From the NCBI RefSeq assembly GCF_018383585.1, contig NZ_JAHAMK010000013.1, positions 1 through 64,000 of the forward strand: a stretch of 64,000 nt of DNA, given 5' to 3'. Shown here in pieces: positions 1 to 64,000 of the stretch (positions are counted from its first letter, which is position 1; the number at the start of each line of letters is the position of its first letter). Origin of the DNA: Microvirga sp. 3-52 (GTDB lineage Bacteria; Pseudomonadota; Alphaproteobacteria; Rhizobiales; Beijerinckiaceae). Position numbers and translations under genes: made by a program. Under the pieces are notes generated by a model that was given only the letters and a program-made list of their open reading frames with translations, had not been told where the DNA came from and searched no databases.

Positions 1-87
1 GTGGCGGGCGGCCGCGTGACAGGAATGCCCCGCCTCGACAAAGCGCGCCACTCGGCGGCGCAGATCCAGCGAGTAGGACTTGGTCAT
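1..87 (-). CDS. IS630-family transposase, N-terminal part (runs off window)
   Basis: Reading the minus strand from an ATG at 87 gives 29 codons beginning MTKSYSLDLRRRV and continuing with FVEAGHSCHAAARH to the window edge. This is the usual N-terminal helix-turn-helix start of IS630-type transposases, which bind the terminal repeats of the element. A strong ribosome binding site (GGAGGAGA) sits about 6 bases upstream of the ATG. The catalytic DDE domain lies outside the window, so completeness cannot be judged. The element ends near a decayed phage gene, which suggests it landed in a prophage remnant. Confidence 0.8.
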   Translation of the reverse strand, partial: MTKSYSLDLRRRVARFVEAGHSCHAAARH

Positions 88-188
88 CGCTCATCTCCTC
101 CCAGAAAGAGGGCTGAGACAAGTGAATCACGAAGCCGCCGCGCCGCATAGCCCCAAGGACTCCGTCAGAACTGCCGTTGCTCTAGTAG

Positions 189-398
189 TCCGACCTCGCC
201 AACGAGCCCTGGTATCAGAGCCGCGTCACCTGGGGTGCCGTCTTCGCCATCCTCGGCGGCATCGCCACAATCGGCACAGCGGTCGCAAATGGCGAGACTA
301 ACGCAGAGGTCTATACGGCTGCCGGCATGAGCGTCCTCGGTGGTCTCGGCACGCTCTATGGCCGATGGAAGGCCCGCAAGCCTCTTGGGGCCGCTTAA
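189..398 (+). pseudogene. phage holin-like fragment, start lost
   Basis: An open frame ending at the TAA at 396-398 reads NEPWYQSRVTWGAV, then a hydrophobic helix (FAILGGIATIGTAVA), then SVLGGLGTLYGRWKARKP. The W-Y-Q-S-R-x-x-W entry, the membrane helix and the terminal YGRWKA block are typical of small holin-like proteins next to phage endolysins. No start codon exists between the in-frame stops at 183-188 and the conserved part, so the 5' end is lost, probably to the insertion sequence on its left. The reading frame itself is clean over 60 codons. Identification is by motif only. Confidence 0.55.
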
Positions 399-400
399 GG

Positions 401-757
401 ATGGGCGGCGCAGCAAGCCTTCAAGACACTGCTCTAACCCTCGGCGGCCTCCTCTTCCTGCTCGGAGGGCTCTTCACAGTCCTCAAAGCCCGTGATTGGC
501 TCGATGCCAAGATCAAGAGTGAGGCTGAGGAGGCTTGCCGTGAGGCAAGAGCAGCGATGGCGGCAGCCAATGCCGCTCATGAGAAGATCGCCCTCCTGCA
601 AGCTGCCCTTACCGCCTACCGGGAGACACAGGCTGAGCGGCTTGTCTCGAGGGAAGTCCTGCGGGAGGTGGAGGACCGCCTAACAGGAGCTATCGACCGG
701 CTTGGCGATCGGTTTGATGGTCTTTTGCGAGAAGTTATTAAGCAACGAAGGGAATGA
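401..757 (+). CDS. small membrane protein with cytoplasmic coiled coil
   Basis: The 118-residue product has one N-terminal hydrophobic segment (about residues 8-25, LTLGGLLFLLGGLFTVL). A long charged, heptad-like region rich in Glu, Ala and Arg follows, ending VIKQRRE. The ATG at 401 is preferred over the upstream ATG at 365 because TAAGG precedes it and it starts 2 bases after the stop of the holin-like fragment, as in a phage lysis cassette. It may be a lysis accessory or structural helper. No family was recognised, and the role is inferred only from topology and position. Confidence 0.55.
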   Translation: MGGAASLQDTALTLGGLLFLLGGLFTVLKARDWLDAKIKSEAEEACREARAAMAAANAAHEKIALLQAALTAYRETQAERLVSREVLREVEDRLTGAIDRLGDRFDGLLREVIKQRRE

Positions 758-823
758 CCCTTGCGCTGGTGTGTCTAAAGAGCCACAGAAAAAGAGAAAG
801 GCAGCCATGCTGCCTGTTTGTGC

Positions 824-852
824 TTGCTGGTTTTTAAGGCACAAAGTACTTT
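824..852 (+). promoter_or_regulatory. candidate sigma-70 promoter for the sRNA at 860
   Basis: TTGCTG (824-829) and TACTTT (847-852) are separated by exactly 17 bases. Transcription would start near 860, at the foot of the first stem-loop of the candidate RNA. Confidence 0.4.
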
Positions 853-859
853 ATTGCAA

Positions 860-950
860 TGCAGCACGGTGATTGGCGTTGCCGTGCTGCTCGCCCTTCT
901 TGGGCGTTTCCTCCCTAAACTTTCGGGTCGCATTGTTGCGGCCCTTTTTC
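860..950 (+). ncRNA. candidate small RNA with three stem-loops and intrinsic terminator
   Basis: Three consecutive hairpins are visible. The first is a perfect 9-bp stem (GCAGCACGG at 861-869 with CCGTGCTGC at 882-890). The second is a CGCCC/GGGCG stem with loop TTCTT. The last is an 8-bp stem (925-932 with 937-944, loop 933-936) followed by TTTTTCTTGTT, a good Rho-independent terminator. The single-stranded stretch between the second and third hairpins contains TTTCCTCCC, a sequence able to pair with Shine-Dalgarno sites, as in several alphaproteobacterial regulatory RNAs. No open reading frame fits the stretch. It is predicted from structure alone. Confidence 0.5.
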
Positions 951-955
951 TTGTT
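925..955 (+). terminator. Rho-independent terminator
   Basis: GGGTCGCA, loop TTGT, then TGCGGCCC with one G-U pair, followed by TTTTTCTTGTT. It ends the candidate RNA starting near 860 and would also stop read-through from the gene ending at 757. Confidence 0.6.
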
Positions 956-1032
956 GAGGGAGACTATTCACGCGTGTCTGCTTAGGCAACCCAAATTTAG
1001 CGGCTTCTACATACGTCAAAAGTATAGGCCCT

Positions 1033-1332
1033 CTACTTTGACGTGAAACGTGTCCCATGGGTCATGCGATAGAGCTCCTCGACGTTGATCATCATCTTGA
1101 TCTGCCGGCTCCCGCATTTCGAGCAGCGGAGCCTCAGCGCCATGTCCGGGATAGGGGTCTGATCCGGCCAGCCATGGAGCGGAACAGTGGCATCATGATC
1201 ACACCCGTTCGCTTGGCAGAAGGCAGCGACAGTCGTCATGCTCTGCGCTCTAGTCGAAGCCACTGTGGCAGGAGGGATCTCGTTCCCATCCTCATTGTAG
1301 GCACGGCGGGGATTGCGGGGCGGCTTGGACAT
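1033..1332 (-). CDS. small zinc-ribbon-like protein, unknown function
   Basis: This 99-residue protein starts MSKPPRNPRRAY and carries two cysteine pairs, one around FCQANGCDH and one CSKCGS, in the spacing of a zinc ribbon. It ends RMTHGTRFTSK. The start at 1332 is chosen because the protein-like part begins there; the open frame continues to 1455 but that extension is low in protein character. The Cys-x2-Cys motif suggests a structural metal. It could bind nucleic acid or a protein partner, but nothing nearby indicates which. A member of sRNA family A/B ends 131 bases upstream of its start. Confidence 0.6.
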   Translation of the reverse strand: MSKPPRNPRRAYNEDGNEIPPATVASTRAQSMTTVAAFCQANGCDHDATVPLHGWPDQTPIPDMALRLRCSKCGSRQIKMMINVEELYRMTHGTRFTSK

Positions 1333-1462
1333 GTCCGACTCTGTGAACGAACAGGGAACATGTTCCTTGTGACGGGGCTGACTCGAGTCTGCACGCAGGC
1401 AGAGAATTGAGGCTGTGGAAACAGTGGATACCGGTCGGTGCTCTGTCCTCAGCAAAGCCCTG

Positions 1463-1534
1463 ACAAAAGAAGAGCGCCCACCGTTTGAGCGGGCGCTCTA
1501 AGGTCCGGACCGTAGGGGCAAAAAGGGCCGGTTG
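1463..1534 (-). ncRNA. candidate small RNA, family A/B copy 1
   Basis: Read on the minus strand, a CATACA box (1541-1546) is followed by a C/U-rich block TTTTTGCCCCTACGG and then a strong terminator. The terminator stem is AGAGCGCCC at 1499-1491 with its complement at 1479-1471, followed by TTCTTTTG. A second locus at 7216-7281 has the same order, the same TTTTTGCCCCTACG core and the same hairpin sequence in a different context, so the element is conserved as a unit. A transcript of about 70 nt is inferred. I do not recognise the family. Confidence 0.5.
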
Positions 1535-1798
1535 TCCTTGTGTATGCGATCCGGCTTGCCGATGTCTGTCGGGAAAGTGACGGTTCTGGAAAAAAGTTAG
1601 GCCCCTGCTGATCCAATTCATCATTCTTCCGACCAAGTGGGTTTGCTGGTCCGTGATCGCATCAGCAGGTGCCGATACTCTATAATGCCTTGCACCCAAT
1701 CAATCCGCAGATGGGCGGGTCTCCGCAGATTAACTGCGGAACAAAGCTAAGCCGCGGGTAGTTGAGGTTGCCAGACTTGGTCACCGGAGGGATGTGCA

Positions 1799-2059
1799 TT
1801 GTCTCTAACTCTCGTCAGTCGCTTGGACCAATCAACTGCCAGCAAGAAGTGGGATACTGAGATGCTGGCATACGTTGGGGCCCTCCCAGGAACAGCCCTG
1901 GGATGCATGTACGAGATCTACGAAGCCCTCTCTCATGACATCAGCACGATCGAGTCATTTGCCGAGATCTTAGGGGAAATCACGGCGGCCGCCCTCATCA
2001 TCGGTGCAGCCTTATTCGCTGCAGTCTCTGCCATTCGCAATTGGCGTTTGGCCTCCTAA
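1799..2059 (+). CDS. small membrane protein, TTG start
   Basis: This 86-residue open frame starts at TTG 1799, 7 bases after GGAGGG (1786-1791); no in-frame ATG serves a longer product. The C-terminal third is hydrophobic (ITAAALIIGAALFAAVSAI) and ends with a short basic tail, giving one membrane helix with the N-terminus probably outside. No known family was recognised. The good ribosome binding site and clear helix are the evidence that it is real. Confidence 0.45.
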   Translation: MSLTLVSRLDQSTASKKWDTEMLAYVGALPGTALGCMYEIYEALSHDISTIESFAEILGEITAAALIIGAALFAAVSAIRNWRLAS

Positions 2060-2085
2060 ACTCACTTCGGGTAGGTGACGGTGTC

Positions 2086-2106
2086 GCGGGAGTAGGTCAT
2101 GGGGAG
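2086..2106. repeat. dispersed 21-base repeat, copy 1
   Basis: This core is identical at 2811-2831 and 4954-4974. Similarity to the third copy extends several bases left (CGGTGTC) and loosely right (a TATGGCATA-like run). On the minus strand each copy opens a short frame beginning MTYSR. It lies about 30 bases past the 3' end of the gene at 2135-2320. Confidence 0.6.
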
Positions 2107-2134
2107 TGGCATAGCGGGAGGGGTGAAAAGATCC

Positions 2135-2320
2135 TCACTCAGTGTCCGCTAACAACGGCATCCCAGCGAAGTAGAGGATGATCAGACCCAAAGCCAAGAC
2201 CGCAAGGGCCGTGAGGAACCCCAGAGCAATGCGCGTCACCCGCGTGTGGCGTTCTAATTCAGCATGGGCTGATGCTACTCTCCAGAGCGACTCACTCTGA
2301 TCCGGGTCATTTTTGCTCAT
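2135..2320 (-). CDS. single-helix small membrane protein
   Basis: The 61-residue product starts MSKNDPDQSESLWRVAS, then has one hydrophobic helix (IALGFLTALAVLALGLIILY) and a short tail. The ATG at 2320 has GAGAGG just upstream; an in-frame ATG at 2362 would only add a poorly conserved leader. The charged N-terminus, the basic run before the helix and the helix itself resemble the product of 6689-7078, so the two look like paralogues. Function is unknown. Confidence 0.55.
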   Translation of the reverse strand: MSKNDPDQSESLWRVASAHAELERHTRVTRIALGFLTALAVLALGLIILYFAGMPLLADTE

Positions 2321-2464
2321 ACCTCTCACTAACGAGCGGATGTAATGTCTAGAACCGTGCAAAAGGTCGCAATACTGGACAATAGTCTTATCCTTGCATG
2401 CGATGCCGGTTGCCCGCTTTGTGGCAATAGAGGACTTGAGGGCGGGGGTGTTAGGGCCAGTTCC

Positions 2465-2587
2465 TTAGGTCAGGAACAGGTATGCCAGCAGCGCGACTGC
2501 GATCACAACAAGGACAAGCGTCGCGATTAGGATCGGCACACCAATGTTATCGACATCGGAACGCCGCCCATTGAGATCATGAGCCAT
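2465..2587 (-). CDS. 40-residue single-helix membrane peptide
   Basis: A complete ATG-to-TAA frame on the minus strand encodes MAHDLNGRRSDVDN, then a hydrophobic helix of about 25 residues (IGVPILIATLVLVVIAVALL) ending AYLFLT. A polar N-terminus followed by a clean membrane helix is typical of small inner-membrane peptides. The ribosome binding site is weak (CGAAGATAAT before ATG). It sits upstream of the other one-helix gene at 2135-2320 on the same strand. No homologue was recognised. Confidence 0.5.
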   Translation of the reverse strand: MAHDLNGRRSDVDNIGVPILIATLVLVVIAVALLAYLFLT

Positions 2588-2810
2588 ATTATCTTCGGCT
2601 TCGTAAGTACTAAACTTGTCTTCAGACACAGGGGATCCGATCAGGGCGCAAGCTCAGCGCAGAAACTCGGCGCTCTAAGACTTAGCTAGCCATCCACCTA
2701 GAGGTCTATGCGAGGTCAAGTGTGCGCATCAGTGCTTGTTCCGTCATGGCAGCTATGCGCGATAATTATCGGAACATTCGGTGAGAATTGACAGGAACCG
2801 CCGTAGCCTT

Positions 2811-2831
2811 GCGGGAGTAGGTCATGGGGAG
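2811..2831. repeat. dispersed 21-base repeat, copy 2
   Basis: The core is identical to 2086-2106. It begins 19 bases beyond the second (original) stop codon of the RTX gene to its right on the minus strand. Confidence 0.6.
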
Positions 2832-2888
2832 GGTATAGGAGGCGTTCGCTTAGATGACGAAGAAGTCCGTGTAGGTCATCTGGAGGTT

Positions 2889-3695
2889 TTAAGAGAGCGT
2901 GGCAATCTCAACCGGTTTGACCTTGCCGGAGCCGTCGGCATCGTAGAACAACATGCCCGTCTTGCTGTCGTAGAGGACGTGATCGTTTTTGTCCTTCGCT
3001 TTAGAGCCCTCAACGAAGAAGTCCTTCTTCAGTAATGCCGGCTTGTCCGACGACCCTGCCTTCCCGAGCTTAGTGAAGACCTTGTTGTCGAGCCAGATCG
3101 AGTCGTCGGTCACGTTGAAATCGGTGATCCGGTCGAGGTTCTTGGCCTTGTTCGGCTTGGTGTCGAACACGAAGCTGTCCTGGCCGGATCCGCCCTGGAG
3201 CACATCGCGGCCTTGACCCCCGGCCAATAGATCGTCACCGCTGCCGCCGCTTAGGGCATCAATACTGGTGCTGCCATACACATCGTCATCCCCCGATCCC
3301 GCCCGGATGGTGCCGGGCTCATGGATAATGAGGTCGAACGAGACCTCAGACTGCACCGCGCCGGATGTGAGGGCAGAGAGCGTGATTGTGTACTCTCCAG
3401 GCTCGGCAATGCTATCCGAAAGGGAAATAACCTCGCCGTCCTCGTACTTACCGAAGGTAATCCAATAGGAAGGATGCGGTGTGAAAACAAAGTTTCCTGA
3501 AGGCTTCGTCGTAATGACCACCATGCCACCAGGGGAGATGAGGCCTGGAGGGACGTTAATAGTGTATGGCGCATCGGTAATGACATGGATGTCATCAAGG
3601 CCTTCTATGTTCTTGTGCTCAGCCACTTTGTGCCCCGCCGTTGCGCCATATGCTGGTTCGGATCTTTCAATCCGATTGTCGGTATCGAAACTCAT
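2889..3695 (-). CDS. RTX calcium-binding protein, truncated by a premature stop
   Basis: The 268-residue product has a beta-rich N-terminal half (cadherin/Ig-like character, about residues 35-135). Short glycine-aspartate RTX repeats follow (GSGDDDVYGS, GGSGDDLLAGG, GGSGQDSFVFD, about 138-180), then the C-terminal block (IWLDNKVFTKLG, LFYDADGSGKV) seen in type I secretion substrates. Translation stops at TAA 2889-2891. The next 12 in-frame codons read NLQMTYTDFFVI and end in TAA at 2850-2852, which is the expected terminal secretion motif. The intact gene was therefore 2850-3695, and this copy has lost its extreme C-terminus unless the stop is read through. The start at 3695 (MSFDTDNRI) is chosen over 3740. 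Related proteins lie at 57977-58885 and 60654-61673. Confidence 0.8.
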   Translation of the reverse strand: MSFDTDNRIERSEPAYGATAGHKVAEHKNIEGLDDIHVITDAPYTINVPPGLISPGGMVVITTKPSGNFVFTPHPSYWITFGKYEDGEVISLSDSIAEPGEYTITLSALTSGAVQSEVSFDLIIHEPGTIRAGSGDDDVYGSTSIDALSGGSGDDLLAGGQGRDVLQGGSGQDSFVFDTKPNKAKNLDRITDFNVTDDSIWLDNKVFTKLGKAGSSDKPALLKKDFFVEGSKAKDKNDHVLYDSKTGMLFYDADGSGKVKPVEIATLS

Positions 3696-3843
3696 AGAGG
3701 ATAAAATTCCGCAACGGAAGTCCGCTGTGCTCGAGAGCACAACAGGTTTCTACATCACGACCTCTTGCATGCCTCAGACCAGGTGCTGACGGGTTAGCCA
3801 GTGAGCTCGGAGGTCACGACCGGACTCGCCGATATAGGTGTCC

Positions 3844-4494
3844 CTATGCGGCCTCCGGCTGATCCGACCTTTGTCCTTCAGCGACGATCTCGAGCATGTC
3901 GTCGGGGAGGGGGCGCTGCAGCTTCAACGCCTCCTCGGCCGGCGCCGTCAGCCAAGTCTCGTATTCCTCAGGGCTGGTGAGGATCACGGGCATGGCTTTC
4001 GGATGGATCGGCTCGACGACGCTGTTCGGCTCGCAGGTCAAGAAGGAATAGAGCAGGTGCTCGCCCTCGATGGGATCGGCCTTCGTGCCGCGCACGCCCG
4101 TCCAGGGGCGCCAGATCCCGGCGAAGGCGGCTAAGGGGCGCTCCTTGGACAGGGCGAACCAGATCGGTGTCTTGCGGGGCTTGGTGTCCTTGTACTCGCT
4201 GAAGCTGGTAAGCGGCACGAGGCAGCGGTACTGCGGCTTGAGCCAAGCGCGCCAGAACGGAGACGAGACGTTCCGGACGTTCGTGACCGGCTGAGTGCCG
4301 ACCTTCGGCGGGGGCGGGAAGCCCCACCTCATCTGGATCAACTCGCGCTCGCTGTCCTGCACCCTCACCACCGGGGCCATCTGGTCCGGGAAGATCCCGG
4401 ACAGGGGCGGCACGTTGCCCGATCGGTCGCGGTTGGCAGCAAAGGCCTTTGTCATGGAGGCCTGGGTCGCGAAGTTGCTGTAGAGATTACACAC
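3844..4494 (-). CDS. SRAP/YedK-HMCES family protein (abasic-site shielding), GTG start
   Basis: SRAP proteins bond covalently to abasic sites in single-stranded DNA through the N-terminal cysteine exposed after Met removal. Here the open frame begins MRQV-CNLYSNF, but GTG at 4494 is directly followed by the TGT of that cysteine. A GGAG about 8 bases upstream supports GTG as the true start, giving Cys2 and 216 residues. Other family residues are visible: the Asn of NVRNVSSPFW, the Glu of TSFSEYKDT and the His of IHPKAMPVIL. It stands alone between an RTX gene and a small exported protein. Confidence 0.9.
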   Translation of the reverse strand: MCNLYSNFATQASMTKAFAANRDRSGNVPPLSGIFPDQMAPVVRVQDSERELIQMRWGFPPPPKVGTQPVTNVRNVSSPFWRAWLKPQYRCLVPLTSFSEYKDTKPRKTPIWFALSKERPLAAFAGIWRPWTGVRGTKADPIEGEHLLYSFLTCEPNSVVEPIHPKAMPVILTSPEEYETWLTAPAEEALKLQRPLPDDMLEIVAEGQRSDQPEAA

Positions 4495-4692
4495 CTGTCG
4501 CACTCCGTCCTGATTCCTGAGACTGGATCTTAGCCCTTCTTGGCCACCCGGGCTTCCTGCAGCCGCCGCATAGCGACCTTAACCTCCTCAAGCCAACCCC
4601 AAATTCCTTGCCTGCAGGTTAAGTGTGACAGAGTGCACAGTCCCCGTCTGCAAATTGGTTCAAAGTCTAATCATCGCCAACGGAGAAGGCCG

Positions 4693-4899
4693 ATGACCAA
4701 GGCATATGGAATTGCACTTGCTGGGTTCTTGCTCGCTGGAATCGGGCCCGCGTCCGCGGAGCCTGGCCCTCAGGAAAGGCAGTGCATGGTGGGAGAGCAG
4801 CGTATCAACGGTGCGTGCAGGGCCCTTTCCGAAAGCGCCGGCACGCGATCAGGAGATCAAGGTAGTACCGGCAATAGAGGTGATGCCGGCCGATCGTGA
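4693..4899 (+). CDS. small exported protein
   Basis: The 68-residue product has a classical signal peptide (MTKAYGIALAGFLLAG, cleavage expected after GPASA). A short mature part with two cysteines (QCMVGEQRINGAC) could form one disulfide, and the tail is Gly/Ser rich. The ATG at 4693 follows GGAGAAGG with good spacing; the frame extends upstream to 4540 but without a ribosome binding site. No family recognised. It is probably periplasmic. Confidence 0.6.
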   Translation: MTKAYGIALAGFLLAGIGPASAEPGPQERQCMVGEQRINGACRALSESAGTRSGDQGSTGNRGDAGRS

Positions 4900-4953
4900 A
4901 GCAGTTTCTCACCGCAGGGTCTCGCCGGTGAGCTCGGAGATGGCGGCGGTGTC

Positions 4954-4974
4954 GCGGGAGTAGGTCATGGGGAG
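4954..4974. repeat. dispersed 21-base repeat, copy 3
   Basis: The core is identical to 2086-2106, with the longest flanking similarity of the three copies. It lies between the small exported protein and the chemoreceptor gene. Confidence 0.6.
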
Positions 4975-5126
4975 GGTTATGGCATAGAGAAGTGTCTCGC
5001 TTCTAGACATAGCCTTTCGGCTAAAGCCTCATGCAAGCTTGCGAAGCTACATGCTAGCCGCCTGCTTTTTGCGCGTCGTTGTGGTGCGCACCTCCCACGG
5101 TGATGTGGGCAGGTCATCGAAGGACG

Positions 5127-6818
5127 ATGCGCGCGCTCGATAATCTGAAGCTTCTGACAAAGCTTGCAATTCCCGTTACCATCTTCGTTGCTGTAACCGT
5201 CGGATTGGTTACTCTTGCTATGTCGGGCCTCAACCACATGGCTCAGGACACGCAGGAGTTGGTGGAACAAGAAGTTGCTCGACAAAGCCTCATCCTGCAG
5301 ATCACTGCAGAAGTTAATGAAACCACCACTCAGGAAAAAACTCTGATCCTCTTCAATGATCCGGAGTTGATCAAGTCCGCTGATAAGACCTTCAATACCT
5401 ATAAGGGCCTCACCCTCAAGCACGCTGACGAGCTGCTCGCACTTGCTGATACCGAGGAGCGGAAAACAATCTATGGTGCAATGAAGGCCCAAATCGCTAA
5501 TTACTTCGGCCTGCTCGATAAGAGCGTTGAGCGCGGTCTGGTGAACGACGATGAAGGTGCCCTCAAGATCTCGAACGGCGAGGGCCGGGATGCTCGCCGG
5601 AAGCTCCGTGATTTTTTGGCTGAGCGCGCCGAGGCCGGCAAAGGGTCATTGGTTAAGGCAAAGAACGATGCCGCCGCCCTTGCTTCCAACACCTCCTGGA
5701 CCCTGATCGGATCTGCGGCTGTCGGCATTCTGTCGGCTCTTGGACTGATCGGTGCGATCATGATCTTTGGCGTCACGCGTCCGCTTGGTGCCATGACCGC
5801 TGCCATGGGGCAGCTGGCCAATGGCGACCTGTCGGTTGATGTGACCGGCACCGAGCGCAAGGACGAGGTTGGCACGCTGGCCCGTTCGCTGCAGGTGTTC
5901 AAGGACAATGCCGTCGAGGCTCGCCGTCTCGCCGCCGCCCAGGAGGCCGAGAACCAGACCAAGATGCGTCGGGCCGAACTTCTGGACCAGCTCACGAAGC
6001 GTTTCGAGCTGAACGTGTCGGCCCTGACCCAGGGACTGTCCTCGGCGGCCACCGAGATGGAGGCCACGGCCCAGTCCATGACCTCCATCGCCGGCCAGAC
6101 TACCCGGCAGTCGGTTACCGTCTCGTCCGCCGCGCAGCAGACCTCGGCCAATGTGCAGACGGTGGCGGCCGCCACCGAGGAGCTGTCGATCTCGATCCGG
6201 GAGATCGCCTCCCAGGTGGCGCAGTCCTCGCAGATCGCCGACCGGGCCGTCCAGGGTGCCCGGCGCACCGATGCGGCGGTGCAGGACCTGGCCACCACGG
6301 CGGCCAAGATCGGCGACGTGGTGCAGCTGATCAACACCATCGCAGGCCAGACCAACCTCCTGGCGCTCAACGCCACCATCGAGGCGGCCCGGGCGGGCGA
6401 GGCCGGCAAGGGCTTTGCCGTGGTGGCCACCGAGGTGAAGGAACTGGCGAGCCAGACGGCCAAGGCCACCGAGGAGATCTCGGCTCAGATCGGCTCGGTG
6501 CAGCAGGCCACGCAGCAGACGGTCTCCGCCATCCAGGAGATCGCCCGCACGATCACCGAGATGAGCCAGATCTCGACCTCGATTGCCGCCGCCATGGAAG
6601 AACAAGGCGCGGCCACCTCTGAGATCGCCCGCAATGTTCAGGAAGCGGCGCGGGGCACGGAAGCCGTGACCGGCAGCATCGGGGACGTTCAGCAAGGCGC
6701 CGGCGAGACCGGAGCCGCTGCCAGCCAGGTGCTCGGCGCGGCCCAGGAGCTCGCCCGCCACTCCAACGATCTAGGCCAGGAGGTTGCCACCTTCCTCCAG
6801 GGCGTCAAAGCGGCATAA
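5127..6818 (+). CDS. methyl-accepting chemotaxis protein
   Basis: This 563-residue transmembrane chemoreceptor has helix 1 at about 10-33 ([18 protein letters not shown]) and a helical periplasmic domain of about 150 residues like a four-helix-bundle sensor. Helix 2 lies near 190-212, followed by a HAMP domain ([18 protein letters not shown]) and a long signalling coiled coil. The hairpin tip contains the signature [19 protein letters not shown], where CheA and CheW bind. The start at 5127 is supported by GAAGGA upstream; the open frame reaches 5079. No C-terminal CheR-tether pentapeptide is seen. No ligand can be assigned, and no other chemotaxis gene is in the window. Confidence 0.93.
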
Positions 6819-7078
6819 GGGTTGTGAAGCCCAAGCTGGATGGGTGAGCTCGCCCCATGCATGCTCACTCTACCTTGTAGAGCATCCCATGGAGGGTCGC
6901 TGGAAACAGCGGCCCTTTCTCTTTCTACAATATGCCCGATCAGCAGCCCGAGTGCCACAACGGCGGTGAAGGTCAGGACGGCAAGGACAATCCCGGTCAA
7001 GTGTTCATGCCGAGAGGGCTTGGCCTGGGTGCGGGCCAACCTCTGCAGCGCTTCGTCCCTGTCCCGACTGTCCGTCAT
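6689..7078 (-). CDS. single-helix small membrane protein overlapping the chemoreceptor 3' end
   Basis: The frame starts [16 protein letters not shown], then has a basic stretch and a hydrophobic helix ([20 protein letters not shown]). N-terminus and helix match the plan of the 61-residue protein at 2135-2320. The tail runs 130 bases antisense into the chemoreceptor gene, which is unusual; a shorter ancestral stop may have been lost. The N-terminal 60 residues look genuine and the C-terminal part may not. sRNA family copy B ends 138 bases upstream of its start. Confidence 0.4.
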
Positions 7079-7215
7079 GTTCTCTGACCCCAGGCCGGGA
7101 ATAAAACCCGAGAAGCGCAGAGGGGATCCCGACAATAGTCAGACAACGCCGGACAGGCGCGCGTCATGCCGAGGGTATGGCATAAAGCGGGGAAGGGAGC
7201 GTTGAGGCAGAAAGC

Positions 7216-7281
7216 CCAAAAAGAAAGCGCCCGTGAGAAGGGCGCTTAGTGTCGGCGCGTAGGGGCAAAAAATCAGCCGAT
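7216..7281 (-). ncRNA. candidate small RNA, family A/B copy 2
   Basis: On the minus strand CTGACT and TATACA (7288-7293) are 17 bases apart, a plausible promoter. The predicted RNA contains TTTTTTGCCCCTACG and ends in an 8-bp hairpin (AAGCGCCC, loop TTCTCAC, GGGCGCTT) followed by TCTTTTT. The core and the terminator sequence match the element at 1463-1534, and both sit about 135 bases upstream of a small minus-strand gene. Confidence 0.55.
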
Positions 7282-7377
7282 ATCCGCTGTATACGTTGCG
7301 GAATCTAAATAGTCAGTCGGCTATCCGACAGTTCTGCAAGAATAATGCGGAAATCAATTAACGTTTAAATTCTCAGG

Positions 7378-7502
7378 TTAGGTACGGATACTCCTTGCGT
7401 ACCTATTTGGAGGTAGATACACGACATGCTCCCGTAGGGGCAACTATGGGCCGAGGGGTCGCGGATACAGTCAGAAGACTGGCCGCGACCCTGTTTATTC
7501 TT
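7378..7502 (+). ncRNA. candidate small RNA with strong terminator
   Basis: A stem GGTACG/CGTACC (7381-7386 with 7398-7403) is followed by GCTCCCGTAGGGGCAA and an intrinsic terminator. The segment CCGTAGGGGCAA (7432-7443) is the exact complement of the core of sRNA copy A and matches copy B over 11 bases. The start point is a guess. No reading frame fits. Confidence 0.4.
7456..7501 (+). terminator. Rho-independent terminator
   Basis: GGGTCGCGG (7456-7464) pairs with CCGCGACCC (7483-7491). An inner CAGTC/GACTG stem extends the hairpin, and TGTTTATTCTT follows. Confidence 0.7.
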
Positions 7503-7553
7503 AAGCCCCCCATTGTTCTCCTATTCCTCTGAAAGAGAAGATGGAGGAGGGGC

Positions 7554-7799
7554 TCACATTGGGCGAGGGATGCCAGGACGTAGATCGAGTGCCTCCGCAG
7601 TTTCTTTGCGAAGGGCTGTCTGGTTTGCCTTTACGGCTTTCCAGAGCTCGGGGAGGATCTTTTGAACAGCGCTGATCGCCAAAGACTCTGAGTCTGTCCG
7701 AACCAGATAGTAGGTAATATCCGATCCACCGAGCTGGTTAGGGATCTCAACCTTTACAGAGTAGCAGGGTATCCTGTCGTTACTCACTGGCAGCCCCAT
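7554..7799 (-). CDS. hypothetical protein, 81 residues
   Basis: The product begins MGLPVSNDRIPCYSVKVEI and continues through a mixed alpha/beta-like sequence (YYLVRTDSESLAISAVQKILPELWKAV is split here by eye into a strand and a helix) to LDLRPGIPRPM. Amino-acid composition is protein-like, with no signal peptide or membrane helix. The ribosome binding site is weak. I recognise no family. It stands alone between the candidate RNA ending near 7502 and tRNA-Pro. Confidence 0.4.
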   Translation of the reverse strand: MGLPVSNDRIPCYSVKVEIPNQLGGSDITYYLVRTDSESLAISAVQKILPELWKAVKANQTALRKETAEALDLRPGIPRPM

Positions 7800-8024
7800 T
7801 CAAGACCATAGGATCAATATCACCCCGGTCCCAGGTTAGGAAGAGAAGCACGGGGAGGAAGCTACACGACTCATCCGACTCGGCTTTCCTAGCGTGGCTG
7901 AATCAAACTCGACCATAGCTACAGCCACAAGAGGAGGCTCTCTCGAGCGGGGTGGCTCGAGACTGAAGCTGTCTACCAAACTGTCTACCGGATTTGGGCT
8001 CTCTGGCTAAGCCCTTGAGAAGAA

Positions 8025-8101
8025 TGGTCGGAGTGGCAGGATTTGAACCTGCGACCCCCACGTCCCGAACGTGGTGCGCTACCAGACTGCGCTACACTCC
8101 G
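8025..8101 (-). tRNA. tRNA-Pro (anticodon CGG)
   Basis: A full cloverleaf reads on the minus strand. The acceptor CGGAGTG pairs with CACTCCG, and the anticodon stem CCACG/CGTGG encloses loop TTCGGGA (anticodon CGG). The T-arm GGTTCAAAT and an encoded CCA end are present. It is 77 nt. Confidence 0.95.
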
Positions 8102-8127
8102 ACACCGAAAATTCTCGGGAGGCCGGA

Positions 8128-8156
8128 CTTATAGCGGCGAGGGGGGAGCGCCGCAA
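8128..8156 (-). promoter_or_regulatory. promoter of tRNA-Pro
   Basis: On the minus strand TTGCGG and TATAAG are 17 bases apart, about 27 bases upstream of the mature tRNA. Confidence 0.6.
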
Positions 8157-8206
8157 GGGGAGAATTGCGCCTTTCGTGCAGATATATGGGTCCTCGCAAA
8201 ACGGTG

Positions 8207-8235
8207 TTGCCAGCCGCCATCCGGCCGATTATGTA
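8207..8235 (+). promoter_or_regulatory. promoter of tRNA-Gln
   Basis: TTGCCA (8207-8212) and TATGTA (8230-8235) are 17 bases apart, 15 bases upstream of the mature tRNA. Confidence 0.6.
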
Positions 8236-8249
8236 CACGCCACACCGAT

Positions 8250-8324
<75 letters not shown>

Positions 8325-8420
8325 TCCCATGCTAAGTTCCTGAAACCGATAGCTTTTTGCCCGATTTTGGGCGAGGCGCTCCGCACTGCTGCACATCCCT
8401 GTCACACATGGGTGTCACAC

Positions 8421-10352
8421 ATGCCGGTCGGTTCTCATCTTATGCGTCGCGGTGCGGTATATTGCTGGCGGCGCCGGCTCCCGGCTTGCGGCGCGAACGG
8501 ACGGCAGGTCCTGCAGATCAGCCTGCAGTCGACCCACTGGACCGAGGCGCGCCGGATCGGAGCGGAGTTGACCGCGATGAGCGAGCTCGTGTTCGACGAG
8601 ATGCGGCGCGGCCGCCTGAGTCAGGACGAGGCGAAGGCGATCCTCGTAGCCGTTGCCCTCCGCCATGCCGCAAAGCTCGAACTCGTCGCGACAGTGGATC
8701 GGGCGCGTGAGGCACCTGAGCCGATGAGCAGTGAGCGCGCGGACCGGGTCAATGGTGCTGTGTATCGCCTTCTCGCCGAACGGGGGCGGACCGCGGACGG
8801 ACCAATTGATGCTGAGTGGCTCCGCTCCTGCGGGCTCGATCCGAGCGAGGCAGACCAGGTCAAGGCCGTCCTGAAGTTCTATCGCCAGCAGGGCCTTGTG
8901 CCCCCGAAGCCTGTTCGCCTGCAGAGCCTGATCGCGGAGCATGCTCCTGATGTCGGTCCGAGCGCCATCGCCCTCGCTCAGGCCGAGAACGCGTTCTACC
9001 GCGGCATGGCGGCGGCCTTGTTTCATTCCGCCGCAAAATGGGGCGCGGGGTTTCCCGAGGATATTGCGACGGCATTCGGGTCCGATCCGGTAGCGCTGTC
9101 GCCGCTCCCAACGGCCGTTTCCGCTGAAGCCTCGCCGCCTCCCGTTGCGCCTTCAGCCGCCAAAGCCGAGCCTGAGCAGAAAGCCGCCGTGCAGGCCAGC
9201 ATTGCCGATCTGGCTGAGAAGCTTTGCGCGACCAAACTCAAGCTCAGGGAGTGGACCGACAAAACCTGCCGCCAGATGCGCCAGACCGCCGGCCTGTTGG
9301 TGAAGGAGGTTGGGCACGACGACCTCACCCGGCTCAGGCAGGCTGATATGGCTGCATATGTGGATACCCTTCTCGCCCTGCCGAAGAGCTACGGAAAGTC
9401 ATCGCGTGATGTGAGCCGTCCGCTCAAAGAACTGCTCGCGGCGGCGAAGAAGCTGCCCGAGAACCAGCGGGGCCTTGAAGGCCCGAGCATCAACCGACAC
9501 CTGACGCATCTTGGTAACCTTGTCGACTTCGCGGTGGGTCGGGGGCTTCGGCCGGCGGAGGCGCTCAACCTGACCACCCTGCGGGCCCGAAAGAAGGGAC
9601 GGGACCGTGATGACCGGGCGGTGTTCACAGCGGCGGATCTCATGACCGTCTTTGACCTGCCGGTCTGGCGCGGCTGCCGCGGAGAGGGTGCACGGCTCGA
9701 GCCGGGGACGGTTGTAGTTCACGACGGATTGTACTGGGCTCCCCTGATCGCCGCCTACTCGCTGATGCGCCGGGAGGAGATCTGCGGGCTAATGATTGCG
9801 GACATCCACTTCGACGGAGGGATTCCGTACTTCGAGGTGCGTCCCAACAAATACCGCCGCCTCAAGAACGCTCAGTCGAAGCGCAAGCTCCCCATCCATC
9901 CCGAGCTCCTGCGCCTTGGCCTGCGCGATTATGTCGAGGCCATTCGCCAGCTCGGGTACGACCTCCTTTTCCCGGACCTGCTCCCAGCAAGCGGAAATGC
10001 TCCTTTAGGAGACCAGCTCCACGATGGTTGGGCGCCAGCGCTCGCGAGGGCTCTTCCGACCGCAAGCGGGGAGGGTAAGACGTTTCACTCAATCAGGCAT
10101 TTCGGGAACGACGCCCTGATCGATGCCAAGGTGATGCTGGAATGGCGTCAAGATATCATGGGGCACAGCGGGGTCAGCGAGACGGACGAGCGTTATCGGG
10201 ATGAGACACGACTCGCGCGCAAGCTGAGTGCCCTCCGTAAGCTGCCGACTGTAACGGCATCGCTTCAACCAGCCCGCATCTCGTTGAGGGAGACCGTTGT
10301 CGAGAAAATCGGCAGGCGATCCCGACGCCGCCCATCAGGCCGGTCCCGATAG
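8421..10352 (+). CDS. tyrosine-type site-specific integrase
   Basis: This 643-residue recombinase would insert and excise the island at tRNA-Gln. The N-terminus (MPVGSHLMRRGAVYCWRRRLP) is the short DNA-binding start common in alphaproteobacterial island integrases. The SAM-like core-binding domain is around 270-400 and the catalytic domain around 410-620. Catalytic residues are visible: Arg in SLMRREEICGL, His and Arg in FHSIRHFG, His in IMGHSG, and the Tyr nucleophile in DERYRDE. The gene starts 97 bases after tRNA-Gln. ATG 8421 is chosen by homology to the usual start; no strong ribosome binding site is seen. A broken relative is at 33400. Confidence 0.92.
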   Translation: MPVGSHLMRRGAVYCWRRRLPACGANGRQVLQISLQSTHWTEARRIGAELTAMSELVFDEMRRGRLSQDEAKAILVAVALRHAAKLELVATVDRAREAPEPMSSERADRVNGAVYRLLAERGRTADGPIDAEWLRSCGLDPSEADQVKAVLKFYRQQGLVPPKPVRLQSLIAEHAPDVGPSAIALAQAENAFYRGMAAALFHSAAKWGAGFPEDIATAFGSDPVALSPLPTAVSAEASPPPVAPSAAKAEPEQKAAVQASIADLAEKLCATKLKLREWTDKTCRQMRQTAGLLVKEVGHDDLTRLRQADMAAYVDTLLALPKSYGKSSRDVSRPLKELLAAAKKLPENQRGLEGPSINRHLTHLGNLVDFAVGRGLRPAEALNLTTLRARKKGRDRDDRAVFTAADLMTVFDLPVWRGCRGEGARLEPGTVVVHDGLYWAPLIAAYSLMRREEICGLMIADIHFDGGIPYFEVRPNKYRRLKNAQSKRKLPIHPELLRLGLRDYVEAIRQLGYDLLFPDLLPASGNAPLGDQLHDGWAPALARALPTASGEGKTFHSIRHFGNDALIDAKVMLEWRQDIMGHSGVSETDERYRDETRLARKLSALRKLPTVTASLQPARISLRETVVEKIGRRSRRRPSGRSR

Positions 10353-10607
10353 GGATTTGATGCGGGATATATGCACGACGCCGAGGAAGCCAGCACCTAT
10401 ACGGGGCTGGGATTCTACAATGGGCATGCAACGTGAGGAGCCAGCGCTGAAATTCGTTTATTGTTCGCTATAAAAGCAAGACTTTGGAAAAGGCGAAATG
10501 AGCGGGACAGTCCGGCCATTTAGGCGCTTTGCAATCAGACGCGCTGAATGAACCAGGGCACTAATCATGGATTTAGGCCGAACGATGCACCTAGACGCCT
10601 CATGGTT
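10353..10607. other. non-coding stretch after the integrase
   Basis: No convincing reading frame, RNA or repeat is visible between the integrase stop and the island-end repeat that starts at 10608. Confidence 0.5.
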
Positions 10608-10710
10608 TGCGGGGTGTCACACAAAGATACTGCGGACGACCATCCCGTGCAGCTGGAACGCACGCGGTTTCAATGACTTAGCTGGTGGTTACTGCTTAGC
10701 TTAGAATCCT
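10608..10710 (+). repeat. island-end repeat, copy 1 (direct repeat of 33188-33290)
   Basis: These 103 bases align without gaps to 33188-33290, and the last 40 (from CAATGACTTAGC to GAATCCT) are identical. At the second copy the sequence runs straight into the tRNA-Gln 3' end; here only GAATCCT of the attachment core remains before the match degenerates. This suggests an old right end of a smaller element made of att, integrase and this end. Confidence 0.75.
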
Positions 10711-10738
10711 AGCCGCTCAGGCTGAACCGCCAAGCGCG

Positions 10739-11443
10739 TTAGTGCATTTCCTCCGCCTCACCCCAAGCCTCGATCAGCTTCTCCACAGTAAAACCTGGAC
10801 TGCGGGCAGCCCTTAGGATCGGGGCTTCCTTTCGGGTCACGAGATCGATTGCACGGGGAAGTTCACGGGCGAGCTCAGGGTCGATGATGACAGCGCCATG
10901 GCGGTCGGCGTGAACGAGATCATTGGGTTTAACCCTCAAGCCGAAGACCTCCACCGGACACTCAAACTCCTCGATTCGGACAAAGGCATGGCTCGGGCTG
11001 AGCGAGCCAGCCAGAATCTGAAACCCGGGGTCGACGGCGCCGAGGTCGCGCATCGAGCCGTTGGTCAGAACGCCCCGAGCTCCCAGACCTTTATGGATCG
11101 CTACGTTGACCTCACCCCAGAACGCACCAAGCCCGGGACGGGGATCAATATCCTGCAGAACGACGACGGCTGGGCCGGGGTGGGCTGCGACATACCTGTA
11201 GTAGGCGATCCGGCGAGCCCTCACAGCATCAGGTGAGTCTTCGCTTGGCAGCGAGCTAAGGATCAGCGCCGTGCGGGCGTAGCCTACGATGGCAGGCAGA
11301 TTGGGATGGGCAGCGAGAACCGGCCGGATCGTGAAGCCCTCCGCCGTCCGGCGGCCCAGGACGAGCTCGATGGCGTTGCACACCGTCGGCGTATCAACAG
11401 CCGTCAGGGCAGCGAAGACTTCGGAAGACAGCGCCTGTTCCAT
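10739..11443 (-). CDS. RraA-like / HMG aldolase family protein
   Basis: The 234-residue protein belongs to the RraA-like fold. Members include 4-hydroxy-4-methyl-2-oxoglutarate/oxaloacetate aldolases and some sugar-acid dehydratase-like enzymes. The family metal-site segment GVLTNGSMRDLGAV, with its Arg-Asp pair, is present near residue 130. The start is ATG 11443, with AGGA upstream; a TTG two codons earlier is less likely. It is the last gene of the leftward catabolic operon, consistent with splitting or tautomerising a small oxo-acid produced by the upstream enzymes. The exact substrate is unknown. Confidence 0.8.
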   Translation of the reverse strand: MEQALSSEVFAALTAVDTPTVCNAIELVLGRRTAEGFTIRPVLAAHPNLPAIVGYARTALILSSLPSEDSPDAVRARRIAYYRYVAAHPGPAVVVLQDIDPRPGLGAFWGEVNVAIHKGLGARGVLTNGSMRDLGAVDPGFQILAGSLSPSHAFVRIEEFECPVEVFGLRVKPNDLVHADRHGAVIIDPELARELPRAIDLVTRKEAPILRAARSPGFTVEKLIEAWGEAEEMH

Positions 11444-11493
11444 TTCCAAGCTTTCCTACCTCAATGCGTTGTCATCGAAGGGCCTCTACAGCC

Positions 11494-12393
11494 TCAGGCG
11501 ATGTGCTCCCAGACATCGTCCTGCGGCTCGTAGCCGATGAGCTGCCGGGAGGTTTCGATGTCCCACGGCATGTTCCGGTTGGCCGACATGCCGTTGACCA
11601 CGATGCTGGGCTGCGGCCAGGTTTTCCCCTCCGCGAGAAGCGCCCGCTCGATCACGGCCACGAAGTCCGGGTTTGAGAGCCACATGTTGCGAAACCACCG
11701 CAGGTCGCGTTCGGTGTCAGGACCTGTGCTCTCCTCTGCGCCGGGCAGGCCAGATGTGTTGATTGTCTCTGGTCTGTTCTCCCCCGGCTGGCACCAGCCG
11801 ATCCGAACGCAGACGCTGGTCAGGGCACCTCCCGAGCGATGCGCCTCAGCGAGACAGGCTCTCTCGCCCATCAGTTTCGACGCTGCGTAGGCGACGCCCT
11901 GCACCATCTCACGGCCGTTGAACCAGCGCGTTCCCGGACCTGGCGGCAAGGCAGTCGTCAGAGCACCTGCGGTCAGACCATCGGCCAAGGGCGGGTCCTT
12001 GTATTGGCCCATCACATGGTTGGACGAGGCTAACACAACGCGGTGCGTTCCCGCCTGAGCGGCGGCGGCCAACACGTTGAGCGTCATGTCGAAAGACGCA
12101 CAGGCGTCGCTCCAGGGCGCATCGGGATAAGGATTCTGGGCTGCGAAATGAACCACGGCATCAACCCCAGCCAAAGCTTCGCGCCACCCTGTTTCGGATG
12201 GATCTGTGAGATCAGCGGTGACCCATTCCACCCGGTCCGAATGCGCTACCGCGGATCGCCGTGGCATCATGTGGTCGAGCGCGACGATCCGTTCACACCA
12301 GTCCCGCGCCAGGAGATGGCTGATCAGCTTCTGTCCGAGATTGCCTCCCGCGCCTGTAATGAAAACAGAGCTGACAGGTTTCGATTGGCTCAT
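11494..12393 (-). CDS. NAD-dependent epimerase/dehydratase, uronate-dehydrogenase-like
   Basis: This 299-residue extended short-chain dehydrogenase has the Rossmann glycine motif TGAGGNLGQ near the N-terminus and Asp/Ile of the NAD site. The catalytic Tyr-x3-Lys is in YAASKLMGE (near 165). Length and overall pattern resemble uronate dehydrogenases, which oxidise hexuronic acids to aldarolactones. Within this operon it could oxidise an aldehyde or lactol form of the imported acid. The identification as Udh is by similarity of pattern only. The gap of 214 bases to the upstream BKACE gene contains a GGCGGG/CCCGCC hairpin (12500-12517). Confidence 0.8.
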   Translation of the reverse strand: MSQSKPVSSVFITGAGGNLGQKLISHLLARDWCERIVALDHMMPRRSAVAHSDRVEWVTADLTDPSETGWREALAGVDAVVHFAAQNPYPDAPWSDACASFDMTLNVLAAAAQAGTHRVVLASSNHVMGQYKDPPLADGLTAGALTTALPPGPGTRWFNGREMVQGVAYAASKLMGERACLAEAHRSGGALTSVCVRIGWCQPGENRPETINTSGLPGAEESTGPDTERDLRWFRNMWLSNPDFVAVIERALLAEGKTWPQPSIVVNGMSANRNMPWDIETSRQLIGYEPQDDVWEHIA

Positions 12394-12607
12394 GGCGTAG
12401 CTGGCTCTCCGGAGTGATGTCTATTACTCACCGTACTACCTAGCGTCCTCCGCTGATGTCTGTAAGGGACTGCAGCATCTATCATGACCCTGAACCGCAG
12501 GCGGGCTGTAACCCGCCCGGCGAGTCGACGCACGTCGCAGAAAGCAACCACATGCGTTTGGGCCCAAAAGGACGGCGACGGGACCCAAAGCAAAGGAGGA
12601 CCAATCC

Positions 12608-13534
12608 TTAAAAATTGACGCGGTCGCCCCCTTTGAGTGACAGCATATTGCGCGCGTCGTCAGGGGTGGCGACTTCCAGTCCAAGTCCCTCGATGATCTG
12701 GCGCGCGGCTTTCACCTGTTGCGCATTCGATTCGGCAAGCTTGCCCGGACCGATCCAGAGCGAATCCTCCAGCCCAACACGGACATTGCCCCCCATTGCC
12801 GCCGCCTGGGCCGCAATGTGAAGCTGGTTCTTGCCGGCACCGAGCACCGACCATTGGTATTCATCTCCGAACAGCCGGTCGGCCGTGCGCTTCATATGCG
12901 CTACATCCTCGGGGTGCGGACCAATGCCGCCTAGAAGACCAAACACGCTTTGGACAAAGAGAGGCGTCTTGATGAGACCACGGTCTACGAAGTGGGCGAG
13001 AGTGTAGAGATGGCCGATGTCGTAACATTCGATCTCGAAGCGGGTGCCATTCTCGGCACAGGTCGTCAGGATGTACTCGATGTCGGAGAAAGTATTGCGG
13101 AAGATCCTGTCATGTGATCCTTCCAGGTACGGTTTCTCCCAATCGTACTTGAAGTCTTTGAACCGGTTGAGCATCGGGTAAAGCCCAAAATTCATTGAGC
13201 CCATGTTGAGGGAGGCGACCTCGGGCTTGTAATGAGCCGCAGGGCGCACCCGCTCCTCCACCAGCATGGTCGGCGCACCGCCCGTCGTGATGTTGATGAC
13301 ACAATTACTTCGCTGCTTCACCACCTGCAGGAACGGGGCGAAGGCTTCGGGCGACTGATCAGGCTTGCCGTTCTTGGGGTCACGGGCGTGAAGATGCACG
13401 ATCGCGGCCCCAGCTTCTGCGGCGCTGATGGCGGCCTCCGCGATCTCCTCAGGCGTAATCGGAAGATGAGGAGACATGGAGGGCGTATGGATCGCGCCGG
13501 TCACGGCGCATGTTATGATGACTTTGCGGGCCAT
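12608..13534 (-). CDS. beta-keto acid cleavage enzyme (BKACE, DUF849)
   Basis: BKACE enzymes condense a beta-keto acid with acetyl-CoA and split it to acetoacetate and a new acyl-CoA, using zinc in a TIM barrel. This 308-residue copy has the metal-binding His-x-His in VHLHARDP (near 49), the substrate loop NITTGGAP, and the C-terminal VGLEDSLW with its conserved Glu. ATG 13534 has AGAGGAA upstream; the frame extends to 13639. It lies 22 bases downstream of a 3-hydroxyacid dehydrogenase, so the two would act in sequence: oxidation at C3, then cleavage of the 3-oxo acid. Confidence 0.9.
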   Translation of the reverse strand: MARKVIITCAVTGAIHTPSMSPHLPITPEEIAEAAISAAEAGAAIVHLHARDPKNGKPDQSPEAFAPFLQVVKQRSNCVINITTGGAPTMLVEERVRPAAHYKPEVASLNMGSMNFGLYPMLNRFKDFKYDWEKPYLEGSHDRIFRNTFSDIEYILTTCAENGTRFEIECYDIGHLYTLAHFVDRGLIKTPLFVQSVFGLLGGIGPHPEDVAHMKRTADRLFGDEYQWSVLGAGKNQLHIAAQAAAMGGNVRVGLEDSLWIGPGKLAESNAQQVKAARQIIEGLGLEVATPDDARNMLSLKGGDRVNF

Positions 13535-13556
13535 GGGCTTGGTTCCTCTCGGGACA

Positions 13557-14489
13557 TTACTGATCTGGTTCCGATTTCTTGTGGGCCTGCAACGCTGCCA
13601 AGCGTTTGTCCCGCAAAGCAGAGCGCCGTGCGAGTTCACCGGGTCCAGGCGCTTCGCCCCAGGTCTCCAGTATGCGGCTCACATTCTCCTTGTCCCAGAC
13701 ATGAGGCCTTGCGGCATCCTCTGAGAGACGCCGGTAGAAGCTTGTATAGCGGTCACAGTAATCCGCGATGCCACCGGGCGCGTTGAGCTCGATGGTTCCA
13801 AAGGGGCCAAGGAAGGACCAGCGCAAACCGAGACCGTCCTTGACCGTCTTATCAAGATCCTGCGGGCTCACCACGCCCTCGCCGACGAGCCGGAATGCCT
13901 CTGCCAAGAGTGCACCCTGGAGCCGATTCAGGACGAACCCCTCGACCTCGCGGTTTACGACAATAGGCACCTGCTCGACGCTCTCATAGATTGTTCGCGC
14001 CCGAGAAACTGTCTCGGGCGCAGTCCAGGGAGCTCCGCACAGCTCGACGACTGGCACGAGATGAGGTGGGTTGACGGGATGGGCTACGAGGCACCGGGCG
14101 CGGCCCGACAGCCCTTCGGTGAAGTGGGACGCAACAATCGCGGAGGTCGAAGAGGCAAGAATGCAGTCTGGTGGCGCGAGCCGGTCCAGCTCCGTGAAGA
14201 TGAGCCGTTTGGTCTCGGCGATCTCGGGGCCGTTCTCCTGAACGAGGTCGGCTCCGGTCACAGCCTCCGCGAGTGAGGATACGGCGACGACGTGAGCTGA
14301 CGCATTTTCAGGATTAGCTACGAGGCCATGCCTTGCGAGGTCCTCTAATCCCTCGCGGACGAGGCCAGATGCCTTCTCAAGCGTCTCAGGGATCGGGTCG
14401 GTGATGCGCACCTCCCAGCCGGCCCGCGCAAAGACGATTGCCCAAGACCGGCCGATCAGCCCGGCACCAATGATTGCAGCACTCGGCAT
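13557..14489 (-). CDS. 3-hydroxyacyl-CoA dehydrogenase-family enzyme, L-gulonate/carnitine 3-dehydrogenase-like
   Basis: This 310-residue protein has the NAD site IIGAGLIGRSWA at its N-terminus, the catalytic segment LVAHPVNPPHLVPVVEL (His and Asn-Pro) and the C-terminal helical domain LGLRWSFLGPFGTIELNAPGGI. The pattern is closest in my memory to L-gulonate 3-dehydrogenase (lambda-crystallin), with L-carnitine dehydrogenase as the other possibility. Both oxidise a 3-hydroxy acid that is not CoA-bound. GGGAGA precedes ATG 14489. Its product would be a 3-oxo acid suited to the BKACE encoded next. Confidence 0.85.
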   Translation of the reverse strand: MPSAAIIGAGLIGRSWAIVFARAGWEVRITDPIPETLEKASGLVREGLEDLARHGLVANPENASAHVVAVSSLAEAVTGADLVQENGPEIAETKRLIFTELDRLAPPDCILASSTSAIVASHFTEGLSGRARCLVAHPVNPPHLVPVVELCGAPWTAPETVSRARTIYESVEQVPIVVNREVEGFVLNRLQGALLAEAFRLVGEGVVSPQDLDKTVKDGLGLRWSFLGPFGTIELNAPGGIADYCDRYTSFYRRLSEDAARPHVWDKENVSRILETWGEAPGPGELARRSALRDKRLAALQAHKKSEPDQ

Positions 14490-14509
14490 TCTTTGATCTC
14501 CCTCATGGC

Positions 14510-17026
14510 TCACAGCCATAGGACCTTGCGGCGGAGCGCAAGATCGTCTCGCAAATCCTTCGATGGACCGGTATGGATCACCCGCCCACGTTCAAGGGCG
14601 ACCGTCCGGTCGGACAGGGCGAGTGCGAGGTCCAGGTGATGGTCGACAATAATAATCGAAACCTCATGGCGGAGCTTGTCGAAACTCTCGAAGAGTTGCT
14701 CGATGATGGTTGGAGCAAGACCTTCGAAGGGCTCGTCCAGAAGCAGCACCTTCACGTCGCCCGAGAGGGCGCGTGCGACCGCCACCATCTGCTGCTCGCC
14801 GCCGGAGAGGAAATCCGCCGGGGTGTCGAGCCTCTCACGGATGCGCGGGAAGTACTCGAAGATCCTGTCCAGATCCCACCGGACGCCATGGCCGGTCTCT
14901 CGCTTGAGCCGTCCGAGCTCAAGATTCTGAGCCACAGTCATGCCGGCAAAGAGTCCACGTCCCTGCGGCACGTAGCCGATTCCCAAACGCGCGATCTCGG
15001 CGGAGGGCCGGCCGGCGATCTCCTGGCCATCAAGCCTGATCGAGCCTGAGCCGGGCGGCGCAATACCGATCAGGGTCTTCAGCAGGGTCGATTTGCCGGC
15101 ACCGTTGCGGCCTAGAAGCGCGACGATCTCATGTTGACGCACGTCGAAGGACACGTCCGTCAGCGCATGGCTCTTGCCGTAGAACGTGTTGACCTTCTCC
15201 ACTGCGAGCACAGTCGCCGCTTCGGCGGCGCTCTGCCGAGGCTTCGCGGCAACGGTGGCCGCGCCGGAGCCGATATAGATCTCCTGCACCTTCGGGCTGG
15301 TGCGTGCATCCTCCACCGTCCCGTCAACCAACACTTGGCCCGCATTCATCACTGTAACGGCATCGGCGATCTGGAACACTCGGTCGATGTCGTGCTCGAC
15401 TAGAAGCATCGGGACGTCCGCGGAAATGCGCTTGATGATGTCGCCGATGCGCCGGCGCTCGGCGGCGGCAAGGCCCGCAAGCGGCTCGTCGAGCAGCAGT
15501 ACCCTAGGTTTTGTGGCAAGCGCCAGGCCCATGTCCAGGAGGCGCTGCCCGCCATAGGAGAGGGCGCCCGCCTCGGCCTTCTCGATGCCGGCAACGCCGA
15601 GATAGCGAATGACCGCTGAAGTTTCGGTTTGGATCTGCTTGATTGATCGCGCGGCCGCCCACGGATTGAAACGCTGCGGGTGGCGGGCCTGTATGGCGAG
15701 GCGGACATTCTCTTCGACCGTCAGGGCCGGAAAGAGGTTCGTGATCTGGAATGAGCGTCCGATCCCGGCCTGCGTGATCGCTTCAGGGGAAAGCCCGGCG
15801 ATGGAGCGGCCTTGAAGGAGGATGTCGCCTTCATCAGGCGTATAGTACCCGGAGATCAGATTGAAGGCCGTGGTCTTTCCGGCACCGTTCGGTCCGATCA
15901 GGGCATGGAGGCTACGGTCGCGTACGGCGATGTTGACCGACTGAACGGCCTTGAGAGCCCCAAAGCTCTTCGTAATGCCATGGGCTTCGAGAATGATGCC
16001 ATCCACATGGTCGTCAGGTTTAAGAAACGAGGGCAGGGGTTCGTCAGTCAGGGTGCGACCCGCCATGGCGGCCTCTTCTATGACCTTGGCCCGGAATGGA
16101 GTCGCGACCCGCTGTGCGATCCCGATCAGTCCCGTCGGCGAGAGGACGATGAACCCGACGAAGAGGATGCCAAAATAGAGCAGCCAGTGCGGGGTCCAGA
16201 TCGACAGGAACTCGCGGAACAGAATGTAGAAGAGCGCTCCCAGGGCCGGCCCGAGAAAACTGCGCATTCCGCCAATCACCACCATCGCGATCAACTCACC
16301 AGAGAAGGCGACAGAAAGGGGCTCGGCTGAGGCGAAGCGATGGTTGAAGACCGAAAGGATACCTGCAATCCCCACTACCGTGGCGGACACAACGAATCCG
16401 AGAAGCTTGTAGCGATTGGTCGGATAGCCGAGAAAGCGGGCGCGTTGCTCGTTCTCCCGGACCGCCACCAGCACGCTCCCGGCGGGCGAGTTGTGGAAGC
16501 GCAGCAGGGCAAAGCAGACAACAAACGCCACCGCCGCCACGAACCAGTAGTAGGTCCAGTCCGAACTCAGATCGAGGCCGATCGCGCGGGTACGGACTAC
16601 GCCGCCGAGCCCACTCTCTCCACCTGTCAACGCCGTCCAGCGGTAAGCGACTGCGAAGAGCATGGCCGCCAATGCCAGTGTCAGTAGGGAGAAGTAGACG
16701 CCTCGGCGTCGCAGGATGAGCGCACCGAGAATAGACGACGCTCCAGCGATGAAGAGGATGGCGAAGAGAGCCGGAAGAACGATGCCCTCTGGAAACCAGT
16801 GGAGCTGGCTCAAGGCCGCCGCGTAAGCCCCAAGCCCGAACCAGACGCCGTGTCCGAAGGAGACGAGACCGGTGTAGCCGACCAGAACGTTCAGGCCGAG
16901 GCAGGCGATGGCGAATACCACCACATCGATCGACGAGCGAAGCGGCAGGCCGATGGGGTCGAGTATGAAGGGCAGCAGCATGAGTGTTGCCGCGGCGACG
17001 AGGAGAGGCCAGTAATTCGTGCGCAT
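14510..17026 (-). CDS. Liv-type ABC transporter triple fusion: permease LivM + ATPase LivG + ATPase LivF
   Basis: One 838-residue chain contains three parts. Residues about 1-315 are a LivM-type permease with 8-10 helices. Residues about 345-585 are a LivG-type ATPase (Walker A GPNGAGKTT, signature LSYGGQ, Walker B VLLLDEPLAGL). Residues about 610-838 are a LivF-type ATPase (GRNGAGKST, LSGGEQQ, VLLLDEPFEGL). The genes are normally separate. No stop or frameshift interrupts the linkers. It follows the LivH gene by 4 bases. Start ATG 17026 is chosen over an overlapping TTG at 17059. The complex would import a branched-chain amino acid-like or carboxylate solute. Confidence 0.93.
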   Translation of the reverse strand: MRTNYWPLLVAAATLMLLPFILDPIGLPLRSSIDVVVFAIACLGLNVLVGYTGLVSFGHGVWFGLGAYAAALSQLHWFPEGIVLPALFAILFIAGASSILGALILRRRGVYFSLLTLALAAMLFAVAYRWTALTGGESGLGGVVRTRAIGLDLSSDWTYYWFVAAVAFVVCFALLRFHNSPAGSVLVAVRENEQRARFLGYPTNRYKLLGFVVSATVVGIAGILSVFNHRFASAEPLSVAFSGELIAMVVIGGMRSFLGPALGALFYILFREFLSIWTPHWLLYFGILFVGFIVLSPTGLIGIAQRVATPFRAKVIEEAAMAGRTLTDEPLPSFLKPDDHVDGIILEAHGITKSFGALKAVQSVNIAVRDRSLHALIGPNGAGKTTAFNLISGYYTPDEGDILLQGRSIAGLSPEAITQAGIGRSFQITNLFPALTVEENVRLAIQARHPQRFNPWAAARSIKQIQTETSAVIRYLGVAGIEKAEAGALSYGGQRLLDMGLALATKPRVLLLDEPLAGLAAAERRRIGDIIKRISADVPMLLVEHDIDRVFQIADAVTVMNAGQVLVDGTVEDARTSPKVQEIYIGSGAATVAAKPRQSAAEAATVLAVEKVNTFYGKSHALTDVSFDVRQHEIVALLGRNGAGKSTLLKTLIGIAPPGSGSIRLDGQEIAGRPSAEIARLGIGYVPQGRGLFAGMTVAQNLELGRLKRETGHGVRWDLDRIFEYFPRIRERLDTPADFLSGGEQQMVAVARALSGDVKVLLLDEPFEGLAPTIIEQLFESFDKLRHEVSIIIVDHHLDLALALSDRTVALERGRVIHTGPSKDLRDDLALRRKVLWL

Positions 17027-17030
17027 CGAT

Positions 17031-17906
17031 CTACTCGAATTTCTGGATGCGTTCGCCAAGCAACCCGCGTGGCCGCAGAAGCAGCACGAGAGCCATCAGC
17101 AGGTACATTGAGGCTTCACCGGCGGGTGGGAAGACGTAGATCGTGAGGCCGCGCACTACACCTACGAGTGCGGCGGCGGCGATCACGCCCCAAAATGACC
17201 CTAGCCCACCGATGACCACCACAACGAAGGCAGCTGTCAGAATCTCCGCCCCCATGGCGGGGTGCACTCCCGAAATCGGGGCCAGCAGGACTCCGGCGAG
17301 ACCTGCGAGTCCGATGCCGAGCGCGGCGATGGCTGTCATGTACGGCTGAAGCGAGATGCCGAGCGCTCCTACCATGTCAGGGTTTTGCACTCCTGCCCGC
17401 ACCACACGGCCAAAGGCGGTGCGATAAACCAGGAACCAGGTCGCGATGACAGCTGCGAGCGCTACTCCGAAGATGATGAGGCGGTAGCGCGGATAGATGA
17501 AGCTGCCGAGGAAGACCTGTCCCCGGAGAGCCGTCGGGATGGAAAAAGGCAGGGGAGCCGCCCCGAAAATTATCCGCAGGCTCTGCTCGATGATCATGGC
17601 AAGCCCAAAGGTCAGAAGCAGGCTGAGAATGGGATCCGAGCGGTAGAACCTTCGAAAGAGCAGGCGCTCAATGACAACGCCCAAGAGCGCGACGAGCAAG
17701 GGAGACGCAACAAACGCGCCTGCAAATCCAATCCTGGATGTCAGCGTTACGGCAAGATAGGCACCGACCGCATAGAACGCGCCGTGGGACAGATTCACGA
17801 TTCCGCCCAGCGAGAAGATCAGCGACAGGCCAAGGGCGATCAGCAGATAGTAAGCACCCACCAAAAGGCCATTCAGCACCTGCTCAAGAAGAAAGACGAA
17901 CGCCAC
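17031..17906 (-). CDS. Liv-type ABC transporter permease LivH
   Basis: This 291-residue inner-membrane protein has about eight hydrophobic helices. It carries the LivH-type segments LGLSLIFSLGGIVNLSHGAFYAVGAY near the N-terminus (written here as adjoining blocks LGLSLIFSLGG and IVNLSHGAF) and GGLGSFWGV before the last helices. It would form the membrane channel with the permease half of the fused LivMGF protein encoded immediately downstream. It is the second gene of the leftward operon, 129 bases after the binding-protein gene; a stem-loop fills that gap. Confidence 0.92.
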   Translation of the reverse strand: MAFVFLLEQVLNGLLVGAYYLLIALGLSLIFSLGGIVNLSHGAFYAVGAYLAVTLTSRIGFAGAFVASPLLVALLGVVIERLLFRRFYRSDPILSLLLTFGLAMIIEQSLRIIFGAAPLPFSIPTALRGQVFLGSFIYPRYRLIIFGVALAAVIATWFLVYRTAFGRVVRAGVQNPDMVGALGISLQPYMTAIAALGIGLAGLAGVLLAPISGVHPAMGAEILTAAFVVVVIGGLGSFWGVIAAAALVGVVRGLTIYVFPPAGEASMYLLMALVLLLRPRGLLGERIQKFE

Positions 17907-17989
17907 GCGAGACTCCCTTTCCAGTCATTGGAGGCGTCCTCCCGCGAGGAGCCGGAACTGAGGGGAAACAGAATGCCGTGCTTTCTGGC

Positions 17990-18017
17990 GGCCGGATCGG
18001 CGGTCAACCGTCCGGCC
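17990..18017 (-). promoter_or_regulatory. intercistronic stem-loop after the binding-protein gene
   Basis: GGCCGGA (minus strand) pairs with TCCGGCC, with an inner CGGT/ACCG stem. There is no U-tract, so it is more likely an mRNA stabiliser or partial terminator than a full stop. Confidence 0.5.
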
Positions 18018-18035
18018 TGACCAATGTTTGAGGCG

Positions 18036-19286
18036 TCACGCCTGCATCTTGCAGGTTCCGTCCTTCGGGGGTGCCAGAACCTCAAGATCCTCGTTCGGGC
18101 TAGGGACGGAGCCCAGCGGGTCATAGATATCCCACTGATCCTTCATCTTGTCCGAATCCTTCGCACGGACGGCATACATTTCCTGGACCATCTGGTTGTC
18201 GTAGGCCCGGAAATAGCCTTCGCGGCTCTTCAGAATGTCAAATTTCGCACCCTTTCGCAGGTGCTCGGCGAGCTTTTGCGGGTCGGCCGCTTTAATCTCG
18301 GTGAAGGACTGCGCGACGATTTTAAGGGAGTTATAGTCGCCCCAGCACTGGTTCTCAGGCGGTTTGCCGTATTTCTTGGTGAAGGCCTCGACGAACTTCT
18401 TCGACGATGGCGTATCGACCATGTGGTGCCAGATCAGCGGCCAGATGCCAGAGAAATTTCCCTTGCCGGCGCCCCAGGCTACCGCCGTGTCGAAGCCGAA
18501 GCCGGTGATCGGGAACTGGAGGCCGTATTCGGCATACTGCTTGATGAAGTTCGTGATCTGGTTGCCGGCGAGATTCGACGCGACGATATCCGGCTGGGCC
18601 TGCCGGATCTTGAGGAGGTAGGGACTGAAGTCGGTGGCATCGGTGGGGACGAGCTCCTCGCCGATGAACTCGCCGCCGTTCTCGGTCACGAATTTCTTGG
18701 CGACCCGGAAGAGATCATGGCCGAAGGCATAATCCGCCGTGAGGGAGTACCACTTCTTGCCCTTGATCATGTTCTCGGTCTTCAGGTACGTGCCAACCGC
18801 CGTGACCATCATCGAGTTCGCAGCCTCGATGTGGAACATGAAAGGATTGCAGCTCGCTCCGCGCAGGGCGTCGGAATTGGCGCCGGTGTTGATGAAAACC
18901 GTCTTGGTCCTGTTGGCCACCTGACCGATGGCCAGGGCCGAGGCGGAAGAGATTTCGCCGATGATCATCGCGACCTTGTCGCGCTCGATCAGGCGCTCGG
19001 CCTTGGCAGAGGCGGTCTGCGGGTTCACCGAATCCTCGATCACGAGCTCGACCTTGCGGCCCAGGACGCCACCGGCGGCGTTGATTTCCTCTGCGGCGAG
19101 TTTCACGCCCATCTGGGCGAACTCGCCTAGCGGTCCCAGGAAGCCGGTAACGGGCGTGAGGTGCCCGATCCGGATCACGTCAGATTGCGCCTTGACGATT
19201 GCAGGCATCCCGAGGCCTGCGAGCGCGGTCGCACCGGCCGCTCCCTTCAGAAGCATACGACGGGTCAAGTCATCAGAATGTGCCAT
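18036..19286 (-). CDS. Liv-type periplasmic substrate-binding protein, Tat-type signal
   Basis: The 416-residue protein starts MAHSDDLTRRMLLKGAAGA. The twin-arginine motif is followed by a hydrophobic stretch and the cleavage site IVKAQ, so export through Tat is expected. The mature part opens IRIGHLTPVTGFLG, typical of type I periplasmic binding proteins of the branched-chain amino acid/amide family. It is the first gene of the operon, with ribosome binding site GGGAGGAA before ATG 19286. The ligand is unknown; many relatives bind aromatic or short carboxylates. Confidence 0.9.
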   Translation of the reverse strand: MAHSDDLTRRMLLKGAAGATALAGLGMPAIVKAQSDVIRIGHLTPVTGFLGPLGEFAQMGVKLAAEEINAAGGVLGRKVELVIEDSVNPQTASAKAERLIERDKVAMIIGEISSASALAIGQVANRTKTVFINTGANSDALRGASCNPFMFHIEAANSMMVTAVGTYLKTENMIKGKKWYSLTADYAFGHDLFRVAKKFVTENGGEFIGEELVPTDATDFSPYLLKIRQAQPDIVASNLAGNQITNFIKQYAEYGLQFPITGFGFDTAVAWGAGKGNFSGIWPLIWHHMVDTPSSKKFVEAFTKKYGKPPENQCWGDYNSLKIVAQSFTEIKAADPQKLAEHLRKGAKFDILKSREGYFRAYDNQMVQEMYAVRAKDSDKMKDQWDIYDPLGSVPSPNEDLEVLAPPKDGTCKMQA

Positions 19287-19332
19287 GGCCGTTTCCTCCC
19301 TCCCATGATGCTGTCGCATTACTTGCCGCGAT

Positions 19333-19344
19333 CTGTGATCACAG
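19333..19344. promoter_or_regulatory. candidate GntR operator
   Basis: A perfect 12-base palindrome CTGTGATCACAG lies between the divergent binding-protein gene (start 19286) and the GntR gene (start 19360). Its TGTGATCACA centre fits the symmetric sites bound by FadR-subfamily regulators. Confidence 0.55.
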
Positions 19345-19359
19345 TTAGACTGTCGGAAA

Positions 19360-20085
19360 ATGAGCAACTTGTCGAGCCCCCGCCCCACCAAGACTCCGTC
19401 GGCCATCGCCCAGATCGGCCGGCTGGAACGCGTTACCCTAGGCGAACGCGTCCATACCGAACTACGTGAGTTGCTGATGAGCGGTGAGCTCGCCCCCGGG
19501 CAGAAGATGTCCCTGCGCAGCGTGGCCGAAACCCTCGGCGTCTCGATGATGCCGGTGCGGGAGGCGGTCTCGCGGCTTGTTGCCGACCAGTCTCTGGAGG
19601 TGCTGCCGAATCGTGCGGTGCGCGTCCCGCTGATGAACCTCGCACGCTTCCGGGAACTGACGACCGTGAGACTCGCGGTCGAGGGCTTCGCGGCGGAGCA
19701 GGCAGCAAGAAGCCGTGCGGAATCCGACCTCGCCGCCATGCGGCAGTTCGAAGAGGCGTTCCTCGCTGAGGCCCGAAGCTCCGATCCTCATGCAGATCGA
19801 GCTGTCCGGGCCAACAAGGAGCTCCACTTCGCCGTCTACCAGGCGACCCGTCTGCCGACCCTCGTGGGAATCATCGAGGGTCTCTGGCTAAAAATCGGGC
19901 CAGTTCTGAATTTCGACCTCAAGGCCTCGCCCGAACGGTTGCAAACGGGCGGCGCAGCCGGACATCACCGTCGTCTAGTCGCTGCGGTGAAGGCTGGTGA
20001 CGGAGCTGCCGCACGCCAGGCGCTCGTCGACGACATTGAAGGCGCGGCCTGTTTCATCGAGAGCACCGGACGTCTGCTGGAGTAG
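19360..20085 (+). CDS. GntR-family transcriptional regulator (FadR/FCD subfamily)
   Basis: This 241-residue regulator has an N-terminal winged helix (GERVHTELRELLMSGELAPGQ split by eye from the recognition part SVAETLGVSMMPVREAVSRL). A C-terminal all-helical FCD domain (about 95-230) follows, with the His residues of the metal/ligand pocket in NKELHFAVYQ and AAGHHRRL. Such proteins usually repress and are released by an organic acid. It is divergent from the Liv operon, with a palindromic site between them, so it probably controls that operon and perhaps the rightward genes that follow it. Confidence 0.9.
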   Translation: MSNLSSPRPTKTPSAIAQIGRLERVTLGERVHTELRELLMSGELAPGQKMSLRSVAETLGVSMMPVREAVSRLVADQSLEVLPNRAVRVPLMNLARFRELTTVRLAVEGFAAEQAARSRAESDLAAMRQFEEAFLAEARSSDPHADRAVRANKELHFAVYQATRLPTLVGIIEGLWLKIGPVLNFDLKASPERLQTGGAAGHHRRLVAAVKAGDGAAARQALVDDIEGAACFIESTGRLLE

Positions 20086-20167
20086 GCCGGCGCCCCAGCT
20101 CTCGAACATCACAAGATAATCGGGCGCCGAGTGCTGGGGACCCGCTTTAGGGATGGAGACAACGAAG

Positions 20168-20944
20168 ATGGATCTCAACATCGCCGGGTTGCGTGTGTTG
20201 GTGACGGCTGGCGCTGCTGGCATCGGACTTGAGATTGCCCGTACCTTCAACCGTGAGGGCGCGCGCGTGCATGTCTGCGACGTGGACCGCGCCGCTCTCC
20301 AGGAGGCGACCGCGACCGATCCGGACCTGACCTCCACCTATGGCGATGTGGCGAAACGAGCTGATGTCACTCGGATTTTCGAGGAGGCTCTGGGAGTTCT
20401 CGGCGGGCTGGATGTCCTCGTCAACAATGCCGGCATCGCAGGGCCGACGGCCCGGGTTGAGGAAATCAACCCGGAGGACTGGGACCGCTGCCTCGAGGTC
20501 TGCATCACCGGGCAGTTCAATTGCACGCGTCTTGCAGTGCCCCACCTGAGGCAAAGCCAGAATGCCTCAATCGTGAATCTGTCATCCGCCGCAGGCCGGT
20601 TTGGTTTCCCCCTGCGCTCCCCATACGCCGCTGCCAAGTGGGCCGTGATCGGCTTTACGAAGTCCCTCTCTCGGGAACTGGGCGAGGACGGCATCCGCGT
20701 GAACGCGATCCTACCCGGGGTCGTCGCCGGCGACCGCCAGCGCCGGGTACTTGAGGCCAAGGCCCAGCAGCTCGGTGTATCGTTCGATGAGATGGAGCGG
20801 CGGGCGCTCGCGAACACATCCTTGAGGGAATACGTAACGGCACAGCAGCTTGCCGACCAGATCGTCTTTCTGTGCTCGCCACTCGGGCGTACGATTTCAG
20901 GGCAGGCCATTGCCGTTGACGGGGATCTCCAGGCCCTTTTCTGA
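20168..20944 (+). CDS. short-chain dehydrogenase/reductase
   Basis: This 258-residue classical SDR has the cofactor motif TAGAAGIGLEIA and NNAG at LVNNAGIAG. The catalytic Ser is in NLSSAAGRFG and Tyr-x3-Lys in YAAAKWAVIG. The C-terminus DGDLQALF is typical of the family. ATG 20168 is chosen because GGAG lies 9 bases upstream; another ATG at 20153 has no ribosome binding site. It probably oxidises a secondary alcohol of the imported acid with NAD. It is 82 bases downstream of the GntR gene on the same strand. Confidence 0.85.
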   Translation: MDLNIAGLRVLVTAGAAGIGLEIARTFNREGARVHVCDVDRAALQEATATDPDLTSTYGDVAKRADVTRIFEEALGVLGGLDVLVNNAGIAGPTARVEEINPEDWDRCLEVCITGQFNCTRLAVPHLRQSQNASIVNLSSAAGRFGFPLRSPYAAAKWAVIGFTKSLSRELGEDGIRVNAILPGVVAGDRQRRVLEAKAQQLGVSFDEMERRALANTSLREYVTAQQLADQIVFLCSPLGRTISGQAIAVDGDLQALF

Positions 20945-21044
20945 AGACTGCATCAAATGCCCCGTCGGAATCAAGGCTTAGACCTTGAAGTGCCGGGCCT
21001 CATCTAAGGAACTGGGTGCGAGCTACGAAACAGGGAGGATGAAT

Positions 21045-21938
21045 ATGGCCAGTATCGGCTTCATCGGGACCGGCCTCATGGGCCATGGCATGGCCAAGAA
21101 CCTCATCGAGAAGGGCCACAGGCTTACTGTTGTGGCCAATCGCAGCCGTGAACGGGTGGATGACCTAGTTGCCCGTGGCGCAACGGAGGTGGATACACCG
21201 CGCGAGGTAGCTGCCGCGTCCGAGATCATCTTCACCTGCTTGCCGACATCCAATGATGTCGAAGGTCTCGTCTACGGGGAGAATGGCATTCTTTCTGGCG
21301 CTCGAGAGGGGCTGATCCACGTCGATACCTCCACGGCCAATCCCATCTCGACGGTTAAGATCGCGGCTGATTATCAAGCGAGAGGTTTTCGTTTCGCCGA
21401 TGCGCCGCTCACCCGTACGCCGAAGGAAGCCGAGGAGGGGCGTCTCAACGTCATCGTGGGGGCAAGTCCGACGCTCTTCGACGAGATCCTTCCCGTCCTC
21501 AAGTGCTTCGCAGAGAACGTCTTCCATGTGGGGGAGGTGGGCGCAGGGCACAAGATCAAACTGATTAACAACTTTATCGCGATGAGCCACGCGAGCGTCG
21601 TAGCGGAGGCGGTGGCGGTGGCCCGCGCGACGGGCGCCGATCCGAAGGCTCTGTATGACTTAGTCTCGGCCGGTGGCGCGAACAGCGCGATGTTTCAGAT
21701 GATCATGCCTTACGTGCTCGAGGGCGACCCGACCCGTTTGCAGTTTGCCATCGGCAACGCCCGCAAGGATCTCGCCTACTTCATTGCAATGGTGAATGAC
21801 GCGAAGGCGACGGGGCTTATAGGCCCTGCCGTTCTGCAGACGCTCACCATCGCCAGTGCAATGGGCCACAGCGGCAAGCACATACCGCATCTGACGGATG
21901 TTCTGACACAACTCAACGGGAGCAAGAACTTGGGCTGA
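21045..21938 (+). CDS. 3-hydroxyisobutyrate dehydrogenase-family oxidoreductase
   Basis: This 297-residue beta-hydroxyacid dehydrogenase has the NAD(P) motif IGFIGTGLMGHGMA at the N-terminus and the substrate-binding segment DAPLTRTPKEAEEG. The catalytic lysine is in GAGHKIKLINNF (near 170). Family members reduce or oxidise small 3-hydroxy acids, such as tartronate semialdehyde, 3-hydroxyisobutyrate and L-threonate. Start ATG 21045 lies 6 bases after AGGGAGG. The gene follows the SDR by 100 bases and precedes a TRAP transporter. The substrate is not deducible. Confidence 0.85.
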   Translation: MASIGFIGTGLMGHGMAKNLIEKGHRLTVVANRSRERVDDLVARGATEVDTPREVAAASEIIFTCLPTSNDVEGLVYGENGILSGAREGLIHVDTSTANPISTVKIAADYQARGFRFADAPLTRTPKEAEEGRLNVIVGASPTLFDEILPVLKCFAENVFHVGEVGAGHKIKLINNFIAMSHASVVAEAVAVARATGADPKALYDLVSAGGANSAMFQMIMPYVLEGDPTRLQFAIGNARKDLAYFIAMVNDAKATGLIGPAVLQTLTIASAMGHSGKHIPHLTDVLTQLNGSKNLG

Positions 21939-22045
21939 GGACTGAAGCCTGCACGACGGGAGGGCGTCCGATACTGAAAACGCACGGCCTGCACGGCCAT
22001 TACCCCTGGGCGCTCGATGCCTCAGGGTAGATTGGGTTGTTGTCA

Positions 22046-22075
22046 AGTAAGACATAGAAATCGTGACATCTTACT
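22046..22075. promoter_or_regulatory. inverted repeat upstream of the TRAP operon
   Basis: AGTAAGA and TCTTACT are separated by 16 bases in an A/T-rich stretch, 136 bases upstream of the binding-protein gene. It could be a regulator site. No matching regulator is obvious. Confidence 0.3.
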
Positions 22076-22210
22076 GAGAGATAATAAATCAAATGTTGGC
22101 ATAAACGGAGGTGACTATTGCAATATACTGAATAAGTATTGAAAATAACGATGCTGGCCTACAGTATCGTACTTTGGCCTCGCCAGAGGGTCACCAGGGA
22201 GGATACGGAT

Positions 22211-23200
22211 ATGAGGAAGATACTCGCTACCGGTTTGTTCGGGCTCGGGTTGGCTATCGGCCCTTCAGGAGTGTCCGCTCAGCAGGCAATCGAGCTCCAC
22301 GGCGCGTCCCAGTTCAACGACGACCATGCCTTCACCAAATCGTTGGCCAAGTTCGGGGAACTCGTACAGTCCTGCTACGGTAAGCCGCTCAATATCATCC
22401 TGCACAAGAATAGCGAACTCGGCCTGGAGAAGCAGTATTTCGAATACATGTCGCAAGGACGCGCGGTCGATTTCGCGATTGTCTCGCCGGCACATATGTC
22501 GACCTTCTCGAAAGCCGCTCCCTTCATTGATGCGCCGTTTCTGTTCCGCGACCTTGCTCATTGGAATAAGGTGCTCGACCGGGACCTGTTCAAGCCGATC
22601 GCGGACGAGATCGCCAAACGTGCCGACGTCATGCTGATCGGCTATGCCGGCGGCGGCACCCGCAATATCTTCGTCAATAAGCCGGTTGCCAATCTGGAAG
22701 AGATTAAGAGCCTCAAGATCCGGGTCCAGGGCGCCCCAATCTGGAGCCGCACATTTGCTGCGGTCGGCATGTCGCCAACCGTCATTGCCTATAACGAGGT
22801 TTACAACGCGATCCAGAACGGCGTGATCGCCGCGGGCGAGAACGAAGCTGCCGGCGTTGAGCAAATGAAGTTCTTCGAGGTGGCGCCTAACCTGGCGATG
22901 ACCAAGCACGCCATCACGATCCGGCCGCTGGCGTTTTCCGGCAAGACATTTCGCAACCTGCCCGCCGAATTGCAGTCCTGCGTGATCAAGTCCGGCAAGG
23001 AGGCCGGCGCGCACGGCCGGACCATCGAATCGAGCGAGGATGCGGCAAAGCTCGATGCCCTGGAGAAGGCCGGTAAGCTGAAGCAGGTCACCTTCAAGGA
23101 TCGTGATGCCATGAAGAAACTCGTCGATCCCGTTCTGGCGGCCTATGCCAAGGAGATCGAGGCTGACAAGATCCTGGCAGAGATCAACAGCATCGAGTAG
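22211..23200 (+). CDS. TRAP transporter periplasmic binding protein (DctP family)
   Basis: This 329-residue binding protein has a Sec signal peptide (MRKILATGLFGLGLAIG, cleavage near SGVSAQ). The TRAP family core is present, with the ligand-binding arginine in LKIRVQGAP and the NEVYNAIQNGVI segment. It would deliver a carboxylate to the membrane subunits encoded next. ATG 22211 follows AGGGAGG; the frame extends to 22139. A GNRA-loop hairpin separates it from the small permease gene, consistent with the binding protein being made in excess. Confidence 0.92.
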   Translation: MRKILATGLFGLGLAIGPSGVSAQQAIELHGASQFNDDHAFTKSLAKFGELVQSCYGKPLNIILHKNSELGLEKQYFEYMSQGRAVDFAIVSPAHMSTFSKAAPFIDAPFLFRDLAHWNKVLDRDLFKPIADEIAKRADVMLIGYAGGGTRNIFVNKPVANLEEIKSLKIRVQGAPIWSRTFAAVGMSPTVIAYNEVYNAIQNGVIAAGENEAAGVEQMKFFEVAPNLAMTKHAITIRPLAFSGKTFRNLPAELQSCVIKSGKEAGAHGRTIESSEDAAKLDALEKAGKLKQVTFKDRDAMKKLVDPVLAAYAKEIEADKILAEINSIE

Positions 23201-23217
23201 TGCGCCGCGCTTCGTGA

Positions 23218-23245
23218 CACGGTCAGGGAGCAATCCCTGACCGTG
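23218..23245 (+). promoter_or_regulatory. intercistronic stem-loop with GCAA tetraloop
   Basis: A perfect 12-bp stem (23218-23229 with 23234-23245) is closed by GCAA. No U-tract follows, so it probably protects the upstream binding-protein mRNA or reduces read-through into the permease genes. Confidence 0.65.
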
Positions 23246-23268
23246 CCTTCTCAAGGATTGAGGAGCAT

Positions 23269-23823
23269 ATGGCAATACCAATGCCCGAACGGCGCAGCAC
23301 GTGGCGTAGAATTACCGCGTGGTACAGCCTGTTTTTGTCCTGGCTCGTGGCGATTTCCACTGCGGTCCTGGTCATTCCAGTTACATTGCAGGTCTTTTCA
23401 CGCTTCACCTCGGTCATCCCGCATTACATCTGGACCGAGGAAATGGCGCGTTTCCTGCTGGTCTGGACGGTAATGATAGGCGCTATGATCGGCGTCCGCG
23501 AGAGCTCTCATTTCGAAGTTGATGTCTGGCCACGGCTGTCGCCGCGTCCAGAGGCCGCCGTGCGGTTGATCGCCCGAGTCTGCGTGCTCATCGTTGCGCT
23601 CGTTTTCATTTGGTCCGGCATCGAGTTCACGCAATTTGCGTGGTACCGGATCTCCGAACTGGCCGAACTGCCGCTCTGGGTCATCCATATTGCTTGGCCG
23701 ATCACCGGTATCACTTGGCTTGTCTTTCTTGGCGAGCAGATGTGGGATGAACTGAATGTGCTGCTCGGCCGGGGAACTCTGCCGCCGGCAGACCCTATCC
23801 CGACCCCGGAGGGGGCCCTCTGA
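23269..23823 (+). CDS. TRAP transporter small permease (DctQ family)
   Basis: The 184-residue protein has four hydrophobic helices (for example SLFLSWLVAISTAVLVIP and LIARVCVLIVALVFIW). The DctQ signature region around WTEEMARFLLVWTVMIGA is present. GAGGAG precedes ATG 23269. Its stop codon overlaps the start of the large permease gene (TGATG), indicating coupled translation and a stoichiometric membrane complex. Confidence 0.9.
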   Translation: MAIPMPERRSTWRRITAWYSLFLSWLVAISTAVLVIPVTLQVFSRFTSVIPHYIWTEEMARFLLVWTVMIGAMIGVRESSHFEVDVWPRLSPRPEAAVRLIARVCVLIVALVFIWSGIEFTQFAWYRISELAELPLWVIHIAWPITGITWLVFLGEQMWDELNVLLGRGTLPPADPIPTPEGAL

Positions 23824-25142
23824 TGACCGGCGCTATGCTTTCCCCCGGCCAAGCGGCACTCGTCCTGTTCGGCATCTTCTTCGGATTGATGTTGCTCCGC
23901 GTTCCGATTGCTTTCGCATTGGCGCTGGCCTGTCTGCCGATCCTGATTATTGAGCCTCGGCTTTCCGCCATGACCCTCGTGCAGGAGACCTTCAACGCGT
24001 ACAACTCCTTCATCCTTCTGGCCGTCCCATTCTTCCTGCTGACTGCGAACCTGATGAATGTCGGCGGCATCACGGAGAGGCTTATGAAGCTGTCCCGGTC
24101 CATGGTCGGGCACTTCCCCGGAGGATTGGCGCAGATCAACGTGGTGCTTTCCTTCTTCTTTGCGGGCATTTCGGGCTCTTCGACTGCGGACGCAGCAAGC
24201 CAGTCGAAGATCTTTATCGAGGCTCAGCGCCGGGAAGGCTACGATGACTCGTTCTCCGTCGCGATCACTGCCGTCTCAGCGGTTCTGGCCGTTATCATCC
24301 CGCCGTCGATCCTGATGATCGTCTGGGGCGGTGTGTTGACGGTTTCCATCGGCGCGCTCTTCCTCGCGGGAGTGATACCCGGTCTGCTGATCGCTCTCGC
24401 CCAGATGGCGACGGTCCATGCCTATGCAACTCTCAAGGGCTACCCGACCTATCCGCGTGACAGCTGGAGGACCTTCTTCAAGTCCATACTGGCTTCGGTT
24501 CCTGCCTTGATGACGCCAATCATCATCATCGGTGGGAAGATCTTCGGCTGGTTTACGGCGACGGAGTCGGCCTGCATCGCGGTGCTTTACGCCGGCTTCC
24601 TGTCCATTTTTATCTATCGGGAAATGGACTCTTCAGCGTTCCGGGAAGCGCTCGTGGACACGGGCAAGTTCGCCGGGATAACGCTTTTCTGTGTCGGCAC
24701 GGCGAGCGCCTTTGGCTGGTTGCTTGCATATTACCAGATCCCTAAGGCCATCTTGTCTGGTGTTTCGGCCTGGGAGCTTGGGCCGATTGGAACCGGCTTC
24801 TTCATTGCATTCGTGTTTCTCGTCGTCGGGTGCTTTCTCGATGCCATTCCCGCCATCATTATTGTGGGAACGATCCTGGAGCCGCTGGCGCGCTCCGCCG
24901 GCCTCGACCCAGTTCACTTCGCCATGATCGGCATCGTGTCGCTTGCCTTTGGACTGGTCACGCCACCCTATGGCCTCTGCCTGATGATTGCATGCTCGGT
25001 CGCCGGGATTCGGATGCGGCAGGCGCTCAAGGATACTATGATCATGCTCGTCCCGATGTTCCTAGTCTTGGCTCTCCTCATCGTCTGGCCGCAGGTCGCA
25101 CTCTTCGTGCCCAGTCTTGTCTCGCCGGAGTTTCTGAAGTGA
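23823..25142 (+). CDS. TRAP transporter large permease (DctM family)
   Basis: This 439-residue protein has about twelve hydrophobic helices and is the channel-forming subunit of the Na+-driven TRAP system. Family segments include SFFFAGISGSSTADAAS and IPPSILMIVWGG. The length is normal for DctM. The start codon overlaps the DctQ stop by one base. With the binding protein upstream, the three genes form a complete TRAP importer for an organic acid. Confidence 0.93.
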   Translation: MTGAMLSPGQAALVLFGIFFGLMLLRVPIAFALALACLPILIIEPRLSAMTLVQETFNAYNSFILLAVPFFLLTANLMNVGGITERLMKLSRSMVGHFPGGLAQINVVLSFFFAGISGSSTADAASQSKIFIEAQRREGYDDSFSVAITAVSAVLAVIIPPSILMIVWGGVLTVSIGALFLAGVIPGLLIALAQMATVHAYATLKGYPTYPRDSWRTFFKSILASVPALMTPIIIIGGKIFGWFTATESACIAVLYAGFLSIFIYREMDSSAFREALVDTGKFAGITLFCVGTASAFGWLLAYYQIPKAILSGVSAWELGPIGTGFFIAFVFLVVGCFLDAIPAIIIVGTILEPLARSAGLDPVHFAMIGIVSLAFGLVTPPYGLCLMIACSVAGIRMRQALKDTMIMLVPMFLVLALLIVWPQVALFVPSLVSPEFLK

Positions 25143-25205
25143 GCTCCCCTCGCTACAGAAGCCTGTCGGCCTTTCCTTTCTTAACTCGTGATCGGAGTTC
25201 CCGTA

Positions 25206-25994
25206 GTGACCGCTCCTGAAATCTATCCCGCCATTCCCGACCTTGGTGGAAAGGTCATCCTCATCACCGGCGCGAGCACCGGTATCGGAGCAGCGGCCGC
25301 AGTCGCGTTCGGCCACAACAAGGCGCGCGTGGCGATCCATTTCAATGCCAGCGAAGATCCGGCTCGGCAGGTTGCCGAAGAGGTAAGGGCAGCTGGCGGG
25401 GAGGCGTTCCTGGTTCAAGCGGACGTCACCGAACCCGAGGCAGCGGCGCGGGTCGTGGCCAAGACTGTTGAGCATTTCGGCCGGCTCGACGTTCTCGTCA
25501 ACAATGCCGGCGGCCTCGTTGGGCGGACGCCGATCAAGGATTACTCGGACGAGTACGTGAATGCCGTTCTTGCACTGAACGTCGAGCAGGTCGTGCGCTT
25601 CGTTCGCGAGGGCGTTTCGCACATGAGGGCGCAGGGCGGCGGCTCCATCATCAATGTGTCGTCGATTGCAGCCCGACACGGCGGAGGGCCGGGCTCGGTC
25701 ATCTATGCCGCGGCCAAGGGGTTCATCTCAGTAGCCACGCGGGGTTGGGCCAAGGAACTGGTCAAGGACGGCATCCGGGTCAACGCAGTTTCACCCGGCG
25801 TCATTATGACCCCGTTCCACGAACGCTATTCGACTCCGGAGCAGCTTGCTGCCATGCAGGCCACCATTCCCATGGATCGTCTCGGCACACCAGAGGATTG
25901 CATCGGCGCCTTTCTTTATCTCGCCTCTGACCGGCTCAGCGGCTACGTCACAGGGCAGGTGATGGAGGTGAATGGCGGCCAGTACATGCCCTAA
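25206..25994 (+). CDS. short-chain dehydrogenase/reductase (glucose-1-dehydrogenase/FabG type)
   Basis: This 262-residue classical SDR has the motif ITGASTGIGAAAA, NNAG in LVNNAGGLV, Ser in NVSSIAARHG and catalytic Tyr/Lys in YAAAKGFIS. It ends in MEVNGGQYMP. GTG 25206 is preferred because GGAG lies upstream; an in-frame GTG at 25188 is the alternative. It follows the TRAP genes by about 60 bases and probably acts on the imported compound. Confidence 0.83.
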   Translation: MTAPEIYPAIPDLGGKVILITGASTGIGAAAAVAFGHNKARVAIHFNASEDPARQVAEEVRAAGGEAFLVQADVTEPEAAARVVAKTVEHFGRLDVLVNNAGGLVGRTPIKDYSDEYVNAVLALNVEQVVRFVREGVSHMRAQGGGSIINVSSIAARHGGGPGSVIYAAAKGFISVATRGWAKELVKDGIRVNAVSPGVIMTPFHERYSTPEQLAAMQATIPMDRLGTPEDCIGAFLYLASDRLSGYVTGQVMEVNGGQYMP

Positions 25995-26038
25995 AGGCGC
26001 TCTGTGTTCGAGCAGATAGCAGGAGGGAACCTGAACAG

Positions 26039-26518
26039 ATGATTGAATTTCTCAGCCGAGCAGTCCTCATCGGAGTTGGCGCAACGGCGCTGCTCGATCT
26101 CTGGGCTCTGCTCCTGCAGCGGTTCTTTAAGGTGCCTGCGCCGAACTGGGGGCTGGTGGGACGCTGGTTCTGCCACCTGACCAAAGCCAAAGTCTTCCAC
26201 AACGATATCACGCTCGCGCAGGCCTATCCTTTCGAGCGTGCGGTCGGCTGGATTGGTCACTATGCTATCGGCATCGTCTATGCCGGTGCCCTCCTGGTGT
26301 TCACGCGCCAGGACTGGGCATCAGCGCCAACTTTGGCTCCGGCACTCGCCGTGGGCATCATTACCGTGGGAGCCGGATGGTTTCTGCTCCAGCCCGGCAT
26401 GGGAGCGGGCATTGCCGCCTCGAGACGGTCCAACGCCAAACAGATCAGGGTGCTAAACATTGCCGGCCACATCGTCTTCGGTTTCGGGCTGTACGGGAGC
26501 GCGCTTCTTGTCCGATAG
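26039..26518 (+). CDS. DUF2938 family membrane protein
   Basis: The 159-residue protein has four hydrophobic segments. It shows the DUF2938 pattern: an N-terminal helix VLIGVGATALLDLWALLL, NWGLVGRWFCHL, and LQPGMGAGIAASR before the last helix. Function is unknown for the family. It is inserted between two transporter systems, with a normal ribosome binding site (AGGAGGGAA), so it may be co-transcribed with the catabolic genes, but no role in them is known. Confidence 0.85.
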   Translation: MIEFLSRAVLIGVGATALLDLWALLLQRFFKVPAPNWGLVGRWFCHLTKAKVFHNDITLAQAYPFERAVGWIGHYAIGIVYAGALLVFTRQDWASAPTLAPALAVGIITVGAGWFLLQPGMGAGIAASRRSNAKQIRVLNIAGHIVFGFGLYGSALLVR

Positions 26519-26661
26519 GATTTTTGCAGGGAGATGCCACAGGACATCAGGTAATCGTGAAGTGGAAGGCATGTAAGGCTTGCCAATACTGTTTTCGTGA
26601 CTCAACCTAAGCCAAAGACCGGCTCCAGGAAAACGAGGAGCCGGCGCATCGGGAGGAAAGA

Positions 26662-27636
26662 ATGCTGCGTCGTGGTTTCCTGAAGACACTGGCCGTTGCT
26701 GCCGTTTCGCTGGTCTCGGTTGCCGGGTATGCGTGGGCCGCCTATCCTGAGCGACCGATCACCATCATCGTTCCCTGGGCTGCCGGCGGCGGCACGGATG
26801 CAACCGCCCGCATCATCGGCTCCCTGCTCGAGAAGGAGCTTGGCCAGCCAGTCAACGTCGTCAACAGAACCGGGGGTAGCGGTGTCGTAGGACATGAAGC
26901 TATCGCGGCGGCCGCGCCGGATGGCTACACCCTGGGGCTGGCGACGGTCGAGATCGGCATGTTGCATTGGCAGGGGCTTACCCAGCGCGATTACAAGGAC
27001 TACACGCCGATCGCTTTGATGAATCTTGATCCGGCAGGCGTTCAGGTGCGCGCCGACGCACCTTACAAGACCGTCAACGATCTGCTGGAGGATATCAAGA
27101 AAAACCCAGGCAAGTTCAAGGCGTCGGGGACAGGACAGGGTGGCATCTGGCACCTGGCAATCGCCGGCATGCTCGACAGCGCCAAAATCGATCCCAGCAC
27201 TGTCCGCTGGGTGCCAAGCCAGGGGGCCGCGCCCGGACTTCAGGATCTCGTCGCAGGCGGTGTCGAGATCATTCCCTGCTCGCTCCCGGAGGCGCGCTCT
27301 CTCATCGATGCCGGCCGCGTAAAGAGCATTGCCATCATGAACCCCGAGCGCAATCCGACCTTCCCGAACGTTCCCACGCTTGCGGAGCAGACCGGCAGCC
27401 AGTGGGCTATCGGCGCGTGGCGCGGCATCGTCGGGCCGAAGGACATGCCTGCGGATGTCACGAAGCGGCTCGCTGACGCCCTGGACAAGATCTACAAGGG
27501 CAAGGAGTACAACGACTTCATGAGCCAGCGCGGCTTCGGCGTGAAGTTCGCGGCGGGCGAGGAGTTCCTCGCGTTCTGGAAGAAGAGTGATGAGGACCTC
27601 GGGGCGGTCATGAAAAAGGTTGGGTTGGCGAAGTAG
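26662..27636 (+). CDS. tctC: tripartite tricarboxylate transporter binding protein (TctC/Bug family)
   Basis: This 324-residue periplasmic binding protein starts MLRRGFLKTLAVAAVSL, an RRGFLK motif that fits Tat export, with cleavage near AWA. The mature protein begins YPERPITIIVPWAAGGGTD, the Bug-family opening that contacts the carboxylate of the ligand. It precedes TctB by 14 bases and TctA, forming a full TTT system. Bug proteins bind citrate, other di- and tricarboxylates or aromatic acids; the ligand here is unknown. Confidence 0.92.
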   Translation: MLRRGFLKTLAVAAVSLVSVAGYAWAAYPERPITIIVPWAAGGGTDATARIIGSLLEKELGQPVNVVNRTGGSGVVGHEAIAAAAPDGYTLGLATVEIGMLHWQGLTQRDYKDYTPIALMNLDPAGVQVRADAPYKTVNDLLEDIKKNPGKFKASGTGQGGIWHLAIAGMLDSAKIDPSTVRWVPSQGAAPGLQDLVAGGVEIIPCSLPEARSLIDAGRVKSIAIMNPERNPTFPNVPTLAEQTGSQWAIGAWRGIVGPKDMPADVTKRLADALDKIYKGKEYNDFMSQRGFGVKFAAGEEFLAFWKKSDEDLGAVMKKVGLAK

Positions 27637-27650
27637 TCCGGCCGACCTCG

Positions 27651-28109
27651 ATGCGCATCAACGATGCCATCATCGGAGCCGTGCTCCTCGCGTTCGCGAT
27701 CGCGATGTTCGCCTATGCGAGGACACTTCCGGCCATTCCAGGACAGGAGTACGGTGCGGCCGTCTTTCCGGTGCTCGTCGCCATGGGGCTTGCAGGCTGC
27801 GGCGTCGTGCTGATTGCCTCGGGCTTTCGGCACTGGGAGGGTGCTGTGGCCTGGAGCGATTGGGCTCAGACCCACCATGCTTGGGTCAGGCTTGTCGTGA
27901 TCTTCGCCTTGATCCTGGCCTATATCGTGGCTGCGCCGGCACTCGGTTTCGTCCCGACATCCATCGCTATCCTGCTGGTGTTTCTGCTGATGATGGGGGT
28001 CCGCTGGTGGATAGCAGCGGCCGTGGCGGTCGCCGCAACCGTCCTGATTCAGCAGACCTTTGTTGGATTGCTGCGCGTCCCCCTTCCACTCGGGCTCCTT
28101 GGGCCCTGA
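27651..28109 (+). CDS. tctB: TTT transporter small membrane subunit TctB
   Basis: This 152-residue protein has four hydrophobic helices (INDAIIGAVLLAFAIAMFAY, VRLVVIFALILAYIVAA and others) and the family's Pro/Gly turn PGQEYGAAVFPVLVA. It lies between tctC and tctA with short gaps on both sides (14 and 13 bases). Its role is to support the TctA channel. Confidence 0.88.
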   Translation: MRINDAIIGAVLLAFAIAMFAYARTLPAIPGQEYGAAVFPVLVAMGLAGCGVVLIASGFRHWEGAVAWSDWAQTHHAWVRLVVIFALILAYIVAAPALGFVPTSIAILLVFLLMMGVRWWIAAAVAVAATVLIQQTFVGLLRVPLPLGLLGP

Positions 28110-28122
28110 CCCTGATGATGTC

Positions 28123-29622
28123 ATGAGTGCAATCCAGACTGCTTTCGGCCTCGTGTTCCAGCCGGCGGTGCTGGTGACCATCTTTCTTGCAGCCCTGTTC
28201 GGGCTCGTGGTCGGCGCAATTCCCGGCCTGACTGCCACGATGGCGATCGCGCTCCTGGTGCCAGTGACCTTCTTCATGGATCCTGTTCCGGCGGTGGGCG
28301 CCATGGTGACCTGCTCTGCCATGGCCATCTTCGCCGGCGACATCCCCGGCACGCTGCTGCGCATCCCGGGAACGCCCGCGTCGGCGGCCTACACAGACGA
28401 AGCCTACATGATGACTCGCAACGGTGAGGGGGAGATCGCCCTTGGCGCTAACCTGCTCTTCTCGGCCATTGGAGGATTATTCGGCACATTCGTGCTGATC
28501 CTGTCCGCCCCGGCTCTCGCCGAGGTCGCCTTGCAGTTCAGCTCCTTCGAGTATTTTTGGATGGCACTGCTCGGGTTGACCTGTGCGGTGTTCATCGGGA
28601 CAGGAACGCCGGTGAAGGGGCTCGTGAGCCTGTTCATCGGCCTGTTTGTTTCGACCATCGGGCTGAACAATCCAGCCGGCGTGCCCCGCTTCACCTTCGG
28701 AAACGCCGAGCTCACCGGAGGCGTGAACTTCATTGCGGCGATGATTGGCCTGTTCGCCGTGTCCGAGGTCTTTCGGTTTGCCATCTCCCATAGCGTCCAG
28801 ACCGTGCCGCAGGCCGTGATTGGTAATCTCTTTCGAGGCTGGGGGCGGATGATGGTGCAGTACTGGCCGCAGCAGCTGCGCGGCAATGTGCTGGGTACGA
28901 TCATCGGCGCGCTGCCGGGGGCGGGGGCCGACATCGCAGCCTGGGTCAGTTACGCGGTCAGCAAGAAAATGTCCCGCACTCCCGAGAAGTTCGGAAAAGG
29001 GCACGTAGAAGGAATCATCGAGAGTACATCCTCGAACAATGCCGCACTTGCAGGCGCCTGGGTTCCGGCGCTCGTCTTCGGCATCCCTGGCGACAGCATC
29101 ACGGCCATTGTCATCGGCGTGCTCTACCTGAAGAACATGAACCCGGGTCCGACGATCTTTCTGAACAATCCCGAGTACATCTATGCGGTCTTCATCATCT
29201 TCATCCTCGCCAACCTGGTGATGCTGCCCTTGGGGTGGGCCGCCATCAAAGGTGCCCGGACCATTCTGCGCATTCCACGCGAGATCCTGATGCCGTGCAT
29301 TCTCATGTTCTGCATTGTGGGGGCCTTTGCGATCAACAACTCCGCCTTCGGTGTGGCCGTGATGCTGGTGTTCGGCGTGCTCGGTTTTCTGATGGAGGAG
29401 AACGATATTCCCGTCGCTCCCTGCATCCTCGGCATCGTGCTCGGCCCGATGCTTGAGGAGAATTTCGTGACGTCCATGATCAAATCGGATGGCAGCTATC
29501 TTGCCTTCTTCGAGCGGCCGATCTCAGGTGCGCTCGGGGTCGCAACGCTGCTCATCTGGCTCGCGCCGGTGCTGCTCATGGCGCTGCGCTCCAGAAAGAC
29601 TGCAATGCCACGGCAGGGCTGA
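28123..29622 (+). CDS. tctA: TTT transporter large membrane subunit TctA
   Basis: The 499-residue protein has about eleven to twelve helices. Family motifs include LVVGAIPGLTATMAIALL near the N-terminus and the mirrored GALPGAGADIAAWVSY near the centre; these Pro-Gly loops reflect the internal duplication. ATG 28123 is chosen; the frame begins at 28060 inside tctB. It completes the tctCBA set. The gene ends 33 bases from the convergent cupin gene. Confidence 0.93.
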   Translation: MSAIQTAFGLVFQPAVLVTIFLAALFGLVVGAIPGLTATMAIALLVPVTFFMDPVPAVGAMVTCSAMAIFAGDIPGTLLRIPGTPASAAYTDEAYMMTRNGEGEIALGANLLFSAIGGLFGTFVLILSAPALAEVALQFSSFEYFWMALLGLTCAVFIGTGTPVKGLVSLFIGLFVSTIGLNNPAGVPRFTFGNAELTGGVNFIAAMIGLFAVSEVFRFAISHSVQTVPQAVIGNLFRGWGRMMVQYWPQQLRGNVLGTIIGALPGAGADIAAWVSYAVSKKMSRTPEKFGKGHVEGIIESTSSNNAALAGAWVPALVFGIPGDSITAIVIGVLYLKNMNPGPTIFLNNPEYIYAVFIIFILANLVMLPLGWAAIKGARTILRIPREILMPCILMFCIVGAFAINNSAFGVAVMLVFGVLGFLMEENDIPVAPCILGIVLGPMLEENFVTSMIKSDGSYLAFFERPISGALGVATLLIWLAPVLLMALRSRKTAMPRQG

Positions 29623-29655
29623 CGATCAGGTGATCGCAACCTGCACAAATTGCCG

Positions 29656-30201
29656 TCAACGGATGAACTGATCGATGTAGTCGGCTCCGAGTCCGTTCTT
29701 CGCATAATGCGCCCGGCACTTCTCGATTCGCGTGAAGACGTCGTCGAAGCCGGTCGCATTGCCGTCCGGATCGACGTAGATCATGGCTCCGTTCACCTGG
29801 AACAGGGTGATCATCTCCTCGACGTGCGGATCGACGACCAGCGTATGCGTCTCGCCGGGGGCCTCGTAGGCATAGGAGCCCTCGGTGGCAATCCAGTCAT
29901 GCTCCAGGTACCGCCATTCTCCCTTCAGCACGAAGGCATGCACCGGTTGGGGATGGCGATGGCGTGAGAGCACGCCCGACTTCCGAACCCGCAGCAGGTT
30001 CATCCAGTACCCGCGTGAGGCCGCAAGCAGCAGCGGTCGGAACCATACATTCTCCTCCACAGGAACCCAGATCCGTTCGTCGTTCGGGATGGCGTTCGGA
30101 ATCACGAGCTCGGGCGGGGAGTCTTTCGGCTGCGGATGCCGGTAGGGCACCCACTTGTCGTTCATGGGGGTGCCGGGGGAGGTGGGCTCTGGGCTGGACA
30201 T
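29656..30201 (-). CDS. cupin, similar to 2,4'-dihydroxyacetophenone dioxygenase
   Basis: The 181-residue single-domain cupin has metal-binding residues visible as LSRHRHPQPVHAF and, after the turn, GETHTLV. The block WRYLEHDWIATEGSYAYE and the ending ADYIDQFIR match the pattern I remember for 2,4'-dihydroxyacetophenone dioxygenase, which cleaves an alpha-hydroxyketone C-C bond with iron and O2. That assignment rests on memory of the family. AGAGGAG precedes ATG 30201. The gene lies 29 bases downstream of an SDR gene on the same strand. Confidence 0.75.
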   Translation of the reverse strand: MSSPEPTSPGTPMNDKWVPYRHPQPKDSPPELVIPNAIPNDERIWVPVEENVWFRPLLLAASRGYWMNLLRVRKSGVLSRHRHPQPVHAFVLKGEWRYLEHDWIATEGSYAYEAPGETHTLVVDPHVEEMITLFQVNGAMIYVDPDGNATGFDDVFTRIEKCRAHYAKNGLGADYIDQFIR

Positions 30202-30230
30202 GGGATCTGCTCCTCTGAGGCGAGTTGTGG

Positions 30231-30980
30231 TCAAACAGTCAGATAGCCGCCATCGATGGCCAGGATGGCGCCTGTCACGAACCGAGCCGCGGGCGAGGCC
30301 AGGAAGACGGCGCCTCCGGCCACTTCCTCCGGTGCGCCCCAGCGGCCCATGGGAGTGCGGGACAGAATCGGGGCGCTGCGCTCCGGGTCATCCTGCAGAG
30401 CCTGCGTGAGAGGCGTCGCAATCCAGCCCGGTGCAACGGCATTGACGCGGATGCCGTCGGCCGCCCATGCGGCGGCGAGGCTCTTGGTCAATTGACCGAC
30501 GCCACCCTTCGAAGCGCTGTAGGCCGGAACCCGGGGGCCGCCGAAGAAGGTGAGCATGGACGCGACATTGACCACGGAGCCCCTGGTTTCGCACAGCCTT
30601 GCCTTCGCGGCGGAGCAGACCCGCATGGCGCCGGTCAGGTTGACTGAGATGACGTCTGCGAAGACCTCTGGGTCGTGCTCCAGGTCGCGGCGAATGACGC
30701 CCGCGGCGTTGATCAGGATGTCCAGGCGGTTGAACTGCGTGAGCAGGTGGACAATCGACGGACCGTCACGGACGTCGAGAATCGCAAACGAGATCCCTGC
30801 ATTGGCCTCGTCGCCTGCCGCCCGCATCCGCTCGGCCTCACTCGCTCCCGTCGCCGTGACGTTGGCACCTAGGTCTCGGAAGGCCTTAGCGCAGGCAAGC
30901 CCGATTCCGCTTGTGCCGCCCGTGATCAAAGCGGTTTGGCCGTTGAACAGATGAGGGGCAAAAGCATCGGTGATCGGCAT
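30231..30980 (-). CDS. short-chain dehydrogenase/reductase
   Basis: This 249-residue classical SDR has ITGGTSGIGLACA, the NAAG variant in LINAAGVIRR, Ser in NVASMLTFFGG and Tyr-x3-Lys in YSASKGGVGQ. The C-terminus ILAIDGGYLTV is typical. ATG 30980 is selected over an upstream start at 31055. It probably oxidises an alcohol to the ketone used by the neighbouring cupin, an inference from their operon arrangement. Confidence 0.83.
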   Translation of the reverse strand: MPITDAFAPHLFNGQTALITGGTSGIGLACAKAFRDLGANVTATGASEAERMRAAGDEANAGISFAILDVRDGPSIVHLLTQFNRLDILINAAGVIRRDLEHDPEVFADVISVNLTGAMRVCSAAKARLCETRGSVVNVASMLTFFGGPRVPAYSASKGGVGQLTKSLAAAWAADGIRVNAVAPGWIATPLTQALQDDPERSAPILSRTPMGRWGAPEEVAGGAVFLASPAARFVTGAILAIDGGYLTV

Positions 30981-31338
30981 GCCGCTGTTCTCTCTGGGGT
31001 GTTGAGCGGATGCTCGGCAGGATTCGAAACATAGTGCTTGAATAGGTGTAGCCAAGCAAACTCTACCAGAGGACCTCGGCCGCTGCCGAGGGCGTCAGGC
31101 AGCTCACATGGAGAATTGCCGGATCGGTCGCGGCGTTCGGCCAGCAGATACAGGTGCAACCTAACGCCGATGTTGGGACATTGAGAGGGATTCAAGTAGC
31201 TCCACGTGAAATGTCGCCTCGAACCAAAGTGGATTGATCTGGTAGGCGCTTTCGCGTGATGCTGGACCTGAAGCAGGGGCGCTGCGGCAGAATGTTGCTT
31301 GCGGACGCACCCAACGCAACCGGGACGGAGGAGCAGGG
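30981..31338. other. divergent intergenic region
   Basis: This region lies between the leftward SDR/cupin pair and the rightward alcohol dehydrogenase. It must carry both promoters, but no convincing boxes, hairpins or small genes stand out. Confidence 0.4.
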
Positions 31339-32496
31339 ATGTCTTTGATCTCCTATTTGACCACCATTCGGTTCCAGGCTGGCGCCCTGTCGGACGTCGG
31401 CAACGATATGCGGGAGCTTGGGATCAGGACACCCCTCATTGTCACCGATGCGGGAATCGCGCGCGTCGGCCTAGTCGATCGCCTGATAGATGTTCTCTCT
31501 GCAGGGCAGCACATTCCGGTCTTCGCCGATACGCCCACGAATCCTACGGAGGGCGCAGTGATGGCTGCGCTGGATCTCTACCGTTCTCATGGCTGCGATG
31601 GCCTGATTGCCATCGGGGGCGGCTCCCCGATTGATCTGGCCAAGGGTGTGGCTCTTCTGTCGACCCACGATGGACCCTTGGAGCAGTATGCGGCGATTTT
31701 AGGCGGAATTCCTAAGATCTCCGCGGCCGTGGCCCCGCTCATCGCCATTCCAACCACGGCCGGGACAGGCAGCGAGGTCGGGCGGGCGGCCCTGATCACC
31801 TTGGAGGACGGCCGAAAGCTCGGATTTATCTCTCCCCATCTCATCCCGAAGCGCGCCATCTGCGATCCGGATCTCACGCTTGGGCTGCCCCCGTCCTTGA
31901 CGGCGGCGACCGGAATGGACGCGATCACCCATTGCATCGAGACCTTCCTCAGCCCACGCTTCAACCCACCGGCAGAGGCCATTGCGCTCGACGGTCTGGT
32001 TCGTGCCGTCGGCAATATCGGACGGGCGGTGGCCCAGGGGTCGGATCGCACGGCCCGGCATGAGATGATGATGGCCGCGCTTGAGGGAGGCCTGACGTTT
32101 CAGAAGGGCCTGGGCGCCGTCCATGCCCTCTCGCATCCTCTCGGAGGTCTGAAGCAGGTGTCGCTGCATCATGGCACCCTCAATGCGGTGCTGCTGCCCT
32201 ACGTGCTTGAGTTCAACAGGAGCCATGCCGAGGCAAAATACGCTACGATCCGCCACCGGTTGGGCCACAACGATGGCGTGGATCTGGCGGATTATGTCCG
32301 CAGTCTCAACTCGCGGCTCGGCATGCCGGCAACGCTGGCTGAGATGGGGGTGCCGCGAGACAGCTTTGCCCTGATCGCAAAAAGCGCGACTGAGGATCAC
32401 TCCTCCGCGACCAATCCTCGTCCGGCCAGCGAGGCGGATTACCAGGCAATCCTCGAGGCGGCCTATGCAGGGATCCCGCTCCAACCGGGGGCTTGA
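31339..32496 (+). CDS. iron-containing alcohol dehydrogenase
   Basis: This 385-residue group III alcohol dehydrogenase has the NAD-binding IAIGGGSPIDLAKG, the IPTTAGTGSEV loop, and metal ligands in GMDAITHCIE and in ALSHPLGG (then LHHG). AGGAGCAGGG precedes ATG 31339. The family includes maleylacetate reductases and 1,3-propanediol or lactaldehyde dehydrogenases, so the substrate stays open. It is the last catabolic gene before the island's right end. Confidence 0.9.
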   Translation: MSLISYLTTIRFQAGALSDVGNDMRELGIRTPLIVTDAGIARVGLVDRLIDVLSAGQHIPVFADTPTNPTEGAVMAALDLYRSHGCDGLIAIGGGSPIDLAKGVALLSTHDGPLEQYAAILGGIPKISAAVAPLIAIPTTAGTGSEVGRAALITLEDGRKLGFISPHLIPKRAICDPDLTLGLPPSLTAATGMDAITHCIETFLSPRFNPPAEAIALDGLVRAVGNIGRAVAQGSDRTARHEMMMAALEGGLTFQKGLGAVHALSHPLGGLKQVSLHHGTLNAVLLPYVLEFNRSHAEAKYATIRHRLGHNDGVDLADYVRSLNSRLGMPATLAEMGVPRDSFALIAKSATEDHSSATNPRPASEADYQAILEAAYAGIPLQPGA

Positions 32497-32564
32497 TCCA
32501 TCCACCGCACTTTTCTAGCCGTCCGGGCAAGGTTTGGTCGAAGAGGAGGCCTATCGGAAGACGC

Positions 32565-33083
32565 CTACCAGCCCCGCCGTCCTCCCCCGTGGTGCGGGAC
32601 ATCGTCGAAATCGGATGGTGCCTCATAGACCTCGCCATGCCGGGGCTGCCGCTGGTCGACCCAGCGCGGTTCCGGCTTGGCGCCATGCCCGGCGGTACCA
32701 TCGAGAAGGGTCAGCATCCCCTGTAGGACAGATCGGGCGGCACCCACCGCCATGTCGGCAAGATCGCGCAGGCGGAGGTCGCCAATGTCGCCGGGATGCT
32801 CCTGTGCTCGGGTATACGGCACCGATTGATCTTCTGGATAACGCTCCGGTGCGTGATCCGGCAGGAGGCCCGAGAGGGCGCCGGCACCACCCAAGACCAG
32901 GATCAGGACCACGGGGATGACGAGGCGAAAGGCAAGGCCAATGACCTTGGAGAGGATGACATAACCGACGACCAGGATGATCGCGGTGGTGATGAAGCCG
33001 GCGCTCAAAGGACTCTGCCTCCCTGTCGGGCTGGATATGAGGCGGAACGCCATCAGCGACATCCGCGGCCGTTTTATGGTCAC
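32565..33083 (-). CDS. membrane protein of unknown function
   Basis: The 172-residue product has two adjacent hydrophobic helices (FITTAIILVVGYVILSKV and LVIPVVLILVLGGAGALS) and a long hydrophilic tail ending PHHGGGRRGW. The frame opens with GTG at 33083; ATGs at 33062 and 33053 are equally possible since none has a clear ribosome binding site. No family recognised. It is convergent with the alcohol dehydrogenase gene and is the last intact gene on the island. Confidence 0.55.
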   Translation of the reverse strand: MTIKRPRMSLMAFRLISSPTGRQSPLSAGFITTAIILVVGYVILSKVIGLAFRLVIPVVLILVLGGAGALSGLLPDHAPERYPEDQSVPYTRAQEHPGDIGDLRLRDLADMAVGAARSVLQGMLTLLDGTAGHGAKPEPRWVDQRQPRHGEVYEAPSDFDDVPHHGGGRRGW

Positions 33084-33187
33084 CCTGGGTCAAATGCGGG
33101 CTGGTCCGAAGCGGCTGAGATCAACTCACCCCCTGACGCGGAAACATGAGGCTCAATCGAACCGGAGAAGCCGCGCGGCATCGGCCT

Positions 33188-33290
33188 TGCGGGGTGTCGC
33201 ACAAAGGTGCTACACACGCATATTCCGTGCAGCAGGAAGGTACGCAGCTTCAATGACTTAGCTGGTGGTTACTGCTTAGCTTAGAATCCT
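33188..33290 (+). repeat. island-end repeat, copy 2
   Basis: This aligns without gaps to 10608-10710. Here it abuts and includes the start of the tRNA-Gln-derived core, marking the right end of the island. Confidence 0.75.
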
Positions 33291-33301
33291 GGCGCCCCAG
33301 C
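33284..33301 (+). other. attachment site, distal copy (attR-like)
   Basis: This is an exact 18-base copy of the 3' end of tRNA-Gln (8305-8322). It is not part of a tRNA here: no acceptor or anticodon arm lies upstream. The following 110 bases resemble the leader of the intact integrase. Confidence 0.8.
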
Positions 33302-33399
33302 TATCCCATGCTAAGTTCCTGAAACCGAAAGCTTTTCTCCCGATTGGGGGCGAAGCGCGCCTCACGGCTGCACATCCCTGTCACGCATGGGTGTCGCAC

Positions 33400-33600
33400 A
33401 TGCCTGTCGGTCTGACCTGGGACGGGCCGGGAGCGATCCTCGTCGCTGGTGCGACACGTCGCGAAGCTCGCGGTGGCGACGATGGAATGGGTGCTCGCGA
33501 TCCCTGAGCCGATGAGCGGGGAGCAGGCGGACCGGATCAGCGGCGCGGTCTGCCGCCTTTTCGCAGGACGGGGCGGAGCGCGGACGTATCCGTCCCTGCC
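33400..33600 (+). pseudogene. integrase remnant with internal deletion
   Basis: The leader and the first codons (ATG 33400, MPVG-) match the integrase at 8421. About 200 bases corresponding to its codons near 5-75 are then missing. Similarity resumes as LRHVAKLAVATM, PEPMSGEQADRISGAVCRLFAGRG, here split into two readable blocks, against the intact LRHAAKLELVAT and PEPMSSERADRVNGAV. It ends near 33600 with no catalytic domain. It is clearly non-functional and comes from a second integration event at the same site. Confidence 0.8.
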
Positions 33601-33611
33601 GACGGGCTGCT

Positions 33612-33796
33612 GTCCTGGGGGTACCCTTTACGATCTCGTCTGGAGGCGGCCGATGACCAAAGTCGCGGCTGAGTTTCAGATCTCCGACGTCGGGTTAGCC
33701 AAGATCTGCGACAATCACCGCATGACCAAGCCGCTCCAGCCGAAAGAAGGAATCTTGCTGGACGAACTCTTCTTCTCCCGCCGTATCGAGCTTTGA
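33612..33796 (+). pseudogene. fragment of a helix-turn-helix protein fused to the integrase remnant
   Basis: In frame after the integrase remnant comes LYDLVWRRPMTKVAAEF followed by ISDVGLAKICDNHR. This block normally opens a larger island-associated protein and looks like a helix-turn-helix. It breaks off after NHR and runs into unrelated residues to the stop at 33796. The two pieces make one open frame from 33449, but that frame is a chimera of decayed genes. Confidence 0.6.
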
Positions 33797-33829
33797 ATCT
33801 CAATGCCAACATTCTTGATGGCGGCAGCG

Positions 33830-36307
33830 TCATTGAACAATGCTGGGGGTCTTTGTATCACGACCTCTGACGAGAAAGTATTGATTGAGCGTCTTGTGGG
33901 TGCGTTCAAGCTCCAGCGCCAGGTGCTCAACCTGTTCTGTTCCGGTGCGCATGAGGTCGGCGCTCGTGATCTTTCGCCAACTAATGCAAATCTCATGCAC
34001 CATCCGAGCTCCGACATTCGCTGAGGCGCTCTGCAATCCGTGGGCCTCAAGGCGGAACCTGTGGGAGTCGCCTGACGCTGCCGCAGCGCGCAGTTCACCG
34101 ACGAGATGATGGGCGTCCGAAAAGAACTCCTCCACGAGGTTCGTCACAAAATCTCTGCCTCCCAGTTGCTCAAGTTCCGTGAGAACCGATTCGTCGATCA
34201 GGGATGTATGGTCAGTCAGGGATCCTTTAGGGTTCCCGCTGCTTGTAGCCGGCAAGCTGTCGGTGGAGGAGCCGACGCTCTCGTCAACGATCCTGAGAAG
34301 GACCGCCGGCTGAACGGGCTTTGTCAGGCATGCATCCATACCTGCCTCGACAGTTCGAGCAACAACCTCCGGCGTTGCATCGGCTGTCAGCGCAATAATG
34401 GGCATACGGGTGCCATGGGGCTCCGTAAACCGGAAGAGTTTCGTTGCCTCCAAGCCGGTCATCACGGGCATATTGATGTCCATGATGACGAGGTCGAATC
34501 TCTCTGTCTCAAGGGCGTCGAGCGCATCCTCGCCATTCGTGACGCATCGCGTGGTGTGCCCGCCACGCTCCAGGATCTTCGTGATCACCAGACGGTTGGT
34601 CGAATTGTCGTCTGCGACAAGGATCGAAAGGCGCCTGGACGCGGTGGGAAGCACGATATCGCTCGGCCCGCGCCAGATCGATTGCGCCAGTGACGTCTGC
34701 GCTGCCGCGGCCATGGAAGCGACTCTTGCATCCTCCTCGGAGAATTCAAGCGGGAGCACGCTGCTGGATAGCCGGATCAGCCTCGCGTTCGATGCGATCT
34801 CCGATGGTTTCGAGCGGATCAACACCGGATTGGCCGTCAGCTCCGCGGACCCGATCTCGTCCGCGAGGGAATCCTCAGGCAAGTCGCTGTAGTAGAATAC
34901 GAGCCACTCTCGGGAACTGTGCCGTTCTGCATGTTCTTTTGCGTCTGCCAGCGTTCTCACGATGGGGAGTTGGTCCGCGCGGCCAAGCCGTGATGCGATG
35001 CCGCTCGCGAGATCCGGGCTCGAACAAACCAGAAGGGGCTGAAACCCGTTCGGCAAGGTCTGGACTGGGTTCATCTGGTCGGGAATGCTGACCGGGAGGG
35101 TGAACCAGAAGGAGCTGCCGTGGCCTTCCTCGCTGTCGACGCCGATCGTGCCTCCCATGGCGGTGATCAGCTGCCTGCAGATGGAGAGGCCCAGGCCGGT
35201 TCCACCGTAGCGATTGATGATGGTTTCGTCCGCCTGTGTGAAGCTTTCGAAAATTCTGCCGATCGCCTGAGGGGCAATGCCGATGCCGGTGTCGGACACG
35301 GCGAAGCGAATGAAAAGCCCCTTGTCGGTATTCGACGGCCGGGCGTCCAGCGTGACGTACCCGCTGTCGGTGAACTTGACCGCGTTGCCGAGAAGATTGA
35401 GGAGGATCTCCTCGAGGTGGTGGGACGAGCCATGAATGTATGAAGGTGTCCCGGGCGCGACGTGGATCGTCAGGCGGAGACCCTTCTGCTGCGCCTGGGC
35501 AAGCATCATCGCCCGAGCGGTGGAAAGCACCTCCAACAGATCGAAGTCGACCTTTTCCAGGGGCATCTGGCCCGCCTCGATGCGGGACAGGTTCAGGATG
35601 CTGTTGATCTGCCGGAGCAGGGTATCGCCTGCCGAGCCGATCGTGCGGATGATCCCACGCTGCTCGGCGTCGAGATTTGTCCCGGCCATCAGGCTGGAAA
35701 GGCCGATGATCGCGTTGAGCGGGGTTCTGAGCTCATGGCTGACGCTGGCGAGGAAAAGCGTCTTCGCGCGATAGGCGGCCTCCGCCTGCGCCTTCGCGTT
35801 GGAGAGCTTTCGGATCAGCGTGCTCGCATAGAGCGGAAGCACGATGAGGCTCAGCAATAAGGTTGCCGAGAGGTAGATGTCATCGTGCCACCGCGGCGTC
35901 GTGTAAATGACGACCATGAAGCAAACCGCCGAGACCGTCATGGCGATGTACAGGAAGCGGACTCCGAAGCGGAATCCGTTTCCGAAGGTGATCCAAAGGT
36001 ACAACAGGAAGAGGACCGACGAGGTCTCCCCGACATAGCGCAGCTGGAACGACACGGTCGCGAGGTCGCACACGATGGCGACGATGCGTCGGATTGTCGA
36101 TTGGCCGGGCCGGACCAGCATATGGACCACGATCCCGGCGGAAACGAGCGCGAACACCGTGCCGCTGATCAGCGCCACCCGCGGTACGGAAGGATTGATC
36201 CAAAAGGTATAAGTCACGATCAGGCTCAAGAAGATGAGCCGATTGAGGCTCATCTCATGTTCACGATCGGGACTGTTTCTGAACCGGGCCAGGAGGTTCG
36301 CAATCAC
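33830..36307 (-). CDS. rpfC: RpfC-like hybrid sensor histidine kinase
   Basis: This 825-residue sensor for diffusible signal factor is predicted in the inner membrane. A short cytoplasmic start ([15 protein letters not shown], as in RpfC) is followed by five helices to about 165. The HisKA domain has its phospho-His at 191 in [11 protein letters not shown]. The HATPase domain is at about 300-410 ([15 protein letters not shown]), and the receiver at about 570-690 has phospho-Asp in [11 protein letters not shown]-terminal Hpt domain has His near 777 in [18 protein letters not shown] 36307 overlaps the stop of the upstream regulator gene by four bases (GTGA), so translation is coupled. rpfF lies divergently 2.7 kb away. 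Confidence 0.88.
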
Positions 36308-38475
36308 CGAGCGCGCGCCTTCCGGAGAGGGATGTCCGGATTCGGGAGCAGATAGCTCGGACGTTCCTTGAGCAGTCCGGCGAATATGTCCGACGGCACC
36401 GGCCGACTGAACAGATAGCCTTGTGCCTCGTCGCAGGAATGGTTGAGCAGGCAGGCAAGCTGAGATTGCGTCTCGACGCCCTCTGCGACGACTTTCAGTT
36501 CGAGGCTCTCCGCCATCGAAATGATGGCCCTGACGATGGCTTCGTCACGGGTCCCGTCCGAGAGGCTGGACACGAACGAACGGTCGATTTTCAACGTATC
36601 GACCTCGAAGTTTTTCAGATAGCTGAGCGAGGAGTAGCCCACACCGAAATCGTCGATCGCGATCCGAACCCCCAGCTTCTTGAGCTCGCGCAGGATCAGT
36701 TTGGTTCTTTCGACATCCTTGAGAAGGCTGCCTTCGGTGAGCTCGAGCTCGAGGTATTCCGGCCTCAGACCGGTTGCCTGCAGGGTCTCCGCAACGAGTT
36801 GGACGATGTCTTGGCGCAGGAATTGCACCGGCGACAGGTTCACGGCGATCTGCAACGGGGCATGTCCCAGGGCGTGCCATGACGCTGCCTGGGCGCAGGC
36901 TTTTCTAAGAACCCAGGCACCGATCTCATTGATCAGGCCCGTCTCCTCGGCGATATCGATGAAGACATGAGGCGACGTGATGCCGAAATCGGGTCTGATC
37001 CAACGCAGGAGGGCCTCCGCCCCCACGATCGCTCCCGTGGCCAGATCGACCTGAGGCTGGTAGTGCAGAACGAACTGCTCCTGCGAGATGGCCTTCAGAA
37101 GATCCGCTTCCAGGCTGATGGTGTTCAACGAGATGCTTTCCATCTCCTGGGAGTAGAAGCGGACCGTGTTCCTTCCTTCGGCCTTGGCTTGATACATCGC
37201 CAGATCGGCGTATCTGAGGAGCTTCTCCACGTCCCGTCCATCGCCCGGAGACATGGCTATCCCGATGGTACAACCGAGCCGCAGCTCATTCCCATCCAGA
37301 AGGAACGGAGCCGACAGGCTGTCTATGATCTGTCGCGCGAGCTCTTCGGCATCCTGTGCGGCATTGATATTCGTCTGCAACACCACAAACTCGTCACCGG
37401 ACATCCTTGCGATGAGATGGGTGCTGGGCACACAGCCGACGAGGCGACCTGTCACCTGCTGAAGGATGCGGTCGCCGCCCGCATGGCCAAGGGCATCATT
37501 GACCGACTTGAACCGGTCGAGATCGATCAGGAACAACGCGAACTGACCTCGCTCACTGTCGATCTCCTGCTGAACTCTTTCGTAGAGCATCCTGCGGTTG
37601 GGCAGATCGGTCAGAGTGTCATGCAAGCCGATATGCCGGAGTGTATTCTCCGCTTGTTTCCTCTCGGTGATGTCGATCGATGTGGTGAGAACACCCGTCA
37701 CACCGCCTGTCAGTTCACGCAGGGACGTTTTGGTCGTCAGGAAGGCCCGCTCGGAGCCGTTGCCGTCAGGGATCCGCTCCTCGAAGCTGGAAGATGCCCG
37801 CTGCTTCCCCAGAATGGCTTTGTGAATACGTTCGCCATGTCCCACATTGTCGCTTCGAAGCACGGCATGCAGGGGCCGTCCCAGGAGGGATTCGGGAGAC
37901 ATGTTGGCGAATTCGGCAAAGTAGGCGTTGACGAACAGGATGCGGTTCTCTTCGTCAGTTGCGCTGATCATTGCCGGAACGGTGTCGATGACCTGCGTCA
38001 GTGCCTCCCGGCTGCTGCGAACCAGTTCCTCTTGAGACCGCTCGCTGATGCGAAGTTGCTGCTCAAGGGCCAATGCGCGACTTTTGATGAACTGCTGCTG
38101 CCTTTGCAGCTTGAGAAGATTGCGTGCCCGTGTCGTGAATTCATAATGGTCGACCGGCGATCTGAGGAAGTCCGTCGCGCCCGCCTCGAGAGCCTGAAGC
38201 CGGAAGGCTCTGTCGTCGTAGGCCGTGATGACAATGATCGGGACATCGGCACCATTGACGCTGTTCCTGGCCCGCCTGGTGAACTCGGCACCGTCCATGC
38301 CCGGCATTCGGAAGTCGGTGATGATCAAGTCGGGGCAGTTCCCACCGAGCCAGGCAAGGGCCTCATCGGGCGACGCGGACGCGTGTACCTCCGCACCTTC
38401 CTCGATCGCTTGCGCCAAGCGAGAGAAGATGTTGCGGTTCGTGCTTCTGTCATCGACGATCAGAATGCGCGCCAT
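36304..38475 (-). CDS. response regulator with PAS, GGDEF and EAL domains (c-di-GMP turnover)
   Basis: This 723-residue protein is the likely partner of the RpfC-like kinase. The receiver domain (1-120) has phospho-Asp in LIITDFRMPGMDG. A coiled linker and a PAS domain follow at about 155-265. The GGDEF domain (about 275-440) has motif SGDEF, and the EAL domain (about 455-705) has EALLRW, the metal Asp pair in DDFGVGYSS, KIDRSFV and EGVETQ. Both catalytic halves look intact, so it could make or break c-di-GMP. Xanthomonas RpfG is instead REC-HD-GYP. ATG 38475 follows a G-rich ribosome site. Confidence 0.9.
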   Translation of the reverse strand: MARILIVDDRSTNRNIFSRLAQAIEEGAEVHASASPDEALAWLGGNCPDLIITDFRMPGMDGAEFTRRARNSVNGADVPIIVITAYDDRAFRLQALEAGATDFLRSPVDHYEFTTRARNLLKLQRQQQFIKSRALALEQQLRISERSQEELVRSSREALTQVIDTVPAMISATDEENRILFVNAYFAEFANMSPESLLGRPLHAVLRSDNVGHGERIHKAILGKQRASSSFEERIPDGNGSERAFLTTKTSLRELTGGVTGVLTTSIDITERKQAENTLRHIGLHDTLTDLPNRRMLYERVQQEIDSERGQFALFLIDLDRFKSVNDALGHAGGDRILQQVTGRLVGCVPSTHLIARMSGDEFVVLQTNINAAQDAEELARQIIDSLSAPFLLDGNELRLGCTIGIAMSPGDGRDVEKLLRYADLAMYQAKAEGRNTVRFYSQEMESISLNTISLEADLLKAISQEQFVLHYQPQVDLATGAIVGAEALLRWIRPDFGITSPHVFIDIAEETGLINEIGAWVLRKACAQAASWHALGHAPLQIAVNLSPVQFLRQDIVQLVAETLQATGLRPEYLELELTEGSLLKDVERTKLILRELKKLGVRIAIDDFGVGYSSLSYLKNFEVDTLKIDRSFVSSLSDGTRDEAIVRAIISMAESLELKVVAEGVETQSQLACLLNHSCDEAQGYLFSRPVPSDIFAGLLKERPSYLLPNPDIPLRKARAR

Positions 38476-39013
38476 GTCTTGCCCCCCGGCATCCCTGGCC
38501 AATGAGATAGGTCTATCCCTGAATATGATTCCCTATCGATTCAAGGGACGATCTGTTTGATGGTGGTCATTCGGTCGGCCATGGGATCTGTACTCGCGCT
38601 TGCTTGGTTCTCAATCCTCTGCCGAGGCCGGTAGGCTGATCCAGGGGCAGCAAACCCGTAGTTGATCGTCATTTCACTGACTAGACTACGCTGAGCTCAC
38701 ACTGAACGAGCAATTTATACCACAATAACGTTGGGTCATGTGGCGGTCGATGCTGGCTTCTTCAGGTATTGGTTAATCCAGGGTTATCGCTTCAGCACGA
38801 CAAACACAGAATAACCTCGCCGGTCGAGTTCAAAAGCGCCGACAAGGCTCCTACCATTAACCAAGATACTTACCAAACGGCACGGGCGGCTACACAGGCC
38901 GTCGTTAATCGATCATTATCCATAGGAAAGGACGCCTGTCGTAACCACGGCGTCCTCAACCTCGGCGAGATGACGCTCGCCGTGTCCAAATTTCTCTATG
39001 ATGGAGAGTGTTG
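38476..39013. other. divergent rpf regulatory region
   Basis: About 540 bases lie between the c-di-GMP regulator gene and rpfF. No intact gene is evident. A frame from TTG 38769 or ATG 38970 ends at 39014 and overlaps the rpfF start as TGATG, so a coupled leader peptide (14 residues from the ATG) is possible. Confidence 0.45.
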
Positions 39014-39985
39014 ATGCCGACCCCCTCGGCCAAAGTCGCTGGCCCTGTCCGCGACGAGGCCCAAAATGTCGATTACGAGGTCGCTTCGCCTCCTGTACGT
39101 CCGTCCCAGAAGCCGAATCCGGCGCCATCGGGTGGCAGTGCGACAAACCTTCTCCTGCCCCATATCGACGTCAAGATCGACTTTGAGCAGAGGATCTATT
39201 GGGCAGCCATGCGGTCGAGCCGGCACCCGATGATCACGATGGAACTGCTCCAGGACATGATGTGCGTACAAGAATCCGTTCGCGTGATCATGGAGGAGGG
39301 AAACCGCGAGCAGCATCAGCACCTCGAGTACTTTGTCGCGGGATCCCAGACGCCTGGCGTTTATAATTTCGGCGGGAATTTGGCTTATTTCGCGGATTGC
39401 ATCCGCCGCCGGGATCGTGAGGGCCTGCGGGAGTACGCCTATGCCTGCATCGACGTGGTCTATGGGAATGCCATGGCATTCCACACACCCGTGATCACGA
39501 TCGCGCTGGTTCAAGGTGATGCGCTCGGCGGCGGGTTCGAATGCGCGCTCTCCTTCGATGTCCTCATCGCGGAAAAAAGCGCCAAGATGGGTCTGCCGGA
39601 GGTTCTGTTCAACCTCTTCCCGGGAATGGGAGCGTACAGCTTCCTCTCCCGCAAGATCGGCACAGCCGCGGCCGAGAAGCTCATCATGAGCGGCACGGTC
39701 TATACGGCGGAGGAACTGCATCGGCTCGGCGTCGTCGACATTCTCGCGGATGACGGCCAGGGTGAGAACGCAGTCAGGGACTATATTGCCCGCAACAGGC
39801 GCAAGCATAATGCCCATAAGGCCATGTACCGGTCCAAACGGCGCATCAATCCGCTCACCTACGAGGAATTGCGGGATATCGTCGATATCTGGCTGGATGC
39901 GGCCATGGAACTGGGAGAGCAGGATCTGCGCAAGATGACCCGTCTTGTGGAAGCTCAAGGACGCCGCTTCGACAAAGGAAGCTGA
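39014..39985 (+). CDS. rpfF: RpfF-like DSF synthase (enoyl-CoA hydratase/thioesterase)
   Basis: RpfF makes cis-2-unsaturated fatty acid signals from 3-hydroxyacyl-ACP by dehydration and thioester cleavage. This 323-residue crotonase-fold protein has the RpfF-specific blocks VQGDALGGGFECALSFDVL and GLPEVLFNLFPGMGAYSF. Both contain the catalytic glutamates, and the latter block separates RpfF from ordinary crotonases. The N-terminus is about 35 residues longer than Xanthomonas RpfF and Pro-rich. ATG 39014 has GGAGAG 5 bases upstream; GTG 39008 is possible. It is divergent from the kinase/regulator pair. Confidence 0.9.
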   Translation: MPTPSAKVAGPVRDEAQNVDYEVASPPVRPSQKPNPAPSGGSATNLLLPHIDVKIDFEQRIYWAAMRSSRHPMITMELLQDMMCVQESVRVIMEEGNREQHQHLEYFVAGSQTPGVYNFGGNLAYFADCIRRRDREGLREYAYACIDVVYGNAMAFHTPVITIALVQGDALGGGFECALSFDVLIAEKSAKMGLPEVLFNLFPGMGAYSFLSRKIGTAAAEKLIMSGTVYTAEELHRLGVVDILADDGQGENAVRDYIARNRRKHNAHKAMYRSKRRINPLTYEELRDIVDIWLDAAMELGEQDLRKMTRLVEAQGRRFDKGS

Positions 39986-40015
39986 GAGGAGCTGCCATGG
40001 ATCTTCCTTTCCGTG

Positions 40016-40243
40016 TCAACCGCCGCAAGCTTCCCGGCCGGCTGACGCGACCGGTCTTCCAGTCAGGGTGGGGCCACGTTCCACCGAGGCCCGGCCTCGG
40101 TCGAACGGCAGATCTGCCAACTGCTCAGGGGTCATGCGCTGCAGGGCCGGATGCGACAAAGGATCATCGCTGCAATCGTCGAGGTCCTGCCTCCGGGAAT
40201 AGCCGCCGAGAAGCCGCTTTGCGAAGATGAGGAGGTTTGCCAT
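40016..40243 (-). CDS. small hypothetical protein, 75 residues
   Basis: The product MANLLIFAKRLLGGYSR continues with DPLSHPALQRMTPEQLADLPFD. The Asp/Pro-rich core and the RMTPEQLADLPF helix look like a conserved small protein of this bacterial group, but I cannot name the family. It lies 71 bases upstream of, and divergent from, the LysR gene, which may control it. A rightward frame from ATG 39997 has a better ribosome site but a less protein-like sequence. Confidence 0.5.
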   Translation of the reverse strand: MANLLIFAKRLLGGYSRRQDLDDCSDDPLSHPALQRMTPEQLADLPFDRGRASVERGPTLTGRPVASAGREACGG

Positions 40244-40314
40244 CTCTGCATGATGCCTTACCTCTTTGCCTGAAGGGGATGGAATTTATCTGCAGAGGAT
40301 TATAGAAAAACTAT

Positions 40315-41202
40315 ATGAGGAACTTGAGCCGCTTCCATCTCAACGGGCTGCGGGCCGTCGAGGCGGCAGGGCGGCTGGGCACGTTGCGGGCGGCTGCCGA
40401 CGAACTCGGCGTGACCATTGGGGCCGTCAGCCAGCAGATCCTGAGGGCCGAGGAGCAGATCGGACGGCCGCTGTTCGAGCGCCTGCCGAAGGGCCTGAGG
40501 CCGACCCCGTTCGGCCAGGATATCCTGAAGTACCTGAGTGCCGGATTTACGGAGATTTCGGCCGGGCTGGCCCTCGCCGAACGGCGCCGCGACGATGTGC
40601 TGACGGTATCCGTCGCGCCTGTCTTCGCGAGCAAGTGGCTGGTTTGGCGCCTGCAGCGGTTCCACGACCTTTTTCCAGATATCCGGATCCGCATCGATGC
40701 GGATGTGGCGCTGGTCGATCCGGACACGTCCGATGTGGACGTCTGCATCCGGGTCGGCTGGGGCAACTGGCCTCACGTGAAGGCGGAGCGGCTGATCGAC
40801 CAGCTGATCTTCCCCGTCTGCAGTCCGCGGCTCGCCGAACGCCTGCGAAAGCCGGCGGATCTGGCCACCGTACCTATCATCCGAGAACCGACGCCCATGT
40901 TCGGCTGGGATGCGTGGCTCGGTCCGAATGGTCTCGACGAGTCGATCCTGGGCGGCGGGCCGGTCTTTTCCGATGCGTCGCTCTGCCTGGATGCGGCCGT
41001 CGCAGGGCAGGGCGTTTTCCTGGCGTGGGAAACCCTGGCCGGAGATGCCATGTCCTTCGGACGCCTGTCGGCACCGTTTCCGGACCGCTATTCCACTGGC
41101 ATCGCCTATTGGTTCGTCACCTCCGGAACGCTCCCGCGGACGCGGGCGGTGGCAGCCTTCCACGATTGGTTGAAGGGCGAACTGGCCAGCATGGAGACCT
41201 GA
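40315..41202 (+). CDS. LysR-family transcriptional regulator (GcvA type)
   Basis: The 295-residue regulator has an N-terminal winged helix (NGLRAVEAAGRLGTLRAAAD in adjoining blocks, then LGVTIGAVSQQI). A periplasmic-binding-like effector domain spans about 90-290. The pattern WGNWPHVKAERL and SPRLAERLRKP is that of the GcvA/AmpR-like subgroup. The start at 40315 is the first ATG. It converges on doxX, separated by a bidirectional terminator; its target is unknown. Confidence 0.88.
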   Translation: MRNLSRFHLNGLRAVEAAGRLGTLRAAADELGVTIGAVSQQILRAEEQIGRPLFERLPKGLRPTPFGQDILKYLSAGFTEISAGLALAERRRDDVLTVSVAPVFASKWLVWRLQRFHDLFPDIRIRIDADVALVDPDTSDVDVCIRVGWGNWPHVKAERLIDQLIFPVCSPRLAERLRKPADLATVPIIREPTPMFGWDAWLGPNGLDESILGGGPVFSDASLCLDAAVAGQGVFLAWETLAGDAMSFGRLSAPFPDRYSTGIAYWFVTSGTLPRTRAVAAFHDWLKGELASMET

Positions 41203-41268
41203 TGGTGTGGGGTCCTGTGGCTCGGCATGGCGGGCGCGTGCCTGAAGCTGCTCATCCGGCAAAGGAAT

Positions 41269-41299
41269 GAGCGGCCGCGCGGATCGTGCACGGCCGCTC
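41269..41299. terminator. bidirectional terminator between lysR and doxX
   Basis: GAGCGGCCG (41269-41277) pairs perfectly with CGGCCGCTC (41291-41299). GGGTTTCC follows on the right and TTCCTTT on the minus side. Confidence 0.5.
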
Positions 41300-41317
41300 C
41301 GGGTTTCCGCCCAAACG

Positions 41318-41755
41318 TTAACCGACTCGGGGGCGGAGCGGAGCGGCCGAGCCGAGACCGAAGGTAAAGGGCTTCACGGCGAACGCACCATCGCCGATCA
41401 AGACATGAGCAAAAGCTACAAGGGCCAGAAAGGCCGGATATTCCCAGCCGCCATTGGGAGCATTGAACACCCAGCCGTTGGGAGCATGCACGAGGAGAGC
41501 GCCCAAAAGAACCGGCAGGAGCACGACCGACACCGCGCGGCCGTAGAAGCCCAGCAGGATCGCAACGCCGCCGATCAGTTCGGCGAGGATGATCGGCCAC
41601 GCCAGGGATGCCGGAAAGCCGACCTGCGTGAGAAAGCCCGCAAAGCCTGGAACCGTGAACACGGCGATCTTCAGATAGGCATGGGCGATGAACATGATGC
41701 CAAGGGCCGCACGCAGGGCGAAAGCACCATAGGGAGCAAGGCGGGTATCGATCAT
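41318..41755 (-). CDS. DoxX family membrane protein
   Basis: The 145-residue protein has four helices and the DoxX opening ALRAALGIMFIAHAYLKI, followed by ILAELIGGVAILLGFYGR. GGAGAC precedes ATG 41755. Family members are linked to quinone-dependent redox and oxidative stress; the role here is unknown. A perfect 16-bp inverted repeat lies 52-101 bases upstream of its start. Confidence 0.87.
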   Translation of the reverse strand: MIDTRLAPYGAFALRAALGIMFIAHAYLKIAVFTVPGFAGFLTQVGFPASLAWPIILAELIGGVAILLGFYGRAVSVVLLPVLLGALLVHAPNGWVFNAPNGGWEYPAFLALVAFAHVLIGDGAFAVKPFTFGLGSAAPLRPRVG

Positions 41756-41806
41756 GGTTTTGTCTCCAGGACCCCGGTGGTCCGTGTGCCAAGAACCTGA
41801 TCTCTC

Positions 41807-41856
41807 CATTCATGCAAGGCAATGGATCTGTTCGCAGTGTTTGCCTTGCATGAATG
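41807..41856. promoter_or_regulatory. perfect 16-bp inverted repeat upstream of doxX
   Basis: CATTCATGCAAGGCAA (41807-41822) and its exact complement (41841-41856) are separated by 18 bases. No U-tract flanks it, so an operator for a dimeric or tetrameric regulator, or a folded 5' leader of the doxX mRNA, is more likely than a terminator. Confidence 0.6.
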
Positions 41857-41929
41857 CAATATACCCCGCTTCATGAGCTGGCCCGGTATGCTCCGGATCT
41901 TTCGCTCAAGACCCGTGCCGAACGACGAT

Positions 41930-42949
41930 CTAGTCGGATATAGATGTCCGTACAGACCGTCCTTCAACTGGATAGGCGGGGTCGTTGTATCCGGGCGTGG
42001 AGGGATGCCCGGTTGCGACGAGGCTGTCGACGAGCTCTTCGTCCTCGACCGTGAAGCGATAGTCGAGGGATTTCAGGTAATCGTCCCACTGTTCCTCCGT
42101 GCGCGGACCCGCGATCACGGACGTGACGAAGCGATTGTTCAGGACCCACCCCACCGCGAACTGGCCTGCGGTGATTCCACGAGCCTCGGCGTGGCGCTTG
42201 ATATCCTGTGCGATCTTGAGGGATTCCGGACGCCATTCGGTCTGCATCATCCGGCTGTCCTGCCGGCCGGCCCGGCTCGCCTCCGGCGGTGGAGCGTCGG
42301 GGCTGTACTTGCCCGTGAGGACGCCCCGGGCGAGGGGAGAATAGGGCACGACGCCGAGGCCATAGTAATCACAGGCCGGCAGGTGCTCGACCTCAGGCAT
42401 CCGGTTCATGGCGTTGTAATAGGGCTGGCTCACCACCGGGCGATCGATGCCAAGATCGTCGCAGAGGCGGCAGATCTCGGTCACGCGCCACGCCCGATGG
42501 TTCGAGACGCCGAAATACCTGATCTTGCCTTGACGCACGAGATCTCCCATGGCGCGCACCGTCTCCGGCAGAGGCGTCGCATGATCCTCCTTGTGGACGT
42601 AGTAAATGTCGATCCATTCCGTCCCGAGGCGTCGCAGGCTCGCCTCCGCGGCCTCCATGATGCGCCGCCGCGAGAGGCCGCGCTCGTTAGGGCCTTGCCC
42701 GGTCGGGTTGGCGACCTTGGTGGCGAGCACCCAATGGGAGCGATGAGAGTTGACCACACGTCCGGTGATCTCTTCGGACCGGCCTTCGTTGTAGACGTCG
42801 GCCGTGTCGATGAAGTTCACACCCGCTTCGTGCGCCTTTGCGATGATGCGCCCAGAGAGTGCTTCGTCCGTTGGGCCACCGAACATCATTGTTCCAAGGC
42901 AGATCGGCGAGACCTTGAGGCCAGAGCGGCCTAAGTTGCGGTAATCCAT
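41930..42949 (-). CDS. aldo/keto reductase
   Basis: This 339-residue NADPH-dependent TIM-barrel reductase has the catalytic tetrad as Asp and Tyr in FIDTADVYNEGRSE, Lys in VLATKVAN and His in YYVHKED. The C-terminal cofactor loop VIAGPRTEEQ is present. The start at 42949 (MDYRNLGRSGLKVS) has GGAGC upstream; the frame reaches 43000. It follows the DXR-II-like oxidoreductase gene by 78 bases on the same strand, so they probably act on related aldehydes or sugar phosphates. Confidence 0.9.
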   Translation of the reverse strand: MDYRNLGRSGLKVSPICLGTMMFGGPTDEALSGRIIAKAHEAGVNFIDTADVYNEGRSEEITGRVVNSHRSHWVLATKVANPTGQGPNERGLSRRRIMEAAEASLRRLGTEWIDIYYVHKEDHATPLPETVRAMGDLVRQGKIRYFGVSNHRAWRVTEICRLCDDLGIDRPVVSQPYYNAMNRMPEVEHLPACDYYGLGVVPYSPLARGVLTGKYSPDAPPPEASRAGRQDSRMMQTEWRPESLKIAQDIKRHAEARGITAGQFAVGWVLNNRFVTSVIAGPRTEEQWDDYLKSLDYRFTVEDEELVDSLVATGHPSTPGYNDPAYPVEGRSVRTSISD

Positions 42950-43027
42950 GCAAAGCTCCATCATCGGTGGTCGTCGGAAGATAGGGTGCTTGTCCGGCAT
43001 CTCTATGGGTGAGGGCCAGGAGTCCGC

Positions 43028-44368
43028 TCATGGTCTGACCTGCGGGTCGGTTCCATGTTCATGACTGCCATAGCGGCTGCACATCTCTCGCCTGATTTGA
43101 ACGGCCAACCGGCTGGGGTCCAGATCCACGTCATCTTCCGTGACCTCAGAACCTGCGGCGACATCTCGAGTCAGGCGGACACCGTGCGCAAGGCCTACAG
43201 GCAGCATGCGTCGAGCCTTGCTGCGAGCCGCAGGGGCCAGCCGCCCATAGACGGTATAGCCGCCCTCGCCATCGAGGCTTTCTCCTGTCTTCAAATCACG
43301 CTTCGCAACCGCAACCGCATCGCCGCGCCATGATCGGCAGGAGCCCGTCGGTTCGCCGCGCAGGGCAGCGCTCAGGACCGAGATCGACAATTCGAGCCCG
43401 ATCAGATGAAAGGGCTTGTACATGGCCGCATAGCGGCCCGTTGGATCCGTGGGAAGACCGTACTGCTTGAAGCAGGCTGCCGCATAATCGTTGGGAGCTT
43501 TCAGCACCACATAGACGCCCCAGCGCAGATCCCGGAATACCGGCCTGCCGTCGCGTTCGAGCGAGGACACCACCTCCACCATGCCATCACGGTCGAGTTG
43601 GCCGCCGACGGCACGCGGGCGCAGGATATGCGCGAGATCGTCGACGCCGCAAGGCGGGAAGAGCAATCCCTCTTCCGGTACGTCGAGGTCGCAGGCATTC
43701 GCGATGGCAGCCATCTCAATGGCGGATTTGGTGCCGTCGAGGAAGGAATTGAACATCTGCGGATTCATGCCTGCTGCTTTTGCCTGCTCCGGCGTCAGGC
43801 CGTAATGCGTCCAGACCTCGTCTGGGGTGACTGTATGATAGGCGGGAAGGTATTTCGTTCCCTTGCCCGCTGCAGCGACCGTGAATCCTGCAGCACGGGC
43901 CCAGTCCACCATCTCGGACACGAGTGCCGGCTGGTCGCCATAGGCCATCGAGTAGACGATCCCGCGCTCTCGTGCCTTTTCGGCGAGGAGGGGGCCTGCC
44001 AATACGTCCGCCTCCACATTGACCATGACGATGTGCCGGCCGGCCTCGATGGCCGCCAGTGCATGCCTGATTCCCGCTTCGGGATGACCGGTTGCTTCGA
44101 TCACCACCTCCACATCGCCCGCAGAGCTGGCCTCCGTTCCGTCGGCGGAGAAGCGCGTGCCTGCAATCCTCTCCTCATCCCAACCCACGGTCCGGCAGGC
44201 CTCGCGCGCACGGTCCGGATCGAGGTCGGCGATCATGGCAACCTCGAACCCTGCGATGGTCGGCACCTGGGCAAGAAACATAGAGCCGAACTTGCCGGCG
44301 CCGATAAGTGCCACCCGGACGGGGCGGCCTGCCTCGCGTCGTTGGCGGAGCAGTACTGACAGGTTCAT
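43028..44368 (-). CDS. NAD(P)-dependent oxidoreductase with SAF domain, DXR-II (DRL)-like
   Basis: The 446-residue protein has a Rossmann NAD(P) motif (VALIGAGKFGSMFLAQ) near residue 18 and a homoserine-dehydrogenase-like catalytic part (GTKYLPAYHTVTPDEVW). A C-terminal SAF-type region (LAHGVRLTRDVAAGSEVTEDDV in adjoining blocks) completes it. This is the arrangement of the DRL family, whose Brucella member acts as a second type of 1-deoxyxylulose-5-phosphate reductoisomerase. Other members have different sugar-acid substrates, so a function in isoprenoid synthesis is not certain. GGAGGCAAG precedes ATG 44368. It is the first gene of a two-gene unit with the aldo/keto reductase. Confidence 0.7.
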   Translation of the reverse strand: MNLSVLLRQRREAGRPVRVALIGAGKFGSMFLAQVPTIAGFEVAMIADLDPDRAREACRTVGWDEERIAGTRFSADGTEASSAGDVEVVIEATGHPEAGIRHALAAIEAGRHIVMVNVEADVLAGPLLAEKARERGIVYSMAYGDQPALVSEMVDWARAAGFTVAAAGKGTKYLPAYHTVTPDEVWTHYGLTPEQAKAAGMNPQMFNSFLDGTKSAIEMAAIANACDLDVPEEGLLFPPCGVDDLAHILRPRAVGGQLDRDGMVEVVSSLERDGRPVFRDLRWGVYVVLKAPNDYAAACFKQYGLPTDPTGRYAAMYKPFHLIGLELSISVLSAALRGEPTGSCRSWRGDAVAVAKRDLKTGESLDGEGGYTVYGRLAPAARSKARRMLPVGLAHGVRLTRDVAAGSEVTEDDVDLDPSRLAVQIRREMCSRYGSHEHGTDPQVRP

Positions 44369-44570
44369 GGCGTCTTGCCTCCGGTGCTTCGTTTCTTCGT
44401 CCGGTCAGGCTCGAAGCTGCACAGGCGCGAGTCAATGGGCTTCATCGTACGGTGCAGGTGCAAAATCTCCGGCTCCGGTCTCAGAAACTTGATCGGATAT
44501 GCGATGTGCTCGCTTGTCATGGCGGTGGCCCTTCGCAAGTATCTGCGGGAGACATTTCGCGAGGTCGGGC

Positions 44571-45695
44571 ATGGATCGCCGCCACTTCATCGCACTCGCA
44601 GGACTGACCGTTCTGGGAGCCTCCCGCGTGTCCGCCCAGCATGCAGGGCATGGCGCGCCGCTGCCCGAGGCTGCACCCTCTCCGGAGCCGTATGCCCGCC
44701 TGCAGGGAGGGGTGCCGCATCATCTGACGCCCGAGCAGGAGGCGCAGCGCGTGATCGACAGCCCGGCTCCGGCCGGCCCGCAGGGACGATGGGTCTCCCG
44801 TGCGGCATTGCCCATTCCGCGCAGCGAGATGGCCTGGGCCACGGTTTTGAACGATCGCATGCATATCATCGGCGGCTATGGGGAGGGGCGGGTCGACCGT
44901 GCCTATCACCACGTCTACGACCCGGCTTCGGATCGATGGTTCAAAGCCGCTCCGCTGCCGCGCGGCGCCAATCATGTGGCCGTCGCGACCGATGCCGGAC
45001 GCGTCTTTGCCCTCGGCGGCTTCATTGAGCAGAATCGCAATCCCGACCACAACGCCTATGTCTACGATTCAGCGGCGGATCGGTGGTCGCCGATTGCGCC
45101 GCTGCCACGGCCCCGCGGTGCTGCGGCCGCCGTCGTGCTCGATGGCAGGATCCATCTGATCGGCGGCGCCTCCCTACCAGTTGCCGAGAGGGCCAGTGTC
45201 GGCTGGCACGAGATCTACGATCCGCAGGCCGATCGCTGGACGCAGGCGAAAGCCTTGCCCGGCGCGCGGGATCATGTGGGCTGCGTCTCGCATAACGGTG
45301 TCATCCACGTCGTCGGCGGACGCTTCAACACCTTCGAGTACAACACCAACCTGCATCACGTGTATCTGCCGGCCAAGGATACGTGGGAGGAGCGGGCGCC
45401 GCTCCCGACGTCCCGTTCGGGGCATGGGCTGGTGGTCTATCGCAGCCGGCTGTTCGCCATGGGCGGCGAGGCGGGGCGCATTGAGCAGGGAAGACCGATC
45501 CAAGCCAAGGTGTTCGGGCAGATGGAAAGCTACGATCCCGCCGCCGATACTTGGCAGCACCACGCGCCGATGCCGACGCCACGGCACGCGGTCGGAGCCA
45601 CGGTGATCGGAGACTGGATCTATGTGGCCGGAGGCGGTGCGGTTCTGGGAGGATCGATCCAGTCGGCCGTGCACGAAGCCTTCACGCTCGGCTGA
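44571..45695 (+). CDS. exported Kelch-repeat protein, Tat-type signal
   Basis: The 374-residue protein starts MDRRHFIALAGLTVLG, a Tat-like signal with cleavage near RVSAQ, followed by a His-rich stretch (QHAGHGAP). The remainder is five to six Kelch repeats recognisable by HIIGG, FALGG, HLIGG, HVVGG and FAMGG, each followed by Y-DP--D-W. It should fold as a periplasmic beta-propeller. The gene is divergent from the DXR-II-like gene and convergent with the next. The ligand is unknown; the His-rich N-terminus could bind metal. Confidence 0.87.
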   Translation: MDRRHFIALAGLTVLGASRVSAQHAGHGAPLPEAAPSPEPYARLQGGVPHHLTPEQEAQRVIDSPAPAGPQGRWVSRAALPIPRSEMAWATVLNDRMHIIGGYGEGRVDRAYHHVYDPASDRWFKAAPLPRGANHVAVATDAGRVFALGGFIEQNRNPDHNAYVYDSAADRWSPIAPLPRPRGAAAAVVLDGRIHLIGGASLPVAERASVGWHEIYDPQADRWTQAKALPGARDHVGCVSHNGVIHVVGGRFNTFEYNTNLHHVYLPAKDTWEERAPLPTSRSGHGLVVYRSRLFAMGGEAGRIEQGRPIQAKVFGQMESYDPAADTWQHHAPMPTPRHAVGATVIGDWIYVAGGGAVLGGSIQSAVHEAFTLG

Positions 45696-45702
45696 TAGGT
45701 TA

Positions 45703-46689
45703 TCACCCCGACATTGCACCAAGGACCTGCAGCTCCGCCTCGGCCTGGGCAACCGAGACCGCTCCGGGCTTGAGCCCTTCCCGCGCCATACGGGCTCCCA
45801 GTTCCGCGAAGTAGGTATTCGCAGGGGCCGGTACGCCGTAAAGCCGAGCCAGCAGCACGATCTCGCCGTTGAGGTAATCCGTCTCGATCGAACCGCCGCC
45901 GCGCGTAAGGCTCTGCGTCGTCGAGCTGCCCAGGCGGTCGATTCCGGCGATCGGCTTCTGGTTCATCAATTGTGCCCTGCGAGCGTCGGCTGCACCCACA
46001 TCCAGCCACGCGACGCCGGCCGCCTTGTAGGTGGCCTCCGCCTCAGCCCGGAGCAGCGCTTCCAGATGCCGGTAATCGGCATCCAAGCCGAACGCCGCCT
46101 GCAGGATGTTGCTCAGGTTGAGAAGCAGCTTTCCGTACTTGCTCCGCATCACGTCCTGTGAAACAAAAGCCGCGACATTGGCCGCCTCGAGAGCGTTCGC
46201 GAGCTTGGTATCGTGATCATTGCTGCCGCCGGGATAGCGCCCGACGTCGAAGATGCCATGACGCGGCACGGAAAAGGCGCTGACCTCGCCGGGTGCCGAG
46301 ATGGCAGCCGGCATCATGACCGTCACGCCGTGGACTTCAGGAAAGTAGCGCAGGGCAAGGCGCTCATTTGTCACGCCATTCTGAACGCAGAAGAGGGCCT
46401 GCCCGATGACGCCAGCAGCGCGCAGCCTATCCAGCGCGGCAAGCGTGTCCTGGGTTTTCATCGTCAGCAGGATGGCATCGTCCGGGCGAAAGTCGATCTC
46501 GGTGGGGTCCGATACGCAGGGAAGATGCACGCGTTCGGTCTTCTCCGGAGTGCGCAGGAGCAGTCCATCGGACTGGATAGCCTTGAGGTGGGCGCCGCGA
46601 GCAATGCCGATCACCTCTTGTCCCGAGAGCGCCAGGGCCGCAGCCACCGTCCCACCAATTGCTCCGACGCCATAGACAATGATCCGCAT
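45703..46689 (-). CDS. ketopantoate reductase family protein (ApbA/PanE)
   Basis: This 328-residue protein has the NADPH motif IVYGVGAIGGTVAAAL at the N-terminus and the family Lys in RSKYGKLLLNLSN (near 180). The C-terminal helical domain contains the SIETDYLNGEIV block. GAGGAG precedes ATG 46689. It lies 99 bases downstream of thuA in the sugar operon, so its substrate may be a 2-keto sugar derivative and not ketopantoate; PanE-like paralogues are common in catabolic operons. Confidence 0.8.
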   Translation of the reverse strand: MRIIVYGVGAIGGTVAAALALSGQEVIGIARGAHLKAIQSDGLLLRTPEKTERVHLPCVSDPTEIDFRPDDAILLTMKTQDTLAALDRLRAAGVIGQALFCVQNGVTNERLALRYFPEVHGVTVMMPAAISAPGEVSAFSVPRHGIFDVGRYPGGSNDHDTKLANALEAANVAAFVSQDVMRSKYGKLLLNLSNILQAAFGLDADYRHLEALLRAEAEATYKAAGVAWLDVGAADARRAQLMNQKPIAGIDRLGSSTTQSLTRGGGSIETDYLNGEIVLLARLYGVPAPANTYFAELGARMAREGLKPGAVSVAQAEAELQVLGAMSG

Positions 46690-46788
46690 GATGCTCCTCG
46701 CGTGAATGCTGGATGGGAAAGAAAAACGCGTCCACATCCTTAATCGCGATATCGCGCGTCTTCCAGCGTTTCGAACAGGGCGGTGGTA

Positions 46789-47433
46789 TCAGTCCGGCGC
46801 CGCCCACACCATTCCGCGCCTCAGGATGGTGCGCATCTCGGGCACGTCGAACTCCTTCGCCACATGCCCGAGCGAACTGTAGAACACACGGCCCTGGCCG
46901 TGGCGGCGCTTCCAGACGACCGGCATGACGACGCCTTCGATCCAAGGGGCGTGCTCGCCGGAGAATGTGGTCGTGGCGAGAACCTCATTCGAGGGGTCCA
47001 CATGCATGTAGTACTGTTCGGAATGATAATCAAAGTCGTGGATGCCTTGCATCACCGGGTCGTCCGGCCGGGTGACGGTCACGCGATAGTCTATGATGTT
47101 GCCGGGATGGGCCACCCATTGGCCGCCGCACATGAACTGATATTCGACCGCCTCGCGGAAGGCATCGCCCATTCCGCCGTGAAAGCCGGCCAAGCCGGTG
47201 CCGTCACGAACGGCTCGGGAAAGGTTGGCGACCTCGTCCTTCTCGATCTTCGACATGGTGTAGATCGGCACGATGAGACTCATCGTGGAGAGCTGAGGGC
47301 TGCCAAAGGCGCGGGTCGAGTCTTCAAGATGAACCTGGAAACCCTCGTCCCGCAGCATGTCGGCGACGATCGCGGCGCATTGCTCCGGCTCGTGGCCTTG
47401 CCAGCCGCCCCACACGATAAGTGCTTCTCGCAT
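46789..47433 (-). CDS. thuA: ThuA-like protein (trehalose utilization)
   Basis: This 214-residue protein has the glutamine-amidotransferase-like fold of ThuA: VWGGWQGHEPEQC at the start, GLAGFHGGMGDAF in the middle and VVWKRRHGQGRVFYSSLGH near the end. ThuA works with ThuB on 3-keto derivatives of trehalose and related disaccharides in rhizobia. The thuB-like dehydrogenase gene is 30 bases upstream in the same operon, which supports the name. Confidence 0.83.
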   Translation of the reverse strand: MREALIVWGGWQGHEPEQCAAIVADMLRDEGFQVHLEDSTRAFGSPQLSTMSLIVPIYTMSKIEKDEVANLSRAVRDGTGLAGFHGGMGDAFREAVEYQFMCGGQWVAHPGNIIDYRVTVTRPDDPVMQGIHDFDYHSEQYYMHVDPSNEVLATTTFSGEHAPWIEGVVMPVVWKRRHGQGRVFYSSLGHVAKEFDVPEMRTILRRGMVWAAPD

Positions 47434-47463
47434 CGTTCGTTCTTTCTGTCGCTTCGATCGATG

Positions 47464-48639
47464 TCAGGCGGCGGACGCCGTCTGCGGCAGGCCCTTCCAG
47501 AGGATCGCCGCGTCGGCATCTTCAAGAATGGCCGGCCGTTCAAGGCTTGTCGTGATCGCCCGAGGCTGCCCGGTCGCCGCTCCTTCGAGGATGCTGTGCA
47601 TCACCTCGAGAACGTGCAGGCCCAGGCGACCGCTGGAGCGGTGCGGGGTCCCGTTCAGAACAGCGCTGGCGAGGTCTGCGAGGCCGAGTGCGCGATAATT
47701 CGCCTTGTTCGGAACATCGGGAGCCCAATTGGGCGAGCGCCAGTTGGGAGATCCCAGCGGCATCTCGCCCGAATCGACGGCGCGCCAATCGCCGCCGCGC
47801 TCGGTGATCTCCACATGGCCTCCGAAGAAATTCGGGTCCGGCACCCGCAGCGATCCTTCCGAGCCGTAGATCTCGATGGCCGGATGGCTGTGCTTCCACA
47901 CGTCCCAGCTCATGCAGAAGGTGACCTGCGCGCCGGAGGCGAATTCGAGCAGGGACATCACGTGGGTCGGCGTTTCGACCGCGATCCGGTGACCTTTGCG
48001 CGGTGATTCGGACGTCACGATGCGCTCGGGAAACCCGATCCTCGACATGGCGAAGACGCGCCGGACAGGGCCGATCAGGTTGACGAGGGTGCTCAGGTAA
48101 TACGGCGCCATGTCGAGGATCGGGCCCCCGCCGGGTTTGAAGAAGAATTCCGGGTCCGGATGCCAGTGCTCCATGCCGTGCGACATGAGGAACGCCGTGC
48201 CGGACAGAATGTGCCCGATCTTGCCATCGTCGACGAGGTTGCGGGCCAGGCGCCCGCCGGCGCCGAGGAAGGTATCCGGGGCGCTGCCGAGGTGAAGGCC
48301 GCGGGCTTCCGCCTTGTCCACGAGCCTGCGTCCCTGCTCGAAATCGACCGCGAGGGGCTTTTCCGAGAAGACGTGCTTGCCAGCGCTCAGTGCCGCGAGC
48401 GACACGCCGAAATGGGCAGCCGGGACAGTGAGGTTGACCACGAGGTCGATATCCTCGCGGGCGAGAAGCTCATCGACGGACAGGGCCTCGATGCCGTGGC
48501 GGCTCGCCTGCGCCTGCGCCACCTCCGGCTTCATGTCCGCGCAGGCGCGAAGGGTGAGGCCGCGATATGCGGGGATGTTCTGGAGATAGATGCCCGAGAT
48601 GTTGCCGCATCCGATGATGCCGACGTTGAGGGAGTTCAT
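47464..48639 (-). CDS. Gfo/Idh/MocA-family oxidoreductase (ThuB-like)
   Basis: The 391-residue NAD-dependent sugar dehydrogenase has the Rossmann motif VGIIGCGNISGIY, the EKP motif in VFSEKPLAVD with its conserved Lys, and the catalytic-domain block GGPILDMAPYYLSTL with Asp/Tyr/Tyr. AAGGA lies before ATG 48639; the frame extends to 49017 without support. It is probably a glycoside 3-dehydrogenase forming 3-keto sugars, consistent with its neighbours ThuA and the TIM-barrel isomerase. Confidence 0.85.
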   Translation of the reverse strand: MNSLNVGIIGCGNISGIYLQNIPAYRGLTLRACADMKPEVAQAQASRHGIEALSVDELLAREDIDLVVNLTVPAAHFGVSLAALSAGKHVFSEKPLAVDFEQGRRLVDKAEARGLHLGSAPDTFLGAGGRLARNLVDDGKIGHILSGTAFLMSHGMEHWHPDPEFFFKPGGGPILDMAPYYLSTLVNLIGPVRRVFAMSRIGFPERIVTSESPRKGHRIAVETPTHVMSLLEFASGAQVTFCMSWDVWKHSHPAIEIYGSEGSLRVPDPNFFGGHVEITERGGDWRAVDSGEMPLGSPNWRSPNWAPDVPNKANYRALGLADLASAVLNGTPHRSSGRLGLHVLEVMHSILEGAATGQPRAITTSLERPAILEDADAAILWKGLPQTASAA

Positions 48640-48644
48640 GATCC

Positions 48645-49412
48645 TTAGTCCTCGATTGTGCGCAGGTAGGCGAAGCTGTTGCGGGCCGTCTGAGCCGGGT
48701 TTGCCGGCTTGTCGTGCTCGACCACCATCCATTCGGCGCCAGCCTCGCGGCAGACGCGCCAGAGGTCGCGCCAGTTCAGGGTGCCCGCACCGACATCGGC
48801 CCAGCCGTCCTGATCTTCGTTCTGTCCTTCTGGCGCGATGTCCTTCACGTGTGCGGCCGTGACCCTGCTGCGGTAGCGGTCGATCCATTCCTTGGGATCG
48901 GCATTGCCGCGCACGAGCCAGGCCACGTCGACCTGCCAGGTGAGGTGGCTCGAACCGGCGGCCTCGAAGATCAGCTCGAGCGCGGTCTTCGCCCCGTCCT
49001 TTGGCTTCAGCTCCCAATGGTGGTTGTGATAGCCGAGACGGATTCCCTTCTGCTGGAAGCGCTCTGCGATCTGCCCGAGGTCACGGCCGAGAGAACGCCA
49101 GCCATCGGCCGCCATGTCGCGATCTTCGGGCGGAACGGCCGGCATGTAGAGATGTGTGAGGCCGAGCGTGTTGCAGGCGTCCACGATCGCATCGGGCTTC
49201 TCGCGCAGAGCCGCCATGCTGACATGGCTGGACGAGGCCCGGAGGCTCCGCGCATCGAGCTTCGCGCGGACCTCCGCTGCCTTGTCGAGATGGGAGCCGA
49301 CGGTTTCCACATAGCGGTAGCCGGCGTCAGCGACCGTATCGAGAATCAGATCGAGATCCTCCAGGGATCTCAGTGTGTAGAGTTGAATGGAAAGAATATC
49401 CGTGACGCTCAT
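48645..49412 (-). CDS. sugar phosphate isomerase/epimerase (AP endonuclease 2 fold)
   Basis: This 255-residue TIM-barrel protein opens SIQLYTLRSLEDLD. It has the metal-binding segments LGYHNHHWE, DVAWLVRGN, AAHVKDI and VVEHDKP (Glu, Asp and His ligands). Family members isomerise or cleave keto sugars and inositols. GAGGATCCC precedes ATG 49412. Positioned between the ATPase and dehydrogenase genes, it could act on the 3-keto product. Confidence 0.87.
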   Translation of the reverse strand: MSVTDILSIQLYTLRSLEDLDLILDTVADAGYRYVETVGSHLDKAAEVRAKLDARSLRASSSHVSMAALREKPDAIVDACNTLGLTHLYMPAVPPEDRDMAADGWRSLGRDLGQIAERFQQKGIRLGYHNHHWELKPKDGAKTALELIFEAAGSSHLTWQVDVAWLVRGNADPKEWIDRYRSRVTAAHVKDIAPEGQNEDQDGWADVGAGTLNWRDLWRVCREAGAEWMVVEHDKPANPAQTARNSFAYLRTIED

Positions 49413-49482
49413 GGGATCCTCAAGGTTCTTGACGGCAGGCACGACAGACCGTGCGGCGAGGTTTGTCGCGATAATGGTGCGG

Positions 49483-50562
49483 TTACAGGCGTTCGCCGGA
49501 TTCGGCCGAAAAGAGCGAGACCTCCGTGGAGGTGAGGTGAAGCGTCAGGTTCTCGCCTGGTGCGGCCTTGCGGCTGCCGCTGGTGCGCACCTGGACCGAG
49601 CCGCCGCCGTCGCTGCACCAGATCACGGTGTCGGCGCCCATCGGTTCCACAATGTCGACCTTGAAGCCTGGCCAAATGCCATTACCCGCAATCTCAAGAT
49701 GCTCCGGACGAACGCCAAGCACGACCTCCTGCCCGGCAGACGGTGTGGTGGCAAAGGGGTACCCGGCGAGCGACAGACGGCGATCACCGGCAAGAAAGCT
49801 CAAGCCCTCTCCGGTATTCTCGAGCCGGCCCTTGATGAAGTTCATCTGCGGCGAGCCGACGAATCCTGCGACGAACAGGTTGGCTGGGCGGTGATAGATC
49901 TCGTCGGGGGTGCCGATCTGCTGGATCTTCTGCTCCTTCATGACCACGATCCGGTCGGCGAGCGTCATGGCTTCGATCTGATCGTGGGTGACGTAGACCA
50001 TCGTGGTCTTCCCGAGCCGGGCATGCAGCCGCTTGATCTCGACCCGGAGTTCGTTCCGCAGCTTGGCATCCAGGTTGGAAAGCGGCTCGTCGAACAGGAA
50101 GACGGCGGCGTCGCGCACCAGGGCACGACCGATCGCGACACGCTGGCGCTGGCCGCCGGATAGCTGATCAGGGCGCCGGTTGAGGAGGGGCGTGATCTGC
50201 AAGAGTTCCGCCGCTCTGGCGACGCGCTTCTCGATCTCGGGCTTCGGGGTCTTCGCCATTTTCAGGCCGAAGGACATGTTCTCCCGCACACTCATGCGCG
50301 GGTACAGGGCGTAGGACTGGAACACCATGGCGATGCCACGGTCCTTGGGCTCCTCCCAGGTGACATTCTTGCCGTTGATCCAGATCTGCCCCTCAGCCAC
50401 GTCGAGCAGGCCTGCGATGGCATTGAGCAGGGTGGACTTGCCGCAGCCCGAAGGACCGAGCAGCACGATGAACTCGCCTTCCTGAATATCGAGGGAGAGG
50501 CCATCGAAGACATGGACTGCTTCGAAAGCCACGCTTACATCACGCACGGAAACGGTCGACAT
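49483..50562 (-). CDS. sugar ABC transporter ATPase (UgpC/MalK type)
   Basis: The 359-residue ATPase has Walker A GPSGCGKST, the Q-loop VFQSYALYP, signature LSGGQRQR, Walker B VFLFDEPLSNLD and the switch His in YVTHDQ. A C-terminal TOBE/OB regulatory domain follows (VVLGVRPEHLEI). It powers the two permeases encoded directly upstream, with a 3-base gap to the second permease gene. Confidence 0.93.
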   Translation of the reverse strand: MSTVSVRDVSVAFEAVHVFDGLSLDIQEGEFIVLLGPSGCGKSTLLNAIAGLLDVAEGQIWINGKNVTWEEPKDRGIAMVFQSYALYPRMSVRENMSFGLKMAKTPKPEIEKRVARAAELLQITPLLNRRPDQLSGGQRQRVAIGRALVRDAAVFLFDEPLSNLDAKLRNELRVEIKRLHARLGKTTMVYVTHDQIEAMTLADRIVVMKEQKIQQIGTPDEIYHRPANLFVAGFVGSPQMNFIKGRLENTGEGLSFLAGDRRLSLAGYPFATTPSAGQEVVLGVRPEHLEIAGNGIWPGFKVDIVEPMGADTVIWCSDGGGSVQVRTSGSRKAAPGENLTLHLTSTEVSLFSAESGERL

Positions 50563-50565
50563 GCC

Positions 50566-51450
50566 TTATCCCTTCACAGCGCCGGCGGCGATGCCGCGGA
50601 CGAACCACCGACCGGACACGAAATAGACGACGAGCGGAACGAGCGCGGCGAGCATGGTGGCTGCCATGTCGACATTGTAGGCGCGCTCGCCCTGCGTCGA
50701 GTTCACGATGTTGTTGAGCTGCACGGTCATGGGCAGGTTCTGGCGGCCGGCGAAAGTGAGCCCGAAGATGAAATCGTTCCAGATGCCGGTGACCTGCAGG
50801 ATCGCCGCGACCACGATGATGGGCGTCGACATGGGCAGGATGACGCGGAAGAAGATCGACCAGAACCCGCCACCGTCGATGCGCGCCGCCTTGAACAGCT
50901 CGAGCGGCAGACCCGCATAATAGTTGCGGAACAGGAGCGTCATGGTGGGCAGGCCGAAGATCACATGCACGAGGACGATGCAGAGCAGTGAATTGTAAAC
51001 CCCGGTCAGCGAGAAGATGCGCACCAGGGGATAGAGAAAGACCTGGTAGGGGATGAAGGCGCCGAGCAGCAGGATGCCGAACATGACGTTGGCGCCTTTG
51101 ACGCGCCAGAACGACAGGGCGTAGCCGTTGACGGCGCCTGCAATGATCGAGAGGATCACTGAAGGGATGAGGATCCGCACAGAATTCCAGAAGCCAACGC
51201 TGATGCCGTTGCACTCGAGCCCGGTGCAGGCCGAAGACCAAGCTTTGATCCAGGCATCGAAGGTCATGGCGGCCGGCAAGGCGAGGATGTTGCCGAGCCG
51301 GATCTCCTCCATGGGCTTGAGCGAGGTCACGATCATGATCCAGAGCGGCAGCAGGAAGAACAGGGCCGACGTCGCCAGGAAGGCATAGACGCCGATGCGA
51401 CCAATGGTGAGGCGGCGGGGGCGGCGGCCCTGCGGCTCGGCAGCGCTCAT
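50566..51450 (-). CDS. sugar ABC transporter permease (MalG/ThuG type)
   Basis: This 294-residue inner-membrane protein has six helices. The coupling EAA loop appears as LELFKAARIDGGGFWSIFFR, the MalG-like docking site for the ATPase. The start ATG at 51450 overlaps the stop of the previous permease gene by four bases (ATGA), so the two subunits are translationally coupled. A longer frame upstream to 51969 is antisense-like and rejected. Confidence 0.9.
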   Translation of the reverse strand: MSAAEPQGRRPRRLTIGRIGVYAFLATSALFFLLPLWIMIVTSLKPMEEIRLGNILALPAAMTFDAWIKAWSSACTGLECNGISVGFWNSVRILIPSVILSIIAGAVNGYALSFWRVKGANVMFGILLLGAFIPYQVFLYPLVRIFSLTGVYNSLLCIVLVHVIFGLPTMTLLFRNYYAGLPLELFKAARIDGGGFWSIFFRVILPMSTPIIVVAAILQVTGIWNDFIFGLTFAGRQNLPMTVQLNNIVNSTQGERAYNVDMAATMLAALVPLVVYFVSGRWFVRGIAAGAVKG

Positions 51451-52382
51451 GCATGACTCCCTTGCGGACGGACGTAGCGAACATAGACCCACGGTGCCAG
51501 CACGATCACGACTGTGATCAGCATGATCGTCGCGGCGGCCGTTCCGAGGCCGATGTTGTTGCGCTCGAACAGGTGATCCATGACGAACTTCGCCGGCACT
51601 TCGGTGGCGATGCCCGGACCGCCGAGGGTCATGGCGACCACGAGGTCGTAGAGCTTCACGACGCCGGTCGCGAGCAGCACGACTGCCGTGACCACCATCG
51701 GCCGGAGCAGAGGGAGAACGACGGAGGTATAGACGCGCCATGTCGGGATGCCGTCGATCTTGGCCGCCTTCCAAAGATCCTTGTCCACGCCGCGCAGGCC
51801 GGCGAGCAGGATAGCCATGGTGAGGCCGGAGCCGTGCCAGAGGCCCGCGATGACAATGGTGTAGATCGCCATCCTCTGGTTCACGATCCAGTCGAAGGTG
51901 AAGGTTTCGAAACCCATGTCGCGCACGAGCTTCTGCAGGCCGAGGCCAGGATTGAGGAACCATTGCCACGCGACGCCGGTGACAACGAACGACATCGAGA
52001 ACGGGTAGAGAAAGATGGTGCGGAAAATACCTTCGCCACGTACGTTCTGGTCGATGAACACGGCGAGCAGGAAGCCGATGATGAGGCAGCCGGAGATGAA
52101 CAGGGAGCCGAAAATGAAAATGTTCTCGGCCGACGTCACGAAGCGGTCATTGGCGAAGAGGCGGGTGTATTGCGTCACGCCGAACCAGTCGAGCTTGGGC
52201 AGGAGGGTCGAGCTCGTAAACGAAAGCCGCACGGTCCAGAGCATGCAGCCAATATAGACCACGAGAACGATGAGCGCGGTCGGCAGGAGGGCAATGGCCG
52301 CGGGCAGGCGTGTCCGCATGCGGCGTCGGGTCTTCGTGGCGCTCGGGCTGACACTGGGAGCGCGGATCGAGATGGTTTCCAC
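51447..52382 (-). CDS. sugar ABC transporter permease (MalF/ThuF type)
   Basis: This 311-residue protein has six helices after a charged N-terminus. The EAA loop is KDLWKAAKIDGIPTWRVY. It forms the channel heterodimer with the permease encoded next. It follows the binding-protein gene after a 79-base gap that contains a strong stem-loop. Confidence 0.9.
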   Translation of the reverse strand: METISIRAPSVSPSATKTRRRMRTRLPAAIALLPTALIVLVVYIGCMLWTVRLSFTSSTLLPKLDWFGVTQYTRLFANDRFVTSAENIFIFGSLFISGCLIIGFLLAVFIDQNVRGEGIFRTIFLYPFSMSFVVTGVAWQWFLNPGLGLQKLVRDMGFETFTFDWIVNQRMAIYTIVIAGLWHGSGLTMAILLAGLRGVDKDLWKAAKIDGIPTWRVYTSVVLPLLRPMVVTAVVLLATGVVKLYDLVVAMTLGGPGIATEVPAKFVMDHLFERNNIGLGTAAATIMLITVVIVLAPWVYVRYVRPQGSHA

Positions 52383-52429
52383 CAGACAGGCTCCATTGAG
52401 AGTGGTTCAAAACCCGGCAAGGGTGGGTA

Positions 52430-52455
52430 CCTCACCCCGCTTCAACGGGGCGAGG
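52430..52455 (-). promoter_or_regulatory. intercistronic stem-loop after the binding-protein gene
   Basis: On the minus strand CCTCGCCCCG and GCGGGGTGAGG pair with one G-U pair and a TTGAA loop. There is no U-tract. It sits immediately after the binding-protein stop, as at the Liv and TRAP loci. Confidence 0.55.
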
Positions 52456-52461
52456 CAGGCC

Positions 52462-53700
52462 TCAGGTTGCGTCCCGCATGGCATTGGTCACCTTCTCGAT
52501 GAAGGTATCGACCGTCATGGTCGGCGTGTTCCAGTATTGCGTGACCGCATCTTGGATAGCGCCTTGGAAGTTTGGTGTGGTGAGCATTTCCATCGACTCG
52601 ACCTGATTGGCGGGATCCTTCAGCACCGCACTGGATCTCTGGGCACAGATGTCCATGGAGGAGACATCCACATCCATGCGCACCGGGATCGAGCCCTTCT
52701 TCATGTTGAAGGCGAGCTGGGTCGCCGGGTCGAGAAGGACTTCGATCAGCTTGTCCTGGGTCGCAAGCGCTGCCTTGTCCTTGGTCGTCGGGAAGACGAA
52801 CACGTCGCCGCCGATCACTTCCTTCGGGCTGTCGCCCACGAGGGTGCAGCCGTATTCCTTGCCGGGCGTCTGGCCCGCCGCCGTGAACTCGCCCTTGGCC
52901 CAATCGCCATTGAAGTGCATGGCCGCCTTGTTGGTGATCACGAGGGCGGTGGCGTCGTTCCAGTTGCGCCCGGGGCTGCCGGGGTCGACGAGGCCGCGCA
53001 TCTTGCCGAAGAGCTCGACGGATTGCTTGAACTTCGGGTCCTTGAGCACGTCCGGCTTACGGACACCGTAGAACTGACGGAACATGTCGGCGCCGCCAGT
53101 GCCGACGAGCACGGCCCGGAACAGGTTGTGTTCCCAGGTCGGCTGGCCGCCGAGGGCGATCGGGATGACGCCTTTGGCCTTGAGCTTTTCTCCGGTCTCG
53201 ATCAGTTCAGGGAAAGTCTTCGGCGGCTGAAGGCCTGCATCGGCGAAGATCTTGGTGTTGTAGAACATCCAGTTCTGGCCGTGAATATTGACCGGAACCG
53301 CATAGAATTTGCCATTGCGCACAGTCGCATCGACGATGGGCTTCGGCATGATCTCGCGCCACTTGCCGGCTTTCGCCTGTGCATCCACGTCGCGCAAGAG
53401 ATCATTGCTGACCAGTTCATCGAATTGCTTGCCGGTATTGAACTGCATCATGGTTGGGGGATTGCCGCCCACCATCCGGTTGATGCCGGCCGTACGGGCG
53501 TTGACGCCACCCGCAATGGCATTGTCGACCCAGGTTCCGCCGGCCTTCGTGAACTGATCGGCGAACACTCGTACAGAGGCGGATTCACCAGCCGACGTCC
53601 ACCAATGCAGAACCTCGGCCTTCTGCTGTGCGAATGCTCCAGTGCTGCAGACAAGGGCAACAGAAAGGGTATACGCGGAAACGCGTGTCTTCATACTCAT
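52462..53700 (-). CDS. sugar ABC transporter periplasmic binding protein
   Basis: The 412-residue protein has a Sec signal (MSMKTRVSAYTLSVALVC, cleavage near GAFAQ). The mature part opens VLHWWTSAGESASV, typical of the glucose/mannose and trehalose group of type II binding proteins, and ends TNAMRDAT. GGGAGGAAG precedes ATG 53700. It is the first gene of the leftward sugar operon, just downstream of a LacI-type palindrome. The sugar is unknown; the gene order argues for trehalose-like disaccharides, while the protein itself looks closer to glucose binders. Confidence 0.88.
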   Translation of the reverse strand: MSMKTRVSAYTLSVALVCSTGAFAQQKAEVLHWWTSAGESASVRVFADQFTKAGGTWVDNAIAGGVNARTAGINRMVGGNPPTMMQFNTGKQFDELVSNDLLRDVDAQAKAGKWREIMPKPIVDATVRNGKFYAVPVNIHGQNWMFYNTKIFADAGLQPPKTFPELIETGEKLKAKGVIPIALGGQPTWEHNLFRAVLVGTGGADMFRQFYGVRKPDVLKDPKFKQSVELFGKMRGLVDPGSPGRNWNDATALVITNKAAMHFNGDWAKGEFTAAGQTPGKEYGCTLVGDSPKEVIGGDVFVFPTTKDKAALATQDKLIEVLLDPATQLAFNMKKGSIPVRMDVDVSSMDICAQRSSAVLKDPANQVESMEMLTTPNFQGAIQDAVTQYWNTPTMTVDTFIEKVTNAMRDAT

Positions 53701-53730
53701 GGCTTCCTCCCAGAAGCGTTTATCGACTTT

Positions 53731-53744
53731 TGTAATCGATTACA
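53731..53744. promoter_or_regulatory. LacI-family operator
   Basis: This is a perfect 14-base palindrome TGTAATCGATTACA with a central CG, the form bound by LacI/GalR regulators. It lies 31-44 bases upstream of the binding-protein gene and between it and the divergent lacI-type gene. Confidence 0.75.
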
Positions 53745-53857
53745 TCTTGAGATATAGGTTGTATGCGCTTTTTAGATTAGTCAAGACACTAGTTGAGGTA
53801 AGTTGTTTCTTATGAGAGAAGGTAACATATCTTGCTGAGGGGCCAGAGGTAACCTGC

Positions 53858-54928
53858 ATGAGCCGGAAAAGGTGGCGCTCCGTGAAGGACATACGCATCG
53901 CCGATGTGGCTCGACTTGCCGGGGTATCGACGGCGACCGTCAGTCGCGTTCTGTCCGAACCGGGGAAGGTGAGGCAGAAAACGCACGACCTTGTGATGGA
54001 GGCGGTGCGACGCAGCGGCTACATACCCAACAGCACGGCTCAAAAGCTGCGCACCCGTCGCACCATGAACGTGCTGGTGGTGGCGCCACGGCTGACCAAC
54101 CCGGTCTTTGCCGAGATTCTCCGCGGCGTCGACGATGAGTTGACGCAGTCGGGCTACGGAATCATCATCGGCAATCTGGACAACCGCAGGGAGCGCGAGG
54201 CGCGCTATGTCGATCTCGCCCTGTCGCGCCAAGTGGATGGTGTTCTTCTGCTGACGGGTTATATTCCCGAGAATGGCAGCCGCGATATGCGGGAGTCCGG
54301 GCTTCCGATCGTTGCCATGTGTGCTGCCATCGATGATGACAAGATCCCGAAGGTGGTCGTTCAGGATCGTGAGGCCGCCCAGAAGGCTGTGGAATATCTC
54401 ACCCAGCTCGGGCATCGCAGATTCGGCTACATTTCCGGTACGGCAAGTTCGATCATCGAGCACGAGCGGTTTCGGGGCTTCCTGGAGGGAATCGCTGCTG
54501 CCGGCTTCAGCCGGGACGACTTCGTGCGTTGGGAGGGGTCTTTCGTGTTCTCGACCGGCGTTGCCGCTGCCGAATCCTTCCTGAAGATGAAGGATCGCCC
54601 TACCGGAATTTTCGCCGCCTGCGATGAGAGTGCCATCGGCTTCATCAAACGCGTCCGGAGGGAGCGAATCCGCGTTCCGCAGGATGTTTCGGTCATCGGA
54701 TTCGACGGAATCGAATTCGCCGATTACACCGAACCGACGCTCACCACGTTCCGGCAGCCCTTGCATGAACTGGGGCGCGTAGGCGCCGACGTTCTCATGA
54801 AGCTGATCCGGAAAGACATGAAGCCTGAAGATTGGAATGTCCGGCTGCCGCTGACCCTCCTGGAGCGCGAGACGACCGGGCCGGTTCTGCATAAGGATTA
54901 CAAATCCCTGCGGCGATCCACGATTTGA
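53858..54928 (+). CDS. LacI-family transcriptional regulator (ThuR-like)
   Basis: The 356-residue repressor has a helix-turn-helix IADVARLAGVSTATVSRVLS at 14-33, a hinge helix near NSTAQKLRTR, and a sugar-binding core from about 70 (VLVVAPRLTNPVFAEIL, GYISGTASS, VIGFDGIEFADY). Divergent orientation and the palindrome between the genes indicate control of the sugar operon; induction by the imported sugar is expected. The start at 53858 has GAGG upstream. Confidence 0.92.
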   Translation: MSRKRWRSVKDIRIADVARLAGVSTATVSRVLSEPGKVRQKTHDLVMEAVRRSGYIPNSTAQKLRTRRTMNVLVVAPRLTNPVFAEILRGVDDELTQSGYGIIIGNLDNRREREARYVDLALSRQVDGVLLLTGYIPENGSRDMRESGLPIVAMCAAIDDDKIPKVVVQDREAAQKAVEYLTQLGHRRFGYISGTASSIIEHERFRGFLEGIAAAGFSRDDFVRWEGSFVFSTGVAAAESFLKMKDRPTGIFAACDESAIGFIKRVRRERIRVPQDVSVIGFDGIEFADYTEPTLTTFRQPLHELGRVGADVLMKLIRKDMKPEDWNVRLPLTLLERETTGPVLHKDYKSLRRSTI

Positions 54929-54972
54929 GATTGCAGCACCATCGACAGCTCGCGAAACTTGAGGAGAACGCC

Positions 54973-55974
54973 ATGCAGCCGGTTCGTTGGGGAATCCTGA
55001 GCACCGCAAAGATTGGCCGGATCAAGGTTGTTCCGGGCATGATGAAAAGCCCACTCTGCGATGTGGCTGCCGTTGCATCGCGAGACGAAGCATCCGCTCG
55101 TGCCATGGCCGGGGAGCTCGGCATCGCCAAAGCCTATGGCTCCTATGAAGCGTTGCTCGCCGATCCTGAGATCGAGGCGATCTATAATCCGCTCCCGAAT
55201 CATCTGCATGTGCCCATGACCCTGGCGGCTGCCGCTGCCGGCAAGCACGTGCTGTGCGAGAAGCCCATTGCCATCACGGCCGATGAGGCGGAGCAACTCA
55301 GGCAGGCCGGGTCTCAGGTGCTGATTGCAGAGGCCTTCATGGTCCGCCACCATCCGCAATGGCAGCGTGCCCGTGAGCTGATCCGAAGCGGAGAGATCGG
55401 CGACCTGCGCTCCATCCAGGTCATTTTTTCATACTTCAATGCCGATCCGGGCAATATCCGCAACAATGCCGATATTGGCGGGGGAGGGCTCCTGGACATC
55501 GGCTGCTATGCGGTCGTTGCCGGGCGGTATTTCTTCGATGCCGAGCCGGTTCGTGTCGTCACGCTCATGGATCGCGATCCGGCCTTCGGCGTTGACCGGA
55601 CCACCAGTGCCCTGATGGATTTTGGTGCCGGGCGGCAGTTGGCCTTCACGGTTTCGACCCAGTCCGCGCCCTATCAGCGGATCCAGATCCTCGGAACGAA
55701 GGGGCGGATCGAGATCGAAATTCCCTTCAATGCACCGCCCGACAGCCCGACCCGCCTCTTCGTCGACGACGGCAGCATGCATGGCACTCGTTCCGCCCGA
55801 GCCATCGACTTTCCTGTGGTGGACCAATATCGCCTTCAGGGGGAGGCTTTCAGCCGGGTGATCAGAGGCGCAGCACCTCTCGATTATGGTTTGGAGGACG
55901 CTGTCCTGAATATGCGCATCCTGGATGCCTTGCAACGCTCGGAGGCTTCCTCTGCATGGGAGAAAGTTAGCTGA
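54973..55974 (+). CDS. Gfo/Idh/MocA-family oxidoreductase
   Basis: The 333-residue dehydrogenase opens RWGILSTAKIGRIKVVPG. It has the EKP motif VLCEKPIAIT and the block GGGGLLDIGCYAV with the catalytic Asp and nearby residues. The pattern is that of the xylose/glucose-fructose oxidoreductase subgroup. GAGGAG precedes ATG 54973. It lies 44 bases after the LacI gene on the same strand and may be a second sugar dehydrogenase of the locus. Confidence 0.87.
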   Translation: MQPVRWGILSTAKIGRIKVVPGMMKSPLCDVAAVASRDEASARAMAGELGIAKAYGSYEALLADPEIEAIYNPLPNHLHVPMTLAAAAAGKHVLCEKPIAITADEAEQLRQAGSQVLIAEAFMVRHHPQWQRARELIRSGEIGDLRSIQVIFSYFNADPGNIRNNADIGGGGLLDIGCYAVVAGRYFFDAEPVRVVTLMDRDPAFGVDRTTSALMDFGAGRQLAFTVSTQSAPYQRIQILGTKGRIEIEIPFNAPPDSPTRLFVDDGSMHGTRSARAIDFPVVDQYRLQGEAFSRVIRGAAPLDYGLEDAVLNMRILDALQRSEASSAWEKVS

Positions 55975-56165
55975 GGCGACCGCAGAGCAGATACTAGGGG
56001 CATGCTCCGGCGTAGGTTAACAAGCCTGCCTCACGATGTGCATGCATGATAGGGCGTCGGAGTTATCGACCTGAGCTCGAAATTTTCCTCAAGAGCGGAT
56101 ATATGAGCGCTGCGGGTTCGGCCACGCCGCCCGGAACCCTCGCGAGAGCATATAGGCAGATCAAG

Positions 56166-57623
56166 ATGGACCTGAATTCAGAAACCACACCCTCGTCCCT
56201 GAAGTTTGGCACGAGCGGATTGCGAGGCCTTGTGGTGGAGCTGAATGGCGCGCCGGCTTTTGCCTATACCCGCGCCTTTGCCGAAATGCTCAAGGAGGAC
56301 GGCTCGGCGGCGGCGGCGCGGAATATCGTGCTGGTCGGGCGAGATCTGCGCGAGAGCAGCCCGAGCATTGCCCAGCTCTGCTGTGCGGCCCTGCAGGAAT
56401 CAGGGCTCATCCCGCTCGATTGCGGTGCTCTTCCGACGCCGGCGCTTGCCTATCATGGCATGCGGTTCGGCATCCCGGCCATCATGGTCACCGGAAGCCA
56501 CATCCCGGAAGATCGCAATGGGCTGAAATTCTACAGGGCTCATGGGGAGATCGACAAAAAGGACGAGGCGAGCATCCTTGCCTGGCATACCACGTTGGGA
56601 ATCGCAGCCGTTCCGGAGACGGCCCGCGCCGTCCGCGCGGGAACGCCTGATGTCGATCTGATCGCCGCCTACAAGGCCCGTTACCGGGAGTTCTTTGGGG
56701 CAGGGGTACTGTCTGGCCTGACGGTCGGGGTTTACCAGCATTCATCCGTGGCGCGGGATGTTATCGTCGAGATGCTCGAAGCTCTGGGCGCTCGGGCGGT
56801 ACCGCTCGGCCGGGCCATGAGCTTTATCCCGGTCGACACCGAGGCCCTGCGCGAGGAGGACGGGGCTCTGGCACGGCAATGGGCCGGCGAGCAGACGCTC
56901 GATGCGATCGTCTCGACCGATGGCGATGCGGACCGCCCCCTGATTTCGGATGCAAGCGGCGCCTTCCTGCGCGGCGACCTTGTCGGGGCGATTACGGCCA
57001 GGTCTCTGGGCGCGGATGCGATCGTCACGCCCGTGACCTCCAACTCCGCCCTGGAGGCGTCCGGCGCCTTCAGAACCGTCCTTCGCACCCGGGTCGGCTC
57101 ACCCTACGTCATCGCAGGCATGGCCGAGGCCTCCAACTCTGGAGCGCAGGCAATTGTCGGGTTTGAAGCCAATGGCGGCGTGCTGCTCGGCTCCGACATC
57201 GTGCGTGAGGACCGCCGGCTCGCAGCCCTTCCCACACGGGATGCGATGTTGCCCATCCTCTGCGCTCTCAATGAGATCGTCGCCCAGGGCAAGCCTCTCG
57301 CTGACATCGGCGCCGCGTTCGCCTTCAAGGCGGCCGCCAGCAATCGGCTCCAGGACGTGGCGACGGACAAAAGCGCAGCCTTCGTGTCCCGGTTGCAGCA
57401 GGATGAGGCATTCCTGTCCGACCTGATGGCCCCCTTGGAGGGAGTGGCCGGGGTCAATTCCCGCGACGGATTACGGATCATGGCGAAGAACGGTGAAGTT
57501 GTGCACTTCCGCCCGTCCGGCAATGCACCGGAGCTGCGCGTCTATGTGGAGGCGGTGACAGAGGAGCGGGCTACGGATCTTCTCGAATGGGGACTGGCTG
57601 TCGCGCAGCAGCAGGTAAGCTGA
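56166..57623 (+). CDS. phosphomannomutase/phosphoglucomutase
   Basis: The 485-residue alpha-D-phosphohexomutase interconverts hexose 6- and 1-phosphates for GDP-mannose or UDP-glucose synthesis. The four-domain family's motifs are present: phosphoserine loop TGSHIPEDRNGLKFY, metal loop STDGDADRPL, sugar loop GFEANGGVL, and the phosphate-binding RPSGNAPELRVY. The start at 56166 (MDLNSETTPSSLKFGTSGLRG in adjoining parts) is chosen by family length; ATG 56103 and 56046 are upstream options. It fits the surface-polysaccharide genes that follow. Confidence 0.88.
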   Translation: MDLNSETTPSSLKFGTSGLRGLVVELNGAPAFAYTRAFAEMLKEDGSAAAARNIVLVGRDLRESSPSIAQLCCAALQESGLIPLDCGALPTPALAYHGMRFGIPAIMVTGSHIPEDRNGLKFYRAHGEIDKKDEASILAWHTTLGIAAVPETARAVRAGTPDVDLIAAYKARYREFFGAGVLSGLTVGVYQHSSVARDVIVEMLEALGARAVPLGRAMSFIPVDTEALREEDGALARQWAGEQTLDAIVSTDGDADRPLISDASGAFLRGDLVGAITARSLGADAIVTPVTSNSALEASGAFRTVLRTRVGSPYVIAGMAEASNSGAQAIVGFEANGGVLLGSDIVREDRRLAALPTRDAMLPILCALNEIVAQGKPLADIGAAFAFKAAASNRLQDVATDKSAAFVSRLQQDEAFLSDLMAPLEGVAGVNSRDGLRIMAKNGEVVHFRPSGNAPELRVYVEAVTEERATDLLEWGLAVAQQQVS

Positions 57624-57976
57624 GCCCCCCAGTGGCGATTGCAACCTTCTGATGCCCGCCGACGGGATTGCGAAAGCGCTGTCTTCACGACTGTCAGAGA
57701 GGACCTTCACGTCATTTTCCCGAGATCGAGGCGGAAGACCGATGCTCATCTCTTGGATGACCTAAGTGTTTGGTTGCGGAACGTTGTTGGGGCCGAGAAG
57801 AGGTAACTGTCATAGCGAGCGTTATGCCGTTATCGGCGGTGCAATGCCCTCAGTCCTAGGATTGCCGCTGGTGCCGTGATCGTGTCGGCGAAAATGACCG
57901 TCCAGATGTAAGGGCGACCCTTGATTAAGAGCCGCCCTGAGAGTTCCGCTAGTCAAACGAATTGAGCGCTGGTCAA
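57624..57976. other. intergenic stretch without recognisable features
   Basis: About 350 bases lie between the mutase gene and the convergent RTX gene. I see no plausible gene, strong hairpin or repeat. Confidence 0.4.
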
Positions 57977-58885
57977 TTAGACTACAAACCAGTCGTCATT
58001 GACCGGACGCGTTCCGCTCACCCGGATGACGGCTTCCGCATCCGCATCAGCGTCTGTATTGAGAGCAATCAGAGTCTCGCCACCACTTGTTGACCAATTG
58101 ATCTGCCCTGCCGCTGTAAAGTTTGCCGTTCCAACGAATGTGAACGCCTGATTACCAGCAGCCGTCTCATTGGCATCAATCAGGTTGAGGAAGACGCGGT
58201 CCCCTTGCCCTAGCCTGAAATCGCTAATGAGATCGGCAGTATCTGCGGTTGCTCCAGTGTCCGTGATGTTGCTGAAAACGAAAGCATCCCCGCCAAGGCC
58301 GCCTGCCAGAATATCCTCTCCTGCTCCGCCGATGAGGGTGTCTCTGCCTGAGTCACCAAATACGGTGTCATCACCAGCATTCCCGTAGAGGCGATCGTTT
58401 CCAAGATCCCCATCTACGAGGTCATCGCCGTTATCACCAAAAATGACATCATTGTCGTCACCACCAGTAACGAGATCATCGCCATCGTCGCCGTGGATAC
58501 GGTCCCTGCCGGCCTCGCCAACGAAAAAGTCGTTTCCGGCACCTCCAAAAAGCGTGTCGTTGCCGGGGTTGCCCGCCGCGTAGTCATTACCGCTGTCGCC
58601 GTAGATTACGTCGTTTCCAGCCTCGCCGATAAGCTGATCATCGCCTTCCTCACCGAAGATCTGGTCGTTGTCGAGACCGCCCGCGATGTAGTCGATGGCA
58701 TTGCCACCGAAGATGACATCGCTCCCGGACTGGCCATCGATCCGGTCAAACCCATCACCACCGAAGATCCTGTCCGATCCGAGTAGGCCAAGTATGACGT
58801 CATCGCCAGCATTTCCGTTTATGAGGTCGCCGCCATTGGTCCCGAGCAGTCGATCAAGCCCGTCAGATCCGTTGATAGTTGCCAT
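57977..58885 (-). CDS. RTX-repeat calcium-binding protein
   Basis: The 302-residue product is almost entirely RTX nonapeptide repeats (GGxGxDxxx) from residue 8 to about 200, for example GNAGDDVILG, GGDGFDRIDG, GEEGDDQLIG and GGAGNDFFVG. A C-terminal domain ends NDDWFVV, the hydrophobic tail recognised by type I secretion. No catalytic domain is visible, so it is likely a secreted Ca2+-folded surface or matrix protein. Secretion machinery is not in the window. Confidence 0.9.
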   Translation of the reverse strand: MATINGSDGLDRLLGTNGGDLINGNAGDDVILGLLGSDRIFGGDGFDRIDGQSGSDVIFGGNAIDYIAGGLDNDQIFGEEGDDQLIGEAGNDVIYGDSGNDYAAGNPGNDTLFGGAGNDFFVGEAGRDRIHGDDGDDLVTGGDDNDVIFGDNGDDLVDGDLGNDRLYGNAGDDTVFGDSGRDTLIGGAGEDILAGGLGGDAFVFSNITDTGATADTADLISDFRLGQGDRVFLNLIDANETAAGNQAFTFVGTANFTAAGQINWSTSGGETLIALNTDADADAEAVIRVSGTRPVNDDWFVV

Positions 58886-59508
58886 GGATTGTTACCTCGC
58901 CTTATTTCCGAATTCATACCCCATAGGCATCGTGGCCCTGCGCGGAATACGTAGGTCGGTAGTGGCCAAATCGTATTCAGCCAAGGTTTATAGCTTGAAC
59001 CGGAAACATACCCAGGTTGTGAGCGAGTTATTGCTAAGTTTAACCAGGAGTTTGCTTCCGAGGATCATAAAACAAGCTGCCCTGACATTTGTTCCGCTGC
59101 TATATTTGGGAGATCTAACCACTAGGCTGAGGCCCATCAGGTTCAGGGTTTGCTGAGATCGACCGTAAGCCCCTTTCGACGATGGAGGAGATAGCGACGA
59201 TGCCGACAGTGCTCTCCAGCCTACGGTGGAACCTAGATGCCATGGGAGACGAGCCCTGGAAGGCAAAGCCAAGGTGAGGACTGATAGCTAAAGACTGGAA
59301 CGAGGAAACCCGGACCCAATGGTGGTATGGCTGGTTCCCAAGGGGCAGGAGGCTGTCAGCCGCTTGCTGGAGATGGCGACTTAGGCTCTGCAAGGTGCAT
59401 ACACAGGGTAGGTCCAAGCTGATAAGTGTGGCTGTTGTCCTGGTATCGAGGTTTCGGCTGAGCCGCGATCCTTAGCAAACCAAGCCATCAGACATAGGCG
59501 GGATATCG
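58886..59508. other. intergenic stretch, possibly decayed
   Basis: About 620 bases have no intact gene. A short frame near 59170-59277 (from MEEIATMPTV to WKAKPR) has no recognisable family and may be a remnant of an older gene. The region must carry the promoters of the leftward RTX gene and the rightward FkbM gene. Confidence 0.35.
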
Positions 59509-60462
59509 ATGGTGCTATCCAGAATTCGAAGAGCCTTGGCGAGGGCCATGTGGCCGGATCCCACAGCAAGATTAGAGGAAGCGGTTCGACGCGAGATTGC
59601 GGCTCTTCGGACGGAGCTGGTCTCGGGCCGTCATCCAGCCAGATTAATCCCACCCCGTGAACTGCTGGCGCTTCCACGGGAGACCGCAGAAATGCTCTCC
59701 CGTGAGCGCGTCCGTCCGCTGTACCTCGGGAACCATCGCGCCCTGTCCACAATGCTCGCTCGCTACAAGTTCTTCACTGATACCCGGGATATCGGCTTTG
59801 CAACTCACCTGCTTACCGACGGGTACTGGGAGATGTGGCTGACACAGTTCATGGCCAGGACGATCAAGGAAGGTATGCTTGTCTTGGACGTTGGTGCGAA
59901 CTTCGGCTACTACTCTGTTCTGATGGCTGATTTGGTCGGCCCCAAGGGCAAGGTGGTTGCCATTGAGCCGAACCCCCATGTGGCCCGGTCTGCTGAAGCA
60001 TCACTCTCGATTAATGGCTTTCGGGACCGTAGCACCGTGATCCAGGCCGCAGTGTCCGATCAACCTGGAACCGTGATGCTCCACGTTCCTCGCACTGAGC
60101 CGAAAAACGCAATGATTGTGCCAGAAGGCTTTTCATCGCCGGATGCCGATGTCATCCCGGTTCCAGCCGTCACCTTGGATGAAGCCTGCCGTGATCAGAA
60201 GGTGAGCTTCATCAAGATCGATGCTGAAGGAGGCGAGTACAATATCTTCAAAGGTATGCAGACGATCCTAAAGCGAGATCGACCGAAGATAATCCTTGAA
60301 TTCAACGCGAACCGAGCCCATGCCGAGCTGCTCTTGCAGATGGTGCTCGGAGCGTACCGAAACTTAAGGTACCTCGGGTTTGATGGCGATGTTCACGACG
60401 TCACCCCCGAACGCGTCATGTCCGAGAACGTCGGTGAGGACTGGCTCTTGTTCTTGGAATGA
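59509..60462 (+). CDS. FkbM-family methyltransferase
   Basis: The 317-residue S-adenosylmethionine-dependent methyltransferase has SAM motif I in VLDVGANFGYYSVL (near 125), the acidic residue in VAIEPNPH, and the family block IKIDAEGGEYNIF (near 240). It is preceded by about 100 residues with an Arg/Glu-rich helical start. FkbM enzymes methylate sugar hydroxyls in glycans and polyketides. Its position among RTX and nucleotide-sugar genes suggests polysaccharide modification. Confidence 0.88.
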   Translation: MVLSRIRRALARAMWPDPTARLEEAVRREIAALRTELVSGRHPARLIPPRELLALPRETAEMLSRERVRPLYLGNHRALSTMLARYKFFTDTRDIGFATHLLTDGYWEMWLTQFMARTIKEGMLVLDVGANFGYYSVLMADLVGPKGKVVAIEPNPHVARSAEASLSINGFRDRSTVIQAAVSDQPGTVMLHVPRTEPKNAMIVPEGFSSPDADVIPVPAVTLDEACRDQKVSFIKIDAEGGEYNIFKGMQTILKRDRPKIILEFNANRAHAELLLQMVLGAYRNLRYLGFDGDVHDVTPERVMSENVGEDWLLFLE

Positions 60463-60653
60463 ACGACGTTATGGGGCTCACGGCTTGAAAGTTGGTGGCA
60501 GTTCTTCTGCCCCAGTGGTCCCAGCTTGATTAAGCCGGGAGTGGACAGGCGCTCCCACGTTGACTTCGAGTGCTCTCGCAATCGGAGGCCTGCCCACTCA
60601 CGCTACAACGGAGATGGCTCCGGCTCTAGTCTGATGTCCTTCCGTGGCTCCGG

Positions 60654-61673
60654 CTAAATCACCTGGAAATCCGCGTAAGACAATTTCAGCCCAGACGTGA
60701 GCTTCGCCACCGCAACCTGCTCTGTCGCGCCCGTACCATCCGGATCATAGTAGAGTGTGCCGCTGCTACGATCATAGATAACACGGTCGGTCGCATCGTG
60801 AGCTTCAGTGCCTGTCCAGAAGACCCATGATTTCAGGCGGCCATCCGGGCCTACGGTCGTAAATACCTTGTCATCCAACCAGATCGAGTCGTCGACAACA
60901 GAAAAGTCTCGGATGATATCCGTGCCTGCCGAGGCTTGTGGATTTGTATGAAAGATGAACGCGTCTCCCCCCGAACCGCCACGCAGGATATCATTCCCGT
61001 CTCCGCCGAAAAGTCGGTCATTGCCTGTTCCGCCAAGGAGACTATCCTCGCCCGTGCCGCCCGACAGACGATCATTGTCGCTCTCACCGGACAAGAGATC
61101 ATCCTGCCCGAACCCGGAGATGCTGTCGGTGCCAACGCCGCCCAAGATGTAGTCGGTGTTGTCTGTTCCGCGAAGAACGTCGTTTACATCCATGTACTGG
61201 AGCTGGCCGACCAGAGGCGCTTCTGACCTGCTGATGCCAGACGGAAGGGCTTCTGCCCAGTCGATTCGGGCTGTGTGGAGAACTGATGCAACGACAGAGT
61301 TGCTGTTCAAGTCGCCCCCAGGGAGTTCCTTGAAGATATCGACGCTGTAGTCCAGGTCGGCCCTGTCGATGTTGCGGGCGTGCTGAACCATGACGTCCCA
61401 GACATCATCGGCATTTCTTCCTGCAAGATCGAGAGGCGTGTGATGTCGCTCCTCAAGGGTGTCCGAGCCTCTTCTATCGGGCGAGGAGGCCAGATCGACG
61501 TCAACCAGTGTTTCAAGATCACCCTCTCCTCCGGCCGTGCCCCTTATCACCTTTTCTGAAAGAATGTTGCCCTGTTCATCAGTGACCGTTTTGACAAGGT
61601 AGAGGTGAAAGAAGCCACTTCCGATCCCGCGGAGTTCAAGGGGCTTGGCTTCTATGGCGATGGCTGTCGGCAT
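60654..61673 (-). CDS. RTX-repeat calcium-binding secreted protein
   Basis: The 339-residue product has an N-terminal non-repeat domain (1-165) and RTX repeats at about 170-235 (GTDNTDYILGG, GFGQDDLLSG, GGTGNDRLFGG, GGDGNDILRGG). The same C-terminal block as the 2889-3695 protein follows (SIWLDDKVFTTVG, LYYDPDGTG), ending KLSYADFQVI. That terminal motif shows what the prematurely stopped paralogue lost. Type I secretion is expected. The N-terminal domain is unrecognised. Confidence 0.88.
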   Translation of the reverse strand: MPTAIAIEAKPLELRGIGSGFFHLYLVKTVTDEQGNILSEKVIRGTAGGEGDLETLVDVDLASSPDRRGSDTLEERHHTPLDLAGRNADDVWDVMVQHARNIDRADLDYSVDIFKELPGGDLNSNSVVASVLHTARIDWAEALPSGISRSEAPLVGQLQYMDVNDVLRGTDNTDYILGGVGTDSISGFGQDDLLSGESDNDRLSGGTGEDSLLGGTGNDRLFGGDGNDILRGGSGGDAFIFHTNPQASAGTDIIRDFSVVDDSIWLDDKVFTTVGPDGRLKSWVFWTGTEAHDATDRVIYDRSSGTLYYDPDGTGATEQVAVAKLTSGLKLSYADFQVI

Positions 61674-61834
61674 GGGGGACTCCTAGAGGTCCATGGGACC
61701 CCGACGTGTGAAAAAAGTCTGCACCATCAACTTTGCTGATGGCTTTGCGGTTCCATGCCAAGAGCACGAGTTTGCTCCGCATCCGACCGAGAAATCTCCG
61801 AACAGGCTCTTCAAGGAGTCTAGGCATACCCGGG

Positions 61835-63220
61835 CTAAGCCTTGAGAACCTTGGGATCCACGATGCCGGCTCTTGCGCAGACATTGCGAGTATCAAGGAC
61901 AAGCTTCGCGTGGCTAACGACAAGACGGTAATCCACATCGTCATGATCGGTCGCAATCAGGACAGCATCATAGTGCGGCACGGTGGCCGGGGTGAGCGGC
62001 ACGGACCGCCGTCCCGTCAGGGTTCCGTGTTGGCGGGTCGGTGGTAATTCGGGAATATGAGGATCGTGGTAGTCTGCATTTGCTCCGCGTGCTTCAATCA
62101 GCTCAATGAGCTTTAGAGACGGGCTCTCCCGCATATCGGCGACGTTTTTCTTGTAGGCGGCGCCCAGCACCAGGACCTGAGAGCCGGTGAACGGTCGGCC
62201 GCTCCGATCGACAGCCTCTACCAGACGCTCGACGATATAATAGGGCATGTGGGTGTTCACCTGCCCGGCGAGTTCGATAAATCGGGTCGTGATGTCGTAT
62301 TCCCGCGCCTTCCAGGTCAGGTAGAATGGGTCGATGGGAATGCAGTGGCCTCCCAGACCGGGCCCTGGGTAGAATGGCATGAACCCGAAGGGCTTGGTTT
62401 TGGCGGCGTCGATGACCTCCCAGATATCGATGCCCATCGCCGCATAGACCACCTTCAGCTCATTGACGAGCGCGATGTTGACAGCCCTGAAGATGTTTTC
62501 CGTCAGCTTGACGGCTTCCGCTGTTGCGGCGGTGGAGACTGGAACGGTCTCGATGACCAGCTGTCTATAAAGTGCATTGGCCAGGGCAAGCGCCTCAGGC
62601 CCGTCACCGCCGACGACTTTCGGGATTGTCGAGGTACCGAAAGTCGCATTGCCGGGGTCTTCCCGCTCCGGGGAATAAGCCAGGAAGAAGTCTTTTCCGC
62701 TCTTTAAGCCGGTGGCCTCAAGGATCGGCTTAAGTATCTCATCGGTCGTTCCGGGATAGGTCGTGGATTCGAGCACAACAAGCTGTCCGCCGCGCAACTT
62801 TGCCGCGATTGCCACAGCGGTATCTCTCACAAACGACAAATCTGGCTCGCGATGTTGCGTGAGCGGCGTTGGCACGCAGATCAAGATGGCATCGGGTTCG
62901 CTGAGGCGACTGAAGTCATTCGTCGCTTCAAGGCGTCCCGCGGCTACAGCCCGAGCTACGGCAGTGGAGGAAATGTGCTTGATGTAGCTCTCACCGTGGT
63001 TCAGGCGATCAACGTAGGAAGGATTGATATCGAAGCCCAGCACCGAAAAACCGGCTTGAGCTGCGGTGAGCGCCAACGGCAGCCCCACGTAGCCGAGGCC
63101 GATGATCCCAACGGTAGCGTTACGGCTTTGGTAGAGCTCTAATACCTCATGGCCAACGATCGTCGACCCGAGTTGCGTTGATTGATTGGTCATCATTGGA
63201 TTTTTCAGTCCGTTCCGCAT
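61835..63220 (-). CDS. UDP-sugar 6-dehydrogenase (UDP-glucose/GDP-mannose dehydrogenase family)
   Basis: The 461-residue protein oxidises a nucleotide sugar at C6 to the uronate with 2 NAD+. The NAD motif is VGIIGLGYVGLPLAL (near 38), with TTYPGTTDE and the central domain KLTENIFRAVNIALVNEL. The catalytic Cys is in GPGLGGHCIPIDP, and the C-terminal domain contains LGAAYKKNVADMRESPS. Length and pattern fit the WbpA/TviB subgroup acting on UDP-HexNAc or UDP-glucose. Start ATG 63220; ATG 63196 is the alternative. It is divergent from rfbC. Confidence 0.92.
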   Translation of the reverse strand: MRNGLKNPMMTNQSTQLGSTIVGHEVLELYQSRNATVGIIGLGYVGLPLALTAAQAGFSVLGFDINPSYVDRLNHGESYIKHISSTAVARAVAAGRLEATNDFSRLSEPDAILICVPTPLTQHREPDLSFVRDTAVAIAAKLRGGQLVVLESTTYPGTTDEILKPILEATGLKSGKDFFLAYSPEREDPGNATFGTSTIPKVVGGDGPEALALANALYRQLVIETVPVSTAATAEAVKLTENIFRAVNIALVNELKVVYAAMGIDIWEVIDAAKTKPFGFMPFYPGPGLGGHCIPIDPFYLTWKAREYDITTRFIELAGQVNTHMPYYIVERLVEAVDRSGRPFTGSQVLVLGAAYKKNVADMRESPSLKLIELIEARGANADYHDPHIPELPPTRQHGTLTGRRSVPLTPATVPHYDAVLIATDHDDVDYRLVVSHAKLVLDTRNVCARAGIVDPKVLKA

Positions 63221-63554
63221 CTGGCTGAATGGATTACACGAGCCTTTCCATAATGTCAGTTCTAGGAATTTTGACCTATGAATGTTGCGCGGTGCTAATA
63301 TGATTCAACAGAAGGCAGGATCTAGAGGCGACACTTTGGTCAACGAAGAACTTAGAGCTTGGGCTCTTCCGAAAAAGCTTCTGCTCAATTATTGTTATAA
63401 AGATACACATGGCAAAGCTGCTTGTGGTGGCGCACTGAGCCAATATTGCGCGCTCCCACAATGTCTGGGTTTGCTCATTCGAGTTGTCTTAAGGAATGAC
63501 TATCAGTACAGACCTCAGTCTAAGAACTGTCTTTATCGCGATTGAACCTGACGT
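63221..63554. other. divergent intergenic region between the dehydrogenase and rfbC
   Basis: This A/T-rich stretch contains TTGTCT and TACAGA 17 bases apart (63484-63512), a candidate promoter for rfbC. An 87-codon frame (63282-63545) has no protein character. Confidence 0.4.
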
Positions 63555-64000
63555 ATGCTGAATCCATCTGTTGAGCCGACTGCAATCCGGGATGTAATCC
63601 TGCTGACCCCCCGCCGCTTCGGCGATGAGCGCGGCTGGTTCTCTGAGACCTACAGCGCGCGCTCCTTTGCTCAGGTGCTAGGCGAAATCGTCTTCGTTCA
63701 GGACAATCAGGCCTTCTCCGCTCAGAAAGGCACGTTGCGGGGCCTGCACTTCCAGCGTCCTCCTAACCCTCAGGCTAAGCTCGTTCGCGTTCTGCGCGGA
63801 AGCATCTTCGACGTCGCTGTCGACCTGCGCGTGGGATCGCCGACATATGCGCACTGGGTCGGCAAGACTCTCACAGCCGAGGGCGGCGAGCAGCTGTTCG
63901 TGCCACATGGCTTTGCTCATGGCTACTGCACACTGGAAACGAATACCGAGGTCGCTTACAAGGTGGACGGCTACTACGCACCTGAGTGCGATGCGGGTCT
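63555..64000 (+). CDS. rfbC: dTDP-4-dehydrorhamnose 3,5-epimerase (partial, runs off window)
   Basis: From ATG 63555 the frame stays open for 148 codons to the window end. It contains the cupin-fold epimerase pattern: FGDERGWFSETYS, QDNQAFSAQKGTLRGLHFQ (with the catalytic His), FDVAVDLRVGSPT, and FVPHGFAHGYCTL. The enzyme makes dTDP-4-keto-L-rhamnose. About 35 further residues are expected beyond the window. It probably begins a dTDP-rhamnose cluster. Confidence 0.92.
   Translation, partial: MLNPSVEPTAIRDVILLTPRRFGDERGWFSETYSARSFAQVLGEIVFVQDNQAFSAQKGTLRGLHFQRPPNPQAKLVRVLRGSIFDVAVDLRVGSPTYAHWVGKTLTAEGGEQLFVPHGFAHGYCTLETNTEVAYKVDGYYAPECDAG

Follow-up and report, generated by a model that had tools for sequence, protein, structure and literature searches.

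What does an RpfC-type sensor kinase control when RpfG does not lie beside it? Reviews from 2015 and 2026 outline two core routes of DSF perception, RpfC/RpfG and RpfR, together with accessory sensors. In the Xanthomonas RpfF-RpfC-RpfG system, a DSF synthase is combined with a membrane hybrid kinase bearing REC and Hpt domains and with a c-di-GMP response regulator. We analyzed a 64,000-nucleotide stretch of a Microvirga genome (the window), in which rpfF, an RpfC-type kinase gene, and a gene for a REC-PAS-GGDEF-EAL protein are grouped. A search of titles and abstract openings in the open-licence DSF and quorum-sensing literature returned no rpfF with a REC-PAS-GGDEF-EAL partner. We propose that the module probably constitutes a third core form of DSF-family quorum sensing; such a perception route would extend DSF signalling to many bacteria of plants, soil, and water.

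The REC-PAS-GGDEF-EAL gene lies on the minus strand in an open frame of 732 aa from TTG 38502 (38502..36304), with a probable start at ATG 38475 (36304..38475). Its stop is overlapped (GTGA) by the GTG start of the kinase gene (36307..33830, minus strand, 825 aa). On the plus strand, the rpfF open frame runs from GTG 39008 (39008..39985, 325 aa), and its probable start is ATG 39014 (39014..39985, 323 aa). The overlap and the divergent orientation of rpfF, both claimed in an initial annotation made from the sequence alone, are present as described. The sequence between the operon and rpfF spans 38476..39013. Promoter-like matches between 33.0 and 41.3 kb were not in excess (2 versus 1.9 in shuffles), and terminator-like sites showed no notable excess (6 versus 4.9 expected).

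RpfF, a member of the crotonase superfamily, was identified as a DSF-family synthase by its score against PRK08788 (378 bits, cut-off 177), its PDB matches, and its position in a tree. The best PDB matches were 7zq7, 6dgn, 5fus, and 3m6m, and an RpfF profile scored the solved RpfFs at 263-272 bits, with the next entry at 80.6. The tree placed RpfF apart from five ordinary enoyl-CoA hydratases (branch SH-aLRT 100). Together, the PRK08788 score, the gap in the PDB profile scores, and the tree rule out an ordinary enoyl-CoA hydratase. The two catalytic glutamates pointed out previously, E178 and E198 as counted from GTG 39008, are invariant in 9/9 aligned RpfFs and align with those of the solved RpfFs. 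Against the NCBIfam equivalog NF053515, RpfF scored 223.8 bits, far below the cut-off of 550, which counts against the proposed third form, and we therefore filed it in the wider RpfF clade, not in the equivalog. One of the nine RpfFs tested passes this model (L137, from an RpfG-type locus), and the RpfR-partnered RpfFs L140 and L143 have no NF053515 listing at 1e-60; RpfFs of the present kind match an NCBI model whose only name is "crotonase/enoyl-CoA hydratase family protein." All 73 tree rows labelled as the GGDEF-EAL type, by the automatic calls that give every locus its type, fall inside one 96-row set (SH-aLRT 98). L144 owes its GGDEF-EAL label to such a call; the RpfR label of L063 arises solely from the end of its contig, and the kinase and REC-PAS protein of the genome to which that contig belongs (G024) are on another contig. 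We place no trust in the tree positions of long rows (L145, L161-L163, L181, and others).

We then considered the output protein, whose domains were assigned with Pfam. Xanthomonas RpfG is a REC-HD-GYP protein; in contrast, the output protein here has no HD domain, and a check for a separate rpfG gave 0 HD_5 (HD-GYP) matches in the Microvirga genome, in agreement with the earlier view that a GGDEF-EAL protein stands in RpfG's place. The tested GGDEF and EAL residues, which we take to be the catalytic ones, are kept in 77/77 proteins, apart from one Gly kept in 76, and the Ala of the EAL triplet is found in 75/77. The motifs had been called intact: this is true of the tested catalytic residues, but the window reads SGDEF, not GGDEF. 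The accompanying suggestion that the signal may switch c-di-GMP synthesis as well as breakdown is borne out only as far as the conservation of the active sites goes. The RxxD inhibitory site is absent from the window GGDEF domain.

These features bear on whether the output is one-way, as with RpfG, such that the EAL domain is the only active one, regulated by a GGDEF domain that does no more than bind GTP. We take this possibility seriously without favoring it. The top NCBIfam model for the protein is the phosphodiesterase DibA (484.6 bits, under the cut-off of 980), among solved structures it best matches a GGDEF-EAL "Motility regulator" (4rnh, 403 bits), and the SGDEF motif without an RxxD site is consistent with the same reading. 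However, the near-complete retention of the cyclase residues, across many families, seems to go beyond the needs of a purely structural GTP site.

The receiver of the output protein is altered as well. Asp and Thr are present in 77/77 proteins, while the usual Lys, found in Xanthomonas RpfG, is present in 0/77 and is replaced by Ser here. By comparison, in a sample of 65 receivers from the Microvirga genome that are canonical in other respects, the output receiver included, 63 carry this Lys. Phosphorylation may therefore not switch the lysine-less receiver in the usual way, a point against the proposed third form, and its conservation makes such a receiver available for study.

The kinase has the RpfC-like architecture first ascribed to it: HisKA, HATPase_c, Response_reg, and Hpt all exceed their Pfam cut-offs. 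The His, Asp, and His of the relay are invariant in 97/97 kinases, and the best PDB entry, matched via the kinase receiver alone, is the rpfC of 3m6m_D (1.6e-24). Residues 1-180 (35768..36307, minus strand), which by profile and model comprise a six-helix membrane sensor and an N-terminal DSF hook, match no Pfam family, and the sensor profile found no match in PDB sequences up to E = 1. The alphaproteobacterial sensor profile did recover the kinase at each of nine RpfG-type loci, with scores of 99.7-145.6 bits. By its common sensor domain and invariant relay residues, the kinase is, at the level of sequence, a relative of RpfC.

Residues R15, D17, S18, E19, and Q22 of the hook are described as essential in X. 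campestris (PMC5391125). The window hook (S-P-D-R-E-H-E-M) keeps D17 and E19 only, with S, R, and M at positions 15, 18, and 22. Among 74 GGDEF-EAL-type kinases, the five residues are retained as E in 74, D in 65, R in 44, S in 27, and Q in 1, and Gln22 is replaced by Met, Ile, or Leu in 72/74. This partial retention of the X. campestris residues would count against a third form of DSF signalling. It would suit a kinase that senses another lipid or the state of the membrane, alongside an RpfF that uses a different acyl thioester, with no quorum sensing involved; moreover, none of the papers found described DSF chemistry in these species. We nevertheless consider this explanation unlikely: both RpfF glutamates are kept, the sensor is homologous to the sensors of kinases in RpfG-type loci, and RpfF and the sensor showed the highest co-divergence of the domain pairs tested (r 0.88). 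Over 70 loci, co-divergence ranged from r 0.61 to 0.88, and for each of the 21 domain pairs 0/500 permutations were as high, although this co-divergence is in part common descent.

The RpfF-RpfR systems of Burkholderia and Cronobacter likewise have a PAS-GGDEF-EAL enzyme adjoining rpfF. RpfR has a BDSF-binding PAS domain and no RpfC alongside, and its N-terminus is described as an FI domain (PMC6361424), whereas the protein here begins with a receiver and is accompanied by a kinase. The shared core and neighbourhood, together with the Ser often kept at contact position S169 (50/77), could mean that the PAS domain binds the fatty acid itself and that the kinase is secondary. We regard this as very unlikely. 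At the RpfR contact positions S169, N172, Y183, R187, and N202 the window residues are G, I, S, E, and T; R187 is Glu in 72/77 proteins and N202 is Asn in only 4/77, and on these contact residues we reject an RpfR reading of the PAS domain. Moreover, a PAS profile of the GGDEF-EAL type gave 16.9-24.2 bits for four RpfRs and 29.1 for L146, a fifth protein with the RpfR label, whereas 13/15 REC-PAS-kinases scored 98.6-131.4 bits (the other two, 57.1 and 20.9).

Among 61 genomes (the Microvirga genome and its relatives), 22 have RpfF, the sensor (E <= 1e-5), and REC-PAS (E <= 1e-30), with one match each for the latter two; 38 have none, and the remaining one (G049) has rpfF with a different GGDEF-EAL protein. 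A chance neighbourhood, suggested by adjoining island DNA and by flanks that differ among species, has a negligible probability and is ruled out by this co-occurrence, the three genes being linked or co-present in 22/23 rpfF genomes despite their changing flanks.

The synteny proposed for examination by the initial annotation was found, and the finding that this architecture recurs in many alphaproteobacteria, with both the sensor hook and the output receiver altered, goes beyond that annotation. When the 80 loci with the best RpfF matches in named genomes were assessed by automatic domain call, both partners were present at 63. The GGDEF-EAL type occurs in Methylobacteriaceae, Acetobacteraceae, Roseomonadaceae, Xanthobacteraceae, Sphingomonadaceae, and other families. 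Among the 68 loci in which all three genes were called (the window included, and L092 and L155 being one sequence), the order is rpfF+ HK- GE- in 58 and that of the window in 10. The usual order thus has rpfF convergent with the regulator-kinase operon, like the rpfF/rpfGHC layout described for Xanthomonas (PMC4504480); in contrast, the operon is divergent from rpfF in the clade of the window. In an evenly drawn sample of the class, a REC-PAS-GGDEF-EAL partner was found at only 2/25 RpfF matches (window included) and a REC-PAS-kinase partner at 15/25, which counts against the proposed third form. Fifteen loci of other alphaproteobacteria (L164-L166, L168-L177, L179, and L184) share RpfF, the RpfC-type kinase, and the REC(Ser/Thr)-PAS front, but this front carries a second histidine kinase as output instead of GGDEF-EAL. 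We reasoned that the slot after RpfC is exchangeable, which amounts to a swap experiment provided by nature, with one sensor pair joined to an HD-GYP, a GGDEF-EAL, or a kinase output.

As a third form of DSF signalling, the module would work as follows. RpfF would make a cis-2-unsaturated fatty acid, which the RpfC-type kinase would sense via its membrane domain and N-terminal hook before autophosphorylating. Phosphate would then pass from His to the Asp of the kinase's own REC, to the His of its own Hpt, and to the Asp of the REC-PAS-GGDEF-EAL protein, which would occupy the position of RpfG in Xanthomonas. That the kinase is the probable donor is favored by the overlap within the operon, by co-occurrence, and by co-divergence. 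Phosphorylation of the lysine-less receiver may shift the balance between cyclase and phosphodiesterase, the two coupled activities; the signal would most likely favor EAL-driven loss of c-di-GMP, like the RpfG and RpfR pathways, and without stimulation GGDEF would drive the output the other way. The signal, the direction of phosphotransfer, and the sign of the output are things that we infer, as is any feedback that the kinase REC exerts on RpfF.

We also modelled the sensor. Kinase residues 1-180 gave a pLDDT of 92.6, and the models of two RpfC sensors, of which one belongs to an RpfG-type locus, show membrane domains of six helices that resemble those of nucleotide cyclases. With six helices the hook would be cytosolic; this contradicts a published drawing of the RpfC sensor, in which five helices are shown. 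A Foldseek search with the window sensor gave no match below 0.001 (first row Rv1625c, E 0.28). ImcA surfaced for the window sensor only in a second look (VIA-align). Tentatively, and with some doubt, we suggest that DSF signalling may be built on RpfF and RpfC as a conserved pair to which different outputs can be attached (in alphaproteobacteria, either a two-way c-di-GMP enzyme or another kinase, carried by a lysine-less receiver-PAS module), and that the receptor may be a membrane domain with six helices, of the nucleotide-cyclase type, with a cytosolic hook, so that the signal would be read from within the membrane and not from the periplasm. With the six-helix model, the side of the membrane at which DSF is read becomes directly testable.

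Finally, the claim that the module abuts a genomic island held in part. An integrase lies beside a tRNA-Gln at 8.3-10.4 kb. Exact matching (16-30 bases) found no second copy of the tRNA-Gln 3' end in the window as an island boundary. In the nearest relative (L031), ∼23.5 kb of the window (10.3-33.9 kb) was not found between an integrase remnant and the module.

The window belongs to a Microvirga genome, every genome with close RpfF matches being of a single genus. In the window, rpfF (39008 or 39014..39985, plus strand) is a member of a three-gene unit with two minus-strand genes: one for a REC-PAS-GGDEF-EAL output protein (38502 or 38475..36304) and, starting at a GTG that overlaps the stop of the first, one for a sensor-HisKA-HATPase-REC-Hpt kinase (36307..33830). 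We followed the unit through 61 genomes, namely its own (G000) and 60 relatives. Full-length RpfF matches were found in 23, and single matches to the kinase sensor part and to the output protein's REC-PAS part in 22 each; all three occurred together in the identical 22 genomes, and none of them in 38. The 23rd rpfF genome (G049) has a different GGDEF-EAL protein adjoining its rpfF. The synteny search proposed in the initial annotation found all three genes in 22 of the 23 rpfF genomes; in two of the 22 (G024 and G027) the genes are split over different contigs and no linkage is visible. G000 encodes one strong RpfF and gave no match to HD_5, the Pfam HD-GYP model; the same search was positive in 19 of the 61 genomes, showing that it can detect HD-GYP. 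This agrees with the earlier claim of an output other than RpfG. Overall, rpfF, the kinase and the REC-PAS-GGDEF-EAL gene form a real module.

The module is patchy within the genus (21 of 37 genomes), and its flanks vary. Among 20 genus regions, some of them on short contigs, only the nearest relative's (L031) shares the LysR, DoxX and aldo/keto reductase neighbours of the window, and DNA comparison with four other genus regions found similarity limited to the module. At 8019-10352 the window has genes for tRNA-Pro and tRNA-Gln next to a phage-type integrase. The corresponding tRNA pair of L031, along with a remnant of an integrase, immediately adjoins the module, so ∼23.5 kb (10.3-33.9 kb; transporter, dehydrogenase and other metabolic genes) is an insertion in the window or else was lost from L031. 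A further 2.7 kb (42957-45731; DRL-type oxidoreductase and Kelch protein) is missing at the corresponding place in L031.

The output protein appears to have intact GGDEF and EAL motifs, as first annotated: the tested residues, which we take to be the catalytic ones, were identical in 77/77 proteins, except for one Gly kept in 76. At its first position the GGDEF motif has Gly in 59, Ser in 17 and Arg in 1, and RxxD occurs in 25 of the 77, the window's protein not among them. All 77 output receivers retain the Asp and the Thr, and carry Ser (72), Thr (4) or Ala (1) at the usual Lys position. That position is Lys in 7 and Arg in 1 of eight RpfG-type receivers, and Lys in all 97 receivers within the RpfC-type kinases. 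From 90 matches in the own genome we took 70 receivers (the best-scoring 30 plus 40 near full length), which have Lys in 66, Ser in 2, Arg in 1 and a gap in 1; when only the 65 that have both Asp and Thr/Ser are counted, Lys is present in 63 and a gap in one, and the sole Ser is that of this output protein. We also observed another alternative output, at 15 loci from other alphaproteobacterial families (L164-L166, L168-L177, L179 and L184): a REC-PAS(-PAS)-histidine kinase near RpfF-RpfC, likewise with a lysine-less receiver (Ser 14, Thr 1). The PAS of the GGDEF-EAL proteins is like that of these kinases (13/15 at 98.6-131.4 bits, versus 16.9-24.2 bits for the PAS domains of four RpfR proteins). 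The simplest history is a single REC-PAS front with its output swapped. Over 70 loci, pairwise distances for RpfF, the sensor, the REC of the kinase and the output protein's four domains correlated (r 0.61-0.88, RpfF-sensor highest), partly because of common descent.

A profile built from nine RpfFs scored solved RpfFs in the PDB at 263-272 bits and the next entry at 80.6. In a quick-search tree of 139 rows, with SH-aLRT as the only support, five enoyl-CoA hydratases fell outside the RpfFs (SH-aLRT 100), upholding the assignment of RpfF apart from ordinary hydratases. The GGDEF-EAL form of the slot beside RpfC falls in one large RpfF clade: all 73 rows labelled as this type lie within one 96-row set (SH-aLRT 98), together with 18 unlabelled rows, three GGDEF-EAL rows, one kinase-type row (L184) and the mislabelled L063. 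With unlabelled and hydratase rows excluded, the output label must change nine or more times on this tree. The RpfF equivalog of NCBI is narrow: only one of nine RpfFs tested passes its 550-bit cut-off. Two loci (L084 and L124) have two RpfF-like genes each, and at L084, L095, L104 and L108 no kinase or c-di-GMP protein was called within several kb on each side of RpfF. In loci from different genera of the family to which Microvirga belongs (L156, L161 and L163), rpfF adjoins a 790-830 aa GGDEF-EAL protein without RpfC, which in L156 is PAS_7-GGDEF-EAL.

The module is widespread, not universal. Among named genomes (the best 80 of 430 relatives, selected by likeness to the window's clade), every RpfF at ≥79% is from Microvirga, the nearest being M. 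sesbaniae (93%, L055). Automatic domain calls placed the kinase with REC-PAS-GGDEF-EAL in 63 of these 80, spanning Microvirga, Roseomonas, Gluconacetobacter, Inquilinus, Ancylobacter, Aureimonas, Sphingomonas, Pseudovibrio and Kaistia; nearly all are labelled alphaproteobacteria or plain Proteobacteria, and one Mycobacterium (L079). The other 17, one labelled Terriglobia (L108), comprise three with a whole or partial output protein and no complete kinase call (L057, L097 and L128), one that stops at a contig end and was mislabelled RpfR (L063), and 13 with neither partner or the kinase alone, where a contig end is the cause in several and output-protein fragments are visible in L091, L131 and L132. 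In an evenly drawn class sample (385 genomes, E ≤ 1e-40), RpfF occurred in 24 genomes, with 25 hits including the window's own. The 24 other hits comprised 15 REC-PAS-kinase and one REC-PAS-GGDEF-EAL locus, one GGDEF-EAL protein ∼6 kb off without RpfC, and seven with none or cut, so class-wide the slot more often has its kinase form. In the phylum sample, 63 genomes including the window's own had RpfF. The nine others in the class, two of them also in the class sample, gave three REC-PAS-GGDEF-EAL, four GGDEF-EAL without RpfC and two none; 20 hand-picked from the 53 outside the class gave nine with an HD-GYP protein adjoining the kinase, five labelled RpfR, four with the kinase only and two other.

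Review passages present RpfC/RpfG and RpfR as the core DSF routes (PMC4504480, 2015; PMC13220807 and PMC12838280, 2026), with RpfS, BCAM0227 and DsfR as extra sensors in single groups (same sources). The main text of a survey from 2022, covering the c-di-GMP genes of five alphaproteobacterial orders, mentions neither DSF nor RpfF (PMC9756655). DSF is likewise unmentioned in the main text of M. brassicacearum and Acetobacteraceae genome papers, whose quorum-sensing passages name acyl-homoserine lactones (PMC8776678, PMC6780248). We found the module in M. brassicacearum (L127) and at six Gluconacetobacter loci (L086, L088, L100, L115, L121 and L125). In searches of an open-licence paper library, we found no description of rpfF with an RpfC-type kinase and REC-PAS-GGDEF-EAL.

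The N-terminal 180 residues of the kinase matched no Pfam family. An alphaproteobacterial sensor profile, however, gave scores of 99.7-145.6 bits with kinases from nine RpfG-type loci, identifying this N-terminus as the RpfC sensor. Phospho-residues are unvarying in the 97/97 kinases with one receiver called. The DSF hook, the N-terminal stretch of the sensor, requires R15, D17, S18, E19 and Q22 in X. campestris, according to the published account (PMC5391125); the window's kinase retains D17 and E19 only. Position 22 is Gln in 6/6 HD-GYP-partnered and 13/14 kinase-partnered kinases, and Met (58), Ile (12), Leu (2), Thr (1) or Gln (1) in 74 GGDEF-EAL-type kinases, 71 of which have Asn three residues further on. 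The altered hook may point to a different DSF-family ligand. The sensors of the window (35768-36307) and L136 (L136:11269-11838), of which one belongs to an RpfG-type locus, model as six-helix membrane domains similar to the ones in ImcA, adenylyl cyclase 8 and Rv1625c. Charges in these models would put the hook in the cytosol, contrary to the published five-helix drawing.

Variant kinases were also observed. RpfC has two tandem sensor domains in a single 924-aa open frame in L137-L139. Loci of Inquilinus, and one whose label is Mycobacterium (L067, L073, L077, L079 and L097), have additional short frames, mostly ∼280-460 aa, that lie between the kinase and GGDEF-EAL genes and match sensor and kinase-core profiles, reminiscent of rpfH of Xanthomonas. 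In family f59, small genomes outside the class with RpfF in many members, four loci (L150, L151, L153 and L154) have RpfF and an RpfC-type kinase, called with two receivers in three of the four, and no third gene called beside it; in L152, from a fifth member, an HD-GYP protein is present.
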